From NCBI RefSeq assembly GCF_000024885.1, contig NC_013512.1, positions 372,001 through 436,000 of the forward strand: a stretch of 64,000 nt of DNA. Reading direction: 5' to 3'. Every line of letters starts with the position of its first letter. Position 1 is the first letter of the stretch. This stretch comes from Sulfurospirillum deleyianum DSM 6946 (lineage in GTDB: Bacteria; Campylobacterota; Campylobacteria; Campylobacterales; Sulfurospirillaceae). Made by a program: the position numbers and the translations under genes. Below are positions 1 through 64,000 of this stretch, piece after piece. Under the pieces are notes generated by a model, which worked only from the letters and a program-made list of their open reading frames with translations, was not told the origin of the DNA and did not search any database.

Positions 1-1
1 A

Positions 2-154
2 TTAGATCTAAATGGTAAAGATTATGTGCATGTTTATGTACAGAAGGTTAATTTAACAGCGCCATTACAACTAAAGTTATTATGTAAATTAGTGACAAAA
101 TGGCATAATGATTTTATTCCTTTTGATGAAGAAGAATTTCAACCATATCTTTAA
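2..154 (+). CDS. C-terminal end of an unknown protein (partial)
   Basis: An open frame runs from the window edge to a TAA at 152-154 and encodes the last 50 residues of a protein. The tail is mixed, with a Lys/Leu-rich middle (KLLCKLVTKW) and an acidic end (FDEEEFQPYL). I do not recognise the family. The frame has no start inside the window, so the gene begins upstream. It converges on the exporter gene that follows. It is called coding because the frame is open for its full visible length and ends just before an AT-rich gap that carries one palindrome copy. Confidence 0.5.
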   Translation, partial: LDLNGKDYVHVYVQKVNLTAPLQLKLLCKLVTKWHNDFIPFDEEEFQPYL

Positions 155-313
155 TAATAAAAAAAGAAGCTAAACTTTAAATTCTTTACATGTAAAACTC
201 TCATTTGAGAAAACTCCTTCCATTATTTATTATAGAACTTAAAAATTAACCACACAAATTCTAGAAAATGTAGGCGATGAGAAGTAAAAAATACCTTTAC
301 ATATAAAGATGTT
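155..313. other. AT-rich gap between convergent genes
   Basis: No gene is seen here. The gap holds the first TTACATGTAA copy (186-195), a small hairpin around TCTCATTTGAGA, and near its right end the degenerate copy CTTTACATATAAAG (295-308). Since the two flanking genes converge, the hairpins may end transcription from either side. Confidence 0.5.
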
Positions 314-1486
314 TTAAGCGATTAAATAGCGTTTCCAAATCCAAATCGCAAGACTTAACGCTAGTGCACCAAATAAAGCACCCACGTATCCGATACTTTG
401 CATCCCAAGCGAGTTGATGACCCATCCCCCAATGAACGCTCCACCGCCAATCCCAATGTTATAAATACCCGAATACAAAGACATCGCAACATCGGTGGCA
501 TCGGGGGCGAGTTCTAAAACACTCACCTGCAAAATTAAACTAATCAAACAAATAGCAATGCCCCAAAAGAGCGATAAAATACTAAAAGAGAGAACATGAA
601 AAGAGAGCATCATCATGAAAGCTTCAGCGAAAATAAGCGCACTCAACGCAAAAAGTACCAGTCCAAAGGGGTGTTTGTGTCGTAGTCGTGCAAAGAGCAT
701 ACTTCCCAAAAGCCCTGCAATTCCAAAAAGAAAAAGAACCGCCGTGGCAAAGCGCTCTCCTAGGTGTGCGACATGGATAACAAACGGCTCGATGTAGGAG
801 TAGGCGGTAAAATGAGCACTAATGGCTAAAATCGTGAGCAGATACGTGCCCATCAGTGCGGGGCGTTTCATGAGGATGGGCAAACTTTTCAGTGAGCCCG
901 CATTTTGGCTCGGCAGTGTGGGCAGGGTTTTAAAGAGGAAATAGAACATCAATACGCCTAGCAAGGCAATCACTCCAAACGTAGAGCGCCAACCCCATGC
1001 TTGACCGATAATACGTCCTAGCGGTAAGCCTAAAACAATCGCCAAAGCGCTTCCCGTGGCTAAAAAACTAAGTGCCTTCGTGGTTTGTCCTTTGGGGGCT
1101 AAACGGTAAACCAATGAAGCAGTGATTGCCCAAAAAATAGCGTGTGAAAAAGCAATGCCTATGCGTGAGAGCATTAAGATAGTGTAATTCCATGCGAAGG
1201 CGGAGAGCAGATGCGAGAGAATGAAAAAAAACAAAATCCCTAGTAAGAGCGATTTGCGCTCCACATTTTTGCTTAAAAGCATTAAGGGGAGTGAGATGGT
1301 CGCAACAATCCATGCGTAGATGGTCATCATCATGCCTGTTTGCGCTTCGCTGATGTTAAAATCTGTCGCGATGGTGGTGAGTAAGCTAATGGGCGCAAAT
1401 TCGGTGGTGTTAAAAATAAACGCGCAAATGCTCAGCCCCATAATGGGAAGCCATGCATGCAGTGAAGTGTGAAAGCGTAAAAACAT
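314..1486 (-). CDS. sotB: SotB-like MFS sugar/drug efflux transporter
   Basis: This is a major facilitator superfamily exporter of 390 residues with about 12 membrane segments. The N-terminal stretch FIFNTTEFAPISLL, the YAWIVATISLPLMLL segment, the SITASL/AITASL-type motif near residue 120, GLPLGRIIGQ and ELAPDATDVAMSLYSG closely match E. coli SotB, which exports sugars and IPTG by proton antiport. ATG at 1486 is chosen over an in-frame TTG one codon upstream; a weak AGG lies 10-12 nt before it. A TACAAT -10 box lies upstream on the minus strand. It is a single gene, divergent from ychJ. The substrate in this organism is not known. Confidence 0.85.
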   Translation of the reverse strand: MFLRFHTSLHAWLPIMGLSICAFIFNTTEFAPISLLTTIATDFNISEAQTGMMMTIYAWIVATISLPLMLLSKNVERKSLLLGILFFFILSHLLSAFAWNYTILMLSRIGIAFSHAIFWAITASLVYRLAPKGQTTKALSFLATGSALAIVLGLPLGRIIGQAWGWRSTFGVIALLGVLMFYFLFKTLPTLPSQNAGSLKSLPILMKRPALMGTYLLTILAISAHFTAYSYIEPFVIHVAHLGERFATAVLFLFGIAGLLGSMLFARLRHKHPFGLVLFALSALIFAEAFMMMLSFHVLSFSILSLFWGIAICLISLILQVSVLELAPDATDVAMSLYSGIYNIGIGGGAFIGGWVINSLGMQSIGYVGALFGALALSLAIWIWKRYLIA

Positions 1487-1515
1487 CAAAAGACCTAGTA
1501 CAAAAATAAGCGAGT

Positions 1516-1521
1516 ATTGTA
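1516..1521 (-). promoter_or_regulatory. -10 box for sotB
   Basis: TACAAT read on the minus strand, 30 nt upstream of the sotB ATG, in AT-rich DNA. No clear -35 box is seen, as is usual for this group. Confidence 0.45.
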
Positions 1522-1562
1522 CCTAAGCAAAGAATAGAAGTGGTTGAAAACCAAAAAATTTG

Positions 1563-1568
1563 TATAAT
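1563..1568 (+). promoter_or_regulatory. -10 box for ychJ-crp
   Basis: TATAAT preceded by TTTG, 29 nt upstream of the ychJ ATG. The predicted transcript start (about 1575) lies just before a TTACATGTAA copy at 1579-1588, so that palindrome would be in the extreme 5' end of the mRNA. Confidence 0.55.
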
Positions 1569-1597
1569 TCATACTAATTTACATGTAAAGAGTTGAA

Positions 1598-1993
1598 ATG
1601 ATAAAAAATATGTGCCCTTGTGGCTCTGAAAAATCCTACGAAGCGTGTTGTGAAGTCTATCATAAACACCTTAACGCCCCAACCTGCGAAGCGCTGATGC
1701 GTTCTCGTTACAGTGCGTTTGTCTTTTCATTAGTCGATTATCTCTTTGAAACCACGCATCCAAGCTATCGAAGTAAAACGCTAAAAGAAGAGATTGCTTT
1801 TACATGTAAAGGCTTAGCGTGGACAGGTTTGAGCGTTTTAGAGACGTGGCAAGGTGGACTTAGCGATAAAGTGGGCAAAGTCTCTTTTCGTGCCACGTTT
1901 GTGCAAGAGGGACGTGAGGGTGTGCACGTTGAGCATTCTCGTTTTAAACGCTTTGGTAAGGCGTGGATGTATGTGGATGGAAAGGTGGAGTAG
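1598..1993 (+). CDS. ychJ: YchJ family protein (UPF0225, SEC-C motif)
   Basis: This is a 131-residue protein of the YchJ/UPF0225 family. The N-terminus carries the zinc-binding SEC-C motif CPCGSEKSYEACC (residues about 6-18), followed by the family signature EALMRSRYSAFVFSLVDYLFETTHPSYR. SEC-C modules bind zinc and occur in SecA and other proteins; the function of YchJ itself is not established. The ATG at 1598 follows an AAAGAG-type ribosome site that overlaps the end of a TTACATGTAA copy. A second copy at 1800-1809 lies inside the gene and is read as Phe-Thr-Cys-Lys. The stop codon directly abuts the next ATG, so the gene is co-transcribed with the Crp-like regulator. Confidence 0.85.
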   Translation: MIKNMCPCGSEKSYEACCEVYHKHLNAPTCEALMRSRYSAFVFSLVDYLFETTHPSYRSKTLKEEIAFTCKGLAWTGLSVLETWQGGLSDKVGKVSFRATFVQEGREGVHVEHSRFKRFGKAWMYVDGKVE

Positions 1994-2650
1994 ATGTATG
2001 CTTTAGAGGTGATTCAGCAAGAGTTGCAAGAGGACATTGCCCGTTTTGGGCGCATGAGTTTTGTGAAAAAAGGCGAAGTACTGATGCGACCTGAGGAGTG
2101 TTTGGAGCACTTTTTTGTTCTTTTAGAAGGGCGGGTGAAAGTCTCTCAAATTAACTTTGAAAATGGCAAAGAGCAGATTTTGTATCTTTTATCCAAAGGC
2201 GATATGTACGATGTGGTCAGCCTTTTGGATGGAAAAATGCATGAAAATATGGCGATGGCGTTAGATGATGTGAAACTGCTGGTATTTCCCATTGAGCTGT
2301 TTCGTGAGTGGATAGAAACGAAGCCCTCGTTTAACAAACTCTTTTTTCCTTACGTGGCAAAACAGCTACGAGAGATGGAGAATTTAGCGAGTGATTTATC
2401 CTTGTATGACACGACCACACGGTTGGTGAAGCTCATTGCGAAAAACATTGAAAAAGAGGGTGACAAACAAACCCTCAAACTCATCAATAATCTTTCCCAT
2501 GATGAACTCGCCAACCTCATAGGCACGGTTCGTAAAGTGCTCAACCGAAACCTCCAATCGCTTAAAAAAGAGGGGCTTATTGATATTAAGCGTAAAGAGA
2601 TTTACATTAAAGATTCTCAAAACCTGCTGGAGCATCTGCCTTTAGAGTAA
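1994..2650 (+). CDS. Crp/Fnr family transcription regulator
   Basis: This 218-residue regulator has an N-terminal cyclic-nucleotide-type sensor domain (residues about 15-130, with FVLLEGRVKVSQ and LYLLSKGDMYDVVSLLDG) and a C-terminal winged helix (residues about 140-210, LSHDELANLIGTVRKVLNRNLQSL) typical of Crp/Fnr proteins. There is no N-terminal cluster of cysteines, so it is not an iron-sulfur Fnr-type oxygen sensor; its ligand is unknown. The ATG follows the ychJ stop with no gap. Hsp20 lies downstream on the same strand, which allows but does not prove control of a stress gene. Confidence 0.85.
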   Translation: MYALEVIQQELQEDIARFGRMSFVKKGEVLMRPEECLEHFFVLLEGRVKVSQINFENGKEQILYLLSKGDMYDVVSLLDGKMHENMAMALDDVKLLVFPIELFREWIETKPSFNKLFFPYVAKQLREMENLASDLSLYDTTTRLVKLIAKNIEKEGDKQTLKLINNLSHDELANLIGTVRKVLNRNLQSLKKEGLIDIKRKEIYIKDSQNLLEHLPLE

Positions 2651-2727
2651 CTGTGCTACTTAAGTGGCAGACATATTTTTTTACATGTAATAGACTTCCG
2701 CTATCAAAAAAAGAAAAGGAGTCCATC

Positions 2728-3159
2728 ATGTTAGTCACACGTTACAATCCCTTTAAAGAGTTACGAGAACTTGAAAGTAGGCTTTTTAATTACTACCCGA
2801 GCACTCAAAGTGAAGAGGGTGACATCTCTGCGTTTCGTCCCAGTGTCAGTACCCGTGAGGGTGAGTTTGCCTACCATATTGAGGTGGATTTGCCAGGGGT
2901 GAAAAAAGAGGATATTCACATCGACCTTAAAGAAAATCAGATTATTATCTCAGGAGAGCGAAGCTTCAAAGAGGAGCGCAAAGAGAATGACTATTACAAA
3001 GTAGAAAGCAGTTATGGAAAATTCCAACGCTCGTTTGCTCTGCCTGAAAATGTAGATGTTGAAAATATTGAAGCCAGTAGCGAAAATGGCGTATTGGAAG
3101 TCGTACTTCCAAAGCTTAAAATCGAAAAAGCTGAAGTGAAAAAAATTCAGGTGAAATAA
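2728..3159 (+). CDS. hsp20: Small heat-shock protein, Hsp20/alpha-crystallin
   Basis: This 143-residue small heat-shock chaperone holds unfolding proteins in an ATP-independent way. The alpha-crystallin domain spans residues about 40-140 (YHIEVDLPGVKKEDIHIDL; RSFKEERKENDYYKVESSYGKFQRSFALPENVD; ENGVLEVVLPK). ATG 2728 is chosen because AAAAGGAG lies just upstream; the frame is open to 2653, but the extra 25 codons do not look like Hsp20 and span a TTACATGTAA copy at 2681. The N-terminus MLVTRYNPFKELRELESRLF is typical of the family. It follows the Crp/Fnr-type regulator gene on the same strand. Confidence 0.9.
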   Translation: MLVTRYNPFKELRELESRLFNYYPSTQSEEGDISAFRPSVSTREGEFAYHIEVDLPGVKKEDIHIDLKENQIIISGERSFKEERKENDYYKVESSYGKFQRSFALPENVDVENIEASSENGVLEVVLPKLKIEKAEVKKIQVK

Positions 3160-3168
3160 GCTTTACAT

Positions 3169-3192
3169 GTAAGGAGTTTTAACGCTCCTTAC
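3169..3192 (+). terminator. Hairpin after hsp20
   Basis: GTAAGGAG and CTCCTTAC form an 8-bp stem around the loop TTTTAACG, directly overlapping the TTACATGTAA copy at 3163-3172. The T tract is weak, so termination is probable but not certain. Confidence 0.5.
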
Positions 3193-3255
3193 CCTCTTTA
3201 CTGCGTTGTTTTTCTTCTTTTGTGATACAATCGCTTAACGGACTTTTGAGGAGCG

Positions 3256-5565
3256 ATGGTGCAAACATTGAAGCGCTTGTATACTTTTTCATTTCTACCC
3301 TTAGTTGTGTTATTGGTGGGCGTGTTTTTCTCCGTATTGATTGCATGGAAAAGTGATCAATGGATTGATAAGATTGAAGCGATACGGTTTGATGCTGCCT
3401 CAAAAGAGATAACCGCTTTAATTCAAAAAGAACTCGACTCCCATGTTCAGCTTTTAAACAGCAGTGCGGCGTTTATCTTGTCTTCAGAAAATATGACTCG
3501 CAATGAGTGGCAGACCTTTGCAAAGATGCATGGATTAGCCCTTAATTTTCCAAGTCTTTATGCTTTAGGGTATGTGCCTTTGGTAGAAGCTTCAAAAAAA
3601 GAGGCATACGAAAAAAAGATGGCAGAAGACAGTGCTATGGCACAGTATAAGATTTTCCCTTCATCTTCTCATTCAACACTCTTTCCCATTACGTATATTG
3701 AGCCTTTTACGGAACAAACTGCACAGATTTTAGGGTATGACATGGGTTCTGAAGCGATGCGCAGGCAAAAAATCGAAAAGGCTTTAAAAAAAGGTTCTGT
3801 AACCATTACGCCAAAAATTGAATTTGTGAAACAAGCTCAAGCTTCCGAAAAAAAAGGGTTTATTATTTACATGCCTTTTTACTATCGTCATCATTCGCTT
3901 CAAAATGAGGCAGAGCGTTTAGCTGCTGCAAAAGGGGTTATTTACAGCGCCATAAAAGTCAATACCTTTTTTGAAAATATTTTAAAAGCGAATGATGGGT
4001 TAGTGAGTTTTGAAGTGTATGATTGTGAATCTTTAAGCGAGGAGACGCTGTTATATAATTCAAATCCAACACTAACCGCACCTCGATTAGAGCGTTCCGT
4101 TGTATTTAGCTCAAATGATACCCATTGGACACTCTATTTTAAAGCCAATAGCGTATTGCATAATCAATTAAATCATTATTTCCCTCATATTCAAGTCTTT
4201 ATTGGCATACTTTTTTCCATACTATTGAGTGGATGGGTGTATGCTTTGCAACGTACACGTAGCCGTGCGTATGAGATTGCGGAAGAAAAAACAAAACAGC
4301 TTTCTGAATCTGAAGCATGGGTGCGTCTTCTTTTTAAAACGATGCAAGAAGGCGTTATGGTGATTAATCGTGAAGGGGTCATAACAGAGTGCAACGATAC
4401 TGCAAAAAAGATATTACCTTCTTTTAATAAGACGCTGATTGGAACACTTAATAGTGAGCTTCCATGGAAAGCCCTTCATGAGGATGGTTCTTCTTTTTTA
4501 CCAGAAGAGCTTCCTTTTATGAAGGTTTTGCGATCGGGTGAGTCACAAAATGGCATTATTATGGGGATTCAAAGAGAGGGGTATCCTCTTGTGTGGATGC
4601 AAATGAATGCAGCACCTCTTTATTTGCATGATAACGATAATGTCAGTGCAGTAGTGTTAACCTTGAGTGATATTACAAATTATCGAAGATCAAAATATAA
4701 ATTGGAAAAATATTTAAGTATGATTGATAAACATGTGATTATCTCAACCACCGATTTAAAGGGTGTGATTACCGAGGTCAGTGAGGCATTTTGTAAGATT
4801 TCAGGGTACTCTAAAGAAGAACTCATTGGTGCCAATCATTCGATTGTACGTCATGCGGATGTTCCTTCCTCGGTGTATGAAGAGATGTGGAAGGCGATTA
4901 AAAGTGGCTTGATTTGGAGAGGTGAGCTTAAAAATAGACATAAAGATGGCAGTGCGTATTGGGTCGAGACGATTATTGCGCCACGGTATGATGAAGATTA
5001 CTCTTTAATTGGATATACCGCTATTCGAACGGATATTACCGATAAAAAACGGGTTGAAGAACTCTCTATCACCGATAGACTCACAGGACTTTACAATCGT
5101 TTGAAATTGGATGAACTCTTTGCGCACCATCTTTCGATTGCAAGGCGACATCACACGCCTTTTTCAATTATCTTGCTTGATATTGATAAATTTAAATCGG
5201 TCAATGATACCTATGGGCATCAAGTGGGAGACACGATTTTGCAAGAGTTTGCTTTATGCGTTAAAGCACAGATTCGCTCTGAAGATATTTTTGGGCGTTG
5301 GGGTGGGGAGGAGTTTTTACTTTTATTGCCCAACAGTCCCCTTGAAAACGCCTCTTTGTTAGCAGAAAAATTGCGTTTATGCGTTGCATCGTTTTCCTTT
5401 TCACAGGTTGGGATGAAAACAGCCAGTTTTGGGGTGGCAACTTTTCATGAGGGAGATGATGAAAAGAGCATGATGGTACGTGTGGATGAGGCATTGTACC
5501 GTGCTAAAGAGAATGGGCGTAATCAAGTTGTGCTTGAGCGATTAAACTTCAAAGAGAGCCTCTAA
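3256..5565 (+). CDS. Membrane diguanylate cyclase, CHASE-PAS-PAS-GGDEF
   Basis: This 769-residue sensor enzyme probably makes the second messenger c-di-GMP. In order it has: a membrane segment (residues about 10-32), a periplasmic CHASE-type domain (about 45-290, with LNFPSLYALGYVPLV), a second membrane segment (about 310-330), a PAS domain (about 355-470), a PAS/PAC domain (about 485-605) and GGDEF (about 610-769). The active-site loop reads GGEEF, and an RxxD product-inhibition site (RSED) lies five residues before it, so the enzyme looks both active and feedback-controlled. The ATG at 3256 follows TGAGGAGCG. It appears to be a single gene between hsp20 and lgt. The signal sensed is unknown; CHASE domains in other proteins bind small molecules. 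Confidence 0.88.
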   Translation: MVQTLKRLYTFSFLPLVVLLVGVFFSVLIAWKSDQWIDKIEAIRFDAASKEITALIQKELDSHVQLLNSSAAFILSSENMTRNEWQTFAKMHGLALNFPSLYALGYVPLVEASKKEAYEKKMAEDSAMAQYKIFPSSSHSTLFPITYIEPFTEQTAQILGYDMGSEAMRRQKIEKALKKGSVTITPKIEFVKQAQASEKKGFIIYMPFYYRHHSLQNEAERLAAAKGVIYSAIKVNTFFENILKANDGLVSFEVYDCESLSEETLLYNSNPTLTAPRLERSVVFSSNDTHWTLYFKANSVLHNQLNHYFPHIQVFIGILFSILLSGWVYALQRTRSRAYEIAEEKTKQLSESEAWVRLLFKTMQEGVMVINREGVITECNDTAKKILPSFNKTLIGTLNSELPWKALHEDGSSFLPEELPFMKVLRSGESQNGIIMGIQREGYPLVWMQMNAAPLYLHDNDNVSAVVLTLSDITNYRRSKYKLEKYLSMIDKHVIISTTDLKGVITEVSEAFCKISGYSKEELIGANHSIVRHADVPSSVYEEMWKAIKSGLIWRGELKNRHKDGSAYWVETIIAPRYDEDYSLIGYTAIRTDITDKKRVEELSITDRLTGLYNRLKLDELFAHHLSIARRHHTPFSIILLDIDKFKSVNDTYGHQVGDTILQEFALCVKAQIRSEDIFGRWGGEEFLLLLPNSPLENASLLAEKLRLCVASFSFSQVGMKTASFGVATFHEGDDEKSMMVRVDEALYRAKENGRNQVVLERLNFKESL

Positions 5566-5588
5566 AGACTTTCTCAACCTTCTTCGGG

Positions 5589-5594
5589 TAGAAT
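5589..5594 (+). promoter_or_regulatory. -10 box for lgt
   Basis: TAGAAT, 31 nt before the lgt ATG. Seven nucleotides downstream starts a TTACATGTAA copy (5602-5611), placing the palindrome at or next to the transcript start, as for ychJ. Confidence 0.4.
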
Positions 5595-5619
5595 TTTCCT
5601 TTTACATGTAAGGATTTTT

Positions 5620-6438
5620 ATGCTTTTTTGGAATGAAATTTATACACATTTTGACCCTGTTGCTTTTAAAGTAGGCGGTTTTGCCGTGCATTGGTATGGC
5701 TTGATGTATATGCTAGCGCTCCTTGGGGCACTTTATACTGCTAAGTGGTACGTTAAACGTGAAAACGTAGGCTTTAGCAACCAGATTTTAGAGAGTTATT
5801 TTATCTGGATAGAAATTGGCATTGTGCTAGGCGCACGGATTGGCTACATTCTTTTTTATGATCCGCATGTGGATTATTATCTAACCCATCCGTGGCAGAT
5901 GTTTAACCCTTTTATGGATGGTACGTTTGTGGGGATTCGAGGGATGAGCTATCATGGTGCGATTGTGGGCTTTTTCCTAGGGACATGGTTTTTTAACTTA
6001 AAATATAAAATTAATGTCTGGAAGCTACTGGATGTGGTCGCCATTAGTGTACCTGTGGGGTATATTTTTGGACGGATTGGCAACTTTTTAAATCAAGAAC
6101 TTATCGGTAGACCCACAGAGGTTTCATGGGGGATTTATGTCGATGGGGTATTGCGTCATCCTTCCCAATTATACGAGGCTGTGCTAGAAGGTTTGATGGT
6201 TTTTGTGCTCCTTTATTTTTACAGAAATTACAAAAAATATGACGGTGAATTGATTGCACTTTATGGCTTTTTGTACTCTATAGGACGCTTTGTTGCAGAG
6301 TTTTTTAGAGAGCCTGATTTTCAAATTGGGTTTGTGTATGGAAATTGGATGAGTAAAGGACAAGCACTTTCGATTGTAATGGCTTTTTGTGGGCTTTTAC
6401 TCTACTTTTTTATTATCAAACGAGGTCAAAAGGGATAA
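5620..6438 (+). CDS. lgt: Prolipoprotein diacylglyceryl transferase
   Basis: Lgt is the inner-membrane enzyme that moves diacylglycerol from phosphatidylglycerol to the lipobox cysteine of prolipoproteins, the first step of lipoprotein maturation. The 272-residue protein has seven likely membrane segments. The family signature is present (GRIGNFLNQELIGRPTEVSW near residue 150), as are RGMSYHGAIVG (catalytic His region), HPSQLYEA and RFVAEFFREPD. Length is normal. Lipoprotein substrates in this window include the proteins at 39512 and 62343. The ribosome site AAGGA overlaps the end of a TTACATGTAA copy. Confidence 0.95.
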   Translation: MLFWNEIYTHFDPVAFKVGGFAVHWYGLMYMLALLGALYTAKWYVKRENVGFSNQILESYFIWIEIGIVLGARIGYILFYDPHVDYYLTHPWQMFNPFMDGTFVGIRGMSYHGAIVGFFLGTWFFNLKYKINVWKLLDVVAISVPVGYIFGRIGNFLNQELIGRPTEVSWGIYVDGVLRHPSQLYEAVLEGLMVFVLLYFYRNYKKYDGELIALYGFLYSIGRFVAEFFREPDFQIGFVYGNWMSKGQALSIVMAFCGLLLYFFIIKRGQKG

Positions 6439-6451
6439 AAAAATCCCTTTT
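6428..6451 (+). terminator. Rho-independent terminator of lgt
   Basis: AAAAGGGAT and ATCCCTTTT form a 9-bp stem with an A6 loop, overlapping the lgt stop codon. The U tract at the end of the right arm supports termination. Confidence 0.7.
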
Positions 6452-6469
6452 AAATCCCCCTGCATATAT

Positions 6470-6475
6470 TATAAT
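6470..6475 (+). promoter_or_regulatory. -10 box for frdCAB
   Basis: TATAAT within GCATATATTATAATTTC. It predicts a leader of about 150 nt before the frdC start, long enough to hold the strong hairpin at 6567-6602. Confidence 0.55.
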
Positions 6476-6566
6476 TTCACTCATTAAGAATGAAGTAAGT
6501 GTTGAGCGTGAGTGAGCATCTGCGTTGCGGTGGCTAGAAACAAGAAAATTTCAAAGAAGATGTGAC

Positions 6567-6602
6567 CACCCATAAAGATACGTTGAGGTATTTTTATGGG
6601 TG
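6567..6602 (+). promoter_or_regulatory. Long hairpin in the frdCAB 5' leader
   Basis: The arms CACCCATAAAGATAC (6567-6581) and GTATTTTTATGGGTG (6588-6602) pair over 15 bp with one G-U wobble and a 6-nt loop. No T tract follows, so this is not a normal terminator. It ends 19 nt before the ribosome site AAGGAT. A role in mRNA stability or translation of this highly used operon is an inference. Confidence 0.7.
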
Positions 6603-6631
6603 TTTACCAAACTTCACAAAAAGGATAAAAT

Positions 6632-7414
6632 GTGAATGACCTACTTGAAGGTTTCTTAGGTACAAGTATTGAGGGGAAAAAGAGTAGAGTTCCAGCGAAG
6701 CTTGATTATATTCAAAGTGCGACTGGTCTATTCTTAGGTTTGTTTATGTGGGGACATATGTTCTTTGTTTCAACTATTTTGATTAGCAAAGATTTTATGC
6801 ACACGATAACCAAAATGTTTGAAGGTAGTATGTTCTTTAGTGAACCACAACCTTGGGTTGTTTCTGCGATTGTATTGTTCGTATTTGCTATCTTTATCGT
6901 ACACGCTATGCTTGGTATGAGAAAATTGCCTATTACATTTAGACAATATCAAGCGTATAAAACACACATGGGCATGATGAAACATGATGACACAACGATG
7001 TGGTTTACACAAGCGTTTACTGGTTTTGCAATGTTCTTCTTAGGTTCTGCTCACCTTTTAATGATGGCAGTGAAAGCAGATGAGATTGGACCATACGGTT
7101 CATCTGAGAGAATGTACGCTGATGTGATGTGGCCATTTTATCTTCTTCTTCTTTTAGCCGTTGAATTTCACGGTGGTATTGGTTTGTATCGTCTTTGTGT
7201 TAAATGGGGTTGGTTTGAAGGTGAGAACGTCAAAGAATCTCGTAAAAAATTGAAAAAAGTTAAATGGGCTGTAACAACATTTTTCTTAGCACTAGGACTT
7301 TTAACACTTGCTGCATATGTGAAATATGGTTATGAATATAGCAATGGTCATGTTGATGAATTTAAACCAACAGCACAACTAGAACTAAGAATTGATCAGA
7401 AGGTTAGGGCGTAA
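6632..7414 (+). CDS. frdC: Fumarate reductase diheme cytochrome b subunit
   Basis: FrdC is the membrane anchor of the quinol:fumarate reductase. It carries two haem b groups, oxidises menaquinol and passes electrons to FrdB. The 260-residue protein has five membrane segments and matches Wolinella succinogenes Frd[21 protein letters not shown] at the start, [10 protein letters not shown], the [16 protein letters not shown] loop, [15 protein letters not shown], and [19 protein letters not shown]. The histidines in these segments fit the axial haem ligands. Translation starts at GTG 6632; the ATG two bases earlier runs straight into TGA. AAGGAT lies just upstream. It is the first gene of frdCAB, with an unusual leader hairpin. 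Confidence 0.95.
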
Positions 7415-7416
7415 TT

Positions 7417-9402
7417 ATGAACGTAAAATATTGTGATGCACTGGTTATCGGTGGTGGTTTAGCGGGTCTTAGAGCGGCGATTGCAACGCAATCAAAAGGT
7501 CTTAGCACAACAGTTTTAAGTCTTTGTCCAGTTAAGAGATCACACTCTGCTGCGGCACAAGGTGGTATGCAAGCAAGTATTGGTAACTCAAAAATGAGCC
7601 GTGGAGACAACGAAGATGTTCACTTCGCAGATACTGTAAAAGGTAGTGACTGGGGTTGTGATCAAGACGTTGCACGTATGTTCGTAACCGTAGCACCTAA
7701 AGCGATTCGTGAACTTGCTGGTTGGGGCGTGCCTTGGACTAGAATTTCAAAAGGTCCTCGTGAAGCAATTATCAATGCTGAGAGAACAACCATTGTAGAA
7801 GATGAAGAAGTTCATGGCATGATTCACTCACGTGACTTTGGTGGTACCAAAAAATGGAGAACCTGTTATACCGCAGATGCAACAGGTCACACCATGTTGT
7901 TTGCGGTTGCGAATGAGTCTTTAAAACACGGTGTTAACATTGAAGATAGAAAAGAAGCGATTGCTTTAATTCATGAAAACAACCGTTGTTACGGTGCTGT
8001 TGTAAGAGACCTTGTGACAGGTGAGCTTTGGGCGTACGTCGCTAAAGGTACCCTAATCGCAACGGGAGGTTACGGCAGACTTTACAAACAAACAACCAAT
8101 GCGGTTATTTGTGATGGTATCGGTGCTGCGATTGCTCTTGAAACGGGTGTCGCAAAACTCGGTAACATGGAAGCGGTACAGTTCCACCCAACCCCAATCG
8201 TTCCATCAGGTATCCTTTTAACAGAAGGTTGTCGTGGAGATGGTGGAATTTTGCGTGACGTTGATGGTCACCGTTTTATGCCAGATTATGAGCCAGAGAA
8301 AAAAGAATTAGCAAGCCGTGACGTTGTAAGCCGTCGTATGATGGAACACATCCGTAAAGGTAAAGGTGTTAAATCTCCATACGGTGAGCATTTATGGTTA
8401 GATATCTCTATCCTTGGTCGTGCACACATTGAGAGAAACCTAAGAGATGTACAAGAAATTTGTCAAATCTTTAATGGTATTGACCCTGCGGATGAAGGTC
8501 CAAAAGGTTGGGCGCCTGTTCTTCCAATGCAACACTACTCCATGGGTGGTATTAGAACTAAAGCAACCGGTGAGTCTCCAACCCTTGCAGGTCTTTTCTC
8601 AGCAGGAGAAGCGGCATGTTGGGATATGCACGGATTTAACCGTCTTGGTGGTAACTCAGTTAGTGAGACCGTTGTTGCGGGTATGATCGTAGGTGATTAT
8701 TTTGCTGAGTATTGTTTGGCAAATGAAGTCAATGTCAATACTGCGACTATTGAAAAAGCATTGAAAAAACAGAGTGATTTTATTGACCATTTGTTAAATA
8801 ACAAAGGTAAATACAACATTTTTGAAATCAAAAACAGAATGCGTGACGTTATGTGGGAAAAATGTGCGATTTTCCGTGATGGTAAAGGTTTGGCTGAGGC
8901 AGTGAATGAGCTTGAAGAGCTTCTTAAAAAATCTCACGATGTTACTATCAAATCTAAAACACGTTCAGCGAACCCTGAATTAGAAGAAGCGTACCGTGTT
9001 CCTATGATGCTTAAATTGGCATTGTGTGTTGCTGTGGGCGCACGTGATAGAACTGAGAGCCGTGGTGCACACTATAGAGAAGATTACTTGAAGCGTGATG
9101 ACGTGAATTGGTTGAAACGTACATTGACATCATGGAAAGATGGCGATACATTGCCTGTTGTCGAGTATGAAGACCTTGACATTATGAAAATGGAAATCCC
9201 ACCAGCATTCCGTGGTTATGGTGTTAAAGGTAACATCATTGAAAACCCAATCAGTGCACAAAGACAAGAGCAAGTGGATAAAATTCGTGAAGAGATGGAA
9301 GCTGCTGGTAAAGACAGACACGCAATTCAAGAAGCGCTTATGCCATTTGAGCTTCAACCATACTATAAAGCTAAAAATGAGAGATTTGGAGATGCAAAAT
9401 GA
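7417..9402 (+). CDS. frdA: Fumarate reductase flavoprotein subunit
   Basis: FrdA is the catalytic subunit that reduces fumarate to succinate in anaerobic respiration, and in epsilonproteobacteria often works in both directions. The 661-residue protein has the N-terminal FAD-binding [12 protein letters not shown] motif (residues about 11-22), the covalent-FAD histidine in [14 protein letters not shown] (about 42-55), the active-site region [20 protein letters not shown], and [12 protein letters not shown] with the substrate-binding residues. The C-terminus [18 protein letters not shown] is of the Wolinella type. It starts 3 nt after frdC and overlaps frdB by the shared ATGA. Confidence 0.96.
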
Positions 9403-10121
9403 GTAGAACTATTACCATAAGGGCTATGAAATATAACCCACAATCAAAACTTTCCAAAGCGCACTTTGCAGAGTACAAACTTGAAGAAACGGATGGTATG
9501 ACTCTTTTTATTGCGCTGACAAAAATTCGTGAGACAATGGATGCTGATCTTTCTTTTGACTTCGTATGCCGTGCAGGTATCTGCGGTAGTTGTGGTATGA
9601 TGGTGAACGGTACTCCAAAATTGGCGTGCCGTACGTTAACGAAAGATTTTAAAGATGGTATTATTCAGCTTATGCCTATGCCAGCGTTTAAATTGATTAA
9701 AGATTTATCTGTTGATACAGGTAACTGGATGAACGATATGAGTAAACGTGTTGAGAGTTGGATTCATACCAATCATCAACCAGACATCTCTAAACTTGAA
9801 GCACCAATGGATCCAAAACTTGCTGATGAGACCTTTGAGCTTGATCGTTGTATTGAGTGTGGTATTTGTGTGGCAGCGTGTGGTACAAAATTGATGCGTC
9901 CAAACTTTATTGGTGCCGTTGGTTTGAACCGTGTAGCTCGTTTTGCAATGGATCCACATGATGAGAGAACCGATGAAGACTTCTACGAGCTTGTAGGTGA
10001 TGATGATGGTGTTTTTGGTTGTATGAGCCTTGTGGCATGTGAAGACAACTGTCCAAAACACTTACCACTTCAAACTAAAATTGCTTATATGAGAAGAAAA
10101 CTCGTTGCGCTTCGCAAGTAA
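9399..10121 (+). CDS. frdB: Fumarate reductase iron-sulfur subunit
   Basis: FrdB carries electrons from the haems of FrdC to the flavin of FrdA. In the 240-residue protein the plant-type [2Fe-2S] cluster is held by [15 protein letters not shown] plus a downstream Cys in LACRT (residues about 57-78). Two further clusters are held by [12 protein letters not shown] and [14 protein letters not shown], giving the usual [4Fe-4S] and [3Fe-4S] set. It overlaps frdA by 4 nt (ATGA), so the two are translationally coupled. A hairpin follows at 10141. Confidence 0.96.
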
Positions 10122-10140
10122 GGTTTCTTTTTAAATAAAC

Positions 10141-10168
10141 AAGGGGTAAGACACCTGTCTTATCCCTT
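10141..10168 (+). terminator. Stem-loop ending frdCAB
   Basis: AAGGGGTAAGACA (10141-10153) pairs with TGTCTTATCCCTT (10156-10168) over 13 bp with one G-U pair and a tight loop. The T tract is poor, so it may act partly as a 3' stabiliser as well as a terminator. Confidence 0.65.
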
Positions 10169-10219
10169 AACATCGACGATTTAATCTTATATTTTTGCTT
10201 TAATTACGAACTAGACAGC

Positions 10220-10225
10220 TATAAT
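10220..10225 (+). promoter_or_regulatory. -10 box for the dynamin-like pair
   Basis: TATAAT in CAGCTATAATACC, about 65 nt before the first dynamin-like gene. It suggests the pair has its own promoter in addition to any read-through from frdCAB. Confidence 0.5.
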
Positions 10226-10290
10226 ACCAAGGCTCTTTTAAAACCAACCAGTGTTATAGAGTCTCAACAAAACTTTAAAGATAGTATCCC

Positions 10291-12660
10291 ATGCATATCA
10301 TTAATGATTTTTTCTTACTCGTTTGGAACGAAAAACCTGCTAAAAATGTTGTTTTTGATGAGAATGACATGCTCAAACTCAATCAAAATCTCTCCAAGAC
10401 GTTTGATAATTTTTGTGATGGTGTTGTCATTTTATTGATTATTAATTCGCAGAATTTTGCCAATATGGCACTCCTTGAAGAACCAAAATCTCTTTTGAAA
10501 ACATGGTTTGAAGAAGCTGTCTTTAGCGATAAAAACCTACAAACTGCCCAATTTAAACTCCTCTCTTATTGTATTGCTTTAGGCAATCTACGGGTGAACG
10601 AAGCCATTGCGAAACGCTTGGATATTTTACAAAAAGAGGGGATTATCTCGTATGATACGATGCGTTTTCTCCAAGGACTCTTTGCATTGATTGAAGAGAA
10701 AAAGGTGGTGACAACATCTTTACATGTAAAGCGTGCGACTACCCATGAAAATTACTATAAAACCGCTATTAATGGACTTCATACCGCAATAGAAAATCTC
10801 CTGCTTTTAGTAGAAAATTCACGTTTAAAAGAGCGCTTACATGTAATCTCTGAGCGCTTAGAAGATCAGCGTTTTTCTATTGGTATTACGGGCGTGATGA
10901 ATGCGGGCAAATCAACCATGCTCAATGCGCTTTTAGGGCAAGAGGTTTTAGGGACGGCGGTGGTGCCTGAAACGGCTAATTTAACGGTGATTAAATACGC
11001 CAAAGAGCCTTACGCTGTTGTGAATTTTTGGAATGAAAAAGAGTGGGCGAATATTGAGGAAAGCTCCAAAAGTCTTAAAAGCCTTGAAGCCTTTGTTAAA
11101 GAGAGTCAAGCGCATTTTGGAGAGAAACTTCATACCTTTGTAACCAAAGAAGGACAGAGTGAGCGCATTGGCGTTCATGATTTGGTCCTTTATACCTCTG
11201 CGAAACATTCTGATAAAAAGTGCAATTTAGTGAAAAGCGTTGAGCTTTATACCGACCTTAAGTTTGTGCAAGATGGGGTGCAAATTGTCGATACCCCTGG
11301 CTTAGATGACCCTGTGATTCAGCGTGAAGAGATTACCTTAGAGTATTTAAGCGAATGTGATTTGATGATTCATTTGATGAATGCTGCACAAGCGGCAACG
11401 CAAAAAGATGTTGATTTTATCATTGACGCACTTTTATACCGTAATGTAGCACAACTGTTGGTGGTGATTACCCGTATTGATGTCATTACGCAAAAAGAGT
11501 TACAAGAGGTCATTGCGTATACCAAATGTAGTATAGAGGCACGTTTAAAAGAGCAAAATAAAGGCGCTAAACTTGATGAAGTGATTGCTAAAATTGTTTT
11601 TATTCCTATTGCTGGGAAATTGGCGTTAATGCATAAATTAGGACATGCTGAGGAGGCGTTAAAGCTAGGCTATGATATGGAGCAAACAGGCTTACCGCTC
11701 GTAGAATCTTATCTTGAAGAGGTTCTCTTTGGTAGTAACAGCCAAAAAGCGCATTTGATTATCGCTTCGAATCAAAAAGAGATAGAATCCATCATGGATG
11801 AAACGCTTAAAGCGTTTGAAGAAGAGCAGCATTTTTTAACGCTTTCGCAAGAAGAAATAGAAAGAGCGTATCTCAAACATCAAGAAGATAAAAAGGCGAT
11901 GATGCACTTTTTAGAGCAGATTAAAAGCAGTGTTGCTCAAAGTCAAGAGGAGATGCGTCATTATTTTATGACCCTACAAACTTTTGCGACTCATCGTTTA
12001 AGCACATTGCAAAATGTCCTTAAACGTCGCATCAGTGATGATGTTAGTTATGAAGTGAGTAAGCATAAAAAATTGCCTAAAGAGGAGCGCATTGGCTCCA
12101 TTATTGAAACGGCAATGAAAGATGGCATGATTGATTTGATGCGGGATTATCGTTATGAGTTTCAAAAAAAGATGCAAAATATCGTGGAGTATTTGGATAC
12201 CAAATACGGAGAATTTAAAGAAGAAGAGGGAGTTTTCCTTGATGCGCAAGCGTTTTGCGAAGCCCATTTATCTTCTTTATCACTTTTTAAAAACAGCGCA
12301 GTGTTGATTGCGGAGGTGAATGATGCGATTAGAGCCTACGGAAAAAGCGATGGGAGTGCTTTAAATGTAGCGTTGGATGAACGCTTAGGCAAAGAGTTCT
12401 CACACTTAAAAGAACGGGTCATGGAAAAAATTCAAAGTATCAATCAAGGGCTATTAAGCTCTTTTCTTAAGGTTTCTCAAGCCCCTGCGGTGCGTATTGA
12501 AGAGCATTTTTTAAGCAAAGAGGCATTGATTGAAACGGCGATGGCTCAGATGCAAGATGTAACGCACACTAAAGAGGCTCGTATTGGGGAGATTCAGGAA
12601 AAAGAGCGAGTGATGGGCGTTGTGTTAGAAGATTTGCGCAGACTTAAGGAGGAAAAATGA
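10291..12660 (+). CDS. Dynamin-like GTPase, first of a pair
   Basis: This is a large GTPase of the bacterial dynamin family (789 residues). After an N-terminal extension of about 190 residues, the GTPase motifs appear: P-loop GVMNAGKSTMLNALLG (about 200-215), G3 DTPGLDDP (about 333) and a TRID G4 motif (about 395). A long helical region with EEEQ/EEMR-rich coiled coil follows. Dynamin-like proteins bind and reshape or tether membranes. C. jejuni has an equivalent pair (Cj0411/Cj0412) also directly after frdCAB, where the two proteins form a mixed tetramer that tethers membranes. The last 4 nt overlap the second gene (ATGA). Two TTACATGTAA copies lie inside. The start is uncertain, as no strong ribosome site precedes 10291. 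Confidence 0.85.
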   Translation: MHIINDFFLLVWNEKPAKNVVFDENDMLKLNQNLSKTFDNFCDGVVILLIINSQNFANMALLEEPKSLLKTWFEEAVFSDKNLQTAQFKLLSYCIALGNLRVNEAIAKRLDILQKEGIISYDTMRFLQGLFALIEEKKVVTTSLHVKRATTHENYYKTAINGLHTAIENLLLLVENSRLKERLHVISERLEDQRFSIGITGVMNAGKSTMLNALLGQEVLGTAVVPETANLTVIKYAKEPYAVVNFWNEKEWANIEESSKSLKSLEAFVKESQAHFGEKLHTFVTKEGQSERIGVHDLVLYTSAKHSDKKCNLVKSVELYTDLKFVQDGVQIVDTPGLDDPVIQREEITLEYLSECDLMIHLMNAAQAATQKDVDFIIDALLYRNVAQLLVVITRIDVITQKELQEVIAYTKCSIEARLKEQNKGAKLDEVIAKIVFIPIAGKLALMHKLGHAEEALKLGYDMEQTGLPLVESYLEEVLFGSNSQKAHLIIASNQKEIESIMDETLKAFEEEQHFLTLSQEEIERAYLKHQEDKKAMMHFLEQIKSSVAQSQEEMRHYFMTLQTFATHRLSTLQNVLKRRISDDVSYEVSKHKKLPKEERIGSIIETAMKDGMIDLMRDYRYEFQKKMQNIVEYLDTKYGEFKEEEGVFLDAQAFCEAHLSSLSLFKNSAVLIAEVNDAIRAYGKSDGSALNVALDERLGKEFSHLKERVMEKIQSINQGLLSSFLKVSQAPAVRIEEHFLSKEALIETAMAQMQDVTHTKEARIGEIQEKERVMGVVLEDLRRLKEEK

Positions 12661-14681
12661 GCCTTTTAGAAACGTTTATCGAAGCGTATAAAACACATTT
12701 TTTAAAGCCGATTCCACAGTTTGATACGACACTTCTAGGCTTACTTAAAAAAGCGCAGTATCTGCTTTTAGCAGAGCGTCATTCGCCTTCTTTGCAACTT
12801 AAAAAAGCGCTAGACCGTCTTCAAATGCGTTCCGAAGAACCGATGAAAGTGGCGATTACAGGGCAGTTTTCCAGTGGAAAATCGACTTTTTTAAATGCCT
12901 TACTTGCTAAAAGCATCTTACCCACAGGGATTACACCTGTAACATCTAAGGTCAATTATATCCGCTACGGGGAAGAGTTTAAAATTCGTGTGCGCTACAA
13001 AGATGGGAGGGATGAATACCACGATATTAGCAATATTTCTCATTTTACCGACCAAAGAGGCTCTGTGGAAGATATTGCTTATTTGGTCTTATATGCACCT
13101 TTGAATATTTTAAAAGATGTGGTTTTTGTCGATACTCCAGGGCTTAACTCACAAGCGGCGAGTGATACACAAACGACAGAAAAAGTGCTCAAAGAGGTCG
13201 ATGGGATTATCTGGCTCACTTTGATTGATAATGCGGGAAAAATGAGTGAACTTCAGGTCTTAGAGGAGTATTTGGGTAAATATCAAAACAAATCATTGTG
13301 TGTTTTAAACCAAAAAGATAAATTTACCAAAGAGCAAGTGGAAGAGACAACCACCTATGTCAAAAGTGCTTTTCAAAAATTCTTTAGCGATGTGATTCCC
13401 ATCTCCGCACGTCAAGCTTTAGAATCACGCAGTCATGATAAAAAAGTGATGATGCAAACGTGCTTAGATGACTTTATGAGTGAGTTACATGTAAAGCTAG
13501 AAAAAAGCGGTGAAACGATTGATTTTCAAATGATTGAAGATGATTTTAAGGCGTATCAACAAGGATTGGATACCATTTTGCAAAGCGATTTACGTGCCAA
13601 TATGAAGCTTTTAGAAGCGTCTAATATTGATAAAGTTTTAGCGTTTATTCGAAATGAAATCCAACCCAAAGCGACCCAATCTAAAGAGTTTACCATCACC
13701 AAAGAGATGGAAGAGATAACTTCAAAATTGATGGCGCAACATGAGCTTTTCTTAGGGATTTATGATGAACTCTTAGAAGAGATTGTTCGGTTTGAAGCAG
13801 AGGCAAAAGGGTTGTTTGGTAATCTTAAAAGTCAATTTTCACATGATTTAAAGAGTGCGTTTATGCGCATTGAACAGATTATTGATACCATTGCGGATGC
13901 CATTTTCAATCAAATAACCACTGAGAAATTGGTACGTTACGAGGCGCACAAAGAGGGATTACTGAAAAAGCATGTGTGCTATACGCCTTTTGAGTATCAA
14001 GCGCCTAAGATTAACTCTGATTTGATTTATAAAAGCTTGTTTTACGAAGAGAATTTGATTGGTAAAATGTTTAAACAATACGTACGCAATTTAGGCGATA
14101 TTCAAAACGAAGTGAATGAGAAAAATGCGCAGATTTATCGCTCGTTTGAAGCAGGTATTGTAGCGTGGCAAGCTCCCTACGAGGTGATTCGAAAACGTGA
14201 GGAGATTCACTCAGACATTGAGTTTGCCAATATGCGTCGTTTTGCTTCAAAAGCGTATGAGACCATTTTGAAAGCGTTTAGTGATGAGATAGCAAGTTCG
14301 TATGCCAAAATTAGCTCCGAATTTAACCACCTCTCCAGTGCCGTGAGCTTTAACTATCAGAATGCGACGGAAGTGTGTGTGGCATTTTTGGAAAATAAAA
14401 TCGAAAAATCACGTAAACTCTACGAGGAAAATCCCACCAAGTTCTCTTTGTATCAGCCAAAATTAGATGAGATTAAAGAGCGTCTTCGAATGGCATTTCA
14501 TCTCTACGAGCTTGAAAACATGATGAATACGAAACATACCTTTTTAAGCAAAGATTACGAGCGTTTGGTGAGTCAATTTACCAAAATCAAAGAGGAGAAG
14601 GTTGTCTTTTTAGAAGAAAAGAAACAACATCATTATGCTCTTATCGAGGAAATTAAAGCGCTACGCAGTGAAGTAAAATAG
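12657..14681 (+). CDS. Dynamin-like GTPase, second of a pair
   Basis: This is the partner dynamin-family GTPase (674 residues). Its GTPase domain is at the very N-terminus: P-loop GQFSSGKSTFLNALL (about 68-82), G3 DTPGLN (about 159) and G4 NQKD (about 219), followed by a long helical middle and coiled-coil C-terminus (EEKVVFLEEKKQHH). GGAGG in GAGGAAAAATG overlaps the end of the first gene. The tight coupling suggests a fixed ratio of the two proteins, as expected for a hetero-oligomer. It ends just before a 32-bp perfect palindrome. Confidence 0.87.
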   Translation: MSLLETFIEAYKTHFLKPIPQFDTTLLGLLKKAQYLLLAERHSPSLQLKKALDRLQMRSEEPMKVAITGQFSSGKSTFLNALLAKSILPTGITPVTSKVNYIRYGEEFKIRVRYKDGRDEYHDISNISHFTDQRGSVEDIAYLVLYAPLNILKDVVFVDTPGLNSQAASDTQTTEKVLKEVDGIIWLTLIDNAGKMSELQVLEEYLGKYQNKSLCVLNQKDKFTKEQVEETTTYVKSAFQKFFSDVIPISARQALESRSHDKKVMMQTCLDDFMSELHVKLEKSGETIDFQMIEDDFKAYQQGLDTILQSDLRANMKLLEASNIDKVLAFIRNEIQPKATQSKEFTITKEMEEITSKLMAQHELFLGIYDELLEEIVRFEAEAKGLFGNLKSQFSHDLKSAFMRIEQIIDTIADAIFNQITTEKLVRYEAHKEGLLKKHVCYTPFEYQAPKINSDLIYKSLFYEENLIGKMFKQYVRNLGDIQNEVNEKNAQIYRSFEAGIVAWQAPYEVIRKREEIHSDIEFANMRRFASKAYETILKAFSDEIASSYAKISSEFNHLSSAVSFNYQNATEVCVAFLENKIEKSRKLYEENPTKFSLYQPKLDEIKERLRMAFHLYELENMMNTKHTFLSKDYERLVSQFTKIKEEKVVFLEEKKQHHYALIEEIKALRSEVK

Positions 14682-14694
14682 TCTTTGAATAAGA

Positions 14695-14726
14695 TTACAT
14701 GTAAAGAGAATTCTCTTTACATGTAA
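14695..14726. terminator. Perfect 32-bp palindrome at a convergent junction
   Basis: Two TTACATGTAA copies (14695-14704 and 14717-14726) plus the bases between them (AAGAGAATTCTCTT) make an exact 32-bp palindrome. It lies between the stop of the dynamin-like gene and the stop of the AI-2E family gene, and the right half contains the latter's TAA. It can fold into a 16-bp hairpin on either strand, so it probably acts as a bidirectional terminator. Confidence 0.75.
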
Positions 14727-15757
14727 CTCTTTTCTTTGAGCAGTTTGTAGAGTTTTAAGAGTGAAATAAAGAGCGTGGTAATCGCAGGCCCTAATATCAT
14801 TCCCCAGAAGCCAAATGTCGTAAGTCCCGCAAAAATAGCAAAGAAAATCAAGAGTTCATTAACCATCGTGGGCGTTTTAACCATTTTATCGTTGATGTAT
14901 TTGATAATCAACGGTTTGACAAAAGTATCAGCGATAATCGAAATGATAACAATCGAATAAAGCGCAATAATAATCGCAGACGTTGTATTGCCGTGCGCAA
15001 TTTCAAGGGCACACAGAGGAATCCACATAAGCGCTCCTCCAATCACCGGAATCAAAGAGGCAAACCCGTAGAAAATCCCCAACAAAAGACCATCGTATCC
15101 AAAGTACATGCCGATAAACGAGAAAAGCATTCCTTGAAAAATAGCGCTAAATAAAATAGAGTACAACACCACACTCATCACACTGGTCACTTCTGCAAAG
15201 ACCATATTGACCTCTTGTGCGCCAAGGGGCATGACACTTTTGATGTAATCAATCAAATCTTTGCCGTTTAAAAGCGCAAAAAAGAAAAAGACAACAATGA
15301 GAAGCATATCTTTTAAAAATCCCGCACTGTTTTTCCCTAAAGAGCCTAAATAAGAGAGCGCTGTGCTTGACATTTGGGCAATATTGAGCGTGTTAATAAA
15401 CTCATCCAAAGAGGATTGCATAAAGGCAAAAGGGGTAGGTAGTTGATAATCGAGTGTTTTAAGATAGTGTTGTACTTTTTCAATCATCGCAAAATCAAAA
15501 TTATTGGCAATAGACCCAATGGAGGTCAATGAATAAATCAAGGGTCCAAAGAGGAGTAAAGAGAGCAAGGATGTTGAAAGAATAGCCGCAATATGTCTAT
15601 TTTTAGTGAGTTTATAGAGTTTAAAATTAATGGTATACGTTGCCATCGCAAGCAAGGAAGCAATGGCAATAATCATTAAAAAGGGTTGGTACAATTTTAG
15701 TAAAGAGACTAAAACCACTAAAAAAATAGCGGTTAAAAAAAAGCGATGTTCATTCAT
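14717..15757 (-). CDS. AI-2E family (PerM/YdiK-like) membrane transporter
   Basis: This 346-residue inner-membrane protein of the AI-2E exporter superfamily has about eight membrane segments: two to three at the N-terminus, a soluble loop rich in Gln/Asn (residues about 90-140), and a C-terminal cluster with the signature [19 protein letters not shown] and the final [14 protein letters not shown]. Members include Na+/H+ antiporters and putative autoinducer exporters, so the substrate cannot be assigned. It overlaps ruvB by 4 nt (ATGA) and is the last gene of panB-ruvB-this operon. Its stop codon lies in the 32-bp palindrome. Confidence 0.85.
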
Positions 15758-16776
15758 GCGTTATCCTCAAAGAGTGTGCTTTGCAATGTGGGTGGGGTAA
15801 GACGAAAGAGTTCGTACGTTTTAGGACTTGCAATGCGCCCACGAGCGGTGCGTTCAATGTAGCTATTTGCAAGCAAATAAGGCTCTATCACATCCTCAAT
15901 CGTCCCCTCGTCTTCGCTTAGAGCTGCTGCAATCGTACTAAGACCCAAAGGACGACCTTTACTTTGAAGCAAAAGTTCTAAATATTTTAAATCCAATTCA
16001 TCAAAGCCCAAATCATTTACACCCAGCTCATTTAAGCCATACTGGGCTCGTTCTTTATAAATTTCTGTTTCATCCACCACATCCGCATAATCACGAATAC
16101 GTTTTAACAACCGTAATGCAATACGAGGTGTGCCACGTGAACGTCTTGCCATCTCAAATGCTGCATCGTTTAAACAGCGTTTTTCGAGTTTATAAGAGGC
16201 TTTGGTAATAATAAGCGCTAACTCCTCTTTGGTATAAAATTGTAGACGAAAATGCATACCAAAGCGATCTCGCAAAGGTGAGCTGATCATTCCCGCACGG
16301 GTGGTTGCTCCAATAAGCGTAAAATGAGGCAAGTCAATTTTAATCGTTTGTGCCGCAGGTCCTGAACCGATGATAATATCCAAACGAAAATCTTCCATCG
16401 CAGGATAGAGAATCTCCTCAATCGCAGGAGAGAGTCTATGAATTTCATCAATAAATAAAATATCTCCCTCTTGAAGATTGGTTAAAATCGCCGCTAAATC
16501 GCCACTTTTTTCAATCATAGGAGCAGCAGTAATTTTGATATTAGCACGCATTTCATTGGAAACAATATAGGCTAAGGTTGTTTTACCAAGACCTGGAGGA
16601 CCAAAGAAAAGAATGTGGTCTAAACACTCTGAGCGTTTAAGGGCTGCTTGAATAAAGACTTGCAGATTTTTCTTGATTTTTTCTTGTCCAATATACTCTT
16701 CAAAAGAAGTGGGGCGAAGACTTTTTTCATACTCACTCTCAAAGGAGACTTTTTCGATTTCTACAATGCGTTCCAT
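15754..16776 (-). CDS. ruvB: Holliday junction branch-migration helicase RuvB
   Basis: RuvB is the AAA+ motor that, with RuvA, drives branch migration of Holliday junctions in recombination repair. The 340-residue product has FIGQE-type [15 protein letters not shown], Walker [12 protein letters not shown] (about 57-67), Walker B DEIHR, sensor 1 [18 protein letters not shown] and the C-terminal winged helix. ATG 16776 is chosen because [13 protein letters not shown] matches the usual RuvB N-terminus; the frame stays open upstream only because it overlaps panB in another frame. It begins 5 nt after the panB stop. Confidence 0.95.
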
Positions 16777-16780
16777 TCTC

Positions 16781-17569
16781 TCACTTTTGGTAGGTATATT
16801 CAGTCGTTGGAAATTGGCGTTCTTGAACCTCTTTGACATAGGAATCAACCGCTTCTTGAACGAGACTGGCTCCGTCTAAATAACGTTTGACAAATTTGGG
16901 TTTGAACGCTTGAAAAAAGCCTAGCATATCACTCCAAACTAAGACTTGACCGTCCGTATATTTGCCAGCACCAATACCAATCGTTGGAATGGAAATAGCG
17001 TCTGAAATCCGTTTGGCTGCCTCCTCCACAACTCCTTCAATGACAAGGCTAAAAGCACCCGCCTTCTCAACGGCTTTTGCATCTTCAATCAATGCTAAAA
17101 TATCCTCTTCGCTGCGCCCTCTGACTTTGTACCCTCCCTCACTTCGTACATATTGAGGCATAAGTCCAATATGCCCCATGACAGCAATAGAGTTTTGAGT
17201 CAAGGCTTGAATGATAGGTGCACGAGCGACACCTCCTTCAATTTTAACGGCATGGGCATTGGTTTGAGCGTAGACAAGTGAAGCGTTGTGTAAGGCACTT
17301 TTTTCATCCGTGTAGGTTCCAAAAGGCATATCGCAGACAATAAAAGTCTCTTTTGCCCCCGCACAGACAGCTTTAGTATGGTAGAGCATCACGTCCATGC
17401 TCGCAGAGAGGGTATCTGGTTTGGCGTTGAAGCTCATATTAAGGCTATCGCCTACAAGAATGATGTCAACTTTTTGGTCAAACAAAGAAGCAAAAAGAGC
17501 ATCATACGCAGTTATGACAGTCAGGGGTGTTTTTCCCTTGTGTTGTTTGATGGATGTAATTGTTTTCAT
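16781..17569 (-). CDS. panB: Ketopantoate hydroxymethyltransferase
   Basis: PanB makes ketopantoate from 2-oxoisovalerate with methylenetetrahydrofolate, the first step of pantothenate synthesis; panC lies elsewhere in this window (47805-48626). The 262-residue protein shows [24 protein letters not shown], the metal-binding Asp residues, KIEGG and [17 protein letters not shown] 17569 matches the usual N-terminus [17 protein letters not shown]; the frame is open for 39 codons further but these span the promoter. A TATAAT box ends only 6 nt before this ATG, which predicts an mRNA with no leader. First gene of panB-ruvB-AI-2E family permease. Confidence 0.93.
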
Positions 17570-17575
17570 GGTCGC

Positions 17576-17581
17576 ATTATA
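17576..17581 (-). promoter_or_regulatory. -10 box of panB, 6 nt from the start codon
   Basis: TATAAT on the minus strand within GGGTATAATGCGACCATG. A transcript would begin at or within a base or two of the A of the ATG, so the mRNA is probably leaderless. Confidence 0.55.
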
Positions 17582-17619
17582 CCCTATTTTAAGACAAGAA
17601 AATTTTAGATTAAACATGG

Positions 17620-17625
17620 TACAAT
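17620..17625 (+). promoter_or_regulatory. Extended -10 box for the HPt-trpA pair
   Basis: TGGTACAAT has an extended -10 form and lies 24 nt before the ATG at 17649, with GGAGG between. It is divergent from the panB promoter 40 bp away. Confidence 0.5.
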
Positions 17626-17648
17626 GAGCTACTTCGGAGGTATGCAAA

Positions 17649-18059
17649 ATGGGTATTCTGAAACAATTAGAGGTTGATTTTGACATCGAAATTGTAGGAG
17701 ATTTTCTTTCTCACTATGCCATTATGTGTGAAAATATGGAACCTTTGATTATTGGTTTGAGTAAAGAAGAACGCTATCCTGAAAATATTGGCGATTTGTT
17801 TCGTATTTTTCACAATATGAAATCCGCCGCAGGTTTTCTTAAACTCGATCCCATTATTAAACTTGCTGCCTTGTGTGAAGATATTGCTGAAGAAGCACGT
17901 ATGTTAAAAGGACCGGCGAGTGAGTCGTTTATTGATTGGCTACTTTTAGTGAGTGATCAATTTGAAAAATACCGCAAAGACGTTGAAGAGGATGCCTCTT
18001 TTTTTACCGTCTTGAATCCTTTGATTATTAAAGTACCTCATATGTTGGAGAGAGCGTGA
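17649..18059 (+). CDS. Stand-alone HPt domain protein
   Basis: This 136-residue all-helical protein has a histidine phosphotransfer signature, FHNMKSAAGFLKL, near residue 57, with the His and Lys spaced as in HPt domains. Such domains pass phosphate between receiver domains in multistep phosphorelays. There is no kinase or receiver next to it, so partners are unknown. A clear GGAGG precedes the ATG. Its stop overlaps the GTG start of trpA, an unexpected pairing with a biosynthetic gene. Confidence 0.7.
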   Translation: MGILKQLEVDFDIEIVGDFLSHYAIMCENMEPLIIGLSKEERYPENIGDLFRIFHNMKSAAGFLKLDPIIKLAALCEDIAEEARMLKGPASESFIDWLLLVSDQFEKYRKDVEEDASFFTVLNPLIIKVPHMLERA

Positions 18060-18796
18060 AACAACTAGTTGCCTATATTACAGCGGGATATCCCGATAAA
18101 AATTTTTCGTTAGATTTGGTTTTGGCATTAAAAGATGCAGGGGTTGATAAGTTAGAATTAGGTATTCCTTTTTCAGACCCCGTGGCAGATGGACCTATTA
18201 TTGAGCAAGCAAATTTACAATCGTTGAATAATGGTTTTAAAATGCAAACTTTGTTTGATATCTCTTCTACAGCAGCACCTCTCTTAGAAACATATTGGAT
18301 GGGGTATTTTAATCCTTTTTATCACAAAGGAATGGACTTTTTTATCCAACAAGCAACACAAAGTGGGGTTAAGGGATTTATTATTCCTGATTTACCGCAT
18401 GAAGAAGCTTTACCTTATGCTTCGTTGATGCAACAACAAGGGCTCTCTTTAGTCAGTTTTGTTGCGCCTACGGACAGCAAAGAGCGTATTGCGCATATTG
18501 TTAAAGATGCTAAAGGTTTTATCTATTTAGTCGCTTATGCGGGTATAACAGGGGCGCATGCAAGTGAAGATTTGAGTCAAACGATTGCACAGATTAAAGC
18601 GCACAGTCAAACACCTCTTTTTGTAGGCTTTGGGGTAAATGAAAAAACAGCCAAAGAGCGTGTTCGTGGTGCTGATGGTGTGATTGTCGGGAGTGCGTTT
18701 GTAGAGATTTTACTTAATGATGCGCTGAGTTACTCAGATAAGATTTCTTCTATTGCTCAAAAAGCAAAAATAATCAAAGAAAAGATTAACGCTTAA
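18056..18796 (+). CDS. trpA: Tryptophan synthase alpha subunit
   Basis: TrpA splits indole-3-glycerol phosphate into indole and glyceraldehyde 3-phosphate; the indole passes to TrpB. In the 246-residue protein, YITAGYPD, the catalytic Glu in LELGIPFSDPVADGPIIEQA (about 35-54), the catalytic Asp in FIIPDLPHEE (about 108), YLVAYAGITGA and FVGFGVNEKTA are all present. It starts at GTG 18056, overlapping the HPt gene's TGA by 4 nt. No other trp genes are in the window, so trpA is apart from trpB here. A strong terminator follows. Confidence 0.93.
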   Translation: MKQLVAYITAGYPDKNFSLDLVLALKDAGVDKLELGIPFSDPVADGPIIEQANLQSLNNGFKMQTLFDISSTAAPLLETYWMGYFNPFYHKGMDFFIQQATQSGVKGFIIPDLPHEEALPYASLMQQQGLSLVSFVAPTDSKERIAHIVKDAKGFIYLVAYAGITGAHASEDLSQTIAQIKAHSQTPLFVGFGVNEKTAKERVRGADGVIVGSAFVEILLNDALSYSDKISSIAQKAKIIKEKINA

Positions 18797-18819
18797 CAGT
18801 GAGTTTGAAACTCACTGTT
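18795..18819. terminator. Terminator between trpA and mlaC
   Basis: AACAGTGAG and CTCACTGTT form a 9-bp stem with loop TTTGAAA, followed by seven T. It overlaps the trpA stop and the stop region of the convergent mlaC. Confidence 0.85.
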
Positions 18820-19441
18820 TTTTTGATACGTTCTCGTCTTCTTTTTCTTCAGGCTCTTGTAATTTGGCAAGAAGGTTTTCAAATGGAGATTTTGCCAAGA
18901 TATCTGCAAATTGCGTGCGATACGTTTGAATAATACTTACCCCTAAAATATCAACATCATAAATGCGCCAGTCACTCTTCTTATCTTTATAAAATTTATA
19001 GATAATTTCATACACTTCGCTGTTTTTCATCAGGTGTGTTGTGAGGTGAATACGCGTATTTTTAATCTTTTCAATGTTTTTAATCACAATCTTTTCATCG
19101 GTGTAAAGATCGAGTTTGTTCATATAAGAGTGTTTCAGTTTCTGTTCAAAAAGATGCGTAAACTCACTTTGTTTTGCAGTATCGAGCAAAGACCACTGTT
19201 TACTTCCAAGAGAGAGTTGCGCCATTAATTCATAATCAAAAATAGTGTCAAAAATAGTAAAAATCTGTTTGGAACGTTCCTCTTTTTGAAGGTTTTTATC
19301 TCGTAAAATCGTTGTGGCATGATCAATATTGGTTTGCATAAAGGTGCTGATTTTGCTTTCTTCGATGGCATGAAGTGATGAAGAGAGGCTTCCCCCCACA
19401 AAAAGCATAACGAGGAGAACCTTTTTAAGAAAATTATTCAT
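18812..19441 (-). CDS. mlaC: MlaC/Ttg2D family periplasmic phospholipid carrier
   Basis: This periplasmic protein of the MlaC (toluene-tolerance Ttg2D) family is thought to shuttle phospholipids between the MlaA complex in the outer membrane and an inner-membrane MlaFEDB transporter. The product from ATG 19441 is 209 residues, with a signal peptide MNNFLKKVLLVMLFVGGSLS ending near HA, and family features FDTIFDYELMAQLSLG, WSLLDTAKQSEFTHLFEQKLKHSY and DWRIYDVDILGVSIIQTYRTQF. The start overlaps the 3' end of mlaA by 8 nt. No mlaFEDB genes are in the window. Confidence 0.88.
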   Translation of the reverse strand: MNNFLKKVLLVMLFVGGSLSSSLHAIEESKISTFMQTNIDHATTILRDKNLQKEERSKQIFTIFDTIFDYELMAQLSLGSKQWSLLDTAKQSEFTHLFEQKLKHSYMNKLDLYTDEKIVIKNIEKIKNTRIHLTTHLMKNSEVYEIIYKFYKDKKSDWRIYDVDILGVSIIQTYRTQFADILAKSPFENLLAKLQEPEEKEDENVSKKQ

Positions 19442-20162
19442 GAATGAGCTTATCCCTTCGTGATTCATAGACATTGCGTAAAAAAGGATAAAGCTCAATC
19501 GCATCTTTTTTCAACTCTTCATATTCTTTTACATGTAAAGAAGTTTTATTGATGGTAGAAAGTGCCACAGCCCCGAGGGATTGCTCTTGATTTTTTAACA
19601 GATTGGCATGACGCGCTTCAATGTAGCTCAGAGGATTAAGCCACATGTCTCCAGCCAGTCCAACAACATCACGGGCATTTGAAGGACCTAAGAACGGAAG
19701 AACGATATGAAAACCATTGCCAACACCATAATGCCCCAATGTTTGTCCTAAATCTTCATCGTGAGGTTTTAATCCCAACTCGCTGTTTGCAAGATCATTA
19801 AATCCTACAATACCCATCGTTGAGTTGATGACAAAACGTTCAGTTTCTTCGAATGCATCAGTGAACTTCATTTGCAAAAGAGTGTTGGTGAATCGAATAG
19901 GGAAAAGAAGATTGTCAAAAAAGTTAGCAATGCCATTTCGTGCCATTTTTGGAACGAGATAAGCGTACCCTTCAGCAAGAGGTTTTAGGGCATATTCATA
20001 AAATGAATCATTAAATGTTGTCATCGCTTCATTGTAACTGCTCAGTGGATCAAAAAGTGTTTCATTAGATGTATTGTTAAATTCTGCATCAAACTCTTCT
20101 GTCACATTTTGCGCAGCAAAAAGAAGAGAGAAACTCAATAAATAGGCTAAAAATAGACGCAA
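19434..20162 (-). CDS. mlaA: MlaA/VacJ family outer-membrane lipid-asymmetry protein
   Basis: MlaA removes phospholipids from the outer leaflet of the outer membrane and hands them to MlaC. The product shows the family signatures DPLSSYNEAMTTFNDSFYEYALKPLAEGYA, FFDNLLFPIRFTNTLLQMKF, the NSTMGIVGFNDLA region, DLGQTLGHYGVGNGFHIVLPFLGPSNARD, and DMWLNPLSYIE. The start is TTG 20162, because AAGG lies 7 nt before it and it opens a good signal peptide (RLFLAYLLSFSLLFA); an upstream in-frame TTG overlaps the -10 box. No lipobox Cys is seen after the signal peptide, unlike E. coli MlaA. A TTACATGTAA copy at 19529 is read as Leu-His-Val. Confidence 0.88.
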   Translation of the reverse strand: MRLFLAYLLSFSLLFAAQNVTEEFDAEFNNTSNETLFDPLSSYNEAMTTFNDSFYEYALKPLAEGYAYLVPKMARNGIANFFDNLLFPIRFTNTLLQMKFTDAFEETERFVINSTMGIVGFNDLANSELGLKPHDEDLGQTLGHYGVGNGFHIVLPFLGPSNARDVVGLAGDMWLNPLSYIEARHANLLKNQEQSLGAVALSTINKTSLHVKEYEELKKDAIELYPFLRNVYESRRDKLIHE

Positions 20163-20191
20163 ATCATTACCTTGGTATAAAATTTTGTGCA

Positions 20192-20197
20192 ATTATA
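20192..20197 (-). promoter_or_regulatory. -10 box for mlaA-mlaC
   Basis: TATAAT on the minus strand, 30 nt before the TTG at 20162. It rules out the more distal in-frame TTG as start. Confidence 0.5.
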
Positions 20198-20276
20198 GGA
20201 TTTTTTTTGTTCAAAGTAAATTAAGCGATAGAACTATATTTTATAAGGAACAAGCAAAATTTAATTTTTTTTTGAA

Positions 20277-20282
20277 TATAAT
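20277..20282 (+). promoter_or_regulatory. -10 box for rpsB-tsf
   Basis: TATAAT in TTTGAATATAATCTGCG, after a long T tract. It predicts a leader of about 90 nt before rpsB. Confidence 0.6.
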
Positions 20283-20300
20283 CTGCGTCCTAATCTCACA

Positions 20301-20344
20301 CACACCAATCCTTTATGGTTGCAGTTTTACTGTTGATGGGTGTG
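20301..20344 (+). promoter_or_regulatory. Structured 5' leader of rpsB
   Basis: CACACCAATC (20301-20310) pairs with GATGGGTGTG (20335-20344) over 10 bp with one mismatch, enclosing a loop of about 24 nt. Ribosomal protein leaders of this kind often bind the encoded protein (S2) for autoregulation. That role is inferred; I cannot confirm a match to a known S2 leader family. Confidence 0.5.
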
Positions 20345-20382
20345 GAGGCTAAACCAAAAAAATTAAACAAAGGAGAGACTTC

Positions 20383-21174
20383 ATGGTAACCATGAAAGAC
20401 CTATTGGAGTGTGGTGTACACTTCGGACACCAAACAAGACGCTGGAATCCAAAGATGAAAAAATTCATCTTCGGTGAAAGAAAAAACATCTATATCGTAG
20501 ATTTACAAAAAACCCTACGTTACTTTAGATATACCTACAATGTTGTTAAAGATGCAGCAGCTGAGGGTAAAACAATGTTGTTTGTTGGAACAAAAAAACA
20601 AGCAAGCCAAGCGATTAAAGAGTATGCAGAAAAATGTGGTATGCCATACGTTAACCACAGATGGTTAGGCGGAATGTTAACGAACTACCAAACCATTAGA
20701 CAATCAATCCGTAAACTTGACATTATTGAAAAAATGGAAGAAGATGGACAAATTGACCTTCTAACGAAAAAAGAAGCGTTAATGCTTAGAAGAAAAAAAG
20801 AGAAACTTTTGGATTACCTAGGCGGTATCCGTAATATGAAAAATCTTCCTGATATGATTTTTGTTATTGACACTGTAAAAGAGAAAATTGCCGTTCAAGA
20901 AGCAAGACGTCTTGGAATTACAGTGGTTGCTCCATTGGATACCAACTGTGACCCAGATATGGTTGATCTTCCAATCCCTGGAAATGATGATGCGATTCGT
21001 TCGATTCAACTTTTCTGTAAAGAGATGTGTGAAGCAATGACAGAAGGATATGAAATTCGTTCAAAAGATGCTCCAGTTGAGCAAGACGTCGCAGAAATCA
21101 GTGAAGAAGAGAAAAAAGAGATTCTTGATGAAGCGATCAGTGAAGAAGACGTTTCCGTTGAGGAAGGTGAATAA
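20383..21174 (+). CDS. rpsB: 30S ribosomal protein S2
   Basis: S2 is a small-subunit ribosomal protein of 263 residues. The start [25 protein letters not shown] is the classical S2 N-terminus; [28 protein letters not shown] and PLDTNCDPD follow. An acidic C-terminal tail extends beyond the conserved core. A strong AAAGGAGAG precedes the ATG. The stop and the tsf start share one base (TAATG). The order rpsB-tsf-ABC-fliR-acidic protein-gmk-tatA-argS is the same as I recall for C. jejuni. Confidence 0.97.
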
Positions 21175-22241
21175 TGGCTGAGATTACCGCTGCTTTAGTA
21201 AAAGAATTACGCGAGTCCACAGGGGCTGGTATGATGGATTGTAAAAAAGCACTAGTCGATACTGATGGTGATTTTGAAGCGGCAAAAGACCTTTTAAGAG
21301 AAAAAGGTCTTGGTAAGGCAGCTAAAAAAGCTGATAGACTTGCTAGTGAAGGCTTGGTTGAAGTATATGTGGATGCAAGCTTAAAAAAAGCAACTATTAC
21401 TGAAATCAATGCTGAAACAGACTTCGTTGCAAAAAATGAAGGATTTATCAATCTTACAAAAGATACAACAGCACATATTCAAGCAACAGATGTTCAAACA
21501 ACAGAAGAGTTGATGAAAACAACGATTGATGGAACCGTGTTTGAAGAGTATTTTGCAAGTAAAGTTGCAACCATTGGTGAAAATCTTGTGGTCAGACGTT
21601 TTGCAACACTCAAAGCGGGTGCCAATGGCGTTGTTAATGGCTATGTTCACTCTAATGGACGTGTAGGTGTTTTAATTGCGGCTCATTGTGACAGTGAAGC
21701 AACTGCGCAAAAAGCAGGTGAATTTGTAAGAAATCTTTGTATGCATGCCGCTGCGATGAAACCTACTTTTTTAAGTTATACTGAACTTGATGCTGAATTT
21801 ATCGAAAAAGAGACGATTGGTATTAAAGCAGATATTGAAAAAGAAAATGAGGAATTAGCACGTCTTAAGAAGCCTCTTAAACGTATGCCTCAATTTGTTT
21901 CTCGTGCGCAACTTACAGATGATGTACTTTTAGCTGCAAGAAAAGAGATGGAAGCTGAGCTTAAAGCACAGGGTAAACCTGAGCAAATCTGGGATAAAAT
22001 TATTCCTGGTCAGATTGATCGTTTTATCGCTGATAACACACAACTTGATCAACAATATACGCTTTTAAGTCAATTCTATGTCATGGATGATAAAAAAACC
22101 ATTGCACAAGTGGTTGAAGAAAAAGCAAAAGAGCTTGGTGGTAAAATTGAGCTTGTAGGCTATGTACGTTTTGAATTAGGTGAAGGCCTAGAGAAAAAAG
22201 CATGTGACTTCGCATCTGAAGTTGCAGCACAATTAAAATAA
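21174..22241 (+). CDS. tsf: Translation elongation factor Ts
   Basis: EF-Ts is the nucleotide-exchange factor for EF-Tu. The 355-residue product starts with [45 protein letters not shown], the conserved N-terminal domain, followed by the TDFVAKNEGF core motif. The C-terminal part has the longer insert typical of epsilonproteobacterial EF-Ts. It overlaps rpsB by one base, so the two are translationally coupled. A hairpin follows at 22251. Confidence 0.97.
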   Translation: MAEITAALVKELRESTGAGMMDCKKALVDTDGDFEAAKDLLREKGLGKAAKKADRLASEGLVEVYVDASLKKATITEINAETDFVAKNEGFINLTKDTTAHIQATDVQTTEELMKTTIDGTVFEEYFASKVATIGENLVVRRFATLKAGANGVVNGYVHSNGRVGVLIAAHCDSEATAQKAGEFVRNLCMHAAAMKPTFLSYTELDAEFIEKETIGIKADIEKENEELARLKKPLKRMPQFVSRAQLTDDVLLAARKEMEAELKAQGKPEQIWDKIIPGQIDRFIADNTQLDQQYTLLSQFYVMDDKKTIAQVVEEKAKELGGKIELVGYVRFELGEGLEKKACDFASEVAAQLK

Positions 22242-22250
22242 AAACTTTTG

Positions 22251-22272
22251 GGTGAAGGGTTCGCTCTTCACC
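22251..22272 (+). terminator. Stem-loop after tsf
   Basis: GGTGAAG and CTTCACC form a 7-bp stem with loop GGTTCGCT, followed by TCTTCTTTT. It probably reduces read-through from the highly expressed rpsB-tsf into the downstream genes. Confidence 0.6.
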
Positions 22273-22292
22273 TCTTCTTTTGAAGGACGTTA

Positions 22293-22937
22293 ATGTCTTT
22301 ACTTCATGTACGAAATGTTTCTCATCGTTTTGATTACCTTTTATTTGACAATGTTAATTTTGCACTTGCTCCCAAAGAGTCTATGGCAATTTTGGGTGTG
22401 AGCGGGAGCGGAAAATCAACGCTTATGCATATTTGTTCGACGCTTCTTAAACCGAACAAAGGAGATGTTGTTTTATGTGATCATCATATTTATGATGATA
22501 ATGAGGATACACGTTTAAAGTTAAGACGGTATGATGTGGGGATTATTTTTCAGTCTCATTACCTTTTTAAAGGTTTTTTTGCGAATGAAAATGTTGAACT
22601 CGCCTCTGTTATTAGCGATAAAACAATGGATCACACTATTTTAGAACGTTTAGGTATTGCTGAGTTTATGCATTATCGTGTGGGCGATCTTTCAGGTGGT
22701 CAACAACAACGTGTTTCTATTGCGAGGGTTTTGGCGAAGAAACCAAAAATTATTTTTGCGGATGAACCTACCGGTAATTTGGATGATAAAACAGCACAAG
22801 AAGTAATGAATGTTCTATTTGAATATATTGAAAAAGAGAATGCCGCCCTTCTTTTGGTAACGCACAATCAACACTTAGCACAACAGTGTACGTATGTACG
22901 ATATCTCCATGTGGATGGATTAAGTAAGGAAGGCTAA
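22293..22937 (+). CDS. ABC transporter ATP-binding protein (LolD/FtsE-like)
   Basis: This 214-residue ATPase has Walker A GVSGSGKST (about 34-42), Q-loop IIFQSHYLF, signature LSGGQQQRVSIARVLA, Walker B KIIFADEPTGNLDD and the H-loop in LLLVTHNQH. The QSHYLFKGF region and small size place it in the LolD/FtsE/MacB group. No membrane partner is adjacent, so the permease must be elsewhere. AAGGA precedes the ATG. The same position between tsf and fliR is held by an ABC ATPase in C. jejuni. Confidence 0.85.
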   Translation: MSLLHVRNVSHRFDYLLFDNVNFALAPKESMAILGVSGSGKSTLMHICSTLLKPNKGDVVLCDHHIYDDNEDTRLKLRRYDVGIIFQSHYLFKGFFANENVELASVISDKTMDHTILERLGIAEFMHYRVGDLSGGQQQRVSIARVLAKKPKIIFADEPTGNLDDKTAQEVMNVLFEYIEKENAALLLVTHNQHLAQQCTYVRYLHVDGLSKEG

Positions 22938-22938
22938 G

Positions 22939-23712
22939 ATGGAGTCACTGGTCAAACTTTTTGGTGAACATCATGTGATTCTCTTTTTTCTTCTTTTTGC
23001 ACGTTTAAGCGGTGTTTTTGCATTTTTTCCTTTCTTTTCTCATGCCAATATCCCTTTGAGCATTAAAACGTCTATTACCTTTTTCATGGTTGTTTTTTTA
23101 TTTCCATTGTTGTCCCCTTTACATGTAACGCCAACCCTTCTGAATTTAACGTTAGCGATTGTTTCAGAATTGTTAATTGGGTTTATTGCAGGGCTTTTTT
23201 TAACTATTGCGCTTTCGATCTTACAAATGGCGGGGATGCAAATTTCCTTTGTTATGGGTTTTACAATGGCAAGTGTGGTTGACCCTCAAACGAGCACTTC
23301 CATTCCTGTCTTGTCTCAAATCTTTTCACTGATAGGACTCATGATCGTTTTGGCGTTTAATGGACACCATCAAATGCTTTTATTTATTGTGGACTCTTTA
23401 TCGCTTCTTCCTTTAGGAACTTTTTATCCAGAGATGAGTGTTGTTGGGTATATTTTGAAGGCGACAACGGGGATGTTTGTTTATGGATTTATTCTCTCTT
23501 TTCCTGTGCTTGCTTTTTCACTTCTTATGGATGTTGTCTTTGGAATGCTGATGAAAACAATGCCTCAGTTTAATCTTTTGGTTGTTGGTTTTCCTATCCG
23601 TATCGCCGTTTCCTTAGTTGTCATTATTGTGACGTTAGCATCCACAATGCTTCTTTTCAAACGCGAGTTTATGGAAGCCATTAATCAATTAACACTTCTT
23701 TTCGCACGTTAA
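22939..23712 (+). CDS. fliR: Flagellar export apparatus protein FliR
   Basis: FliR is an inner-membrane component of the flagellar type III export gate, assembled with FliP and FliQ. The 257-residue protein has six hydrophobic segments and the family patterns FFPFFSHANIPLSIKTSITF, GFIAGLFLTIALSILQMAGM, MGFTMASVVDPQTSTSIPVLSQIF, and MPQFNLLVVGFPIRI. It starts 1 nt after the ABC ATPase stop. No other flagellar gene is close, as is normal for the scattered flagellar genes of this group. One TTACATGTAA copy (23119) is read as Leu-His-Val. Confidence 0.95.
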   Translation: MESLVKLFGEHHVILFFLLFARLSGVFAFFPFFSHANIPLSIKTSITFFMVVFLFPLLSPLHVTPTLLNLTLAIVSELLIGFIAGLFLTIALSILQMAGMQISFVMGFTMASVVDPQTSTSIPVLSQIFSLIGLMIVLAFNGHHQMLLFIVDSLSLLPLGTFYPEMSVVGYILKATTGMFVYGFILSFPVLAFSLLMDVVFGMLMKTMPQFNLLVVGFPIRIAVSLVVIIVTLASTMLLFKREFMEAINQLTLLFAR

Positions 23713-23730
23713 AGCAATCATAAATTTTTT

Positions 23731-23736
23731 TATACT
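23731..23736 (+). promoter_or_regulatory. -10 box before the acidic protein gene
   Basis: TATACT after a T-rich run. A transcript starting about 23743 would exclude the upstream in-frame ATG at 23740, supporting ATG 23773. Confidence 0.45.
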
Positions 23737-23772
23737 ACAATGAGAGATACTAATTCTCATTCAGGAGTGAGC

Positions 23773-25125
23773 ATGCGCCTGTTACTACTCAATAATAATC
23801 CCGCCGTTTCAAGATTGATCAAACTTAGTGCTGAAAAGGCTGGGTATGAGTTAGATGAGTTTGAAGATTATGGCTTGGTTCCGTTAAATAGCTACGATGT
23901 GGTTCTTGTAGATAATGAAGTTTATGATGCTAGTGCGTTAAATGAACTCAAAGAAACGACAGGGTGTGAATATTGCATCTATATCTGTCAAAGGGGAGTC
24001 CAAAAGCCTGATGCTTTTAACGTTTCGCTTGAAAAGCCTTTTTTACCCACAGATTTTTTGGTATTGCTTGAAAAAGTTAAAAATGTATTGGGTTCTCAGC
24101 AACACTCTTTTGATGATAGCCCAGAGCAGCTCGATGAAGAAGAGGAAGAAAGTAAACACTTTGACATTGACCAAATTGATGCTTTAGAACCAGAAAAAGA
24201 GAGATCTTTTACAGAATTAGATGATATTTTACAGAGTAATCAAGAGGATGTTTTGGATAATCATCATGAAAATTTTGAATTTGACAATGTGAAATTTGAA
24301 GATCAATTACTAGATGAAGCCGTTGCGATGGATGAAATGATTGAAAGTGGGGAGTATACAAAAGATCATGAACCATCAGAAGAAAAAATGGACACTCCTT
24401 TTGAAGATTTTAATTTTGATACGGATGCTTCTGATGAAGAGGAAGAAAAATCTTTAGAAAAAGATGAAGAATCATTGGAAATGGCTCCATGTGTATTAGA
24501 TAAAGATGATATTGATGAAGTGAAACAACTTTTAGATGAGAGTGAAGAAAGTGAAGAAGATGATTTGAGTTTTTTAGAAGCAGATAAAGTTGAGGAAGCC
24601 TTTGAAGATATTTCTGAAGAAAAAGAAGCCTCTTTGCCACGGTTAGAAGAGTTTGAGGAAGAACCACTTGACTTACATCTCTCCGATACATTGCCAGAGC
24701 CATTTTTAGAGGATGATTTGCTAGAAAAAGAGGACGAAGAGGAGGTGGATACGTTAGCTTTTGTTCCTTCTTTTGAAGCATACGAGGAAGAAGCAATCAC
24801 TGAAGATTTAGAAGATTTGAAAGAAGAAGAGCAACCTTTTGCTATGGAGATGGATGAAAAAAGTGGTATAGATTCTTTGGACGATTTAAATGAAAATTTG
24901 ATTAAAAAAGCTTTAGGTGAAGAAGTGGCTGATTTGGAAGAAGAGCCTTTGAGTGTTATTCAGCCTACGACACAAGAAGAGGAGATTGAAGTGATTCGTG
25001 GAGAGATAGAAAAAAGTATTTCACGAAGTATTTCAGGATTTGCACAAAGTGATATTTTAAGAGAAGCATTAAAAGGGATGCGCATTAATATCTCTATCTC
25101 TTTTGATGAAAATGAGGCAAAGTGA
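23773..25125 (+). CDS. Highly acidic protein with receiver-like N-terminus
   Basis: This 450-residue protein is extremely rich in Glu and Asp. The first 110 residues (MRLLLLNNNPAVSRLIKLSAEKAG..., then VVLVDNEVYD and EKPFLPTDFLVLLEKV) have the pattern of a response-regulator receiver domain, but lack a clear acidic pocket. The middle (about 125-400) is low-complexity Glu/Asp/Ser/Leu, probably disordered. The end (about 410-450, EVIRGEIEKSISRSISGFAQ, then LREALKGMRINISISF) is ordered and looks conserved. ATG 23773 is preceded by AGGAG. A highly acidic protein of unknown function holds this place in C. jejuni (Cj1178c). Its stop overlaps the gmk GTG. Confidence 0.8.
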   Translation: MRLLLLNNNPAVSRLIKLSAEKAGYELDEFEDYGLVPLNSYDVVLVDNEVYDASALNELKETTGCEYCIYICQRGVQKPDAFNVSLEKPFLPTDFLVLLEKVKNVLGSQQHSFDDSPEQLDEEEEESKHFDIDQIDALEPEKERSFTELDDILQSNQEDVLDNHHENFEFDNVKFEDQLLDEAVAMDEMIESGEYTKDHEPSEEKMDTPFEDFNFDTDASDEEEEKSLEKDEESLEMAPCVLDKDDIDEVKQLLDESEESEEDDLSFLEADKVEEAFEDISEEKEASLPRLEEFEEEPLDLHLSDTLPEPFLEDDLLEKEDEEEVDTLAFVPSFEAYEEEAITEDLEDLKEEEQPFAMEMDEKSGIDSLDDLNENLIKKALGEEVADLEEEPLSVIQPTTQEEEIEVIRGEIEKSISRSISGFAQSDILREALKGMRINISISFDENEAK

Positions 25126-25736
25126 AGGGAAATCTTTTAGTTATTTCAGGACCGAGTGGTTCAGGTAAAAGTTCTTTAATGAAAGAGGTACTAAAAATTA
25201 TCGATGATACCTACTTTTCAATTTCAAGTACAACCAGAGCGATTCGGGAAGGGGAAGAAGATGGTGTGAATTACCATTTTATTTCCAAAGAAGAGTTTGA
25301 AAAAGATATTGATGCAGGATTCTTTTTAGAGTGGGCAAAAGTACATGATCATTATTATGGAACTTCATTAAAGCCTATTCTCAAAGAGTTACAAAAAGGA
25401 AAATTGGTTATTTGTGATATTGATGTGCAAGGGCATAAAATTGCGCAGGAAAAATTTGGGCATTTAATTACGTCTGTTTTTGTAACAACGCCAGATCAGA
25501 AAAGTTTGCAAGAGCGTTTGATGAAACGAGGAACAGATAGTGTTGAAGTGATCGAAAAACGCTTAGCCAATGCTGTTTCTGAAATGACGTGTATGAATGA
25601 ATATGACTATGTCGTTATTAACGATGATTTTGAGATGGCATTACATACCATCTTAGCGATTGCATATGCTTCGAGGCGAAAAATGTCTTTAATGGACACG
25701 AGCGAATTTATTAGTAGATGGGCAAATCTTGAATAA
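25122..25736 (+). CDS. gmk: Guanylate kinase
   Basis: Guanylate kinase phosphorylates GMP to GDP with ATP. The 204-residue protein has P-loop SGPSGSGKSSLM (about 8-19), the GMP-binding STTRAIREGEEDGVNYHF and DIDVQGHKIAQE. Starts with GTG 25122, overlapping the TGA of the acidic protein gene by 4 nt. The length is normal for the family. Confidence 0.95.
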   Translation: MKGNLLVISGPSGSGKSSLMKEVLKIIDDTYFSISSTTRAIREGEEDGVNYHFISKEEFEKDIDAGFFLEWAKVHDHYYGTSLKPILKELQKGKLVICDIDVQGHKIAQEKFGHLITSVFVTTPDQKSLQERLMKRGTDSVEVIEKRLANAVSEMTCMNEYDYVVINDDFEMALHTILAIAYASRRKMSLMDTSEFISRWANLE

Positions 25737-25778
25737 AATAAAGGAATAAACTTCATTTTTTGTTTACTAAAATCATGA

Positions 25779-25784
25779 TACAAT
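25779..25784 (+). promoter_or_regulatory. -10 box for tatA-argS
   Basis: TGATACAAT is an extended -10 match, 37 nt before the tatA ATG. Confidence 0.45.
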
Positions 25785-25820
25785 AATATAAATATTTAGA
25801 ATTACAAAAGGAGAAAAAGT

Positions 25821-26057
25821 ATGGGTTCATTTAGTATAGGTCATTGGTTAGTTATTTTAGCTGTTGTTGTGTTACTGTTTGGGGCTAAAAAGATACCAGA
25901 ACTTGCCAAAGGAATTGGTCAAGGTATGAAGGATTTCAAAAAAGCAATTAAAGAAGATGAAGAAGTGAAAACGACTGTAGATAAGGTTGAAGCAAAGCCA
26001 GAAACAAGTGCAACGGTAACAACAGCAACACCTACAGATGAAAAAAAATCTGTGTAA
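25821..26057 (+). CDS. tatA: Twin-arginine translocase subunit TatA
   Basis: TatA forms the pore-like oligomer of the Tat system, which exports folded proteins across the inner membrane. The 78-residue protein has one N-terminal membrane helix ([20 protein letters not shown]), the conserved FG motif, and an amphipathic helix ([19 protein letters not shown]), followed by a charged, flexible tail. AAAAGGAG lies before the ATG. tatBC are not in the window. Confidence 0.93.
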
Positions 26058-26063
26058 GGTTTT

Positions 26064-27653
26064 GTGTTGAAAAAAACGGTTGTTCGTACGATTAAAGAAA
26101 AATTACAAAGAGAATTTGTTTTAGAAAAACCTGCAAATCTCTCTTTTGGTCATTATGCTACACCTATTGCTTTTTCGTTAGCAAAAGAGCTAAAAAAATC
26201 TCCTATTGCCATTGCTGAGGAGATTTGTTCTTCTTTTGACACAAATGATATCTTTCAAGAAGTTACTCCTATTAAAGGGTATATCAATTTTAAATTGAGT
26301 GAGCGTTTTTTAGATCAGTACGCTACATGGGCGATTCAAAATGAGGAGCAGTTTGGTCAAGATGAACAGCATGAAACCATTTTGTTAGAGTATGTGAGTG
26401 CTAATCCCACAGGACCATTGCACATTGGTCATGCCAGAGGTGCAGTGATTGGTGATGCGTTGGCTCGTATTGGAAAACATTTAGGGTATCAGATTACAAC
26501 AGAGTATTATGTGAATGATGCAGGAAATCAGGTTGATCTTCTAGGTCTTTCGATCTATTTAGCGGGACGTGAGAACATCTTAGGTTTACATGTAACATGG
26601 CCAGAAGAGTTTTATCGTGGTGAGTATATTGTCGATTTGGCGCATGTCGCTCAAGCGGAGCTTGGAAGTGTGATTTTTGAGGATGAAGCCAATATCGCTG
26701 TGCTCTCAACGTGGGGCAAAGATAAGATGTTGGAGCTGATTAAATCGAATCTTGCTGATGTGGACATCTTCTTTGAACAGTTTGTCAGTGAAAAGTCGCT
26801 TTATGATAAGTGGGATGAAAGTTTTGCAAAACTTCAAAAAAATGATAAGACCTATGAAGAAGGCGGTAAAATTTGGATTCGATCCACTGAACTTGGTGAT
26901 GAAAAAGACCGTGTGGTGGTGCGAGAAGATGGCAGACCGACCTATTTAGCAGGTGATATTATTTACCATGACAATAAATTTCAACGCAGTTATGACAAAT
27001 ACATTAATATTTGGGGTGCAGACCATCATGGTTACATTACCCGTGTTAAATCTGCGATTAATTTTTTAGGTTATGATGAGTCAAAACTTGAGGTTTTATT
27101 GGCGCAGATGGTTTCGCTTTTAAAAGGTGGTGAGCCTTATAAAATGAGCAAACGTGCAGGAAATTTTATTTTGATGAGTGATGTTGTGAGTGAAGTGGGA
27201 AGCGATGCTTTACGCTTTGTCTTTTTAAGTAAAAAATCTGATACGCATCTTGAATTTGATGTGGATGTTTTTAAACAAGAAGATAGCAATAACCCTATTT
27301 TTTATATCAACTATGCTCATGCACGCATCAATCAAATTTTTGCAAAAGCTGGAAAAAGTATCGCAGATGTAGAAAATGTCCCTCTTGAAAACATGAGTGA
27401 AGAGGCACAAAATCTTCTTTTTAGTGCTTTATTATTGCCTGAAGTACTCGAAGATGCGTTTCATTCAAGACAGGTTCAAAAAGTAACGGAATATCTCAAA
27501 AACCTTGCGGCTTCGTTGCATAAATTTTACAATGAAAATCGTGTCGTAGGAAGTGTAGATGAGGAAAAATTCTTGAAGCTTTTTGCGGTTGTTGCACTTT
27601 CCCTTCGTGTAGGCATGAAACTCATAGGCATTACAGCTAAAGAGAGAATGTAG
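26064..27653 (+). CDS. argS: Arginyl-tRNA synthetase
   Basis: ArgRS charges tRNA-Arg. The 529-residue class I synthetase has the N-terminal Add-1 domain, the HIGH-type motif SANPTGPLHIGHARGAVIGD (about 112-131), the WGADHHGYITRVKSA region, the KMSKR-type motif YKMSKRAGNF (about 357-366) and the C-terminal DALR anticodon domain. The start is either GTG 26064 or TTG 26067; AAGG at 26056-26059 is better spaced for the TTG. It follows tatA by 6 nt. One TTACATGTAA copy (26586) is inside, read as Leu-His-Val. Confidence 0.95.
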   Translation: MLKKTVVRTIKEKLQREFVLEKPANLSFGHYATPIAFSLAKELKKSPIAIAEEICSSFDTNDIFQEVTPIKGYINFKLSERFLDQYATWAIQNEEQFGQDEQHETILLEYVSANPTGPLHIGHARGAVIGDALARIGKHLGYQITTEYYVNDAGNQVDLLGLSIYLAGRENILGLHVTWPEEFYRGEYIVDLAHVAQAELGSVIFEDEANIAVLSTWGKDKMLELIKSNLADVDIFFEQFVSEKSLYDKWDESFAKLQKNDKTYEEGGKIWIRSTELGDEKDRVVVREDGRPTYLAGDIIYHDNKFQRSYDKYINIWGADHHGYITRVKSAINFLGYDESKLEVLLAQMVSLLKGGEPYKMSKRAGNFILMSDVVSEVGSDALRFVFLSKKSDTHLEFDVDVFKQEDSNNPIFYINYAHARINQIFAKAGKSIADVENVPLENMSEEAQNLLFSALLLPEVLEDAFHSRQVQKVTEYLKNLAASLHKFYNENRVVGSVDEEKFLKLFAVVALSLRVGMKLIGITAKERM

Positions 27654-27662
27654 AGTCTTTTT

Positions 27663-28496
27663 GTGAGAAAATCGCCTTTAGCCTACTCTTTTTTAACCCT
27701 TCTTATTAAATATCCAAAACTTCTTTTGATAGCTCTCCTTTTAGGAGGGCTCTCTTACACGTATGAGCTCTTTGTTGCTAGAGATACGATGGTGTTTCAA
27801 GGCATTCCCAAAGCAACCAGAGATGGTTTGCAAACCTTTACCCGTATCTTTCGTAATGATGCCTTCATGGTTGGGTATTCTGACATACGGGGAAATCCTT
27901 TGTGGGTTGTGTATAAATTGAGTGCTCCTAAAGCGTCACAGCCATTAAAGCGTCCTGAAAATTTTACTTCAGATTGGCGAAATTTTGGTGTGATTGGTAC
28001 GTCTGATTATACCAATAGCGGGTATGATAGAGGACATATGGCTCCCAATCGAGCCATTGCGCAGCTCTATGGTAAAAAAGCACAAGAAGAGACCTTTTTA
28101 ATGACCAATATCACGCCTCAAAAACCGTCTCTGAATCAAAAACTGTGGCAACGTTTAGAGAGCTTGGAATTTGAAGTGTTTACGCAAAAATTTAAGAGCG
28201 TATGGGTTTATACAGGACCATTGTTTAATAGAGATGTTAAACGTCTTAAGAGCTCGTATTGGGTTGAAATTCCTGATGCTTTTTATAAAATTTATGTGGG
28301 AATACAAGCCGATGGAAATTTGAAAACTTTAGCATTTGTGATACCTCAAAATGCAAAAGCCAATACACCTCTTGAGAAGTTTATCGTTAGTATTGATACG
28401 GTTGAAAAGCAAAGTGGATTTGATTTTTTACATACACTAGAAGATGGTATCGAAAAGGAGTTGGAAAAGCAGACTCAAAAAGAGGGTTGGTTTTAA
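27663..28496 (+). CDS. Membrane-anchored DNA/RNA non-specific endonuclease
   Basis: This 277-residue endonuclease of the NUC1/NucA (beta-beta-alpha metal) family has the catalytic motif DRGHMAPNRA near residue 122 with the general-base His, and the NMSPQ-like metal region TNITPQKPSLNQKLWQ (about 148-163). An N-terminal hydrophobic segment (about 18-36) anchors or secretes it, so it acts outside the cytoplasm. Relatives in Campylobacter degrade external DNA and reduce natural transformation. It starts with GTG, with only a weak ribosome site, 10 nt after argS. The stop codon lies in a 28-bp palindrome. Confidence 0.85.
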   Translation: MRKSPLAYSFLTLLIKYPKLLLIALLLGGLSYTYELFVARDTMVFQGIPKATRDGLQTFTRIFRNDAFMVGYSDIRGNPLWVVYKLSAPKASQPLKRPENFTSDWRNFGVIGTSDYTNSGYDRGHMAPNRAIAQLYGKKAQEETFLMTNITPQKPSLNQKLWQRLESLEFEVFTQKFKSVWVYTGPLFNRDVKRLKSSYWVEIPDAFYKIYVGIQADGNLKTLAFVIPQNAKANTPLEKFIVSIDTVEKQSGFDFLHTLEDGIEKELEKQTQKEGWF

Positions 28497-28518
28497 TCTT
28501 TACATGTAAAGATTAAAA
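28491..28518. terminator. Perfect 28-bp palindrome shared by two stop codons
   Basis: A perfect inverted repeat centred on the TTACATGTAA copy at 28500-28509, extended on both sides to TTTTAATCT...AGATTAAAA. The left arm holds the nuclease TAA (28494-28496), the right arm the TAA of the convergent cyclase gene (28513-28515). A 14-bp hairpin with terminal T/A runs would serve as terminator in both directions. Confidence 0.75.
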
Positions 28519-29691
28519 TGGCGTTTTTGTAGATGTGTCATCTGCGTTTGTGTAACATTTAATACAATTCCTTCCACTATTTTTAGCAGTATAAAGGGCT
28601 ATATCTGCTTGTTTAAACGCTTCTTGAAAGTTTTGTGCTTGATGTGCTAAAAGATTGACCCCAATGGAAACACTTACCGAAATAGACTTCGTATCTGAAA
28701 TAAAAAACTCTGCGGTTTGGATGGCATGAAAAACACGTTCAATGACGGCAAACGAGGCTGCATAGTTACTTTTTTTATCAACTTTTGCAAGGATAAGAAA
28801 CTCTTCCCCTCCGTAGCGTATGACACTATCACCTTCACGAATCGTTTGCAAAAGGATATGCGCAATTTGTGTGAGGATTTTATCTCCCGCATCGTGTCCA
28901 TAAGTATCATTAATTTTTTTAAAATAATCAATATCCAGTGCAGCAATAATGTACTCATTTAAGTTGATGAGTTTTTCATATTTTTGAAGGTAATTTCGGT
29001 TGTAAACATTTGTGAGTTTGTCAATAAACGCACTTTGATTAATGGAGCTAAAGCGTTTGGTTTGAATGCCAATGAAGAGAAGTACCAGTATGATAACACC
29101 CATCATGCCAAAAATGCCATTTTGTATGGTTTGAATGATACGATTAATCTCTTGAATTTTATTGATAGAAAAATCAATCGCTAAAATAAGTTCTACACGG
29201 TTGTTGTGAAGAATGGGAACTAAATAGCTAAGAGAGAGCTGATGCAAAAGGGTATGGTGGATAATCAGAGGCTCTTTTGTGCTATAAATGGTAAGCCATT
29301 CTGGGCTATCAACATCAAATTTTTGATCTATGAAGGATTTTTCTTCATTTAAAGAAGCATCACCTAAAAAGCGAAAAATACCTCTTTCGTCACGGTAGAG
29401 AAGATAGGCGTATTTGACATGAGACGTAAGCAGGACGTTTAGATGTTCTTCAATTTTTTGTTGTATCGATGCATATTTTTTAACACTTTGAACATAATCT
29501 TCACTCCCTTTTAAAAGTGATTCAATCGAGTGTGCGCTGTTGTGGGTGATAGAAAAAATATCTGAGGTTGCAATTTCAAAAATTTTTGCCTCGATATTCT
29601 TTTCTAAACGCATGGTTACAAACAATAAAAAAACTAAAATGAGTCCGATAAGTCCCAATGGTGCAAAGAGATAAAAACTATTTTGACGCAT
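28513..29691 (-). CDS. Membrane diguanylate cyclase with periplasmic sensor
   Basis: This 392-residue protein probably synthesises c-di-GMP. It has an N-terminal membrane segment (about 8-28), a periplasmic region (about 30-185, four-helix or Cache-like), a second membrane segment (about 187-208) and a GGDEF domain (about 220-380). The active loop is GGEEF, and RxxD (REGD) five residues upstream is the inhibitory site. The start overlaps the stop of the preceding periplasmic protein by one base (TAATG). It is the last gene of a three-gene operon with a TonB receptor, suggesting that its output is set by an outer-membrane/periplasmic signal. Confidence 0.87.
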   Translation of the reverse strand: MRQNSFYLFAPLGLIGLILVFLLFVTMRLEKNIEAKIFEIATSDIFSITHNSAHSIESLLKGSEDYVQSVKKYASIQQKIEEHLNVLLTSHVKYAYLLYRDERGIFRFLGDASLNEEKSFIDQKFDVDSPEWLTIYSTKEPLIIHHTLLHQLSLSYLVPILHNNRVELILAIDFSINKIQEINRIIQTIQNGIFGMMGVIILVLLFIGIQTKRFSSINQSAFIDKLTNVYNRNYLQKYEKLINLNEYIIAALDIDYFKKINDTYGHDAGDKILTQIAHILLQTIREGDSVIRYGGEEFLILAKVDKKSNYAASFAVIERVFHAIQTAEFFISDTKSISVSVSIGVNLLAHQAQNFQEAFKQADIALYTAKNSGRNCIKCYTNADDTSTKTPF

Positions 29692-30146
29692 TAAAAATTC
29701 TCGATAAATTGCTGAAAAGTTTGGGGTAGGCTAATAGATTTTTCCTCAAGCCTTTGATGACTAAAGACAATATTAGGACGACTTTTATTCCAAAAAAGTG
29801 CTCCAAAAAACTTTTTATTTGAGAGGAACTTACGGTAATTATTGGTGAAGAAAAGAGTTTTTTTATCCGAAGAACACTCGATAATCTCCTCTTTTTTATT
29901 GATAAAGATAAAATTCGCTCTCTCGCAATCCTTCGTCAATGTAAAATAGTTTGCATAGACTTTCTCTTCAAGCGGTGATATATTTGGAATAAACAAGACA
30001 ATATTTTCATCCAAAGAAGCGGTGGCAATTTCATAAATAATCTTTGCCTCTAACTCGACCTCTTTGGTATAGGGTTCAACCAAGAAGGTATAGTGTTCTG
30101 CATAAGAGAGACTCCAAAGGGTGAAGATGAAAAAGAATGTTTTCAT
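29691..30146 (-). CDS. Small periplasmic protein, possibly YfiR-like (DUF4154)
   Basis: This is a 151-residue secreted protein from ATG 30146, with signal peptide MKTFFFIFTLWSLSYA. The mature part shows AKIIYEIATA near the N-terminus, a central ERANFIFINKKEEI strand and KTLFFTNNYRKFL, followed by GALFWNKSRPNIVFSHQRLEEKSISL. This pattern (a 'cysteine/strand FI' core then a 'kvLtvsd...ffl...FeIN' end) resembles YfiR/DUF4154, the periplasmic repressor of the cyclase YfiN. The resemblance is weak and read by eye. It is coupled to both neighbours by one-base TAATG overlaps, so the three proteins are made together. Confidence 0.5.
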   Translation of the reverse strand: MKTFFFIFTLWSLSYAEHYTFLVEPYTKEVELEAKIIYEIATASLDENIVLFIPNISPLEEKVYANYFTLTKDCERANFIFINKKEEIIECSSDKKTLFFTNNYRKFLSNKKFFGALFWNKSRPNIVFSHQRLEEKSISLPQTFQQFIENF

Positions 30147-32053
30147 TAGAAGACCCACTTCAATGAAACCATAATGCTTCTCTCGTTATCATCCAACGCA
30201 AAAAAAGTATTTCCAAAGTTCGTAAAATAGAGTGATTGTGTCGATTTATCAAGGATATTTGATGCTTTAATGCTGTAACTTAAATCTTTTGTCGCATGAT
30301 AGGTTGCCCCTAAGCTGACATCAAAACTATCGGGAATCTCCAGCCCTAAGTAATCATAGCCGTTTCTGTAAATGAGGGAGGTAAAGTAATCAAATTTTTG
30401 ATAACCGCCCATAAATTTGATAAATCCGCCTTTGGTCGAATTATTGATTTGTTCGCTTAGCGTGGAGGTGTAGTAGTTAAGATGGAGTTTATCTCGTTTG
30501 GAAAAAGAGTACTCGTAATCAAAAATAAGCCCATCGGTTTTAATCGTATGGTCAATATTGACAAAACCAACAGGTGTTTGATAGAGAAAATCATTAATTT
30601 CTACATGATCAAAGGTAATACCAAATTTTGAGTTTCCTTCTGTATAAACTGCCTCAAGGGTGTAAAAATGATACTCTTGGGATTTAAGGTTAGGTGTATT
30701 TTTGTTGGCATAATCTATGGTGTAAAAAGAAGGCGTTAGTGCTGTTTGGGTATAAAATGCTTTAAAACCAAAATGGGATGTGGGCGTGTAAATCGTACCG
30801 ATGCGCAAAAGTTTTTCTGAGGTATCTTTAAGATAGGCATTACGGTCGTAATAATCAATTTTGGCATTTGCAACCAGTAAAAGTTCTGGATGTAAAGAGT
30901 AACTCTCTTGTAAAAGCATGGAAGAGGTAGTTTCACGCTTAAAGCTGTTGTAATGGTCTATCTCATTGGTTTGATTTAAAAAATTTGTGCTTTTTCTCTT
31001 TAAAACATCGTATGTTTTATGTTTAACATTGAGTGCTAGAATCAAAGCATTTTCATCACTTTCAAAGGACTTAGAGAGATACGCATTGCTTTTTGTAAAC
31101 CGTAAATCTTCTTGAAAGTTTTTGGGGATACTCCATGGTATGCTAAGGTCTATTAAAGGGGTAATCGCAATGCCTTGATCATTTGCCTCTTCGTAGCTTC
31201 GCTCATTGATATCAAAGGAAAAATTGGCTTTGAGTGATTTATCTTCTAATAAAAAGTGTGTGTAATTGAGAAAAAAATCTTTTGAGAGATTTTCTCCATC
31301 ATTGGGTGTGGCATCAAGTGCGAGTCCTGTATAGTTACTTTTTGTAACATCTGTGTAGCCTAAATTGATTTTGTTTGTTTCATTGCTTATCTCGGTAAAA
31401 AGATAATGTTTTGTTCCGTTACTGGTGAATTTTTGTTGGTTATAGAGGCTTGTTTTTTTGATTTTCTCTTGATTGGCAAAGAGTAGATAAGACCACCCAT
31501 TTTCAAAAATGTGTGAATTTGTGATACTTTGTGAGTGCCCATTTTTAGATGAAAGCCATGCAGCAATTTTAGAACCATCTTCCCTGAGTGCTGATTTTGT
31601 GTAGATACGCACAAAATAGATTCCTGTTTCATTGCCAAAGGAGAAGGAGCTCTCTCCATAATAAATTTCAACATGATCAACAAAATCCAAAGGCAAATCA
31701 CTCCATGAAAGCGAAGTAGATTGGTCATAGCCTGAGCTGATTTCGTGGTCGTTAATAAAAAAACGAAAGAAGCCACTGGTCGTTGTTTTAGAGCCTGTTA
31801 GAGAGTAGTTTGTAAGTCCAAATTGATTGGTATTGATGTTAAAGAGAGGCAACTCTTTGAGGATGTCATTGAGCGTGCGATACTGCATAAGACGAATCTC
31901 TTTTTGAGAGTAAACCACCACATGTCCAATTTTTTCATTGATGGTTTCCAATGAATTTTCAGTGGTTGCTTGGTACTCTTCAAGCAGTGTATCTAACGTG
32001 TCTGAGAGAAGTAGACGACTCAATAGTCCAAGAATAAGTATAGCTCTAAACAA
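30146..32053 (-). CDS. TonB-dependent outer-membrane receptor
   Basis: This 635-residue TonB-dependent receptor has a signal peptide (about 1-18), an N-terminal plug (about 45-155, with VVVYSQKEIRLMQYRTLNDILKELP, then VEIYYGESSFSFGNETG), and a beta-barrel that ends in aromatic Phe (VSLKWVF), as outer-membrane proteins do. The ligand is unknown; no siderophore or cobalamin genes are nearby. The start is read as TTG 32053, the first possible start after an in-frame stop; no good ribosome site is visible. A TTACATGTAA copy (32068) lies just upstream. It is the first gene of the operon with the periplasmic protein and diguanylate cyclase. Confidence 0.82.
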   Translation of the reverse strand: MFRAILILGLLSRLLLSDTLDTLLEEYQATTENSLETINEKIGHVVVYSQKEIRLMQYRTLNDILKELPLFNINTNQFGLTNYSLTGSKTTTSGFFRFFINDHEISSGYDQSTSLSWSDLPLDFVDHVEIYYGESSFSFGNETGIYFVRIYTKSALREDGSKIAAWLSSKNGHSQSITNSHIFENGWSYLLFANQEKIKKTSLYNQQKFTSNGTKHYLFTEISNETNKINLGYTDVTKSNYTGLALDATPNDGENLSKDFFLNYTHFLLEDKSLKANFSFDINERSYEEANDQGIAITPLIDLSIPWSIPKNFQEDLRFTKSNAYLSKSFESDENALILALNVKHKTYDVLKRKSTNFLNQTNEIDHYNSFKRETTSSMLLQESYSLHPELLLVANAKIDYYDRNAYLKDTSEKLLRIGTIYTPTSHFGFKAFYTQTALTPSFYTIDYANKNTPNLKSQEYHFYTLEAVYTEGNSKFGITFDHVEINDFLYQTPVGFVNIDHTIKTDGLIFDYEYSFSKRDKLHLNYYTSTLSEQINNSTKGGFIKFMGGYQKFDYFTSLIYRNGYDYLGLEIPDSFDVSLGATYHATKDLSYSIKASNILDKSTQSLYFTNFGNTFFALDDNERSIMVSLKWVF

Positions 32054-32159
32054 GGGAATAAATGTCCTTACATGTAATTATGAGAACTATGAGTATAGGG
32101 AAGAGAAGCTTAAGAGCATCTATAAAAAAATAAGACGATGTAATCTAGTAGGTTTATAT

Positions 32160-32570
32160 TTATTTTTTACCAGAACATCGTTTACAAATGCCATTCATGA
32201 CGATAAAACTTTTTTGTATTTGAAAGCCACTCTGTGATGAAATGGTTTCTAAAAGGGATTTTGTTTCTATAAAAATATCTTCAATTCCACCACACTTTGT
32301 GCAGATGAGATGAACATGAGGTACTTTTTTTATCTCGTAATGTTGTTTTTGATGGGGTAATTTAACTTCTTCTAAAATAGAAAAACTCATCAAATCATTG
32401 ATATTTCGATAAAGCGTAGCTTTGGACATGGTCGGATACTTTTGCGTAATAGTCGTATAGAGCGTATCGATGTCGATGTGTCCAAAACGTTCAATAGCTT
32501 CTAAAATCGCTAAACGTTGGTGGGTTGATTTAAGTTGATTGGCTTGTAAAAGCGCTTTGAAGTGTTCCAT
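32160..32570 (-). CDS. Fur-family metal/peroxide-responsive regulator
   Basis: This 136-residue Fur-family repressor starts at ATG 32570 (a GTG 12 nt upstream is possible). It has an N-terminal winged helix (STHQRLAILEAIERFG, then MSKATLYRNINDLMSFSILEEV), the metal region HYEIKKVPHVHLICTKCGG and a structural zinc site of two CxxC pairs (CTKC and CKRC). It is divergent from a peroxidase gene, as PerR often is. However, at the place where B. subtilis PerR has the peroxide-sensing Asp, this protein has Glu (HYEI), as in Fur. Whether it senses peroxide or iron is therefore open. Confidence 0.85.
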   Translation of the reverse strand: MEHFKALLQANQLKSTHQRLAILEAIERFGHIDIDTLYTTITQKYPTMSKATLYRNINDLMSFSILEEVKLPHQKQHYEIKKVPHVHLICTKCGGIEDIFIETKSLLETISSQSGFQIQKSFIVMNGICKRCSGKK

Positions 32571-32604
32571 TGGTGTCACCACACTTTTGTAATGAGATTA
32601 TGAA

Positions 32605-32610
32605 ATTATA
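32605..32610 (-). promoter_or_regulatory. -10 box of the Fur-family gene
   Basis: TATAAT on the minus strand, 35 nt before the ATG at 32570. It lies less than 30 bp from the inverted repeat at 32638-32666. Confidence 0.5.
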
Positions 32611-32637
32611 GCACAGTAATGCAAAAAAAACCTAAAC

Positions 32638-32666
32638 AATATTTATTATTATTTAAGATAAATATT
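32638..32666. promoter_or_regulatory. Inverted repeat, likely operator of the Fur-family protein
   Basis: AATATTTAT (32638-32646) and ATAAATATT (32658-32666) form a perfect 9-bp inverted repeat with an 11-bp spacer, between the two divergent promoters and 2 bp upstream of the peroxidase -10 box. Binding there could repress both genes. The binding protein is inferred from position only. Confidence 0.5.
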
Positions 32667-32668
32667 CT

Positions 32669-32674
32669 TATAAT
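32669..32674 (+). promoter_or_regulatory. -10 box of the peroxidase gene
   Basis: TATAAT in TCTTATAATTTTTT, 27 nt upstream of the ATG at 32702, with AAAAAGGAG between. Confidence 0.55.
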
Positions 32675-32701
32675 TTTTTACATTCTTAAAAAGGAGAATA
32701 A

Positions 32702-33730
32702 ATGCAGATTTCTAAGGTTCTTAGTGTATGTGCTATGAGTGCAACAATGGTTTTTGGAGCAAGTAACTTGGTTCAAAAAGTAAAGGATAATGGTATTGAA
32801 GCCATTCCTACGAGTCAATTAGAGCTTTTAAAGTTGATCGATGATCCTAAAGACCCAATCACCGATGCCAAAGTAGAATTGGGCAAAAAACTCTACTTTG
32901 ACCCTCGTATGTCCAAAAGTTCTTTAATTAGTTGTAATACCTGTCATAATTTAGGTTTGGGTGGAGCAGATGGGATTGCTGCGGCGATTGGGCATGGTTG
33001 GACAGCTAATCCTGCACATTTAAATTCACCAACGGTGTACAATTCTGCGTTTTTTAAAGCACAGTTTTGGGATGGTAGAAGTCCTCACTTAGCGGATCAA
33101 GCGCAAGGTCCCGTTCAAGCAGGTCCTGAGATGGCAGCGCCACCTAAGTTAGTCGAGCAACGTATTAATTCTATCCCTGAGTATGTGAATGAGTTTAAGT
33201 TTGCGTATGGTGATAATGTCAAAATTAGCTTTGAAAAAATCACATCAACGATTGCTATTTTTGAAAAAACACTCATTACTCCTTCACGCTTTGATGATTT
33301 TATGAATGGCAATGATAATGCTCTTAGTAAAGCAGAAAAAGAGGGGCTTGAAGTTTTTATGGATAAGGGATGTGCGGCATGTCACAACGGTGTGGCTTTA
33401 GGTGGAACCATGCAACCATTTGAAGTGGCAGGTAAATACAAATTTGCTTCTCTTGGTGGATTTGCGGGAGATAAAAACGGTATGGTTAAAACACCAACAC
33501 TTCGAAATATTACGGAAACAGCACCGTACTATCACAATGGCGCAATTTGGACACTCAAAGAAGCGATTCAAGATATGGGAAGTACACAACTTGGTATTAC
33601 GATTAATGATGCAGAAGCTGCAAAAATAGAGACATTTTTGAAAGCACTAAAAGGAAGAAAACCTGTAATCACCTATCCAGAATTACCAGAGAGTACAGCA
33701 AAAACACCAAAACCTGACGCTAAACTGTAA
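32702..33730 (+). CDS. ccpA: Diheme cytochrome c peroxidase
   Basis: This periplasmic enzyme reduces H2O2 to water with electrons from a c-type cytochrome. The 342-residue protein has a signal peptide (MQISKVLSVCAMSATMVFGA) and two haem c sites: CNTCH (about residue 80) and CAACH (about residue 223). The conserved QFWDGRSPHLADQAQGPVQAGPEM region and KTPTLRNITETAPYYHNGA are typical of bacterial diheme peroxidases. A repeat that may bind the divergent Fur-family regulator overlaps the promoter. A clear terminator follows. Confidence 0.94.
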   Translation: MQISKVLSVCAMSATMVFGASNLVQKVKDNGIEAIPTSQLELLKLIDDPKDPITDAKVELGKKLYFDPRMSKSSLISCNTCHNLGLGGADGIAAAIGHGWTANPAHLNSPTVYNSAFFKAQFWDGRSPHLADQAQGPVQAGPEMAAPPKLVEQRINSIPEYVNEFKFAYGDNVKISFEKITSTIAIFEKTLITPSRFDDFMNGNDNALSKAEKEGLEVFMDKGCAACHNGVALGGTMQPFEVAGKYKFASLGGFAGDKNGMVKTPTLRNITETAPYYHNGAIWTLKEAIQDMGSTQLGITINDAEAAKIETFLKALKGRKPVITYPELPESTAKTPKPDAKL

Positions 33731-33738
33731 GGTCAATC

Positions 33739-33767
33739 AAACCTCTTAGGCAAGACCTAAGAGGTTT
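33739..33767. terminator. Bidirectional terminator after the peroxidase gene
   Basis: AAACCTCTTAGG and CCTAAGAGGTTT form a 12-bp stem with loop CAAGA, flanked by A and T runs. It serves the peroxidase gene and the convergent nadD-rsfS gene. Confidence 0.88.
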
Positions 33768-33777
33768 TTAACACGTT

Positions 33778-34659
33778 TTACTCAACGCCTCGTACTTTTT
33801 TCATCTCTTCTTCTCTCTCTTTCAAGAAAGTTTCTAAGTTATATTTTTGGCGATATTGTGGAGTCATAAGATGAATGAGCATATCTCCCATATCAATGAC
33901 GGTCCAGTTATCGTCCGCATCGACATTTAAAAAGCTCTCGCCCGCACCTTTAAGTTCCGTTTTAAGGTGATCTAAGAGTGAAAGTCCGTGTCTCTCACCC
34001 ATGGTTGTTGCAATAATGACGGTATTAACAAAATAGTCTTTGCCACTCATATCAAACACTTGAATATCTTCTGCTTTTTTATCACTTAACGCTGTGACAA
34101 TTTTCTCAATTCTACTATCCATTGGATTCCTTGTATAAAACGCTATCACTTCATCTTCAATGGCTTTTGGAATAAAGCGCTTATCTAAAAATGAACGTAG
34201 CTTTGAAGAGCTGATATTAACATTAATTGGTAAAATTTTCAAGTCTTTGGGCGGGCTAAATGTTCCACGTGGTGCGACAACAAACTCAACAAGGTGTGAT
34301 AGCTCCTCATAGCGATTCCAAAGTGGCAAAGAGAGAAAACTATCGCTTCCTACGATGAGATAGAGCTTTGCGTGAGGGTAAAGACTTTTTACATGTAAAA
34401 CGGTTTCAACCGTTGGAACTTGACGTTTTTGATTGCATTCATAATCAAAAATTTCAACTTTTTTTTCATGCTCAAAGAGTTTGGAAAGCCATGCTTGACG
34501 CAAGGGGGCGGGCGCACAAAACGTTTCTTTAAATGGACTCAAATACGTAGGGACAACCAATAGCTTATCAATATCAAGTACCTCAAGGGCTTTGGTGACA
34601 ATACGTTCATGTCCTGTATGCGGAGGGTCGAAAGAACCTCCAAAAATAGCAATATTCAC
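33778..34659 (-). CDS. nadD: NadD-RsfS fusion protein
   Basis: This one reading frame of 293 residues joins two proteins that are normally separate. Residues 1 to about 178 are nicotinate-mononucleotide adenylyltransferase (NadD), which makes deamido-NAD: GGSFDPPHTGHERIV with the HxGH motif, then VGSDSFLSLPLWNRYEELS and ISSSKLR. Residues about 180-293 are the ribosome silencing factor RsfS: DKKAEDIQVFDMSGKDYFVNTVIIATTMGERHG, then DDNWTVIDMGDMLIHLM. The start is GTG 34659 with GGAG 7 nt before. At the joint an ATG (34122) is preceded by AAGGA, so RsfS may also be made on its own. In C. jejuni these are two adjacent genes. Confidence 0.88.
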   Translation of the reverse strand: MNIAIFGGSFDPPHTGHERIVTKALEVLDIDKLLVVPTYLSPFKETFCAPAPLRQAWLSKLFEHEKKVEIFDYECNQKRQVPTVETVLHVKSLYPHAKLYLIVGSDSFLSLPLWNRYEELSHLVEFVVAPRGTFSPPKDLKILPINVNISSSKLRSFLDKRFIPKAIEDEVIAFYTRNPMDSRIEKIVTALSDKKAEDIQVFDMSGKDYFVNTVIIATTMGERHGLSLLDHLKTELKGAGESFLNVDADDNWTVIDMGDMLIHLMTPQYRQKYNLETFLKEREEEMKKVRGVE

Positions 34660-34774
34660 AAAGATGCTCCAAAGAGTTTAAACTTTTTTATACAACATTT
34701 TCGCTAAAATAATCTGCTTTTCTCTCAAAGCACATTCACGATAAAAAATGACTATTATATCAAAAGGAAAACCT

Positions 34775-35776
34775 ATGGCACTCAAAATTGCTATAAATGG
34801 ATTTGGTCGCATTGGAAGATGCGTTGCAAGAATTATTGATTCAAGAGATGATGTTGAGTTGGTATGTGTCAATGATACAGCAGATCGCGCTACTACAAAA
34901 CAGTTACTCAAATACGATAGCGTACATGGTGTTTTTGCTGGGCACGTTGAGTTGCTTGAAAATGATTATATGCAAATGGGTAAATCTAAAGTTAAAATGT
35001 TCTCTACACGTGACCCAAAAGAGCTTAATTTTGCAGATTACGGGGTGGATGTTGTTTTAGAGTGTACGGGTGCACTGCTCACACAAAAAGATACGCAAGT
35101 TTTTATTGATAATGGGATTAAAAAAGTAATTCTCTCAGCACCGGCAAAAGACGATACCCCAACGTTTGTGATTGGTGTGAATGAAGATCAATACGCAAAT
35201 CAAGCGATTATCTCCAATGCGAGTTGTACCACAAACTGTTTAGGACCTGTGGCAAAAATTTTAGATGATGCGTTTGGGATTGAAAAAGGGTTGATGACCA
35301 CCGTTCACTCTTATACCAATGATCAAAATATTTTGGACGTGAAGCATCGCAAAAACGATTTACGTCGTTCCCGTGCAGCTGCTGTTAATATGATTCCTAC
35401 GACCACAGGTGCAGCCAAAGCGATAGGTCTTGTCCTTCCGCATCTTAAAGGCAAATTACACGGTCAAAGTGTGCGTGTTCCAACACCCAATGTTTCTATG
35501 GTAGATTTAAATGTGGTGGTAAAAAAAGCAACGACTAAAGAAGAGGTCAATGCGATTTTGAGCGAAAAAGCGCAGGGTGTGCTTAAAGGTATTTTGGAAG
35601 TGGATGTAGAACAAAGAGTTTCTCAAGACTTTTTAACCACTTCATGGAGTTCGATTGTAGCGGTGGATTTAACACAAGTGATTTGTGGTGATATGATTAA
35701 AATTATGGCATGGTATGACAATGAGTGGGGCTATTCAACCCGTTTAGTTGATATGGCATTGCACATTAGCAAGTAA
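34775..35776 (+). CDS. gapA: Glyceraldehyde-3-phosphate dehydrogenase, type I
   Basis: GapA catalyses oxidation and phosphorylation of glyceraldehyde 3-phosphate in glycolysis, or the reverse in gluconeogenesis. The 333-residue protein starts MALKIAINGFGRIGRCVARI and has the catalytic Cys in SNASCTTNCLGPVAK (about 153), then STTGAAKA-type TTTGAAKAIG. ATG 34775 is preceded by AAAGGA; the frame is open 9 codons further but without sense. Followed by pgk, tpiA and fabI on the same strand with short gaps. Confidence 0.95.
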   Translation: MALKIAINGFGRIGRCVARIIDSRDDVELVCVNDTADRATTKQLLKYDSVHGVFAGHVELLENDYMQMGKSKVKMFSTRDPKELNFADYGVDVVLECTGALLTQKDTQVFIDNGIKKVILSAPAKDDTPTFVIGVNEDQYANQAIISNASCTTNCLGPVAKILDDAFGIEKGLMTTVHSYTNDQNILDVKHRKNDLRRSRAAAVNMIPTTTGAAKAIGLVLPHLKGKLHGQSVRVPTPNVSMVDLNVVVKKATTKEEVNAILSEKAQGVLKGILEVDVEQRVSQDFLTTSWSSIVAVDLTQVICGDMIKIMAWYDNEWGYSTRLVDMALHISK

Positions 35777-35786
35777 AGGATAAGGC

Positions 35787-36986
35787 ATGATTCGCTCGAT
35801 TCGAGACCTCGATATTGCAGGAAAAAAAGTTTTTATTCGTTGTGATTTTAATGTCCCTTTGGATGAGTTTACCAATATTACCGATGATAGACGTGTGCGC
35901 TCAGCCATTCCTACGATTCGTTATTGTTTAGATCATGGCTGTTCCATTATTTTAGCAAGCCATTTAGGTCGCCCTAAGGGTGTTGTGGATGAAAAATACT
36001 CCCTCGCTCCTGTGCAGATGAGACTCAAACGCCTTTTAGATAAAGAGGTCATGTTGGCGAGTGATGTGATTGGTAAAGACGCGGTTGAAAAAGCGGCTGC
36101 TTTGCAATCAGGAGAGGTGCTGTTGCTTGAGAACTTACGTTTTCATAAAGGTGAAACAAGCAATGATGAAGAGTTTGCCAAAGCTTTAGCGGATATGGCG
36201 GATATTTATATTAACGATGCGTTTGGCGTTTGCCATAGAGCGCACGCTTCGGTTGAGGCGATTACACACTATTTCAATGAAAAAACATCGGCTGCTGGAT
36301 TTTTGCTCCAGAAAGAGATAGAGTTTTCACGCAATCTCCTTCGCCGTCCAACACGTCCGTTTGTAGCGGTTGTAGGTGGAAGTAAAGTGAGTGGTAAGCT
36401 TCAAGCTTTGGTTAATTTATTGCCTCGTGTGGATAAACTTGTGATTGGTGGCGGTATGGCGTTTACCTTTTTAAAAGCACAAGGGCTTGATATTGGAAAT
36501 TCCATTGTTGAGGATGATTTGCTGGATGAAGCGAATCGTGTGATGGAAGAGGCAAAACGTTTGGGCGTTAAGATTTATTTACCGGTGGATGTCGTTGCTG
36601 CACAAACCTGCTCACAAGATGCGACCATTAAATTTGTCACGGTTCAAGAGATTCCTAAGGGATGGATGGGGCTTGACATTGGACCTGCGACTTCACGTCT
36701 CTTTAGAGAAGCCTTAGCGGACGCTCAGACCATTTTGTGGAATGGACCGATGGGTGTGTTTGAGCTTGAGAAATTCTCCAAAGGAAGCTTTAAAATGTCC
36801 CATGTGATTGCAGAAGCGCATGCCACAACCGTTGTCGGTGGTGGCGATACGGCAGATGTGGTCGCCCGTGCGGGGGACGCCGATGAGATGACGTTTATCT
36901 CCACAGGTGGTGGGGCTAGTTTAGAGCTTATTGAAGGAAAAGAACTTCCTGGTGTTAAAGTCCTTGCAAAAAGTGAGAACCTCTAA
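35787..36986 (+). CDS. pgk: Phosphoglycerate kinase
   Basis: Pgk interconverts 1,3-bisphosphoglycerate and 3-phosphoglycerate with ADP/ATP. In the 399-residue protein, [44 protein letters not shown], and the nucleotide-binding GPMGVFE and GGGDTA motifs are all intact. Follows gapA by 10 nt with AAAGGAT before the ATG; tpiA follows at 2 nt. Confidence 0.97.
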
Positions 36987-36988
36987 GC

Positions 36989-37702
36989 ATGATGATTGCC
37001 TCAAACTTCAAAACAAATTATACCCGTGCCAAAGCGGATAGTTTTATTAAGAGCATTCAAGCATGTATGACTCGCACAAAAAGTGAGCAAGAAGTTCGTA
37101 TTTTTGCTCCTTTTACGGCATTAAACTCTTTTGATGAGGTCAAAAATCTCAAAGTGGGTGCGCAAAATTTTTACCCTGTGCAAAATGGTTCTTTTACAGG
37201 TGAAATCGGTTTTGAACAGCTTGAAGAGTTTGGGATTGAGACGGTATTGATTGGTCATAGTGAACGCCGTCATATTTTAAAAGAGTCCCATGCGTTCATT
37301 GCTCAAAAGTATGATTTTGCCAAAGCCAGAGATGCAGAAATTATTTATTGTGTGGGTGAGCCAGCAGAGGTTCGCATGCAAGGTATTGATGCTGTGATGA
37401 GCTATTTGTGGGAGCAGTTTGAGGGCATTGATATTCACTATGAAAAACTCATTATTGCCTACGAGCCTGTTTGGGCGATTGGTACGGGATTAAGTGCACG
37501 ATTGGAAGATATAGAAGAGGTCTTAGAACGGTTGCGAGAAAAGCTTTCAAAACCTCTTTTGTACGGAGGAAGTGTAAAAGTAGAAAACATTGAATCTATT
37601 TTACATGTAAAAGAGTGTGATGGTGTTTTAGTAGGAACGGCGAGTTGGAATGAAGAAGCATTTTGTGAAATGATTCGCATTGCTGATAGTGTTAAAAAAT
37701 AA
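36989..37702 (+). CDS. tpiA: Triose-phosphate isomerase
   Basis: TpiA interconverts dihydroxyacetone phosphate and glyceraldehyde 3-phosphate. The 237-residue protein has SNFKTNYTR at the start (Asn-Lys of the active site), VGAQNFYPVQNGSFTGEI, the catalytic His in GHSERRH, the catalytic Glu in AYEPVWAIGTG, and YGGSVKVENI. One TTACATGTAA copy (37601) is read as Leu-His-Val-Lys near the C-terminus. It is shorter than most TpiA, like others of this group. Confidence 0.95.
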   Translation: MMIASNFKTNYTRAKADSFIKSIQACMTRTKSEQEVRIFAPFTALNSFDEVKNLKVGAQNFYPVQNGSFTGEIGFEQLEEFGIETVLIGHSERRHILKESHAFIAQKYDFAKARDAEIIYCVGEPAEVRMQGIDAVMSYLWEQFEGIDIHYEKLIIAYEPVWAIGTGLSARLEDIEEVLERLREKLSKPLLYGGSVKVENIESILHVKECDGVLVGTASWNEEAFCEMIRIADSVKK

Positions 37703-37716
37703 GAGGAGTTTAGTAG

Positions 37717-38538
<822 letters not shown>

Positions 38539-38546
38539 GTGTGTGG

Positions 38547-39515
38547 ATGAGGAGTTTGCTACAAAAAATTTTGTATCTTTTCCTCATGCTCTCTTTAATT
38601 TCTCTTATTTCTTTTGGAGCGATTCATTTAGCTCCAAACTCCTTTTTTGCCAGCGGTGATTTAAATCCAAATATTACACCAGAAGCCCTAGAACAACTCA
38701 AAAGGGTTTACGGGCTTGATCAGTCACGTGTCAGTCAGTTTTTTGCTTGGTTTAATGCTATTTTACACCTTGATTTTGGTATTTCGTTTGCCAGTGGAAA
38801 AGGCGTTCGTAGTGAGATTCTTGAGCGATTGCCCATTACCCTTTTAATGAACGGGGTGAGTATGGTTATTGTATTTGTCCTAGCGCTTTACTGGGGCATT
38901 AAATCTGCTATGCGTTTGGATTCGTGGTATGACAAAAGCATCAAACAACTCTCGCTCATCAGTTATGCCATGCCATCCTTTTATCTTTCGCTGTTGTTAG
39001 TGATTTTTTTTGCCGTGGAGTGGAAACTCTTTCCTATTTCTGGGCTTCATTCTCAGGGTATCAAGAGTGAGGGTTTAGCGTATCTATTAGACAGCGCATG
39101 GCATTTGGTATTGCCCATTTTTGTTATGGTTTTTGGTGGACTTGGAAGTTTAATTTTGTATGTGAGAAGTTTGACACTGAATATTTTAAAGAGTGATTAT
39201 ATCTTTTTTGCAAAAAGTAGAGGCATTGAGGGAGGCAATCTTTTGTGGCGTTTTATCCTTCCCAATCTTTCACCTCCTCTTATAACGATGTTAGGACTCT
39301 CTTTGCCTGGATTGATTGGCGGGAGTGTCATTTTAGAATCCATTTTTGCGATTAATGGTATGGGACTTTTGTTTTATCAAAGTGCGCTCAGTCGAGATTA
39401 TCCTGTGATTATGGGTATTTTGATTATTTCCTCTTTTTTGACCTTACTTGGTAATATGCTTGCTGATATAATATTAACAAAACTCAATCCTCATTTTAAA
39501 AGGAGAACCGTATGA
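38547..39515 (+). CDS. Single ABC permease of the DppB/OppB type
   Basis: This 322-residue inner-membrane permease of the peptide/nickel ABC transporter family has the N-terminal segment LLQKILYLFLMLSLISLISFGAIHLAPNSFF, PEALEQLKRVYGLDQ, and the EAA-type loop FAKSRGIEGGNLLWRFILPN near residue 230, ending in GGSVILESIFAINGMGLLFYQS, SRDYPVIMG. ATG 38547 is preferred, with AGGTG upstream; the open frame extends into fabI. No binding protein, DppC or ATPase is adjacent, so partners must be elsewhere. Confidence 0.85.
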   Translation: MRSLLQKILYLFLMLSLISLISFGAIHLAPNSFFASGDLNPNITPEALEQLKRVYGLDQSRVSQFFAWFNAILHLDFGISFASGKGVRSEILERLPITLLMNGVSMVIVFVLALYWGIKSAMRLDSWYDKSIKQLSLISYAMPSFYLSLLLVIFFAVEWKLFPISGLHSQGIKSEGLAYLLDSAWHLVLPIFVMVFGGLGSLILYVRSLTLNILKSDYIFFAKSRGIEGGNLLWRFILPNLSPPLITMLGLSLPGLIGGSVILESIFAINGMGLLFYQSALSRDYPVIMGILIISSFLTLLGNMLADIILTKLNPHFKRRTV

Positions 39516-39664
39516 TAAAGTCTCTCATAATACTCTTTTGTATTCTATGTTTTTCGGGATGTGCCACATGGGGTGGTATTAAAAAAGATACACGAGATGG
39601 TGCCGAATGGACAAAAGAGAAGATCAATCAAGGGGCGAATTACGTGAAAGAAAAGACAGATTAG
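39512..39664 (+). CDS. Tiny lipoprotein (entericidin-like size)
   Basis: This 50-residue secreted protein has a signal peptide and a lipobox FSGC near residue 17, so the mature lipoprotein has only about 34 residues (CATWGGIKKDTRDGAEWTKEK..., ending KEKTD). The mature part is charged and probably helical. It overlaps the permease gene by the ATGA junction, with AAAAGGAGAACC before the ATG. The size and make-up recall entericidin-type or YnbE-like small lipoproteins, but I cannot assign the family. Confidence 0.75.
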   Translation: MIKSLIILFCILCFSGCATWGGIKKDTRDGAEWTKEKINQGANYVKEKTD

Positions 39665-39677
39665 GGGAAAGAAGAAG

Positions 39678-39711
39678 CTTACATGTAAAGCGTAGAAGCT
39701 TTACATGTAAG
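39678..39711. terminator. Hairpin made of two palindrome copies
   Basis: CTTACATGTAAAGC (39678-39691) and GCTTTACATGTAAG (39698-39711) are perfect 14-bp inverted arms with the loop GTAGAA. Each arm contains one TTACATGTAA copy. The hairpin separates the tiny lipoprotein gene from the convergent nusA and probably ends transcription of both. Confidence 0.75.
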
Positions 39712-39716
39712 AAGTG

Positions 39717-40841
39717 TTAGAGTCCGCCAAAAAGGTTTTTAAGGGCGTTAGGATCACGTTCTGTTGCCAGTTCATCAGATGTATTTTCTGTGGATGATGT
39801 ACCGCTTCCAGACTCAACCAACTCAATTTCAAATCCTGTGAGCATAGATGTCAAGCGAATATTGATACCATTTTTTCCAATAGCTTTAGATTTTTGATCG
39901 CTTGGAAGAGTGACGATTGCTTTGTTATTTTGAATTTTAACGTTCGAAATAATCGCAGGACTGAGTGCACGTGAGATAAAGATTTCAGGGACACTTGAAA
40001 ACTCAATACAGTCAATATTTTCATTGTGTAACTCTTTACTGACCGCATTAATACGAGCTCCTTTGGTTCCAACGGTTGCACCAACGGCATCAATATTAGG
40101 ATGAAAAGAGACTAAAGAAATTTTAGCCCGCTCCCCTGGAATACGTGCACTTCCCATGATTTTAATCAATCCATCTTTGATTTCAGGAACTTCTAATTCT
40201 AACAGTGACTCTAAAAATTTAGGGCTGGTACGGGAGAGTTCGACATACATCCCTTGCGCTTTATCGATGAGGACTTTTCGAATCACACTTTTAACCACAT
40301 TGCCTACTTTGAATTTTTCACCTTTGATACGGTTTTTACGAGGTAAAACTGCTCTGATTTCATCAATTTCAATATAGGTGTTCTCATCATTATCGACACG
40401 TACAACGCTGCCAAAAACGGTTTTTCCGACCATTTTTTGGTATTTATCAAAAATGTTATGTTCTAAAAGGCGTTGAATGTGATACTCTAGCTCTCGCTGA
40501 AGCGTTGCCGCTGCAGTTCTACCCAAATTATCAAGGGGTAATTCATACGTAAGTTCATCCCCGATTTCAATTTCTGGGTCAACCTCTTTTGCCTCTTTAA
40601 TAGCAATAAAATTTTCATTTCCATCCAATAAACGTTCATCATCAGGGCTGACAACAATGACTTTTTGATAGAGTTTAAGTGTTTTAGTTGCAGAATCAAT
40701 TTCCGCACCGTATTCATACTCTGCGCCATAAATTTTTTTAGCTGTTTTAACCAGCGCCATGGTAACGGTGTTGCGAACTTCGTTAATATCTAAGCCTTTT
40801 TCATGGGCAATAGATTCTATAATATCTACAATTTTTTCCAT
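39717..40841 (-). CDS. nusA: Transcription factor NusA
   Basis: NusA binds RNA polymerase and nascent RNA and modulates pausing, termination and antitermination. The 374-residue protein has the N-terminal domain (MEKIVDIIESIAHEKGLDINEV), the S1 domain (about 130-200, with VGKTVFGSVVRVDNDENTYIEI), and two KH domains (VGATVGTKGARINAVSKEL; SKAIGKNGINIRLTSMLTG). The C-terminal acidic repeats of E. coli NusA are absent, as usual outside gammaproteobacteria. It appears as a single minus-strand gene. Confidence 0.95.
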   Translation of the reverse strand: MEKIVDIIESIAHEKGLDINEVRNTVTMALVKTAKKIYGAEYEYGAEIDSATKTLKLYQKVIVVSPDDERLLDGNENFIAIKEAKEVDPEIEIGDELTYELPLDNLGRTAAATLQRELEYHIQRLLEHNIFDKYQKMVGKTVFGSVVRVDNDENTYIEIDEIRAVLPRKNRIKGEKFKVGNVVKSVIRKVLIDKAQGMYVELSRTSPKFLESLLELEVPEIKDGLIKIMGSARIPGERAKISLVSFHPNIDAVGATVGTKGARINAVSKELHNENIDCIEFSSVPEIFISRALSPAIISNVKIQNNKAIVTLPSDQKSKAIGKNGINIRLTSMLTGFEIELVESGSGTSSTENTSDELATERDPNALKNLFGGL

Positions 40842-41099
40842 AGAGTTCCTTAGTAAAGATACATAATTTTATATCATGATGTGATAATCGCAATGATGAA
40901 AAATCAAAAAAATGGAAATTTGAACGATTGCGAGGTGAAGAGTGTTATTATAGCTAAAATCTTCTTGCTTTTTTCTTTAGAAAGCTTTCATTTTTTACTC
41001 TTAATAAGGAATTTATTGAAAAAAAAGTATACTTCGCGATATATCTTTGTGCATTTTAGACACATACGATAACTTTCTCGAATAGAAAAGAGGTTTACG
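40842..41099. other. Intergenic region between nusA and the HP0268-like gene
   Basis: 258 bp between divergent genes. I see the inverted repeat TATCA-tgatg-TGATA (40872-40886), A/T-rich promoter-like DNA for nusA, and a TACGAT -10-like box (41065-41070) before the HP0268-like gene. A 63-codon open frame on the plus strand (40881-41072) has no ribosome site or protein-like composition and is not called. No further gene or RNA is recognised. Confidence 0.4.
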
Positions 41100-41342
41100 A
41101 TGGAAATCAAATTAGCAAGAAATGAAATTAATGGAAAACCCAAGACAATTACTCTGGAAAAAATAACTGAAATTATTGAAAAAGAGGGGCAGAAAATTTT
41201 CTATTTTGACAAAGAAAATTCGCACAAAGACCTTGTGGCTTTAGTGGAGACATTTGAAACTAAAGGATTTAGCGTTTACCTCCGTGATATTAAATACGGT
41301 TTGGGTGAGGGTGATTACATGTACGAAGTACATATTTTGTAA
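41100..41342 (+). CDS. HP0268-like small protein
   Basis: This 80-residue protein (MEIKLARNEINGKPKTITLEKI..., ending GLGEGDYMYEVHIL) matches the length and character of H. pylori HP0268, reported to have nuclease activity, and like HP0268 it lies directly before miaB. AGAGG precedes the ATG. The family is essentially confined to epsilonproteobacteria. Whether this protein cuts nucleic acids is not shown here. Confidence 0.75.
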   Translation: MEIKLARNEINGKPKTITLEKITEIIEKEGQKIFYFDKENSHKDLVALVETFETKGFSVYLRDIKYGLGEGDYMYEVHIL

Positions 41343-41351
41343 GGCGAGATT

Positions 41352-42668
41352 TTGGGTATTCAAGAGGAGAAAAAGCTTTATATCGAGACTTTGGGTTGTG
41401 CGATGAATGTGCGTGATTCTGAGCATATCATCGCAGAGCTTGGTGATAAAGAAAATTATGTTTTAACCGACAATCTACAAGAGGCAGATTTGATTTTGGT
41501 CAATACCTGTAGTGTGCGTGAAAAGCCTGTGAGTAAACTTTTTTCAGAGATTGGCAAATACAATCTTCAAAAAAAAGAGGGTGCAAAAATAGGGGTTTGT
41601 GGGTGCACTGCGAGTCATTTAGGAAAAGAGATTTTTAAGCGTGCTCCTTATGTCAATTTTGTTGTGGGTGCTCGTAACGTTTCTAAAATCGCCACAGCTG
41701 TCAATACAGAGAAGTTTTTAAGCGTTGACATTGACTATGATGAGAGTGATTATGCGTTTGGTGATTATCGCAATAATCTTTATAAAGCGTATGTCAATAT
41801 CTCCATTGGATGTGATAAAAAATGTACCTACTGCATTGTCCCTCACACCAGAGGTGATGAGATTTCTATTCCTGCGGATTTGATTATTAAAGAAGCTCAA
41901 AAAGCAGCCCAAAAGGGAGCAAAAGAGATTTTTTTATTGGGACAAAATGTCAATAACTACGGCAAACGTTTTAGTTCCAGCACACACGAAAAGATGGATT
42001 TTTCAGATTTATTGAACCGTGTCAGTGAGATTGAAGAGGTAGAGCGTATTCGATTTACCTCTCCGCATCCGTTGCACATGGACGATAAATTTTTAGAGAC
42101 CTTTGCGCATAACCCTAAAGTTTGCAAATCAATGCATATGCCACTTCAAAGTGGTTCAACACAGATTTTAGCGGCGATGAAGCGAGGTTATAGCAAAGAG
42201 TGGTTTTTGGATAGAGCATTAAAACTTCGTGCTATGATCCCTGATGTTTCTATTAGCACTGATATTATCGTAGGATTTCCTGGTGAGAGTGATGCTGATT
42301 TTGAAGATACCCTTGATGTGATGCGACAGGTTCGTTTTGAGCAAGTTTTTGCGTTTAAATATTCGGCTCGACCTTTAACCAAAGCAGCAGAATTTACCAA
42401 TCAAGTTGACAATGAAGTCGCTTCGGAGCGTTTAGATCGTTTGCAAGTAATGCAAGATACTATTTTAGATGAAATTGCAACGAGTAGAACAGATAAAATT
42501 TATCCTGTCTATATTGATGAATTGCGCAACAGTGGCTTTTTAGCGGGACGTACGGATAATAATGCGCTCGTGCAAATTAAAGGTGATGAGAATTTATTGG
42601 GTCAAACCATTCCTATTAAAATCACCAATCCAAAAAGACTTTCATTGTATGGCGAAATTGTTCTCTAA
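41352..42668 (+). CDS. miaB: tRNA-2-methylthio-N6-dimethylallyladenosine synthase
   Basis: MiaB adds a methylthio group to i6A37 of tRNAs. It is a radical-SAM methylthiotransferase of 438 residues. The N-terminal UPF0004 domain has three cluster cysteines (TLGCAMN, NTCSVRE, GVCGCTA); the radical SAM domain has [15 protein letters not shown] (CxxxCxxC, about 153-167); a TRAM domain ends the protein. A TTG at 41352 is read as start, after AAGGCGAG. It follows the HP0268-like gene by 9 nt and overlaps the next gene. Confidence 0.94.
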
Positions 42669-43287
42669 GCCTTTTAAGCGGAAGCTTTTAGTGTGGTGTG
42701 TTCCACCTCTCGTTTATCTTTTTGTTAAACTTCTTTTCTTTACATGTAAAAAGAGATTTCATTTTTCTATCAATGGTTCACAGACGCCAAGTATTTATGC
42801 GATTTGGCACGGTGAGCTTTTGATGGCTGCGGCTGCTTATACGTACTATTCAAAACGGGTGAGCATTGATACGATTGTGAGTCATCATTTTGATGGTGAA
42901 CTGGTGGCTAAACTGATGCAAATTTTTGGGGGTGGAACCATTCGGGGGAGTTCTTCAAAAGGGGGTGTCTCAGCATTACGTCAAGCCCTCAAAGCCCTTC
43001 AAAATGGTCGTGATATCGGCATTACTCCTGATGGTCCTAGAGGTCCTAGACACAGTGTGGCAAATGGTGTTGCGGCAATGGCGTGTATGAAACAGGTGCC
43101 TATTATTACGATGCACTGTGAGCCATCTGCTTCGTGGAAAATGAAAAGTTGGGATCGTTTTTGCATTCCCAAACCTTTTAGTACGCTCCATTTTTATTAC
43201 AGTGATCCTTTTTATGTGCATGAACTCTCTTTGGAAGAGGCAAAAGCGCTCATACAAAAGCGACTCTTAGAACATGTACACGAATAA
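42649..43287 (+). CDS. DUF374 lysophospholipid acyltransferase-like protein
   Basis: This 212-residue protein of the LPLAT superfamily (DUF374) has an N-terminal membrane segment, the HX4D-like region [37 protein letters not shown] and the substrate motif [21 protein letters not shown]. Members transfer acyl chains to lysophospholipids or lipid A precursors; the substrate is unknown. ATG 42649 is preferred; it lies 20 nt inside the miaB 3' end. A TTACATGTAA copy (42740) is read as Phe-Thr-Cys-Lys. The place after miaB is conserved in C. jejuni. Confidence 0.85.
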
Positions 43288-43310
43288 AGTGTATGAAAAT
43301 GGTACTGCTT

Positions 43311-43339
43311 TTGCTTAATATTTTACGAAACTTAAGCAA
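43311..43339 (+). terminator. Inverted repeat after the DUF374 gene
   Basis: TTGCTTAA (43311-43318) and TTAAGCAA (43332-43339) form an 8-bp stem with a 13-nt loop. No T tract follows. It may be a weak terminator or an operator of the following three-gene set. Confidence 0.35.
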
Positions 43340-43407
43340 TAATAGTCTAATATATATTCAAATTCAAATCAACACAAGAGTAATGCAGTGAACAAAGAGT
43401 CAGTCGC

Positions 43408-44481
43408 ATGGGCATGAGAGAACTTTTTCAAAAAAAATTCCAGAATCTTTTTGTCTCTATTGTTTTGCATGAAACAGAGTGTTTGCTCTATTGTAAAGTT
43501 TTCAAAAATGGAAAAATTGAGAAGAGCTTTACAAAGTCGTTTCTCTTAACCCCACCTACAGAAGCCCTTGATAAAGCGATTGAAAACTATCTGGTTGAAC
43601 TTCAAGATGAGTATCGTTTTGTCTATGTCGCTTTATTGCTGAGTACGTTAGGACAAGGAGCGATTGAAGGCACTCAGAGTGTGGATTTTAACAAACATCA
43701 TGTGGATATCTCCAGTGTACATTCTGTAAGTTTTGCGAAGCAGTGGTCTGCGTATGCTTCTTACATTGAAATCAAGTGGGCAAAGAATCTTTTTTCTGAT
43801 GTCGGGCTGGATCTCATTTACTCTCCGTTTGTGGTTTTAAATGACTTTATCGTCAATGAAAAACTGCGCTCAAAACCAACCTGTTATATTTTAAATTGTC
43901 ATGATTTTTTTGTGATTGGGGTTTTTGAGGGTAAACAGCTTCATTTTGGTGCTTTTTTTAAAACACAAAGCGATACCTCTTTTTCGCATACTGATGATGT
44001 GAGTGATTGGGAGCATGAAGAACAAGAGATGGGTCTTGCTTCTGATGAAGAGATGCCAGAGTTACAGATTGAGAAAGAAGATAAATCTGAAGAGTCAGAA
44101 GAGTTGGGTGAATTTGGAGAATTGAGTGAATTAGAAGATATTGATGCCCTGCCCAATGGTGATACCTTTTCAGATGTAGATACACGAACTTTAGGGCATT
44201 TTAGCGGTTTAGATGCTTTAAAAGAAGAAGATATCAGCCTAGAGCTTTATGGGCGTGATCTTTTGGTTTATAAGTACTTAAAATCAGCGCTTGAGGAGTA
44301 TTATCATAATCCTTTGTATGTGAGTCAATTTATTGAGGAGATTGTGATTTTTGATGGATATGAAATCAGTTCTGATTTTATTCGTCAAATTCAAGATGAG
44401 CTGATGATGTCCGTGGAAGTGCACAAGGTGAATGTGGGTGAGCGTATTTGTGATATTGCAATCGAAGAGGTTTTTGGATGA
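43408..44481 (+). CDS. PilM/GspL-like cytoplasmic protein with acidic insert
   Basis: This 357-residue protein has an actin-like N-terminal half (LFVSIVLHETECLLYCKVFKNGKIEKSF; later CYILNCHDFFVIGVFEGKQLHFGAF) and an acidic low-complexity stretch (about 200-265, rich in Glu/Asp). It is followed by two single-membrane-pass proteins with the topology of PilN and PilO. Together these look like the PilM-PilN-PilO inner-membrane platform of type IV pili and type II secretion, but no pilin, secretin or ATPase is close. The start is ATG 43408 or the ATG two codons later. The assignment rests on topology and context. Confidence 0.55.
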   Translation: MGMRELFQKKFQNLFVSIVLHETECLLYCKVFKNGKIEKSFTKSFLLTPPTEALDKAIENYLVELQDEYRFVYVALLLSTLGQGAIEGTQSVDFNKHHVDISSVHSVSFAKQWSAYASYIEIKWAKNLFSDVGLDLIYSPFVVLNDFIVNEKLRSKPTCYILNCHDFFVIGVFEGKQLHFGAFFKTQSDTSFSHTDDVSDWEHEEQEMGLASDEEMPELQIEKEDKSEESEELGEFGELSELEDIDALPNGDTFSDVDTRTLGHFSGLDALKEEDISLELYGRDLLVYKYLKSALEEYYHNPLYVSQFIEEIVIFDGYEISSDFIRQIQDELMMSVEVHKVNVGERICDIAIEEVFG

Positions 44482-44996
44482 GAAGTTTTATTGCTCCAAG
44501 ACCTAAACCCTTTCTCTCTCTTTTTAGTAAGATGTGGATTGTTTTTATTACATTAATGACCCTGTTTATGGTGATGTTTAATTTTTATATTGTTTTTGAA
44601 ATGCACTCTTTTAAAAAGGGAATGGTTAAATTGACCCAAGAGCGTGAGATGCTGGAGCAAAAAATTGATGAGGATGACCTCTTATTGGGGAGTATTTTAC
44701 GTCAAAAGGCATTAGCAGAAGAGATTTTCTCTAACAATACCCTCTTAAAAGATAGTATGAATAACCTTTTTGATTTGGTGCCTGATCAAATTACCTTGAA
44801 AAAAGTTGAAATGGAGCGTAACTCTTTGATTTTATACGGGGTCTCTCCGACGCAAGATGCGTTTAATTTTCTCTTAGCGGCTCCTCTAAAATCTATTTTT
44901 CATACCAGTCAAACAACCTTTTATTTAACCAAAGAGGGATGGTACAATTTTGTGAGCACGAATAAAATCATTGAAGAGGATGGTTACAGTGAGTAA
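44478..44996 (+). CDS. PilN-like membrane protein
   Basis: This 172-residue protein has a short cytoplasmic N-terminus, one membrane helix (about 18-40, MWIVFITLMTLFMVMFNFYI), a coiled coil (about 45-75, TQEREMLEQKIDEDD) and a small C-terminal domain (LFDLVPDQITLKKVEMERNSLILYG). This is the layout of PilN and GspL C-terminal parts, including the PDQITLKKVEM-type ferredoxin-like start. Overlaps the PilM-like gene by 4 nt (ATGA). Confidence 0.6.
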   Translation: MRSFIAPRPKPFLSLFSKMWIVFITLMTLFMVMFNFYIVFEMHSFKKGMVKLTQEREMLEQKIDEDDLLLGSILRQKALAEEIFSNNTLLKDSMNNLFDLVPDQITLKKVEMERNSLILYGVSPTQDAFNFLLAAPLKSIFHTSQTTFYLTKEGWYNFVSTNKIIEEDGYSE

Positions 44997-45534
44997 TCTT
45001 GATCGAAGCCTCGATAAAATTGATCTTATGAAGTTGCTTCTTTTTTTATTGGTTTTTTTGGTGATTACTTTTAGTTTTGTCTTTGTCTTAATTATTCCCA
45101 ATATTAAAGAACACCGTGTTATACAAGCAGAGTATAAACGGGTATTGGTTCATAAAACACGTGTTGAAAATCTCTTTTTAGAGCGTGAAGCAGAACTTTC
45201 TAAACTGAAAAAAGAGAATGCACACGTGATTATTGCGTTTAAACATCCTTTTTCTCAGGATGAATTTATGCGTTATGCCATGCAGTTTTTTAGTGATGTC
45301 TCTTTGGTAGAAATTTCAAAATCAGAGTATAAAAAAGAGTTTGTCGAATATGAACTGAATGTCACCTCCACCCTTCAAACACCAACAAATTTTTATCATT
45401 TTTTAGAGGGGCTTAATCGTTATAAGAACATTGTACAAGCTGATTTTCCTATTCACCTTGAAGCCGATAAAAAGAGTATTACATCAACATTTAAGATTAA
45501 AGTCTACGACCTTAACGCAACACAACCTCATTAA
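44989..45534 (+). CDS. PilO-like membrane protein
   Basis: This 181-residue protein has one membrane helix (about 16-38, LLLFLLVFLVITFSFVFVLI), a coiled coil (about 45-80) and a C-terminal domain with YELNVTSTLQTPTNFYHFLEGLNRYKNIV, which matches the PilO pattern (small-domain strand followed by a fixed 'l..i..l..i' helix). GTG 44989 is chosen because AGAGGA lies 8 nt before; it overlaps the PilN-like gene. The stop end overlaps the convergent tilS by 23 nt. Confidence 0.6.
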   Translation: MSNLDRSLDKIDLMKLLLFLLVFLVITFSFVFVLIIPNIKEHRVIQAEYKRVLVHKTRVENLFLEREAELSKLKKENAHVIIAFKHPFSQDEFMRYAMQFFSDVSLVEISKSEYKKEFVEYELNVTSTLQTPTNFYHFLEGLNRYKNIVQADFPIHLEADKKSITSTFKIKVYDLNATQPH

Positions 45535-46489
45535 TATCAATTTCCTCTGAAGCAAGATAGGCTCTTATTTTTGCTGGAATCTTGGCTTTTCGGTACATCT
45601 CTTTTTCGTTTTTTGTAAGAGGCGTTTTACGATAAGGCGCAATGTAGATAGCATTTTCACCAAAAACAACGGCTAGGGTATGTCCCACAACACAGTTGCG
45701 TGTCTGAAGGATTTCATGACGCTCTTTGCTAGAGGCTAAAAGACCTAAGATTTTTAACGCCTTGTCAATTTGGCGAATATTGATCAAATCATCATCGTGT
45801 AATGGGATGATAAAAAGCTCTTTAATGCGTTTAAATCTCTTGGGAAGAAGTCTTTGGGTATCTTCATCTAAATAGGCAAAACTCTTGGCAATACCTGCTT
45901 CATAGGCTTCTAAAAGTGGTGTAGCAAAGCGGTATCGAAATGTGTTACGAAGATGAGAAAAAGAGGCGTTGCTTTCATCTTCAAAAAAATGAATCTTCTC
46001 TTTTTCAAGGAAATCTTTGAGATGCGCTTTGCTGACATGTAACAGTGGACGAACGATGGTGTACGCTTCTCTTTTCTCCCACTCTCTCATGCCTATCATT
46101 TCAACCAATCCCGCTCCTTTGCAGAGTTGCATTAAAAACCACTCAAGTTGGTCTCCCAAATGGTGTGCCATAATAAGCGTTTCATAGCCATGTTCATGGA
46201 TGAGCGATTCAAAAAATTCATAACGTACATGACGGGCATGGTGCTCAAAATTGCGCTCTTTTAGGTTACATGTAAAGGTGAAAAGGTTTTTGTTAAAGCG
46301 TAAAGAGAGCTCTTTTGCATAGGCTTCTTCTTCTTGACTTTGAGGACGTGTTTGGTAATTGACATGTGCGATGTCAAAAGAGATACCTTTTACATGTAAT
46401 AAAAAGAAGAGAGCGGTAGAGTCTCCACCGCCAGAAAAAGCCAAAAGGTTTTTTGTATGTTGAAGAGACGCTAAGGTGCTCTCATGCAA
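45512..46489 (-). CDS. tilS: tRNA(Ile)-lysidine synthetase
   Basis: TilS puts lysine on C34 of tRNA-Ile(CAU) so that it reads AUA; it is essential in bacteria. The 325-residue product has the PP-loop motif [15 protein letters not shown] (about 17-31), NYQTR and [14 protein letters not shown], and the usual R-rich FRYRF region. TTG 46489 is read as start because a normal TilS N-terminus begins shortly before the PP-loop; the frame is open 32 codons further inside rimO, and no clean ribosome site is visible. Overlaps rimO by 8 nt. Two TTACATGTAA copies (46266, 46390) lie inside, read as Phe-Thr-Cys and Leu-His-Val. Confidence 0.85.
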
Positions 46490-47792
46490 GAGCGGTGATG
46501 GTTGCAACGAGTTTATCTCCCACAAGCTCTGTGATTTTAGCCCTATAAGATGCGCCAATAGAGACATTCTCCACCTCTGAGTCATTCACCAAAATTTCTC
46601 CATCGATCCCAGGCGCCCATAAAAGCTCTCTAGCTCCCATAAAGAGTTCATGTTCACTGCTTTCACCTTCAATCAAGATAAGAACTTCTTTTCCAACCTC
46701 TTTTTCAAAACTCTGTTTGGTTTTAGCTTGAACGATTTTATCGAGTTGTTTAATGCGTTTATTGATGGTTTTTGTATCAATTTTTCCATGCATTTCGTAC
46801 GCACTTGTATCTTCTTCGTCGGAATAAGCAAAAATATTGACACGGTCAAAATCGAAACGTTTTGCAAAGCTCAAAAGCTCTTCAAACTCAGCATCACTCT
46901 CTTCTGGATGACCTACGATAAAACTGGTGCGAATAAAACTATTGGGTGCTTTACGCATCATCTCTAATTGTTCCATGATACGCTCACGTCCTGCTCCTCT
47001 TTTCATACGTTTAAGCATGGTATCACTGATGTGTTGGATAGGCATATCAAAGTAGTTGTGACAAAGTGGTGAAGCAATAATGCGCTCAATCAAAGCGTTG
47101 GAAGTGGTGGTTGGATAGAGATACAAGATACGTGCACTCTTGATTCCCTCAATCTTCTCAACCGCATCAATAAGCTTAATCAGTCCCTCTTTTTCGCCCA
47201 TGTCTCTTAGGTATGAGCTACTATCTTGCGAGATAAAGCTAAAGTCATAAAAACCTTTAGACACTAAGGCTTTAACTTCTTTGATGAGAGATTCAAGGGT
47301 ACGTGAGTGCAATTTACCTTTAAAACCGGGGATGGCGCAAAAACTACACGCTTGATTACACCCCTCTGAGAGTTTGACATAGGCATGGGCATTGGAGCCT
47401 GTAATGACACGCTCTTCTTCGTTCATTAAGTAGGTTGAAGGGGTGAAGCGGTTTTGGCGCAGGGCAATAATCTCATCAATTTTGTCATAATCGCCCACGC
47501 CTGTAAACAAGTCGACTTCTTTGAGTTCTTTGGTTAAATCCTCTTTGTAACGCTCACTTAAACAGCCCGCCATAACTAACAAAGAGCCTTTTTTACGAGC
47601 TTCATGCAGTGCAAAAATGGTGTTGAGACTCTCCTCTTTGGCAGGTCCGATAAATCCACAGGTATTGACAATGAGTACATCCGCTTGTGAAGCGTCGTCG
47701 CAGAGTTCATACGCACGCAATTTTCCTAACATCACTTCGCTATCCACGAGATTTTTGTTACAGCCCAGTGAGACTAAATGTAGTTTTTTCAA
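46482..47792 (-). CDS. rimO: Ribosomal protein S12 methylthiotransferase RimO
   Basis: RimO adds a methylthio group to an Asp of ribosomal protein S12. It is a radical-SAM MTTase of 436 residues, related to MiaB, which is also in this window. The N-terminal cluster residues are in [29 protein letters not shown] and [10 protein letters not shown]; the radical SAM motif is [17 protein letters not shown] (about 145-161); a TRAM domain ends the protein. The SCGFI-like [13 protein letters not shown] distinguishes it from MiaB. Lies between panC and tilS. Confidence 0.94.
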
Positions 47793-47804
47793 GCTTTTCC
47801 TTTG

Positions 47805-48626
47805 TTATATCCATAAATTATCAATGAGACGGGTGGTACCCACTTTTGCGCAGACTAAAATAATGCAGTTGCCTAATTCAATCGAAGGTATTGTATCAAA
47901 ATCTCTATTTAAGATTTCCACATATTCTACATGTAAAGGAGATAGTACTTCTAACATTTCAGCTTTAATTATCTCACAATCTCTCTCTTTTCCCATGAGT
48001 GCACGAGAAGCAACTTTAAGGGATTTGGAGAGCAAAAGGGCTTCTTGACGCTCGTGTGCATTTAAATAGACATTGCGACTTGAAAGCGCTAGTCCATCAT
48101 CCTCTCGTACAATTTCGCACGGAACAATCTCAAGGTCTAAAAAGAGTGTTTTGACCATATTTTGGATGAGATAAAGTTGCTGGGCATCTTTTTTTCCAAA
48201 GTAGGCACGATAGGGTTTGGTGAGGTTAAAGAGTTTTAAAACAACCCGTAAAACACCATCAAAATGCCCTGGACGTGCCAGTCCTTCTAGGATGTACGCT
48301 TTGGTGCTAGGCGCTATAATGCTTGGCTCACATGCGCCATACATCGCCTCTGCGTTGGGCATAAATAAAATATCAACCCCTGCGAGTTCACAGATTTTGA
48401 TATCAGCTTGCGTGCGTTTGGGGTACGTTTCAAAATCTTCTCCCGCTAAAAATTGTGTAGGGTTTACAAACACAGAGACGATGGTATGGTCATTTTGAGC
48501 TGTTGATTTTTGAATGAGGCTTAGATGACCGTTGTGTAAAGCTCCCATAGTTGGTACAAAACCAACACTGTTTGAAAGCTCACCTCGTGCATGGCGTAAT
48601 TCTTCAATGGTTGTTACTATTTTCAT
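47805..48626 (-). CDS. panC: Pantothenate synthetase
   Basis: PanC joins pantoate and beta-alanine with ATP to make pantothenate; panB of the same pathway is at 16781-17569. The 273-residue protein has [15 protein letters not shown] (HIGH-like motif), [18 protein letters not shown] and [12 protein letters not shown] 48626 matches the usual N-terminus [11 protein letters not shown]; the frame runs 18 codons further without sense. It starts the minus-strand group panC-rimO-tilS and is divergent from prfB. Confidence 0.94.
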
Positions 48627-48699
48627 TTTAGGCACTTTAGAGTTTATTTGGAGTAAAATAGATACTTTTAAAAAGCGCATTATATCAAAAGGAAGATGT

Positions 48700-49794
48700 T
48701 TGGATAGTTACGAATATACGGAATTATTAAAAAAATTAACCACCAAAGTGGATAATATCGCTCAGATTATCAAACCTGAAGAGATTGCAAAAAGGCTTGG
48801 GGAGATTGAAGCCATCGAGCAAGACCCTGAATTTTGGAATGATGCCAAAAGAGCGGCTGAAATGCAAAAAGAAAAAACCGCACTCAACTCTCTTTTAAAT
48901 CGTTATACCAAAGCTAAAAATGTCGTCAGTGATGCCGTTGATTTGTACGAGATGGCAAATGCTGAAAACGATGAGACGACCATAGAAGAGCTTTTTAACG
49001 ATGCGCAGCGTGTGGAAGATCATATCACCAATCTTGAAATTGCGATGATGCTGAGCGGTGAAAATGATACGAAAAATGCTATCGTTTCTATTCACCCAGG
49101 GGCTGGTGGAACGGAGAGTCAAGATTGGGCGAGTATTTTGTATCGTATGTATTTGCGTTGGGCGGAACGCTCAGGCTTTAAAGTAGAAGTGCTTGATTAT
49201 CAAGAAGGTGAAGAAGCGGGCATTAAGGATGTGAGTTTCATCATTAGCGGTGAAAATGCGTATGGGTATCTTAAAGTAGAAAATGGTATTCACCGATTGG
49301 TACGCATTAGCCCCTTTGATGCCAATGCAAAGCGCCATACATCGTTTAGTTCTGTGATGGTTTCACCTGAGGTGGATGATGATATTGACATTGTGCTTGA
49401 AGATAGAGATTTGAAGGTCGATACCTACCGAGCCAGCGGTGCAGGTGGTCAGCATGTCAATAAAACAGACAGTGCGATTCGTATTACCCATATGCCAACA
49501 GGTATTGTAGTACAGTGTCAAAATGATAGGTCTCAGCATAAAAATAGAGCTTCAGCAATGAAAATGCTCAAATCTCGTTTGTATGAACTCGAACTTGAAA
49601 AACAACAAGCGGAAAAAGATGGGATTGAAAAGAGTGAGATTGGATGGGGACACCAGATACGCTCTTATGTTCTAGCCCCTTATCAGCAAGTCAAAGACAA
49701 CCGAAGCAATATTGCCTATTCTCAAGTCAATGCGATTTTAGATGGCGATATTTCAAAAGTGATTGAAGATGTGCTGATTGCACAAAAACGTTAA
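48700..49794 (+). CDS. prfB: Peptide chain release factor 2
   Basis: RF2 reads UGA and UAA stop codons and releases the finished protein. The 364-residue protein has the SPF anticodon-like tripeptide ([15 protein letters not shown]) and the GGQ catalytic loop ([17 protein letters not shown]). TTG 48700 is the start, since AAAAGGA lies 8 nt before and [13 protein letters not shown] is RF2-like. The whole gene is one frame: the programmed UGA frameshift that controls prfB in many bacteria is absent. Confidence 0.95.
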
Positions 49795-49824
49795 ATTTTA
49801 TCTTTACATGTAAAAGGAGAAACC

Positions 49825-50151
49825 ATGCATAGACAAGCGATTTTAAATCAATTAGGTTACAGTGTCAGTGAGAATACCATAGCGCAACTTGAGCGTGTGA
49901 TTGCCAATACTTCAGGATTTGAGCATGTTGAAAAGCATCTTATGGCATTGCATGATGCCCTTAAACCTTTTCATTCGTTTGTCGCACTTTCAAGCAATAA
50001 AGACTATTTTAAAATCAAAAATGAGGCAGGAGATGCCACGAGAGTCGATGAGGTCAATGAGATGATTGTTAAATGGGCTGAAAAATATAAAATTACTTTA
50101 GAAAAAGTTCCAAATAAAAACACCTATTATGTGATAGGGTATAAATTATAA
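49825..50151 (+). CDS. Conserved small protein of unknown function
   Basis: This 108-residue soluble protein has a helical N-terminal half (MHRQAILNQLGYSVSENTIAQLERVI, then HVEKHLMALHDALKPFHSFVALS) and a mixed C-terminal half ending in YYVIGYKL. I do not recognise the family. AAAAGGAG precedes the ATG and partly overlaps a TTACATGTAA copy (49804-49813). It lies between prfB and a DUF945-type protein on the same strand. Confidence 0.7.
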   Translation: MHRQAILNQLGYSVSENTIAQLERVIANTSGFEHVEKHLMALHDALKPFHSFVALSSNKDYFKIKNEAGDATRVDEVNEMIVKWAEKYKITLEKVPNKNTYYVIGYKL

Positions 50152-50160
50152 AGGTCACAA

Positions 50161-51558
50161 ATGACAAAACGTACGTATGGTATTATCGCTTCTGTGGTGG
50201 TGGTAACAGTATTGGCTGCTACGCCACTGGTTATTTCACAAAAAATTGATGCATCGCTTAAAAAAGAAGCAGACCATTTAGCAAAAAATGGTTTTAAAAC
50301 AGAAGAGTTGAGCAAGAGCGGTTATTTTACAACGAAGAGAACGTTTAGCCTTGAAGTTACGGATGCAAGAAAAGCTCGTGATTTTTTATTGGCGCAGTTG
50401 GTGGAAAAAAACGCTCAATACAAACTCTTTGCGCAAAGCCTTCAACAAGGAAGCGAGGCGGAGATTAATGAGGCGATCAATGGTTTACAATTTAAAGGAG
50501 AGATGTCACACAGCAATCTTTTGCCACAAGATGTAAAAGTCTCTTTAAGTCTTAGTGCCCTGCCTACGTCTGTTCAGGAAAATCTTAAAACGGATGCAGC
50601 GCTTTTGGCTTTGCTCACGCCTCTGCTGACAAAAGGTGTTTTAGGGGCAGATATGCTTTTTGGAAGTGATGAAAAACTCAAAGCTTTTCATTTAAAAGAT
50701 ATTCAAGAAGAGCTGAGCATGGATGGGGGTAAGTTAATACTGAACACCAAAGACCATACGCTTAAATTGGATCATCGTGGTGAAGTTGTGGTGGGAAGCT
50801 TAGGGGTTGGACATCAGCTGATTGCCGCACAAGCGGAGATGATGGAGTCCAAAAGTGAGCTTAACTCGTTTTTGTATAATTTTACTTATCATGATGAGTT
50901 TAACAATCATGCAGATATGCGTATTGGAAACTATGCGCTTGAAATTAACGATGAGTTTACGGCACTTAAGGCTGGATTAGGTGGGCTTAAAGCGACCAGT
51001 AGCATTGAAGAGAAAAATCAAGAGCTTCTGATGAAAGCCGAATATACACTGGATAAAATAGCTCTTGAAGAGAGCGGTGAGAGCATCAAAATGGATACTT
51101 TCTTGACCAATTTCTTTTTAAGAGGTGTGGATGCCAATGCCATGCGAAAATTGCAAACAGATTATAATACCCTGTTGATAAGCCAAACACCTCCTTCTGA
51201 TGAGGTTTTATTGGCAGATATTATGGCGTTGATTCAGCATGGGTTTACATTTGATTTGGGGCTTATCTTTAAAGGTATTGATTATGACACGATGCACTTC
51301 AAAGATATGAGTATCGATACGACGTTAGCCCTTGCAAAAAACAGTTACAGCAATCAGCAGAGTCCTCTGGCACTTTTAGGGCTTTTGGATATAAGCTCAA
51401 AGGTCAAAATTCACAAAGATGATCGTACGCTTTTGGAAAGTCTCCAGCTGACAGCAAAAAAGGATTTTGCTTTGGGCAAGGCTGAGGGAGACTATTTTAT
51501 CTATGACATTAACATGAAAAATGGTGTGCTAAGTGTCAATAATCAAGCGATTCAATAA
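50161..51558 (+). CDS. DUF945 (YdgA-like) exported protein
   Basis: This 465-residue protein has an N-terminal membrane anchor (IIASVVVVTVLAATPLVI) and a long periplasmic part. KKEADHLAKNGFKTEELSKSGYFTTKRTF and the central repeats of beta-strand/helix fit DUF945/YdgA proteins, whose role is unknown. AAAGG lies before the ATG. Leu- and Glu-rich composition suggests an elongated helical/beta structure. The EI24-type membrane protein follows after 3 nt. Confidence 0.7.
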   Translation: MTKRTYGIIASVVVVTVLAATPLVISQKIDASLKKEADHLAKNGFKTEELSKSGYFTTKRTFSLEVTDARKARDFLLAQLVEKNAQYKLFAQSLQQGSEAEINEAINGLQFKGEMSHSNLLPQDVKVSLSLSALPTSVQENLKTDAALLALLTPLLTKGVLGADMLFGSDEKLKAFHLKDIQEELSMDGGKLILNTKDHTLKLDHRGEVVVGSLGVGHQLIAAQAEMMESKSELNSFLYNFTYHDEFNNHADMRIGNYALEINDEFTALKAGLGGLKATSSIEEKNQELLMKAEYTLDKIALEESGESIKMDTFLTNFFLRGVDANAMRKLQTDYNTLLISQTPPSDEVLLADIMALIQHGFTFDLGLIFKGIDYDTMHFKDMSIDTTLALAKNSYSNQQSPLALLGLLDISSKVKIHKDDRTLLESLQLTAKKDFALGKAEGDYFIYDINMKNGVLSVNNQAIQ

Positions 51559-51561
51559 GCA

Positions 51562-52314
51562 ATGACACCCAATACACCACAAACATCAACCAATATTTTT
51601 TTCTTATCTCTTGGCGATACTTTTTCGCCGAGGGTTCTGCTGGTTTCGCTTGTCTCCTTTCTTTTAACGCTGCTGGTTTTTGTAGGCATCATTTGGCTCT
51701 TTTTTGGAGGGATGGGTGCGCTGTCGCTTTGGTTAAGTGAAAGCGTGCAAAGTTTTGAGGGGAGTTTAGAACAGAGTTGGCTTTTTAGCGTTGTCTCGTT
51801 GATTTTTATCACCAAAACGGTGGTCTCCATCCTCTTCTTTTTTACGTCTGCTTTGGTGGTGTATTATCTTTTTTTAATGGTCTATTCTGTCATTGTAGGT
51901 TTTTTCTCAGGCTATTTTATCAGCGAAATCGCACGTAACTATTATCCTCATGTGGCATTAAAAGGGATTGGTTTTGTAGGTTATGTAGGCGTGATGCTTA
52001 AAAGTGTGCTTATCACCACGGTTTTATTTATTATCTTATCGCCGTTGGTGTTTATCCCTCTGCTGAATTTTCTTTTACTCTTACCCGTTTTTTATCTTTT
52101 TCATAAACTCTTAGTACTAGAAGTTTCCTCTATGGTTAATACCTCTTCTGAGTATAAAGTATTGAAACAACGCTATTCAGGAGGTATGAGGAGCATTTCA
52201 CTGCTCTGTTTTGCCCTAACGTTTATCCCTTTTATAGGCGTTGTTATTTATCCTTATTATGTCATTGTGATGAGTCATTTTTTACTGCGTAAGACGGAGG
52301 CATTACGAGCTTAA
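51562..52314 (+). CDS. EI24/CysZ-like membrane protein
   Basis: This 250-residue polytopic membrane protein has about six hydrophobic segments (LLVSLVSFLLTLLVFVGIIWL; TVVSILFFFTSALVVYYLF; IVGFFSGYFISEIARNYYP; LLPVFYLFHKLLVLE). The YSVIVGFFSGYFI and loop pattern matches the EI24/CysZ family. CysZ proteins take up sulfate, but the wider family has no fixed role. The stop shares bases with the convergent asparaginase-like gene (TTAA). Confidence 0.7.
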   Translation: MTPNTPQTSTNIFFLSLGDTFSPRVLLVSLVSFLLTLLVFVGIIWLFFGGMGALSLWLSESVQSFEGSLEQSWLFSVVSLIFITKTVVSILFFFTSALVVYYLFLMVYSVIVGFFSGYFISEIARNYYPHVALKGIGFVGYVGVMLKSVLITTVLFIILSPLVFIPLLNFLLLLPVFYLFHKLLVLEVSSMVNTSSEYKVLKQRYSGGMRSISLLCFALTFIPFIGVVIYPYYVIVMSHFLLRKTEALRA

Positions 52315-52805
52315 CAGCGCTCGAAAATGCCTTTTTCTCTGTTTTTATAAAGATGTGAATGTTCGGCAATAGCGCCATGCATCGCAATATAAATCCCTTT
52401 TTTTTCTGTTACATGTAAAGCGCCAAGGGCGAACATAAAGTTGGCGGTTGCCTCTGTGGTATCAATACTAAAAGGTACCATAGCGCCTGTAAGTATGACA
52501 CATTTCTCTTTTACATGTAAAGCCAAAAAACGTGCTGTTTGATCCATCGTATCGGTTCCATGGACGATTAAAATTTTGTGAGAAGTAGAGGTTTGAATGG
52601 TATGTGCTATGTGGGCTCTATCCGCATCGTTCATCTCTAAACTGTCTTTGTGTAGGATAGAACGAAGCGTATAGTGTGTGTTAGAGCAGTGGTGTAAAAT
52701 AGACTCTATGGCATTGCTATCTTTGGGAACTTCAAGTTCACCACGCAGAGGATTGTAGCGTTTGTTAAACGTCCCTCCGGTATTGAGGATAAGAATAGGC
52801 TCCAT
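52311..52805 (-). CDS. Short asparaginase-like protein (N-terminal domain only)
   Basis: This 164-residue protein equals only the N-terminal domain of type I/II L-asparaginase (normally about 330 residues). The catalytic residues known from the family are kept: Thr in LNTGGTFNKRYN, Thr-Asp in VHGTDTMDQTA, and Lys before VILTGAMVPF. The C-terminal domain, which shapes the active site at the dimer interface, is absent. It starts 1 nt after the dnaX stop. Two TTACATGTAA copies (52409, 52511) are inside. The activity is uncertain; such short forms occur in other bacteria. Confidence 0.75.
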   Translation of the reverse strand: MEPILILNTGGTFNKRYNPLRGELEVPKDSNAIESILHHCSNTHYTLRSILHKDSLEMNDADRAHIAHTIQTSTSHKILIVHGTDTMDQTARFLALHVKEKCVILTGAMVPFSIDTTEATANFMFALGALHVTEKKGIYIAMHGAIAEHSHLYKNREKGIFERC

Positions 52806-52806
52806 C

Positions 52807-54447
52807 TTAAATCTTCTGTTGAATTTGAATTTTTTTAGGTTCAAAAAGTTCAGTGGCTCGTTGAATAAAAGGAGTATTTAAAATCTCCGTAGCGTCAAAC
52901 TCTTTTTGATTTGCCAATAAATCGCCTGTGGCGCAACTTTCGCTTTGAGGTTTTTCTTCAAATTCTAGATTTTCGATGGTGGAAGCACTTTGCGGGGCTT
53001 CTTCTTCAAAGGAAGGAGTCAAAGGTTGTGTTGTTGAAACTTCTAGCTCTTTTTTGATAATGTTAATCTTCGTTTCAAATCCAAAAATATCTTGTACAAA
53101 ATGACGAATAATCGCAGAATTATGCTTTAAAATGGTTCCACTCTCACCCTGTGCCGTTGAATGGAGTGTTAAGGTGTTGTCTATAAAACTCTCAAACTGG
53201 ATATGGTGTTGGAAACACTCCCCGAGTTCGACATTACGATCAAGCAGTTTATCGCACAAACGGCTAAAAAGCATTTGTGCTGTTACCCCTTGATCAGGAA
53301 CATGCGCTGTTTCCATGGAAGTTTCAAGAAGGAGGGGATGCGCTGTTTCTTCTTCTTGCATGGGCGTATGCAAAGGCATTTGAAGCTTCTCATTTTCTAA
53401 AGAGTCTATCATCTCTTCTATCGTTTTAATGTGTGTTGCCTCAACCATTTTAAAGAGCACTAAAGAGAGGATAAAGCCGTTATTCGCATTAATGTAAAGG
53501 AGGCTTTTGGCTTCGCTTAAAATCTTAAAAAAACGTTCATAAAGTAGGGTTGAAAAGCGTCTGTCTTGCTCAAAAAAAGCGTTTTTCAAATAGGCAATTA
53601 ACTCATCCATAACCACTTCACACTCATAACTCTCTAGCGTTTTAATCAGTCCTAATAGTTCTGTTTTATTGCCGTTTAAAATGGCACTAAAGAGGGTTTC
53701 TAACTGTTTGGGGTCTAACAGCCCTAGCATCGTTGCGACATGTTCAGGCGTAATGTAACCTTTAGAATAAATAATCGCTTGATCCAAAAGCGTTAAGGTA
53801 TCACGCAGTGAACCATTTCCCGCACGAGAGAGCATCTCAAGGGCTTCTTTTTCATACTCAATTTTTTCCAAATTTAAAATGTGGCAGAGGTGATTGATGA
53901 CATCACTTTGTTTAATTTGTTTAAAACGAAAGTGTTGCACTCTCGATAAAATCGTCGCAGGAAGTTTTAAAGGGTCGGTGGTTGCTAGGATAAATTTAAC
54001 ATACGAAGGAGGCTCTTCTAGCGTTTTTAAGAGGGCATTAAAGGCTTGAGTCGTGAGCATATGCACTTCATCAATAATAAAAATTTTAAATCGAGCAGAA
54101 GAGGGTTTGTATTTGGTACTTTCAATCAATTCACGAATATCATCAATGCCTCGATTGGACGCAGCATCCATCTCAATAATATCAATATGGCGATTTTCAT
54201 TGGCACTTAAGCAGTGCTCACACACATCACAAGGGGTTGCGTTTGGTCCTTGCTCACATACTAGTGCTTTGGCAAAAATACGAGCCGTTGATGTTTTTCC
54301 ACTGCCTCTGAGTCCTGAAAACAGATAGGCGTGTGAGAGCCTGTTTTGATTGAGGGCAGAAGAGAGCGTTTGTGTAATGGCTTCTTGACCAATGAGTTTA
54401 TCAAAAGAAGAGGGACGGTATTTGAGAGCTAGAACTTGATGTGGCAC
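52807..54447 (-). CDS. dnaX: DNA polymerase III subunit gamma/tau
   Basis: DnaX is the clamp-loader motor of the replicative polymerase. The 546-residue protein has Walker A GLRGSGKTSTARI (about 44-56), the four-Cys zinc site (CEQGPNATPCDVCEHC), Walker B FIIDEVHMLT, and the SRC motif region TILSRVQHF. The C-terminal part is Glu/Gln-rich and less conserved, as in tau. No clear slippery A-run for programmed gamma production was noticed. The asparaginase-like gene follows at 1 nt; rho lies upstream beyond a terminator. Confidence 0.95.
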   Translation of the reverse strand: MPHQVLALKYRPSSFDKLIGQEAITQTLSSALNQNRLSHAYLFSGLRGSGKTSTARIFAKALVCEQGPNATPCDVCEHCLSANENRHIDIIEMDAASNRGIDDIRELIESTKYKPSSARFKIFIIDEVHMLTTQAFNALLKTLEEPPSYVKFILATTDPLKLPATILSRVQHFRFKQIKQSDVINHLCHILNLEKIEYEKEALEMLSRAGNGSLRDTLTLLDQAIIYSKGYITPEHVATMLGLLDPKQLETLFSAILNGNKTELLGLIKTLESYECEVVMDELIAYLKNAFFEQDRRFSTLLYERFFKILSEAKSLLYINANNGFILSLVLFKMVEATHIKTIEEMIDSLENEKLQMPLHTPMQEEETAHPLLLETSMETAHVPDQGVTAQMLFSRLCDKLLDRNVELGECFQHHIQFESFIDNTLTLHSTAQGESGTILKHNSAIIRHFVQDIFGFETKINIIKKELEVSTTQPLTPSFEEEAPQSASTIENLEFEEKPQSESCATGDLLANQKEFDATEILNTPFIQRATELFEPKKIQIQQKI

Positions 54448-54477
54448 GGCATAACCTTTTGATGTATTGGGAGGGAG

Positions 54478-54497
54478 GGTGCAAAGTTTTTTGCACC
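54478..54497 (-). terminator. Terminator between rho and dnaX
   Basis: GGTGCAAA and TTTGCACC form a perfect 8-bp stem with loop GTTT (AAAC on the transcript). It ends the rho transcript; dnaX must have its own promoter or read-through. Confidence 0.65.
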
Positions 54498-54501
54498 ACT
54501 C

Positions 54502-55845
54502 TTACTCGTTCATAATAGAGAGTAACTCTTCGTTATCTTTGGTTTTAAGCATTTTTGCATACAAGAATTTCAAGGCTTCGATATCTTCCATTTGGTTAAT
54601 AGCACTACGCAGTGCCCAAACTTTTTGAAGCGTATCAGGGCTTAAAAGAAGCTCTTCTTTTCTCGTTCCTGATTTCATAATATTAACAGCAGGATAGATT
54701 CTTCTATCAGAGATATTTCTATCTAAGACAATTTCACTGTTACCTGTACCTTTAAACTCTTCGAAGATAACCTCGTCCATACGACTGCCTGTCTCAATCA
54801 GTGCGGTTGAGATAATGGTCAAACTTCCGCCATCTTCAATGTTTCTAGCCGCTCCAAAGAAACGTTTTGGTTTGTGAAGAGCGTTGGCATCCACACCACC
54901 ACTTAACACTTTACCGCTTGAAGGGGTGACGGTATTGTACGCACGGGCAAGTCTGGTGATAGAATCGAGCAAGATAATAACATCTTTACCCATCTCCACA
55001 CGGCGTTTTGCTTTTTCAATGACAAGGTTTGCCACACGTACATGATTTGATGCTGGCATATCAAAGGTAGAGCTATACACTTCTCCTTGAACGCAGCGTT
55101 GCATATCGGTTACCTCTTCAGGTCTTTCATCCACAAGAAGGACAATGAGTTCTGCTTCGGGGTGATTGCGTGCGATACCGTGTGCTAACTCTTTCATCAG
55201 CTCTGTTTTACCGCTACGTGGTGGTGCTACGATAAGCCCACGCTGACCTTTGCCCAATGGGGTGAAGAGGTCTAACACACGTCCTGTGATTTTCATTGGG
55301 TCGTATTCGAGTTTAATTTTTTCAGTCGGATAAAGTGGCGTTAGGTTTTCAAAAAGAGGACGTTTTTTGCTCTCGGCTAAAGGTAAATAGTTAATTGCTT
55401 CAATTTTTAAAAGCGCATAGTAACGCTCTTGATCTTTTGGGGGACGTACCTGACCTGTGACGATGTCACCTGTACGAAGTGCAAATTTTTTCACTTGGGT
55501 GCTACTGACATAGGCATCATTCGCGCTGTCTGAAAAGTTAGCATCGGTGGCACGTAAAAAGCCATAGCCTTCACCCGCAATCTCTAAAATACCTGTAAAA
55601 AGGATGAACCCGCCTTGATTGACTTGGGATTTTAAAATTTCAAACATCAAATCTTGACGTTTGAGCTCATTTGGATTTTCAATGCCAAGTTCAGTGGCGA
55701 TTTCTAAGAGTTTTTCTAAGGGAATGGTTCTTAGATTTTCAATTTTATAGCCATCTACTGGAACATGCGTTCGTGATTTGGTGTAGTGGGTAGGTTTGCT
55801 TTGTGCAGGGGTTTGGGTATTTGAGGTTGGAGTATTTCCGCTCAT
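54502..55845 (-). CDS. rho: Transcription termination factor Rho
   Basis: Rho is the hexameric RNA helicase that ends transcription of untranslated RNA. The 447-residue protein has an N-terminal variable extension ([20 protein letters not shown]), the cold-shock-like RNA-binding domain ([23 protein letters not shown]), Walker [12 protein letters not shown] (about 205-215), Walker [17 protein letters not shown], and Q/R-loop residues. AGAAGG precedes the ATG. The upstream gap of about 230 bp (to uppS) is long enough for an autoregulatory leader. Confidence 0.96.
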
Positions 55846-56076
55846 TGTGCCTTCTTTGTTGTGATGTATTCATTCATGAAGCTAGAGTCTCTGATAGGAT
55901 GGAAAAATCCCAAAGTGATAGAGTAACTCGAGTCGATTTTTTATGAGACTACTTTGTGAGAATTCTAAAAGTAGTAATGGCGTAATTTTAGTCAAAGCAA
56001 GACATTTTGTCAAGTAAAGATAAAGCCAAAGAGGATAAAATGAGCGCATTAAAAATTGGATAGAAGAAGTAGAAGC
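55846..56076. other. Divergent gap between rho and uppS
   Basis: 231 bp with a possible rho -10 region on the minus strand (TAAAAT-like with TTGACT upstream) and a TAAAAT box for uppS at 56036-56041. A 7-codon open frame (56040-56063) has a good ribosome site (GAGGATAAAATG) just before uppS. No larger gene or RNA is recognised. Confidence 0.35.
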
Positions 56077-56763
56077 ATGAATGATTTGGTACATTTAGCG
56101 ATGATTATGGATGGCAATGGAAGATGGGCAAAAAGGCAAGGTAAAGAGCGCTCTTTTGGGCATAAAGAGGGAGCAAAAAAAGTCAGAGAAATCACCAAAT
56201 ACGCTTCAAAAATGGGCATTAAGTATTTAACGTTATATGCGTTTAGCACTGAAAATTGGAATCGACCCAAAGCAGAAGTTGCTGTTCTTATGAAACTCCT
56301 CTCTAAATACCTTCACAGTGAAATTCCCACCCTTTTAGAAAATAATATTCGTTTTGATGTGATTGGAGATATGAGTAAATTTTCAACGACCTTGCAACAA
56401 GAAATTGTTTACGCCAAAGAGCAAACAGCGCATTGTACGGGGCTTACGCAAGTACTGGCGATCAATTACGGAGCACACGATGAAATTCTTCGAGCCATTC
56501 AAAAATCTTTACATGTAAACGGTGAAATCACCAAAGAGATACTTGAGTCTCATCTTGATACGGCGGGGATGCCTCCTGTGGATTTGCTCATTCGAACAGG
56601 TGGGGATGGACGTCTTTCAAACTTTTTATTATGGCAAGTTGCCTATGCGGAGCTTTTTTTTAGTAAAACGCTGTGGCCTGATTTTTCAGTGGGAGAGTTA
56701 GAAACGATTGTTTCTGAGTACACTCAAAGAGAAAGACGTTTTGGTGCGGTTATTGAAGAGTAA
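56077..56763 (+). CDS. uppS: Undecaprenyl pyrophosphate synthase
   Basis: UppS adds eight isoprene units in cis to farnesyl pyrophosphate to make the carrier lipid of cell-wall synthesis. The 228-residue protein has LAMIMDGNGRWAK (catalytic Asp), the GHKEGAKK region, TLYAFSTENWNRP, and RTGGDGRLSNFLLWQVAYAEL near the C-terminus. ATG 56077 is chosen (GAAGAAGTAGAAG upstream); an in-frame TTG 21 nt earlier is less likely. A TTACATGTAA copy at 56509 is read as Leu-His-Val. Confidence 0.94.
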   Translation: MNDLVHLAMIMDGNGRWAKRQGKERSFGHKEGAKKVREITKYASKMGIKYLTLYAFSTENWNRPKAEVAVLMKLLSKYLHSEIPTLLENNIRFDVIGDMSKFSTTLQQEIVYAKEQTAHCTGLTQVLAINYGAHDEILRAIQKSLHVNGEITKEILESHLDTAGMPPVDLLIRTGGDGRLSNFLLWQVAYAELFFSKTLWPDFSVGELETIVSEYTQRERRFGAVIEE

Positions 56764-56805
56764 GCAAAGCGTCAAAAGGGTTTAAAAAGCTTTACATGTA
56801 AAAGT

Positions 56806-56827
56806 GAAGAAGGCAAATGCCTTCTTC
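56806..56827. terminator. Stem-loop between uppS and dctM
   Basis: GAAGAAGGC and GCCTTCTTC form a 9-bp stem with loop AAAT between the convergent genes. A TTACATGTAA copy (56792-56801) lies directly before it. T tracts are weak on both sides. Confidence 0.6.
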
Positions 56828-56845
56828 GTGTTGTAAATGGGAAGA

Positions 56846-58129
56846 TTAGATACCAAACATTAACTGTGGTAACCACAAAGAGATGATAGGTATATACGTA
56901 ATAATAATAAGTCCTACAAATAAAACAGCAACCCACGGAAGGGATGCCACAACGACCTCTTTGAGACTCAGCCCCGTCATACCTGCTGCCACAAAGAGAT
57001 TCAGTCCAACAGGCGGGGTAATCATACCAATTTCCATGTTGACGACCATGATAACACCAAAGTGAATTGGGTCAATACCGAGTGCTAAAACCAATGGCAA
57101 TAGAAGTGGTACGGTAATCATAACAATGGAACTAGGCTCCATAAATTGTCCCATCAAAAGGAGCAAGATATTGACAATAACCAAGAACATAATCGGTCCA
57201 ACATTGGCATTCATAATCATTTGCGTGATTTGCTGAGGAATCGTCTCATCGGTTAAAAAGTGCGCAAAAATCATCGCATTGGCGATAACAAAGAAAATCA
57301 TTGAGCTTGTTAGTGCCGCTTCGATGATAATAGGATAGACATCTTTAAGTTTCAAATCTTTATAAACAAAGACAGAGACGACAAAAGCATACACCGCACT
57401 CACCGCACCCGCTTCGGTTGGGGTAAAGAGACCACCGTAAATTCCGCCGATAACCACAACAATGAGCATCAATGCCCAAAATGCCTCTTTAAACTTTTTC
57501 AAACGAACTTTAAATGGAGCAGGTTCTTGTCTTTTGAAGCCTAAGCGTACCGCACCTACATAGGTCAGTGCCATAAGCATAAAGCCTATAAGAAGACCCG
57601 GAATAACACCTGCCATAAAGAGTTTACCAATGGAAAGGTCTGCGGTGACACCATACACGATAAAAACGATAGATGGTGGAATCAAAATACCCAAACTTCC
57701 TGATGTTGCAATCGTACCAATCGCATAACCTCTAGGATACCCCGCTTCTTTAATCGCTGAAAACATTACAGAACCAATCGCCGCAACGGTTGCGGGTGAG
57801 CTTCCACTCACGGCTGCAAAAATCATTGATGCAAAAATCGCCGAAATAGGCAGACCACCAGGAAGGTGTCCTACGATGGATTGCGCAAAATCAATAATAC
57901 GCTTCGCCGCACCACCTTTAGAGAGAAAAGAACCCGCTAAAATAAACATAGGAATCGCCATCAACGTATATTTATTGAGACCATCAAACACATGTGAGGT
58001 AATGCCCATTAAGTCCATGTCGGTAAAAAAGAAAGCCGTAATCAGTGTACTCGCACCCAAAGAGACAGATACGGGAACACCTAGGAACATGAGAAGAAAG
58101 AGCAATCCAAATATACTAAGCATTAACAT
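56846..58129 (-). CDS. dctM: TRAP transporter large permease DctM
   Basis: DctM is the large membrane subunit that moves substrate with sodium across the inner membrane in a tripartite (TRAP) transporter for C4-dicarboxylates. The 427-residue protein has about 12 membrane segments and the family motifs PMFILAGSFLSKGGAAKRIIDFA, ASMIFAAVSGSSPATVAAIGSVM, GTLGILIPPS-type GSLGILIPPSIVFIVYG and the ending of the same kind (EIGMITPPVGLNLFVAAGM). The start overlaps dctQ by 14 nt. Fumarate taken up this way would feed the fumarate reductase encoded at 6.6-10 kb; this link is inferred. Confidence 0.93.
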   Translation of the reverse strand: MLMLSIFGLLFLLMFLGVPVSVSLGASTLITAFFFTDMDLMGITSHVFDGLNKYTLMAIPMFILAGSFLSKGGAAKRIIDFAQSIVGHLPGGLPISAIFASMIFAAVSGSSPATVAAIGSVMFSAIKEAGYPRGYAIGTIATSGSLGILIPPSIVFIVYGVTADLSIGKLFMAGVIPGLLIGFMLMALTYVGAVRLGFKRQEPAPFKVRLKKFKEAFWALMLIVVVIGGIYGGLFTPTEAGAVSAVYAFVVSVFVYKDLKLKDVYPIIIEAALTSSMIFFVIANAMIFAHFLTDETIPQQITQMIMNANVGPIMFLVIVNILLLLMGQFMEPSSIVMITVPLLLPLVLALGIDPIHFGVIMVVNMEIGMITPPVGLNLFVAAGMTGLSLKEVVVASLPWVAVLFVGLIIITYIPIISLWLPQLMFGI

Positions 58130-58679
58130 CTTTAACTCCTCTAATTTCCAATGAATCTTTAATCGCTTCTAATTCGTGGTTCACCACAACATTGTTTGCG
58201 TTCATCTCTGCGACTTCAAACACTTTTTCGCCTGCTCGAAAAGAAGCTCCGACAAAGGCTAAAGGAAGTACTAAATGTGGAATCCACATCGGTACACCAA
58301 GGTCGATACTCATTTCACCAAAATCCATCATCATCAGGGTTAATTCATACCCCAAATATGCCATCAGGCCTAAGTACAAACAGCTAAAGAGATGCGCAGC
58401 CATTAAAATGACTTTTGCCATCATCGGTGGTAATTTTTCTAAAAGCATGGTCACAGAAATGTGCACACCTTTTTTAAAACCATAGGCCGCACCAAAAAGT
58501 GCTGACCACATAAATAAATAGTTGGTAAGCTCTCCTGCCCAAGTCAAGCTCATTTCAAAAAAATAACGTAAAACGACGTTAACAAAAGCGAGTAAAACAC
58601 CTAGTGTAATACCAAAAACAGCAACATTTTTATTGAGTGCCATAACCCCTAAATCGAGGATTGTAAAATACTTTCTCAT
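58116..58679 (-). CDS. dctQ: TRAP transporter small permease DctQ
   Basis: DctQ is the small membrane subunit of the TRAP transporter (187 residues, four membrane segments). GVLLAFVNVVLRYFFEMSLTWAGELTNYLFMWSALFGAAYGFKKGVHI-type sequence (about 28-75) with the conserved RY..... WaeEl......w....G pattern marks the family. Overlaps dctM. It lies after a strong intergenic hairpin, so it is probably made at a lower level than DctP. Confidence 0.92.
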   Translation of the reverse strand: MRKYFTILDLGVMALNKNVAVFGITLGVLLAFVNVVLRYFFEMSLTWAGELTNYLFMWSALFGAAYGFKKGVHISVTMLLEKLPPMMAKVILMAAHLFSCLYLGLMAYLGYELTLMMMDFGEMSIDLGVPMWIPHLVLPLAFVGASFRAGEKVFEVAEMNANNVVVNHELEAIKDSLEIRGVKDVNA

Positions 58680-58730
58680 CTTTTTTTCTTCTTCATTGTA
58701 TTTTTACATGTAATCACTATTAAAGCCTTA

Positions 58731-58762
58731 AAAGGCTCTTTGGTTTTTTCCAAAGAGCCTTT
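58731..58762 (-). terminator. Intercistronic hairpin between dctP and dctQ
   Basis: AAAGGCTCTTTGG and CCAAAGAGCCTTT are perfect 13-bp arms around a T6 loop (A6 on the transcript). It lies directly after the dctP stop. Such hairpins cut read-through and stabilise the upstream mRNA, so the binding protein is made in excess over the permease. Confidence 0.8.
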
Positions 58763-58770
58763 GGCTCACC

Positions 58771-59760
58771 TTACTTAACGGCTTGAACTTTTTTGATGAG
58801 GTCTTCGCCAATGGTTTTATAAAACTGTGGATAAATCGCTTCCATCGCTTTTTGCCATGCAGCTTTTTGCTCAGGAGTGAGGGTGTGGATTTTGAGGTTT
58901 CCAGACGCTTTGGCATACTCACTGATTTTTGCGAGCATATCTTCATCATCAAGAGCCGCTTCTTTTCGCTCATACTCAGTAGCTTCTTTCATCGCTTGAA
59001 GAACCATTGGTTTCAAGTCTTTTGGAAATTTTTTCCAAAAACTCTCACTCATAATAACCAAATAGCCTAAGTAGCCGTGATTTGAAAGGGTAAGGTCTGT
59101 TTGAACTTCATTAAATTTTTTGGTGTAGAAGTTTGAAAGTGGGTTCTCCGCACCATCAACGACACCTTGTTGAAGGGCTGAATAAACCTCTGAAAATGGT
59201 AAAACTTGAGGATTTGCGCCTACGGCTTTAAACTGTGCTTCCAAAACGTGTGAACTCATGATTCTAAATTTTTGACCTGCTGCATCTTCAGGAAGAAGAA
59301 TTGGTTTTTTGTTAGAAGAGAGGTGTTTGAATCCTGCATCCCAGTAGTCAAGTGCTACAAAGCCTTTTTTACTTACTTTGTCTTTGAGGATTTGACCTAC
59401 TTCACCATCTAAGACTTTATAGAGATGGTCTTTGTCTCTAAAGATGAACGGTAAATCGAAAAGTTGCATCTCAGGAACGAGGCTGGTAAATTTAGAGAAG
59501 CTGGGCATTGCGATATGTGCATTGCCGAGTTTTAAGGCTTTCATCTCTTCGCCATCACCATAAAGCTGAGAGTTTGGAAATACAATGACTTCCACTTTAC
59601 CATTGGTGAGCTCACCCACTCTTTTTGCAAAGAAATCAGCACCTTTACCTTTTGGGGTATTGGGACTTACCACGTGGGTCACTTTAATGGTATATTCTGC
59701 TGCAATCGCAGATGAAACAAGAAGCGTTGCCGCTGCCATCACTTTAAGAAACTTCGTCAT
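58771..59760 (-). CDS. dctP: TRAP transporter periplasmic binding protein DctP
   Basis: DctP is the periplasmic C4-dicarboxylate binding protein that delivers substrate to DctQM. The 329-residue protein has a signal peptide (MTKFLKVMAAATLLVSSAIAA) and the family features TPKGKGADFFAKRVGELTNGKVEVIVFPNSQLYGD, MQLFDLPFIFRD, the carboxylate-binding Arg in KFRIMSSHVLEAQFKAVGANP and the VDGAENPLSNFYTKKF signature. First gene of dctPQM, controlled by the divergent two-component system next door. Confidence 0.94.
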   Translation of the reverse strand: MTKFLKVMAAATLLVSSAIAAEYTIKVTHVVSPNTPKGKGADFFAKRVGELTNGKVEVIVFPNSQLYGDGEEMKALKLGNAHIAMPSFSKFTSLVPEMQLFDLPFIFRDKDHLYKVLDGEVGQILKDKVSKKGFVALDYWDAGFKHLSSNKKPILLPEDAAGQKFRIMSSHVLEAQFKAVGANPQVLPFSEVYSALQQGVVDGAENPLSNFYTKKFNEVQTDLTLSNHGYLGYLVIMSESFWKKFPKDLKPMVLQAMKEATEYERKEAALDDEDMLAKISEYAKASGNLKIHTLTPEQKAAWQKAMEAIYPQFYKTIGEDLIKKVQAVK

Positions 59761-59794
59761 GTCTGACTCCTTTTTAGTATTATTTCTAAAGGCG

Positions 59795-59800
59795 ATTATA
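59795..59800 (-). promoter_or_regulatory. -10 box for dctPQM
   Basis: TATAAT on the minus strand in CGCCTATAATCGCC, 35 nt before the dctP ATG. A TTACATGTAA copy (59830-59839) and the direct repeats at 59876-59938 lie further upstream. Confidence 0.5.
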
Positions 59801-59875
59801 GGCGATAATTATGTCAAAGTTATGTATGTTTACATGTAAAGAGTCAAACACTCCTCAATAAACATTCTTCGGTTT

Positions 59876-59938
59876 CAATTTGTAACAAAAATAGACAAAA
59901 TTAAAGTTTATTTAGAAAATCATGTTACAATTTGTAAC
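59876..59938. promoter_or_regulatory. Direct repeat CAATTTGTAAC, likely regulator sites
   Basis: Two copies of CAATTTGTAAC (59876-59886 and 59928-59938) are exactly 52 bp apart, about five DNA turns. The second is part of a 15-bp palindrome GTTACAATTTGTAAC (59924-59938) that spans the stop of the response-regulator gene. They are good candidates for binding by that regulator upstream of dctP. Inference from position and symmetry. Confidence 0.5.
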
Positions 59939-60599
59939 CAATACCTTGAATATTCTTTAAAACTCCCTCTGGTAACTTCTTTCTTAAATTTTTTATCATT
60001 AAACGAAGAGCATTCAAGCTCATATACTCACCTTCCCACAACTTCTCCTCTATCTCTGCATAGGTAATGATAGAATCTTTTTGTAAAAGAAGTTCAATAA
60101 ACTTAGCTTCTTTTTTCGTTAATTCATACATATCAGCACCGTGCGTAACACTTTTTTGTAAAATATCATAAAACCAATCAGCCGCTAAGGCTTTTAAATG
60201 TTCTTTTTCACTCGCTTGTAAAAATTTTTCCAAAGCATCAAAAAGTTTAGGTTCGGTAATGGGTTTTACAATGTAACGAAGCAAAGAGAGTTCAATAGCT
60301 TCAAGCATAAAATCCACTTCCGTGTAAGCGGTAATAATAATAATCTGCGCATGTGCATCGTTTTGACGAATCTTTTTGACCAACTCAATGCCACTTAAGC
60401 GAGGCATTTTAATATCGGTAATGACCAAATCAGGTTTGTGTTCTTCAAAGAGGCGATAGGCTTCCTCTCCATCGTGGGCAAGATAGACATCTTTAAAGAG
60501 TAAACCTAGAAGCTCATAGACGTTTTTTCGCACACCTGCTTCATCCTCAGCGTATAAAACACGGTAATTTGCTAATTTTTTAAGCATCTTTTCATTCAT
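59925..60599 (-). CDS. OmpR-family response regulator of the dct system
   Basis: This 224-residue regulator has an N-terminal receiver domain (VLYAEDEAGVRK acidic pair; phosphorylated Asp in PDLVITDIKMPR near residue 60; conserved Thr in IIITAYTE; Lys in YIVKPIT) and a C-terminal winged helix (LTKKEAKFIELLLQKDSIITYAEIEEKLW, ending GIGYKL). It lies between dctP and a divergent histidine kinase, so it probably controls C4-dicarboxylate uptake. This arrangement is of DctSR type, though E. coli-like DctR has a different output domain. Confidence 0.88.
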   Translation of the reverse strand: MNEKMLKKLANYRVLYAEDEAGVRKNVYELLGLLFKDVYLAHDGEEAYRLFEEHKPDLVITDIKMPRLSGIELVKKIRQNDAHAQIIIITAYTEVDFMLEAIELSLLRYIVKPITEPKLFDALEKFLQASEKEHLKALAADWFYDILQKSVTHGADMYELTKKEAKFIELLLQKDSIITYAEIEEKLWEGEYMSLNALRLMIKNLRKKLPEGVLKNIQGIGYKL

Positions 60600-60675
60600 A
60601 TCAACCCTTTACATTTAAAGAAAGAATGACTATGATTCTTCCTCATTATTATAGCAGTCTCAAGCGGAGTTGTTT

Positions 60676-62274
60676 GTGAAAATCATCAAAGAAAGTAATA
60701 TCTCAAATATTATTATCGTCAGTACTATTTTTATCATCAGTTCATTAATGCTCTTTAATGGGTACTTTTTTATCACGAAACAGTATGAGATTTTGGATGC
60801 GCATATCGAAGATACCAAAAAAACATTTGTGGAAAACAAACGTAATCTTCTTAAACGAGAAGTGGATGCGATTATTGAGTTTATTCAGTTTAAAAAAAGT
60901 ACGTTTCCTATCTCTTCAAGGAGTGAAGAGAAAAAACTGAAAGAAGAGGTGTATGCGTGGATTCGTCATATTCGCTATGGTGGACAAGAACATAATTATA
61001 TCTTTGTCTATCAGGTAGAAAATATAAAAGGGGGTGAACAGTTTGCAAAAATGCTTATTAACCCCAATCGTCCCGATTTGGAAGGGCAATACATTTCAGA
61101 TAGTTATACCGATGAAAATGGTAAAGCCTTTCGTAAAATCTTTTTGCAAGATATCCACGAGAAAGGGTTTTCATTTGTAGAGTATTTGTATAAAAAGCCT
61201 GAAAGCGGTGAGATTCGTCCTAAAGTTTCCTATTTTAAACTGTATAAAGCATGGAATCTCATTATCGCAGCGGGGGTTTATACGGATGACATTGATGAAG
61301 AGATTGCACTTGCGAAGGCAACGTTTAAACAAAAAATGAATTTAGAGATTACCTCTGCGATTATTATTTTCTTACTCTTTGCACTTATTGCCAACGCATT
61401 TGCGGTGATGCTAGGTAAACAAATCGAGCGTTTTTTAAACAGTTACCATGCGCAAGTGCAGCAAAAAACATGGGAGCTTGAAAATCTCAATAAAACCCTA
61501 GAGAGTCGAGTGAGCGAGGAGATTAAAAAAAGCAGAGAACACGAACAGCTTTTGATTCAAAAAGCAAAATTTATCGCTTTAGGAGAGATGATTAGCAATA
61601 TAGCGCATCAATGGCGACAGCCCCTTTCCCAACTCTCCGCACTGCTCATCACCCTTAAATTAAAATATACCATGCGTACGCTTGACCAACAGAGTATGGA
61701 TACCAAATGTTCAGAAGCGGAGACGATTGTCGAGTATATGTCACATACGATTGATGATTTTCGTAATTTTTTCATGCCCAATAAAGACCAAAAAGCATTT
61801 AGTATTAAACAATCCGTTGAGGAAGTTTTACGGATTATTGGAAAATCCATCACCAATCAGCACATTACGATTGAAGTGAATATTGAAGAGGATGCTTTTA
61901 TTTTGGGGTATAAAAGCGAGTATGAACAAGTGCTGCTTAATTTGCTCTCCAACGCCAAAGATGCCATTATTTCCTCGGGAAATAAAAAGGGGAAAATCAT
62001 CATTACCCTTGAAAATCATGCGAAGAGTACGCAGTTGGTTGTAAAAGATAATGGAGGTGGCATTACGATTCGACCGATAGAGAAGATTTTCGAGCCTTAC
62101 GTGAGTACCAAAGAGCAAAATGAGGGGACAGGCATTGGACTTTATATGGCAAAATTGATTATTGAGAAGAGCATGAAAGGAAGACTAGAAGCTCGAAATG
62201 AAAAGGATGGGGCTGTTTTTATTGTAGAAGTTGAGAAAGGCTTCAAAGAGGCGCTTGGCGGGACACCTCTTTGA
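60676..62274 (+). CDS. Cache-domain sensor histidine kinase of the dct system
   Basis: This is a membrane histidine kinase of 532 residues. Order: membrane segment (about 12-32), periplasmic single Cache domain (about 35-225, with EHNYIFVYQVENIKGGEQF, NPNRPDLEGQY and WNLIIAAGVYTDDIDEEI), membrane segment (about 232-252), coiled coil, H-box MISNIAHQWRQPLSQLSALL (His near 309), and HATPase motifs NLLSNAKDAI, VKDNGGGI and GTGIGLYMAKLIIEKS. GTG 60676 is preferred, since GGAG lies 6 nt before. The Cache domain may bind a C4-dicarboxylate directly. Divergent from its likely partner regulator. Confidence 0.88.
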   Translation: MKIIKESNISNIIIVSTIFIISSLMLFNGYFFITKQYEILDAHIEDTKKTFVENKRNLLKREVDAIIEFIQFKKSTFPISSRSEEKKLKEEVYAWIRHIRYGGQEHNYIFVYQVENIKGGEQFAKMLINPNRPDLEGQYISDSYTDENGKAFRKIFLQDIHEKGFSFVEYLYKKPESGEIRPKVSYFKLYKAWNLIIAAGVYTDDIDEEIALAKATFKQKMNLEITSAIIIFLLFALIANAFAVMLGKQIERFLNSYHAQVQQKTWELENLNKTLESRVSEEIKKSREHEQLLIQKAKFIALGEMISNIAHQWRQPLSQLSALLITLKLKYTMRTLDQQSMDTKCSEAETIVEYMSHTIDDFRNFFMPNKDQKAFSIKQSVEEVLRIIGKSITNQHITIEVNIEEDAFILGYKSEYEQVLLNLLSNAKDAIISSGNKKGKIIITLENHAKSTQLVVKDNGGGITIRPIEKIFEPYVSTKEQNEGTGIGLYMAKLIIEKSMKGRLEARNEKDGAVFIVEVEKGFKEALGGTPL

Positions 62275-62342
62275 AAATAAGAAGAAAATATGAAATTCGC
62301 TTCTGGAAGTATAGAAACACAAAGTAAACGATCGGTTAACAA

Positions 62343-62849
62343 TCAGTTGAGGCGGATAGACTCTTCTTGTGGCACACTTAAAACTTGATGGGCTTTGTCT
62401 CGTTTACCTGCTGAGGCAGGTTCATGCGCTTTTTTCTTTTTGGTATAGACGGGAGAGGGTGCGATTTTGCCATTTTTAAAATAGGCAGCCTTAATTACGA
62501 ACATTTCAGAGACACGCATACCATCAAAAGAGGCATAGACTAAGTCGCCTTCATTGGCAAGAACCGATTTGTGGTTAAAGTTGACATACGGCAATTTGCC
62601 ATTGGTGGTTTCAATGCCATCAATCTCATAATTCCATCCCTCGCCATTGCCTGTTTGTTTGAGTGAGAGAATCACCCCTTTTATGTAGTTTTTTCCTACG
62701 AGGTTTGAAAGTTTGGGATTGGTGTTTGTTTTTTGATTAGAAACATTTTTTGTGTTAATCTCAGGGGCAGGTGTCTTGGGTTGTGTGGTACAACCTTGCA
62801 TAAAGAGCAGTAAAAATGTTACACAAAGAGACGATATAGTCTTTATCAA
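62343..62849 (-). CDS. Lipoprotein of unknown function
   Basis: This 168-residue lipoprotein has a signal peptide (MIKTISSLCVTFLLLFMQG) and lipobox MQGC at about residue 20. A disordered linker rich in Pro/Asn/Lys is followed by a compact domain (about 50-125, with KNYIKGVILSLKQTG, GWNYEIDGIETTNGKLPYVNFNHKSVLANEGDLVYASFDGMRVSEMF) that looks like an OB-type beta barrel, and a Lys-rich tail. I do not recognise the family. It lies between the dct kinase and ssrA. Confidence 0.75.
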   Translation of the reverse strand: MIKTISSLCVTFLLLFMQGCTTQPKTPAPEINTKNVSNQKTNTNPKLSNLVGKNYIKGVILSLKQTGNGEGWNYEIDGIETTNGKLPYVNFNHKSVLANEGDLVYASFDGMRVSEMFVIKAAYFKNGKIAPSPVYTKKKKAHEPASAGKRDKAHQVLSVPQEESIRLN

Positions 62850-62903
62850 AGGGTATCCTTTTATATTTTTTGCGATTATAGCAAAAAAGTCGTTTTATTA
62901 TGG

Positions 62904-62909
62904 TAAAAT
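62904..62909 (+). promoter_or_regulatory. -10 box for ssrA
   Basis: TAAAAT preceded by TATGG, about 15 nt before the mature tmRNA 5' end. Confidence 0.45.
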
Positions 62910-62923
62910 TGCGTTCCTTCGAT

Positions 62924-63301
62924 GGGGCTGACATGGCTTCGACAGGAGTAGTTTTAGCTTATGGCTGCATGTCGGGAGTGAGGGTCTTCCGTTACACAAC
63001 CTTCAAACAATAACTGCTAACAACAGTAACTATCGTCCTGCTTACGCGCTAGCTGCGTAAGTTTAACAAATAATGGACTGCTCTCCCCTTTGATGCTATC
63101 TTAGGAGGTCTTGGAGAGTATCATAGATTTGATAGCTATATTACATGAACGCCTTTACATGTAATGAAGTTAAAGGCTCGTTTTGCGTAGTTTTCTGATT
63201 GTTGTACGAAGCAAAATTAAACACTATCAACAATATCTAAGCATGTAGACGTCATAGGTGGCTATTTTTGGACTGGGGTTCAATCCCCCACAGCTCCACC
63301 A
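62924..63301 (+). ncRNA. ssrA: Transfer-messenger RNA (tmRNA)
   Basis: tmRNA rescues stalled ribosomes: it acts first as tRNA-Ala, then as mRNA for a degradation tag. The 5' end GGGGCTGACATGG pairs with the 3' end CAGCTCCACCA; GACTGGGGTTCAATCCCC forms the T arm. The resume codon GCT (63016) opens the tag ANNSNYRPAYALAA, ending at TAA 63058-63060; the ...YALAA end is typical and the tag resembles those of Campylobacter and Helicobacter. The 3' CCA is encoded. Unusually, a TTACATGTAA copy (63155-63164) lies in the pseudoknot part, where GCCTTTA (63151-63157) can pair with TAAAGGC (63171-63177). Confidence 0.96.
63016..63060 (+). other. tmRNA tag-peptide frame
   Basis: The internal frame of ssrA that encodes the 14-residue tag ANNSNYRPAYALAA and a TAA. 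It is translated only by trans-translation after the first Ala carried by the tRNA-like part. Confidence 0.92.
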
Positions 63302-63337
63302 TGAAAGAAATCTCAACCAATCTTAAATGATGCAAAG

Positions 63338-63357
63338 AATCCCTTTAAATAGGGATT
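63338..63357 (+). terminator. Terminator of ssrA
   Basis: AATCCCT and AGGGATT form a 7-bp stem with loop TTAAAT, followed by TTTT. It lies 37 nt after the tmRNA CCA end. Confidence 0.7.
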
Positions 63358-63413
63358 TTAAAGCATATTCTAATCTCATTTAGTTTAAAATACTCTCAAT
63401 AAATCCCATCCTT

Positions 63414-63472
63414 TTAGGTACGTTTTTAGATACCTAATTCGTATTTTGGATTTACTCCATCTAAAAACGTAC
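63414..63472. repeat. Overlapping inverted repeats before the integrase
   Basis: Two mutually exclusive pairings share bases. TTAGGTA (63414-63420) with TACCTAA (63431-63437) gives a 7-bp stem. GTACGTTTTTAGAT (63418-63431) with ATCTAAAAACGTAC (63459-63472) gives a perfect 14-bp inverted repeat. The second ends 16 bp before the integrase ATG. They may be integrase or excisionase binding sites, or a switch in the leader; see findings. Confidence 0.75.
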
Positions 63473-63488
63473 ATTAAAGAGGTTCAAA

Positions 63489-64000
63489 ATGCCTAAAATA
63501 AGCACTTCTCTACTCACAGATAAAGAGATTAAGAATTTTAAACCCGAAGATAAGCCCTACATAAAATCTGACATTAATGGACTTAGAATACTTATCCATC
63601 CAGATGGTCGCAAGATATGGGAATTTGTTTATACAAGCCCAACGCTATATAAAAAACGCAAATCAACCTTTGGAACGTACCCAAAAACCACCCTTAAAGA
63701 GGCAAGAGATAAAAGAGAAACGTACCTAAACCTCATCAAACAAGGCATAGACCCGATAGATGCACAACGTGAAGAGAAAGCTGAAGTAAAACTACAAAAA
63801 GAGAGTGATTTTTCAAACGTGGTCAATCTTTGGTTTCAATCGCAAGAGAGCCACATTGTTCACAGCACCTACAAAAAGAAGAGAGCCTTGTTTGATACAA
63901 CTGTCATTCCTGTGCTCAAACATAAATCAATTGCAGAAATAAAGCATGATGAGCTTGTGCAAATTATCAAAATAAAAGCCATACAAACACCCGAAACAGC
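63489..64000 (+). CDS. int: Tyrosine integrase of a genomic island (cut by window edge)
   Basis: The first 170 codons of a P4-type tyrosine recombinase are visible. The N-terminus (LLTDKEIKNFKPEDKPY..., then RKIWEFVYTSPTLYKKRKSTFGTYPKTTLKEARDKR) is the DUF4102/arm-type DNA-binding domain (GxYPxxSLxxAR pattern), and the core-binding domain begins at SDFSNVVNLWFQSQESHI. The catalytic domain lies beyond the window. AAAGAGG precedes ATG 63489. Such integrases insert at the 3' end of tRNA or tmRNA genes; here ssrA ends 188 bp upstream, so an island starts here. Confidence 0.9.
   Translation, partial: MPKISTSLLTDKEIKNFKPEDKPYIKSDINGLRILIHPDGRKIWEFVYTSPTLYKKRKSTFGTYPKTTLKEARDKRETYLNLIKQGIDPIDAQREEKAEVKLQKESDFSNVVNLWFQSQESHIVHSTYKKKRALFDTTVIPVLKHKSIAEIKHDELVQIIKIKAIQTPET

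Follow-up and report, generated by a model that had tools for sequence, protein, structure and literature searches.

The gene arrangement at positions 28513-32053 of a 64,000-nt stretch of the Sulfurospirillum deleyianum DSM 6946 chromosome (hereafter the window) raises the question of whether a TonB-dependent receptor (TBDR) can serve as the outer-membrane part of a c-di-GMP signalling system. An original prediction, made from the sequence alone, described three genes joined by TAATG overlaps and coding for such a receptor, a small secreted protein and a membrane diguanylate cyclase. This layout was borne out in coordinates, strand and both overlaps (Table 1). All three open reading frames (ORFs) lie on the minus strand in the order receptor, small protein, cyclase, and both junctions read CATTA on the forward strand, which is TAATG on the coding strand: the receptor stop codon overlaps the ATG of the small protein at 30146, and the stop codon of the latter overlaps the ATG of the cyclase at 29691. 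A GTG start 12 bases upstream, given for the small protein by the ORF finder, was rejected in favor of the ATG at 30146.

Table 1. Coordinates of the three genes and of their predicted domains and segments in the window.
Feature	Position	Strand	Basis
Membrane diguanylate cyclase (putative), 392 aa, with GGEEF and RxxD I-site	28513..29691	-	Pfam GGDEF 7.9e-37, motifs
GGDEF domain (PF00990), residues 221-375	28567..29031	-	Pfam
Periplasmic sensor of the cyclase, about residues 27-186, predicted single PDC/CACHE fold	29134..29613	-	AF2 model
Small secreted protein, predicted YfiR fold, 151 aa	29691..30146	-	AF2 model, Foldseek, profile-profile comparison with DUF4154
Most conserved segment of the small protein, GAFFWxKGRPNIxF, residues 115-128 from ATG	29763..29804	-	Family conservation
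TonB-dependent receptor, 635 aa, BtuB/Cir-like, TTG start, C-terminal Phe	30146..32053	-	Pfam Plug 7.5e-09; BtuB alignment
Plug domain of the receptor, residues 43-142	31628..31927	-	Pfam PF07715
N-terminal periplasmic tail of the receptor, residues 19-42	31928..31999	-	Conservation, alignment

The systems to which this trio invites comparison are YfiBNR of P. aeruginosa, HmsCDE of Yersinia pestis and YfiR-DgcN-YfiB of E. coli, which are likewise three-part operons with a YfiR-fold periplasmic protein and which, like the window's trio, combine an outer-membrane part with an inner-membrane diguanylate cyclase carrying a periplasmic sensor. In YfiBNR, YfiB sequesters YfiR and thereby frees YfiN (PMC4655355; PMC4887326). 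The outer-membrane part of these systems is an OmpA/Pal-like lipoprotein, whereas it is a TonB-dependent receptor in the window, where Pfam detected no OmpA-like lipoprotein partner in the operon or in the neighbouring genes.

The identity of the receptor was confirmed by the Plug match together with an alignment of the receptor-family profile to BtuB residues 28-578 (E 3e-8). As this alignment covers nearly the whole of BtuB, the protein is regarded as a full-length TonB-dependent receptor comprising both plug and barrel; Pfam PF00593 gave no match, and the barrel is assigned by the BtuB profile alignment. The host chromosome of 2.3 Mb contains 33 GGDEF matches, 3 TonB proteins and 8 plug-domain matches, the last including one full member of this receptor subfamily and one partial match (1.9e-6). 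The N-terminal tail is about as conserved as the plug and more conserved than the barrel (2.33, 2.39 and 1.71, respectively). It follows the family pattern LLxxY...SDLS..TK.E..G, in which no standard TonB box was recognised in the alignment, and represents a candidate contact with TonB or with the small protein. Signalling across the envelope by a TonB-dependent receptor is likewise found in FecA-FecR-FecI. In contrast to that system, the window's receptor has no Pfam match to an STN signalling domain (about 24 residues lie between signal peptide and plug), FecR- or FecI-like neighbours are missing, and the output would be c-di-GMP.

The small protein begins with a signal-peptide-like N-terminus, MKTFFFIFTLWSLSYA, recognised by sequence only. 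It had been described as having a weak YfiR/DUF4154-like pattern, a resemblance that was upheld by its predicted fold and by profile-profile comparison but not by a direct match: neither the protein nor any of 38 family members matched DUF4154 (PF13689) in Pfam at E 0.1, the whole genome of the window is devoid of Pfam DUF4154 matches, NCBIfam models returned nothing useful, and a PDB sequence search with the small-protein profile did not retrieve YfiR. An AlphaFold2 model (pLDDT 88) found YfiR (4zhu) as its top Foldseek match among 350,542 PDB chains (E 0.01, probability 0.99), the Foldseek E-values for this protein being only about 0.01. A second aligner superimposed it on YfiR (4yn7/4xjy) over 123-124 residues with an rmsd of 3.2 and a Z of 9.9, which is only moderately above the level of unrelated models. 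The model also matches 3LFT and a V. cholerae protein, both of which are listed as structural relatives of YfiR itself (PMC4655355). With signal peptides removed and the wider sequence set, HHalign aligned the family end-to-end with DUF4154 (score 33.9, probability 72%, P 3.4e-5); the best of 200 column shuffles scored 17.1, and smaller sequence sets yielded probabilities of 27% and 21%, indicating modest remote homology. An earlier HHalign probability of 91% was inflated by signal peptides and was set aside, the comparison being redone on mature sequences with shuffles. As judged from the model, the small protein is YfiR-like in fold; it is probably a remote homologue of YfiR that lies beyond the present DUF4154 model.

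Invariant residues of the family are Y104, G115, W119, K121, R123 and P124. The most conserved segment and the C-terminal helix map, approximately and by aligned ranges, to the YfiB/YfiN-binding surface of YfiR, which is carried by its C-terminal hairpin and helix region (PMC4655355). Of 86 family members, 56 have cysteines in both of two alignment columns and 23 have neither, a pairing which suggests a disulfide.

The third gene was predicted to code for a membrane diguanylate cyclase with intact GGEEF and I-site, and both motifs are indeed present, in the succession REGD, SVIRY and GGEEF. With an intact GG[D/E]EF motif in its GGDEF domain, the protein can be classified as a putative diguanylate cyclase. 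Its I-site is not kept in the nearest relatives, which are KxxD-like at this position. The best solved match to the model of the periplasmic sensor (pLDDT 85) is the sensor of WalK (PDC/PAS domain; Z 14.9, 140 residues). WalK (YycG), whose sensor domain is about 16% identical, is a histidine kinase of Gram-positive bacteria, unlike the window's cyclase, and is controlled by the extracytoplasmic partner proteins YycH/YycI. The PDC/CACHE fold usually binds small ligands, and the sensor, which is of this type rather than CHASE8, could itself bind one, a point that speaks against a YfiBNR-like relay. Invariant Asp residues are found in the sensor-domain family. Because the sensor is of the PDC/CACHE type, and since neither CHASE8 nor HAMP was detected in the cyclase by Pfam, the protein is not a YfiN orthologue, and this part of the proposed YfiBNR parallel had to be abandoned.

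These properties bear on a reading in which the receptor would import a ligand and the small protein, without ever touching the receptor, would bind this ligand and present it to the PDC/CACHE domain. Binding proteins present ligands to some sensor kinases, and the small protein, which corresponds to half of a substrate-binding-protein-like fold, matches the substrate-binding-type proteins 3lft and 5z6v at Z about 9; a sensor with invariant Asp residues and a usually ligand-binding fold would suit such a role. However, the small protein is one-lobed, and the known one-lobe relatives with this placement in operons are DUF4154/YfiR proteins. Moreover, its strongest conservation falls on the C-terminal hairpin/helix, where YfiR, on the approximate mapping given above, has its partner-binding surface. 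Ligand presentation of this kind is therefore considered rather unlikely, although it is the most serious competitor of a YfiBNR-like relay.

The conservation of the trio was analyzed by whole-genome searches with a 38-row profile of the small protein in 347 Campylobacterota genomes from 63 genera, which were used in place of an initial contig scan that had given only two close relatives. This profile identified the small protein in 67 genomes representing 21 genera; a separate search had identified it in 30 of the 44 genomes of the host's family. In 94 of 97 inspected loci, the receptor, the small protein and a membrane signalling protein follow each other in the same order on one strand, mostly as overlapping or abutting genes; one further locus (L212) contains all three genes in a different order, and two lack one partner. 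The survey for the same trio that had been proposed beforehand as a check thus found it conserved. When the same genomes were searched in the reverse direction, 69 contained the receptor subfamily (E up to 1e-20) and 68 the sensor domain; the latter has one member in the window's genome. The genomes with receptor, sensor and small protein form almost identical sets with the genes in adjacent places, the exceptions being fragments, contig ends and weak matches. The three proteins have correlated pairwise distances (0.90-0.93, uncorrected for species relatedness). Their neighbourhood is not due to chance, which the conservation of the trio far exceeds. Two loci (L042 and L043) exhibit a broken receptor beside an intact small protein and cyclase, indicating that the receptor is dispensable in some cases.

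The operon is flanked by a nuclease gene and a Fur-family gene (Pfam). These two and an adjacent cytochrome c peroxidase-like gene were considered as further parts of the system and rejected, as they occur near the trio only within the genus. Palindromes of the sequence TTACATGTAA, which flank the operon on both sides, were rejected as an operator since this repeat occurs genome-wide.

In the relatives of the trio, and unlike in YfiBNR-type systems, GGDEF-EAL or histidine-kinase outputs are swapped in. The most common output is a GGDEF-EAL protein with catalytic motifs, others carry GGDEF alone, and one group has a histidine kinase, with a REC-PAS-EAL response regulator coming next in several cases. 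One clade (L204, L207 and L210) combines a degenerate GGDEF motif with EAL. On a tree built from receptor, small protein and sensor domain combined, the output type changes at least eight times. The window's trio and three relatives, all with GGDEF only, nest inside GGDEF-EAL relatives on this tree, from which it follows that the window's lineage has lost EAL. The idea that this loss was linked to a gain of the I-site was given up, as EAL-less sister lineages lack the I-site while many EAL-bearing ones possess it. The receptor, the small protein and the sensor are retained while the output changes, which points to one input device with different outputs; the three look like a single unit in this respect.

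The strongest support for a YfiBNR-like reading comes from parallel operons with true DUF4154 proteins, which were identified by whole-genome searches in Campylobacterota and, for Proteobacteria, in a sample of plasmid records. A TBDR gene adjoins a true DUF4154 gene in 23 of the 29 loci of the phylum, usually together with a GGDEF, GGDEF-EAL or kinase gene. Two Campylobacterota loci (L101 and L107) consist of TBDR, DUF4154 and CHASE8-HAMP-GGDEF genes (Pfam), and a third (L106) combines TBDR and DUF4154 with CHASE8-SpoIIE. Outside the phylum, plasmid pPBSW1 of Pseudoalteromonas sp. Bsw20308 (D172_RS17295/17290/17285) carries TBDR, YfiR/DUF4154 and CHASE8-HAMP-GGDEF-EAL genes, and the alphaproteobacterium Indioceanicola profundi (L222) carries TBDR, DUF4154 and CHASE8-HK-REC. 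The order and logic of the TBDR-DUF4154-CHASE8 operons (L101, L107, pPBSW1 and L222) are the same as in the window's trio, the difference being that they have a true DUF4154 protein and a CHASE8 sensor whose counterparts in the window are diverged or replaced. Another locus (L102) mixes the two sets, with a true DUF4154 protein, a TBDR and a kinase whose sensor domain is of the window's type. The layout of TonB receptor, YfiR-type protein and membrane sensor with variable output thus exists with two kinds of small protein and of sensor, and the true TBDR-DUF4154-CHASE8 operons, for which we know of no published name, indicate that a TonB receptor can occupy the YfiB position. A literature search, to which most subscription papers were closed, returned no description of a TBDR-YfiR operon.

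The same observations weigh on the possibility that the genes are merely regulated jointly, with the cyclase answering a periplasmic signal of its own and the receptor and small protein forming an uptake unit. This would agree with the resemblance of the receptor to a complete BtuB-like transporter. It is nevertheless improbable, more so than ligand presentation, because the three parts co-occur near-exclusively, because it is the sensor domain and not one output enzyme that is kept, and because the same layout recurs with CHASE8 sensors and true DUF4154 proteins. A plain YfiBNR member with YfiB encoded elsewhere and an unrelated receptor, as the YfiR-like fold and the GGDEF partner might suggest, can practically be dismissed, since its domain content already contradicts it (no CHASE8/HAMP in the cyclase, no DUF4154 match in the small protein) and the receptor stands out as the most constant of the neighbouring genes.

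The trio is best described as a variant of YfiBNR-like tripartite signalling. It differs from YfiBNR-type systems in having a small protein outside the DUF4154 model rather than a DUF4154 protein, and a PDC/CACHE sensor without HAMP in place of CHASE8-HAMP. We consider it fairly probable that the operon constitutes a trans-envelope relay in which the TonB receptor replaces YfiB, a parallel that the conserved trio, the predicted fold and the DUF4154 operons favor. In this relay, the receptor would act as the sensor, with ligand binding and/or TonB-driven transport altering its periplasmic face. The small YfiR-fold protein would shuttle between the receptor and the PDC/CACHE domain and control the cyclase, the receptor capturing or releasing it according to ligand or TonB state. 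By analogy with YfiBNR, the small protein would keep the cyclase off until the receptor captures it, whereupon c-di-GMP would rise. Ligand uptake may in this way be converted into c-di-GMP. What the analysis establishes is the operon structure, its conservation, the predicted fold, the almost exclusive association of the three parts and the swapping of outputs, while physical contacts among the parts, the direction of control and the ligand are inferred. The output in this lineage was reduced from cyclase-phosphodiesterase to cyclase only.

On a broader scale, the balance tips slightly towards a widespread, unnamed class in Campylobacterota and Proteobacteria, in which TonB receptors gate a YfiR-fold relay whose inner-membrane outputs can be exchanged (GGDEF, GGDEF-EAL, histidine kinase and possibly SpoIIE phosphatase). 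The window's trio would be one branch of this class in Campylobacterota, distinguished by a relay family of its own and by the PDC/CACHE sensor. Little is known of the path from outer-membrane events to c-di-GMP, and for YfiB-type systems the natural signal is not well defined. A TonB receptor as the outer-membrane part should bind a definite ligand, which would make the question directly testable. If the proposed relay exists, TonB receptors would have a second signalling route in addition to that of the FecA-FecR-sigma type, and a function could be assigned to a so far uncharacterised family of periplasmic proteins encoded by about one fifth of the Campylobacterota genomes sampled.

The trio operon, which comprises the genes for a TonB-dependent receptor, a small secreted YfiR-fold protein and a GGDEF cyclase, is surrounded by copies of the palindrome TTACATGTAA, of which the window holds 31 against an expected 0.05, while the whole 2.3-Mb genome carries 1,099 copies as compared with 3 of the reversed control. 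These copies are both intergenic and intragenic, frequently in the extended form TTTACATGTAAAG, and most sister genomes are similarly rich in the palindrome (3-6 per 10 kb). It was not found in the examined loci from other families. TTACATGTAA appears to be a HIP1-like or uptake-like repeat. The upstream neighborhood of the trio, in which the divergent gene is predicted from its sequence to encode a cytochrome c peroxidase-like protein, is conserved within the genus only.

Coordinates of features at the trio operon and at loci from other genomes (L102, L106)
Feature	Position	Strand	Remark
Palindrome TTACATGTAA	window 28500, 32068 and 29 further sites		sequence count
Fur-family regulator gene and divergent cytochrome c peroxidase-like gene	window 32160-33730		immediately upstream of trio
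True DUF4154 gene, TonB receptor gene and gene for kinase with window-type PDC/CACHE sensor	L102:3957-8501	+	consecutive
CHASE8-SpoIIE phosphatase gene	L106:233-1765	-	adjoins TonB receptor-DUF4154 pair

Among the trios of other genomes, the receptor gene is split or frameshifted at loci L042 (two pieces about 2.3 kb apart), L043, L037, L172 and L197, where the genes for the small protein and the output protein are undamaged. One clade (L204, L207 and L210) exhibits a degenerate GGDEF motif (GGSEF/GGAEF) and retains the EAL domain; consequently, its output may be phosphodiesterase activity only.

The gene row of L102 links the two families of trios, the window type and the DUF4154 type. In addition, the CHASE8-SpoIIE phosphatase of L106 possibly represents a further output type for YfiR-like relays.
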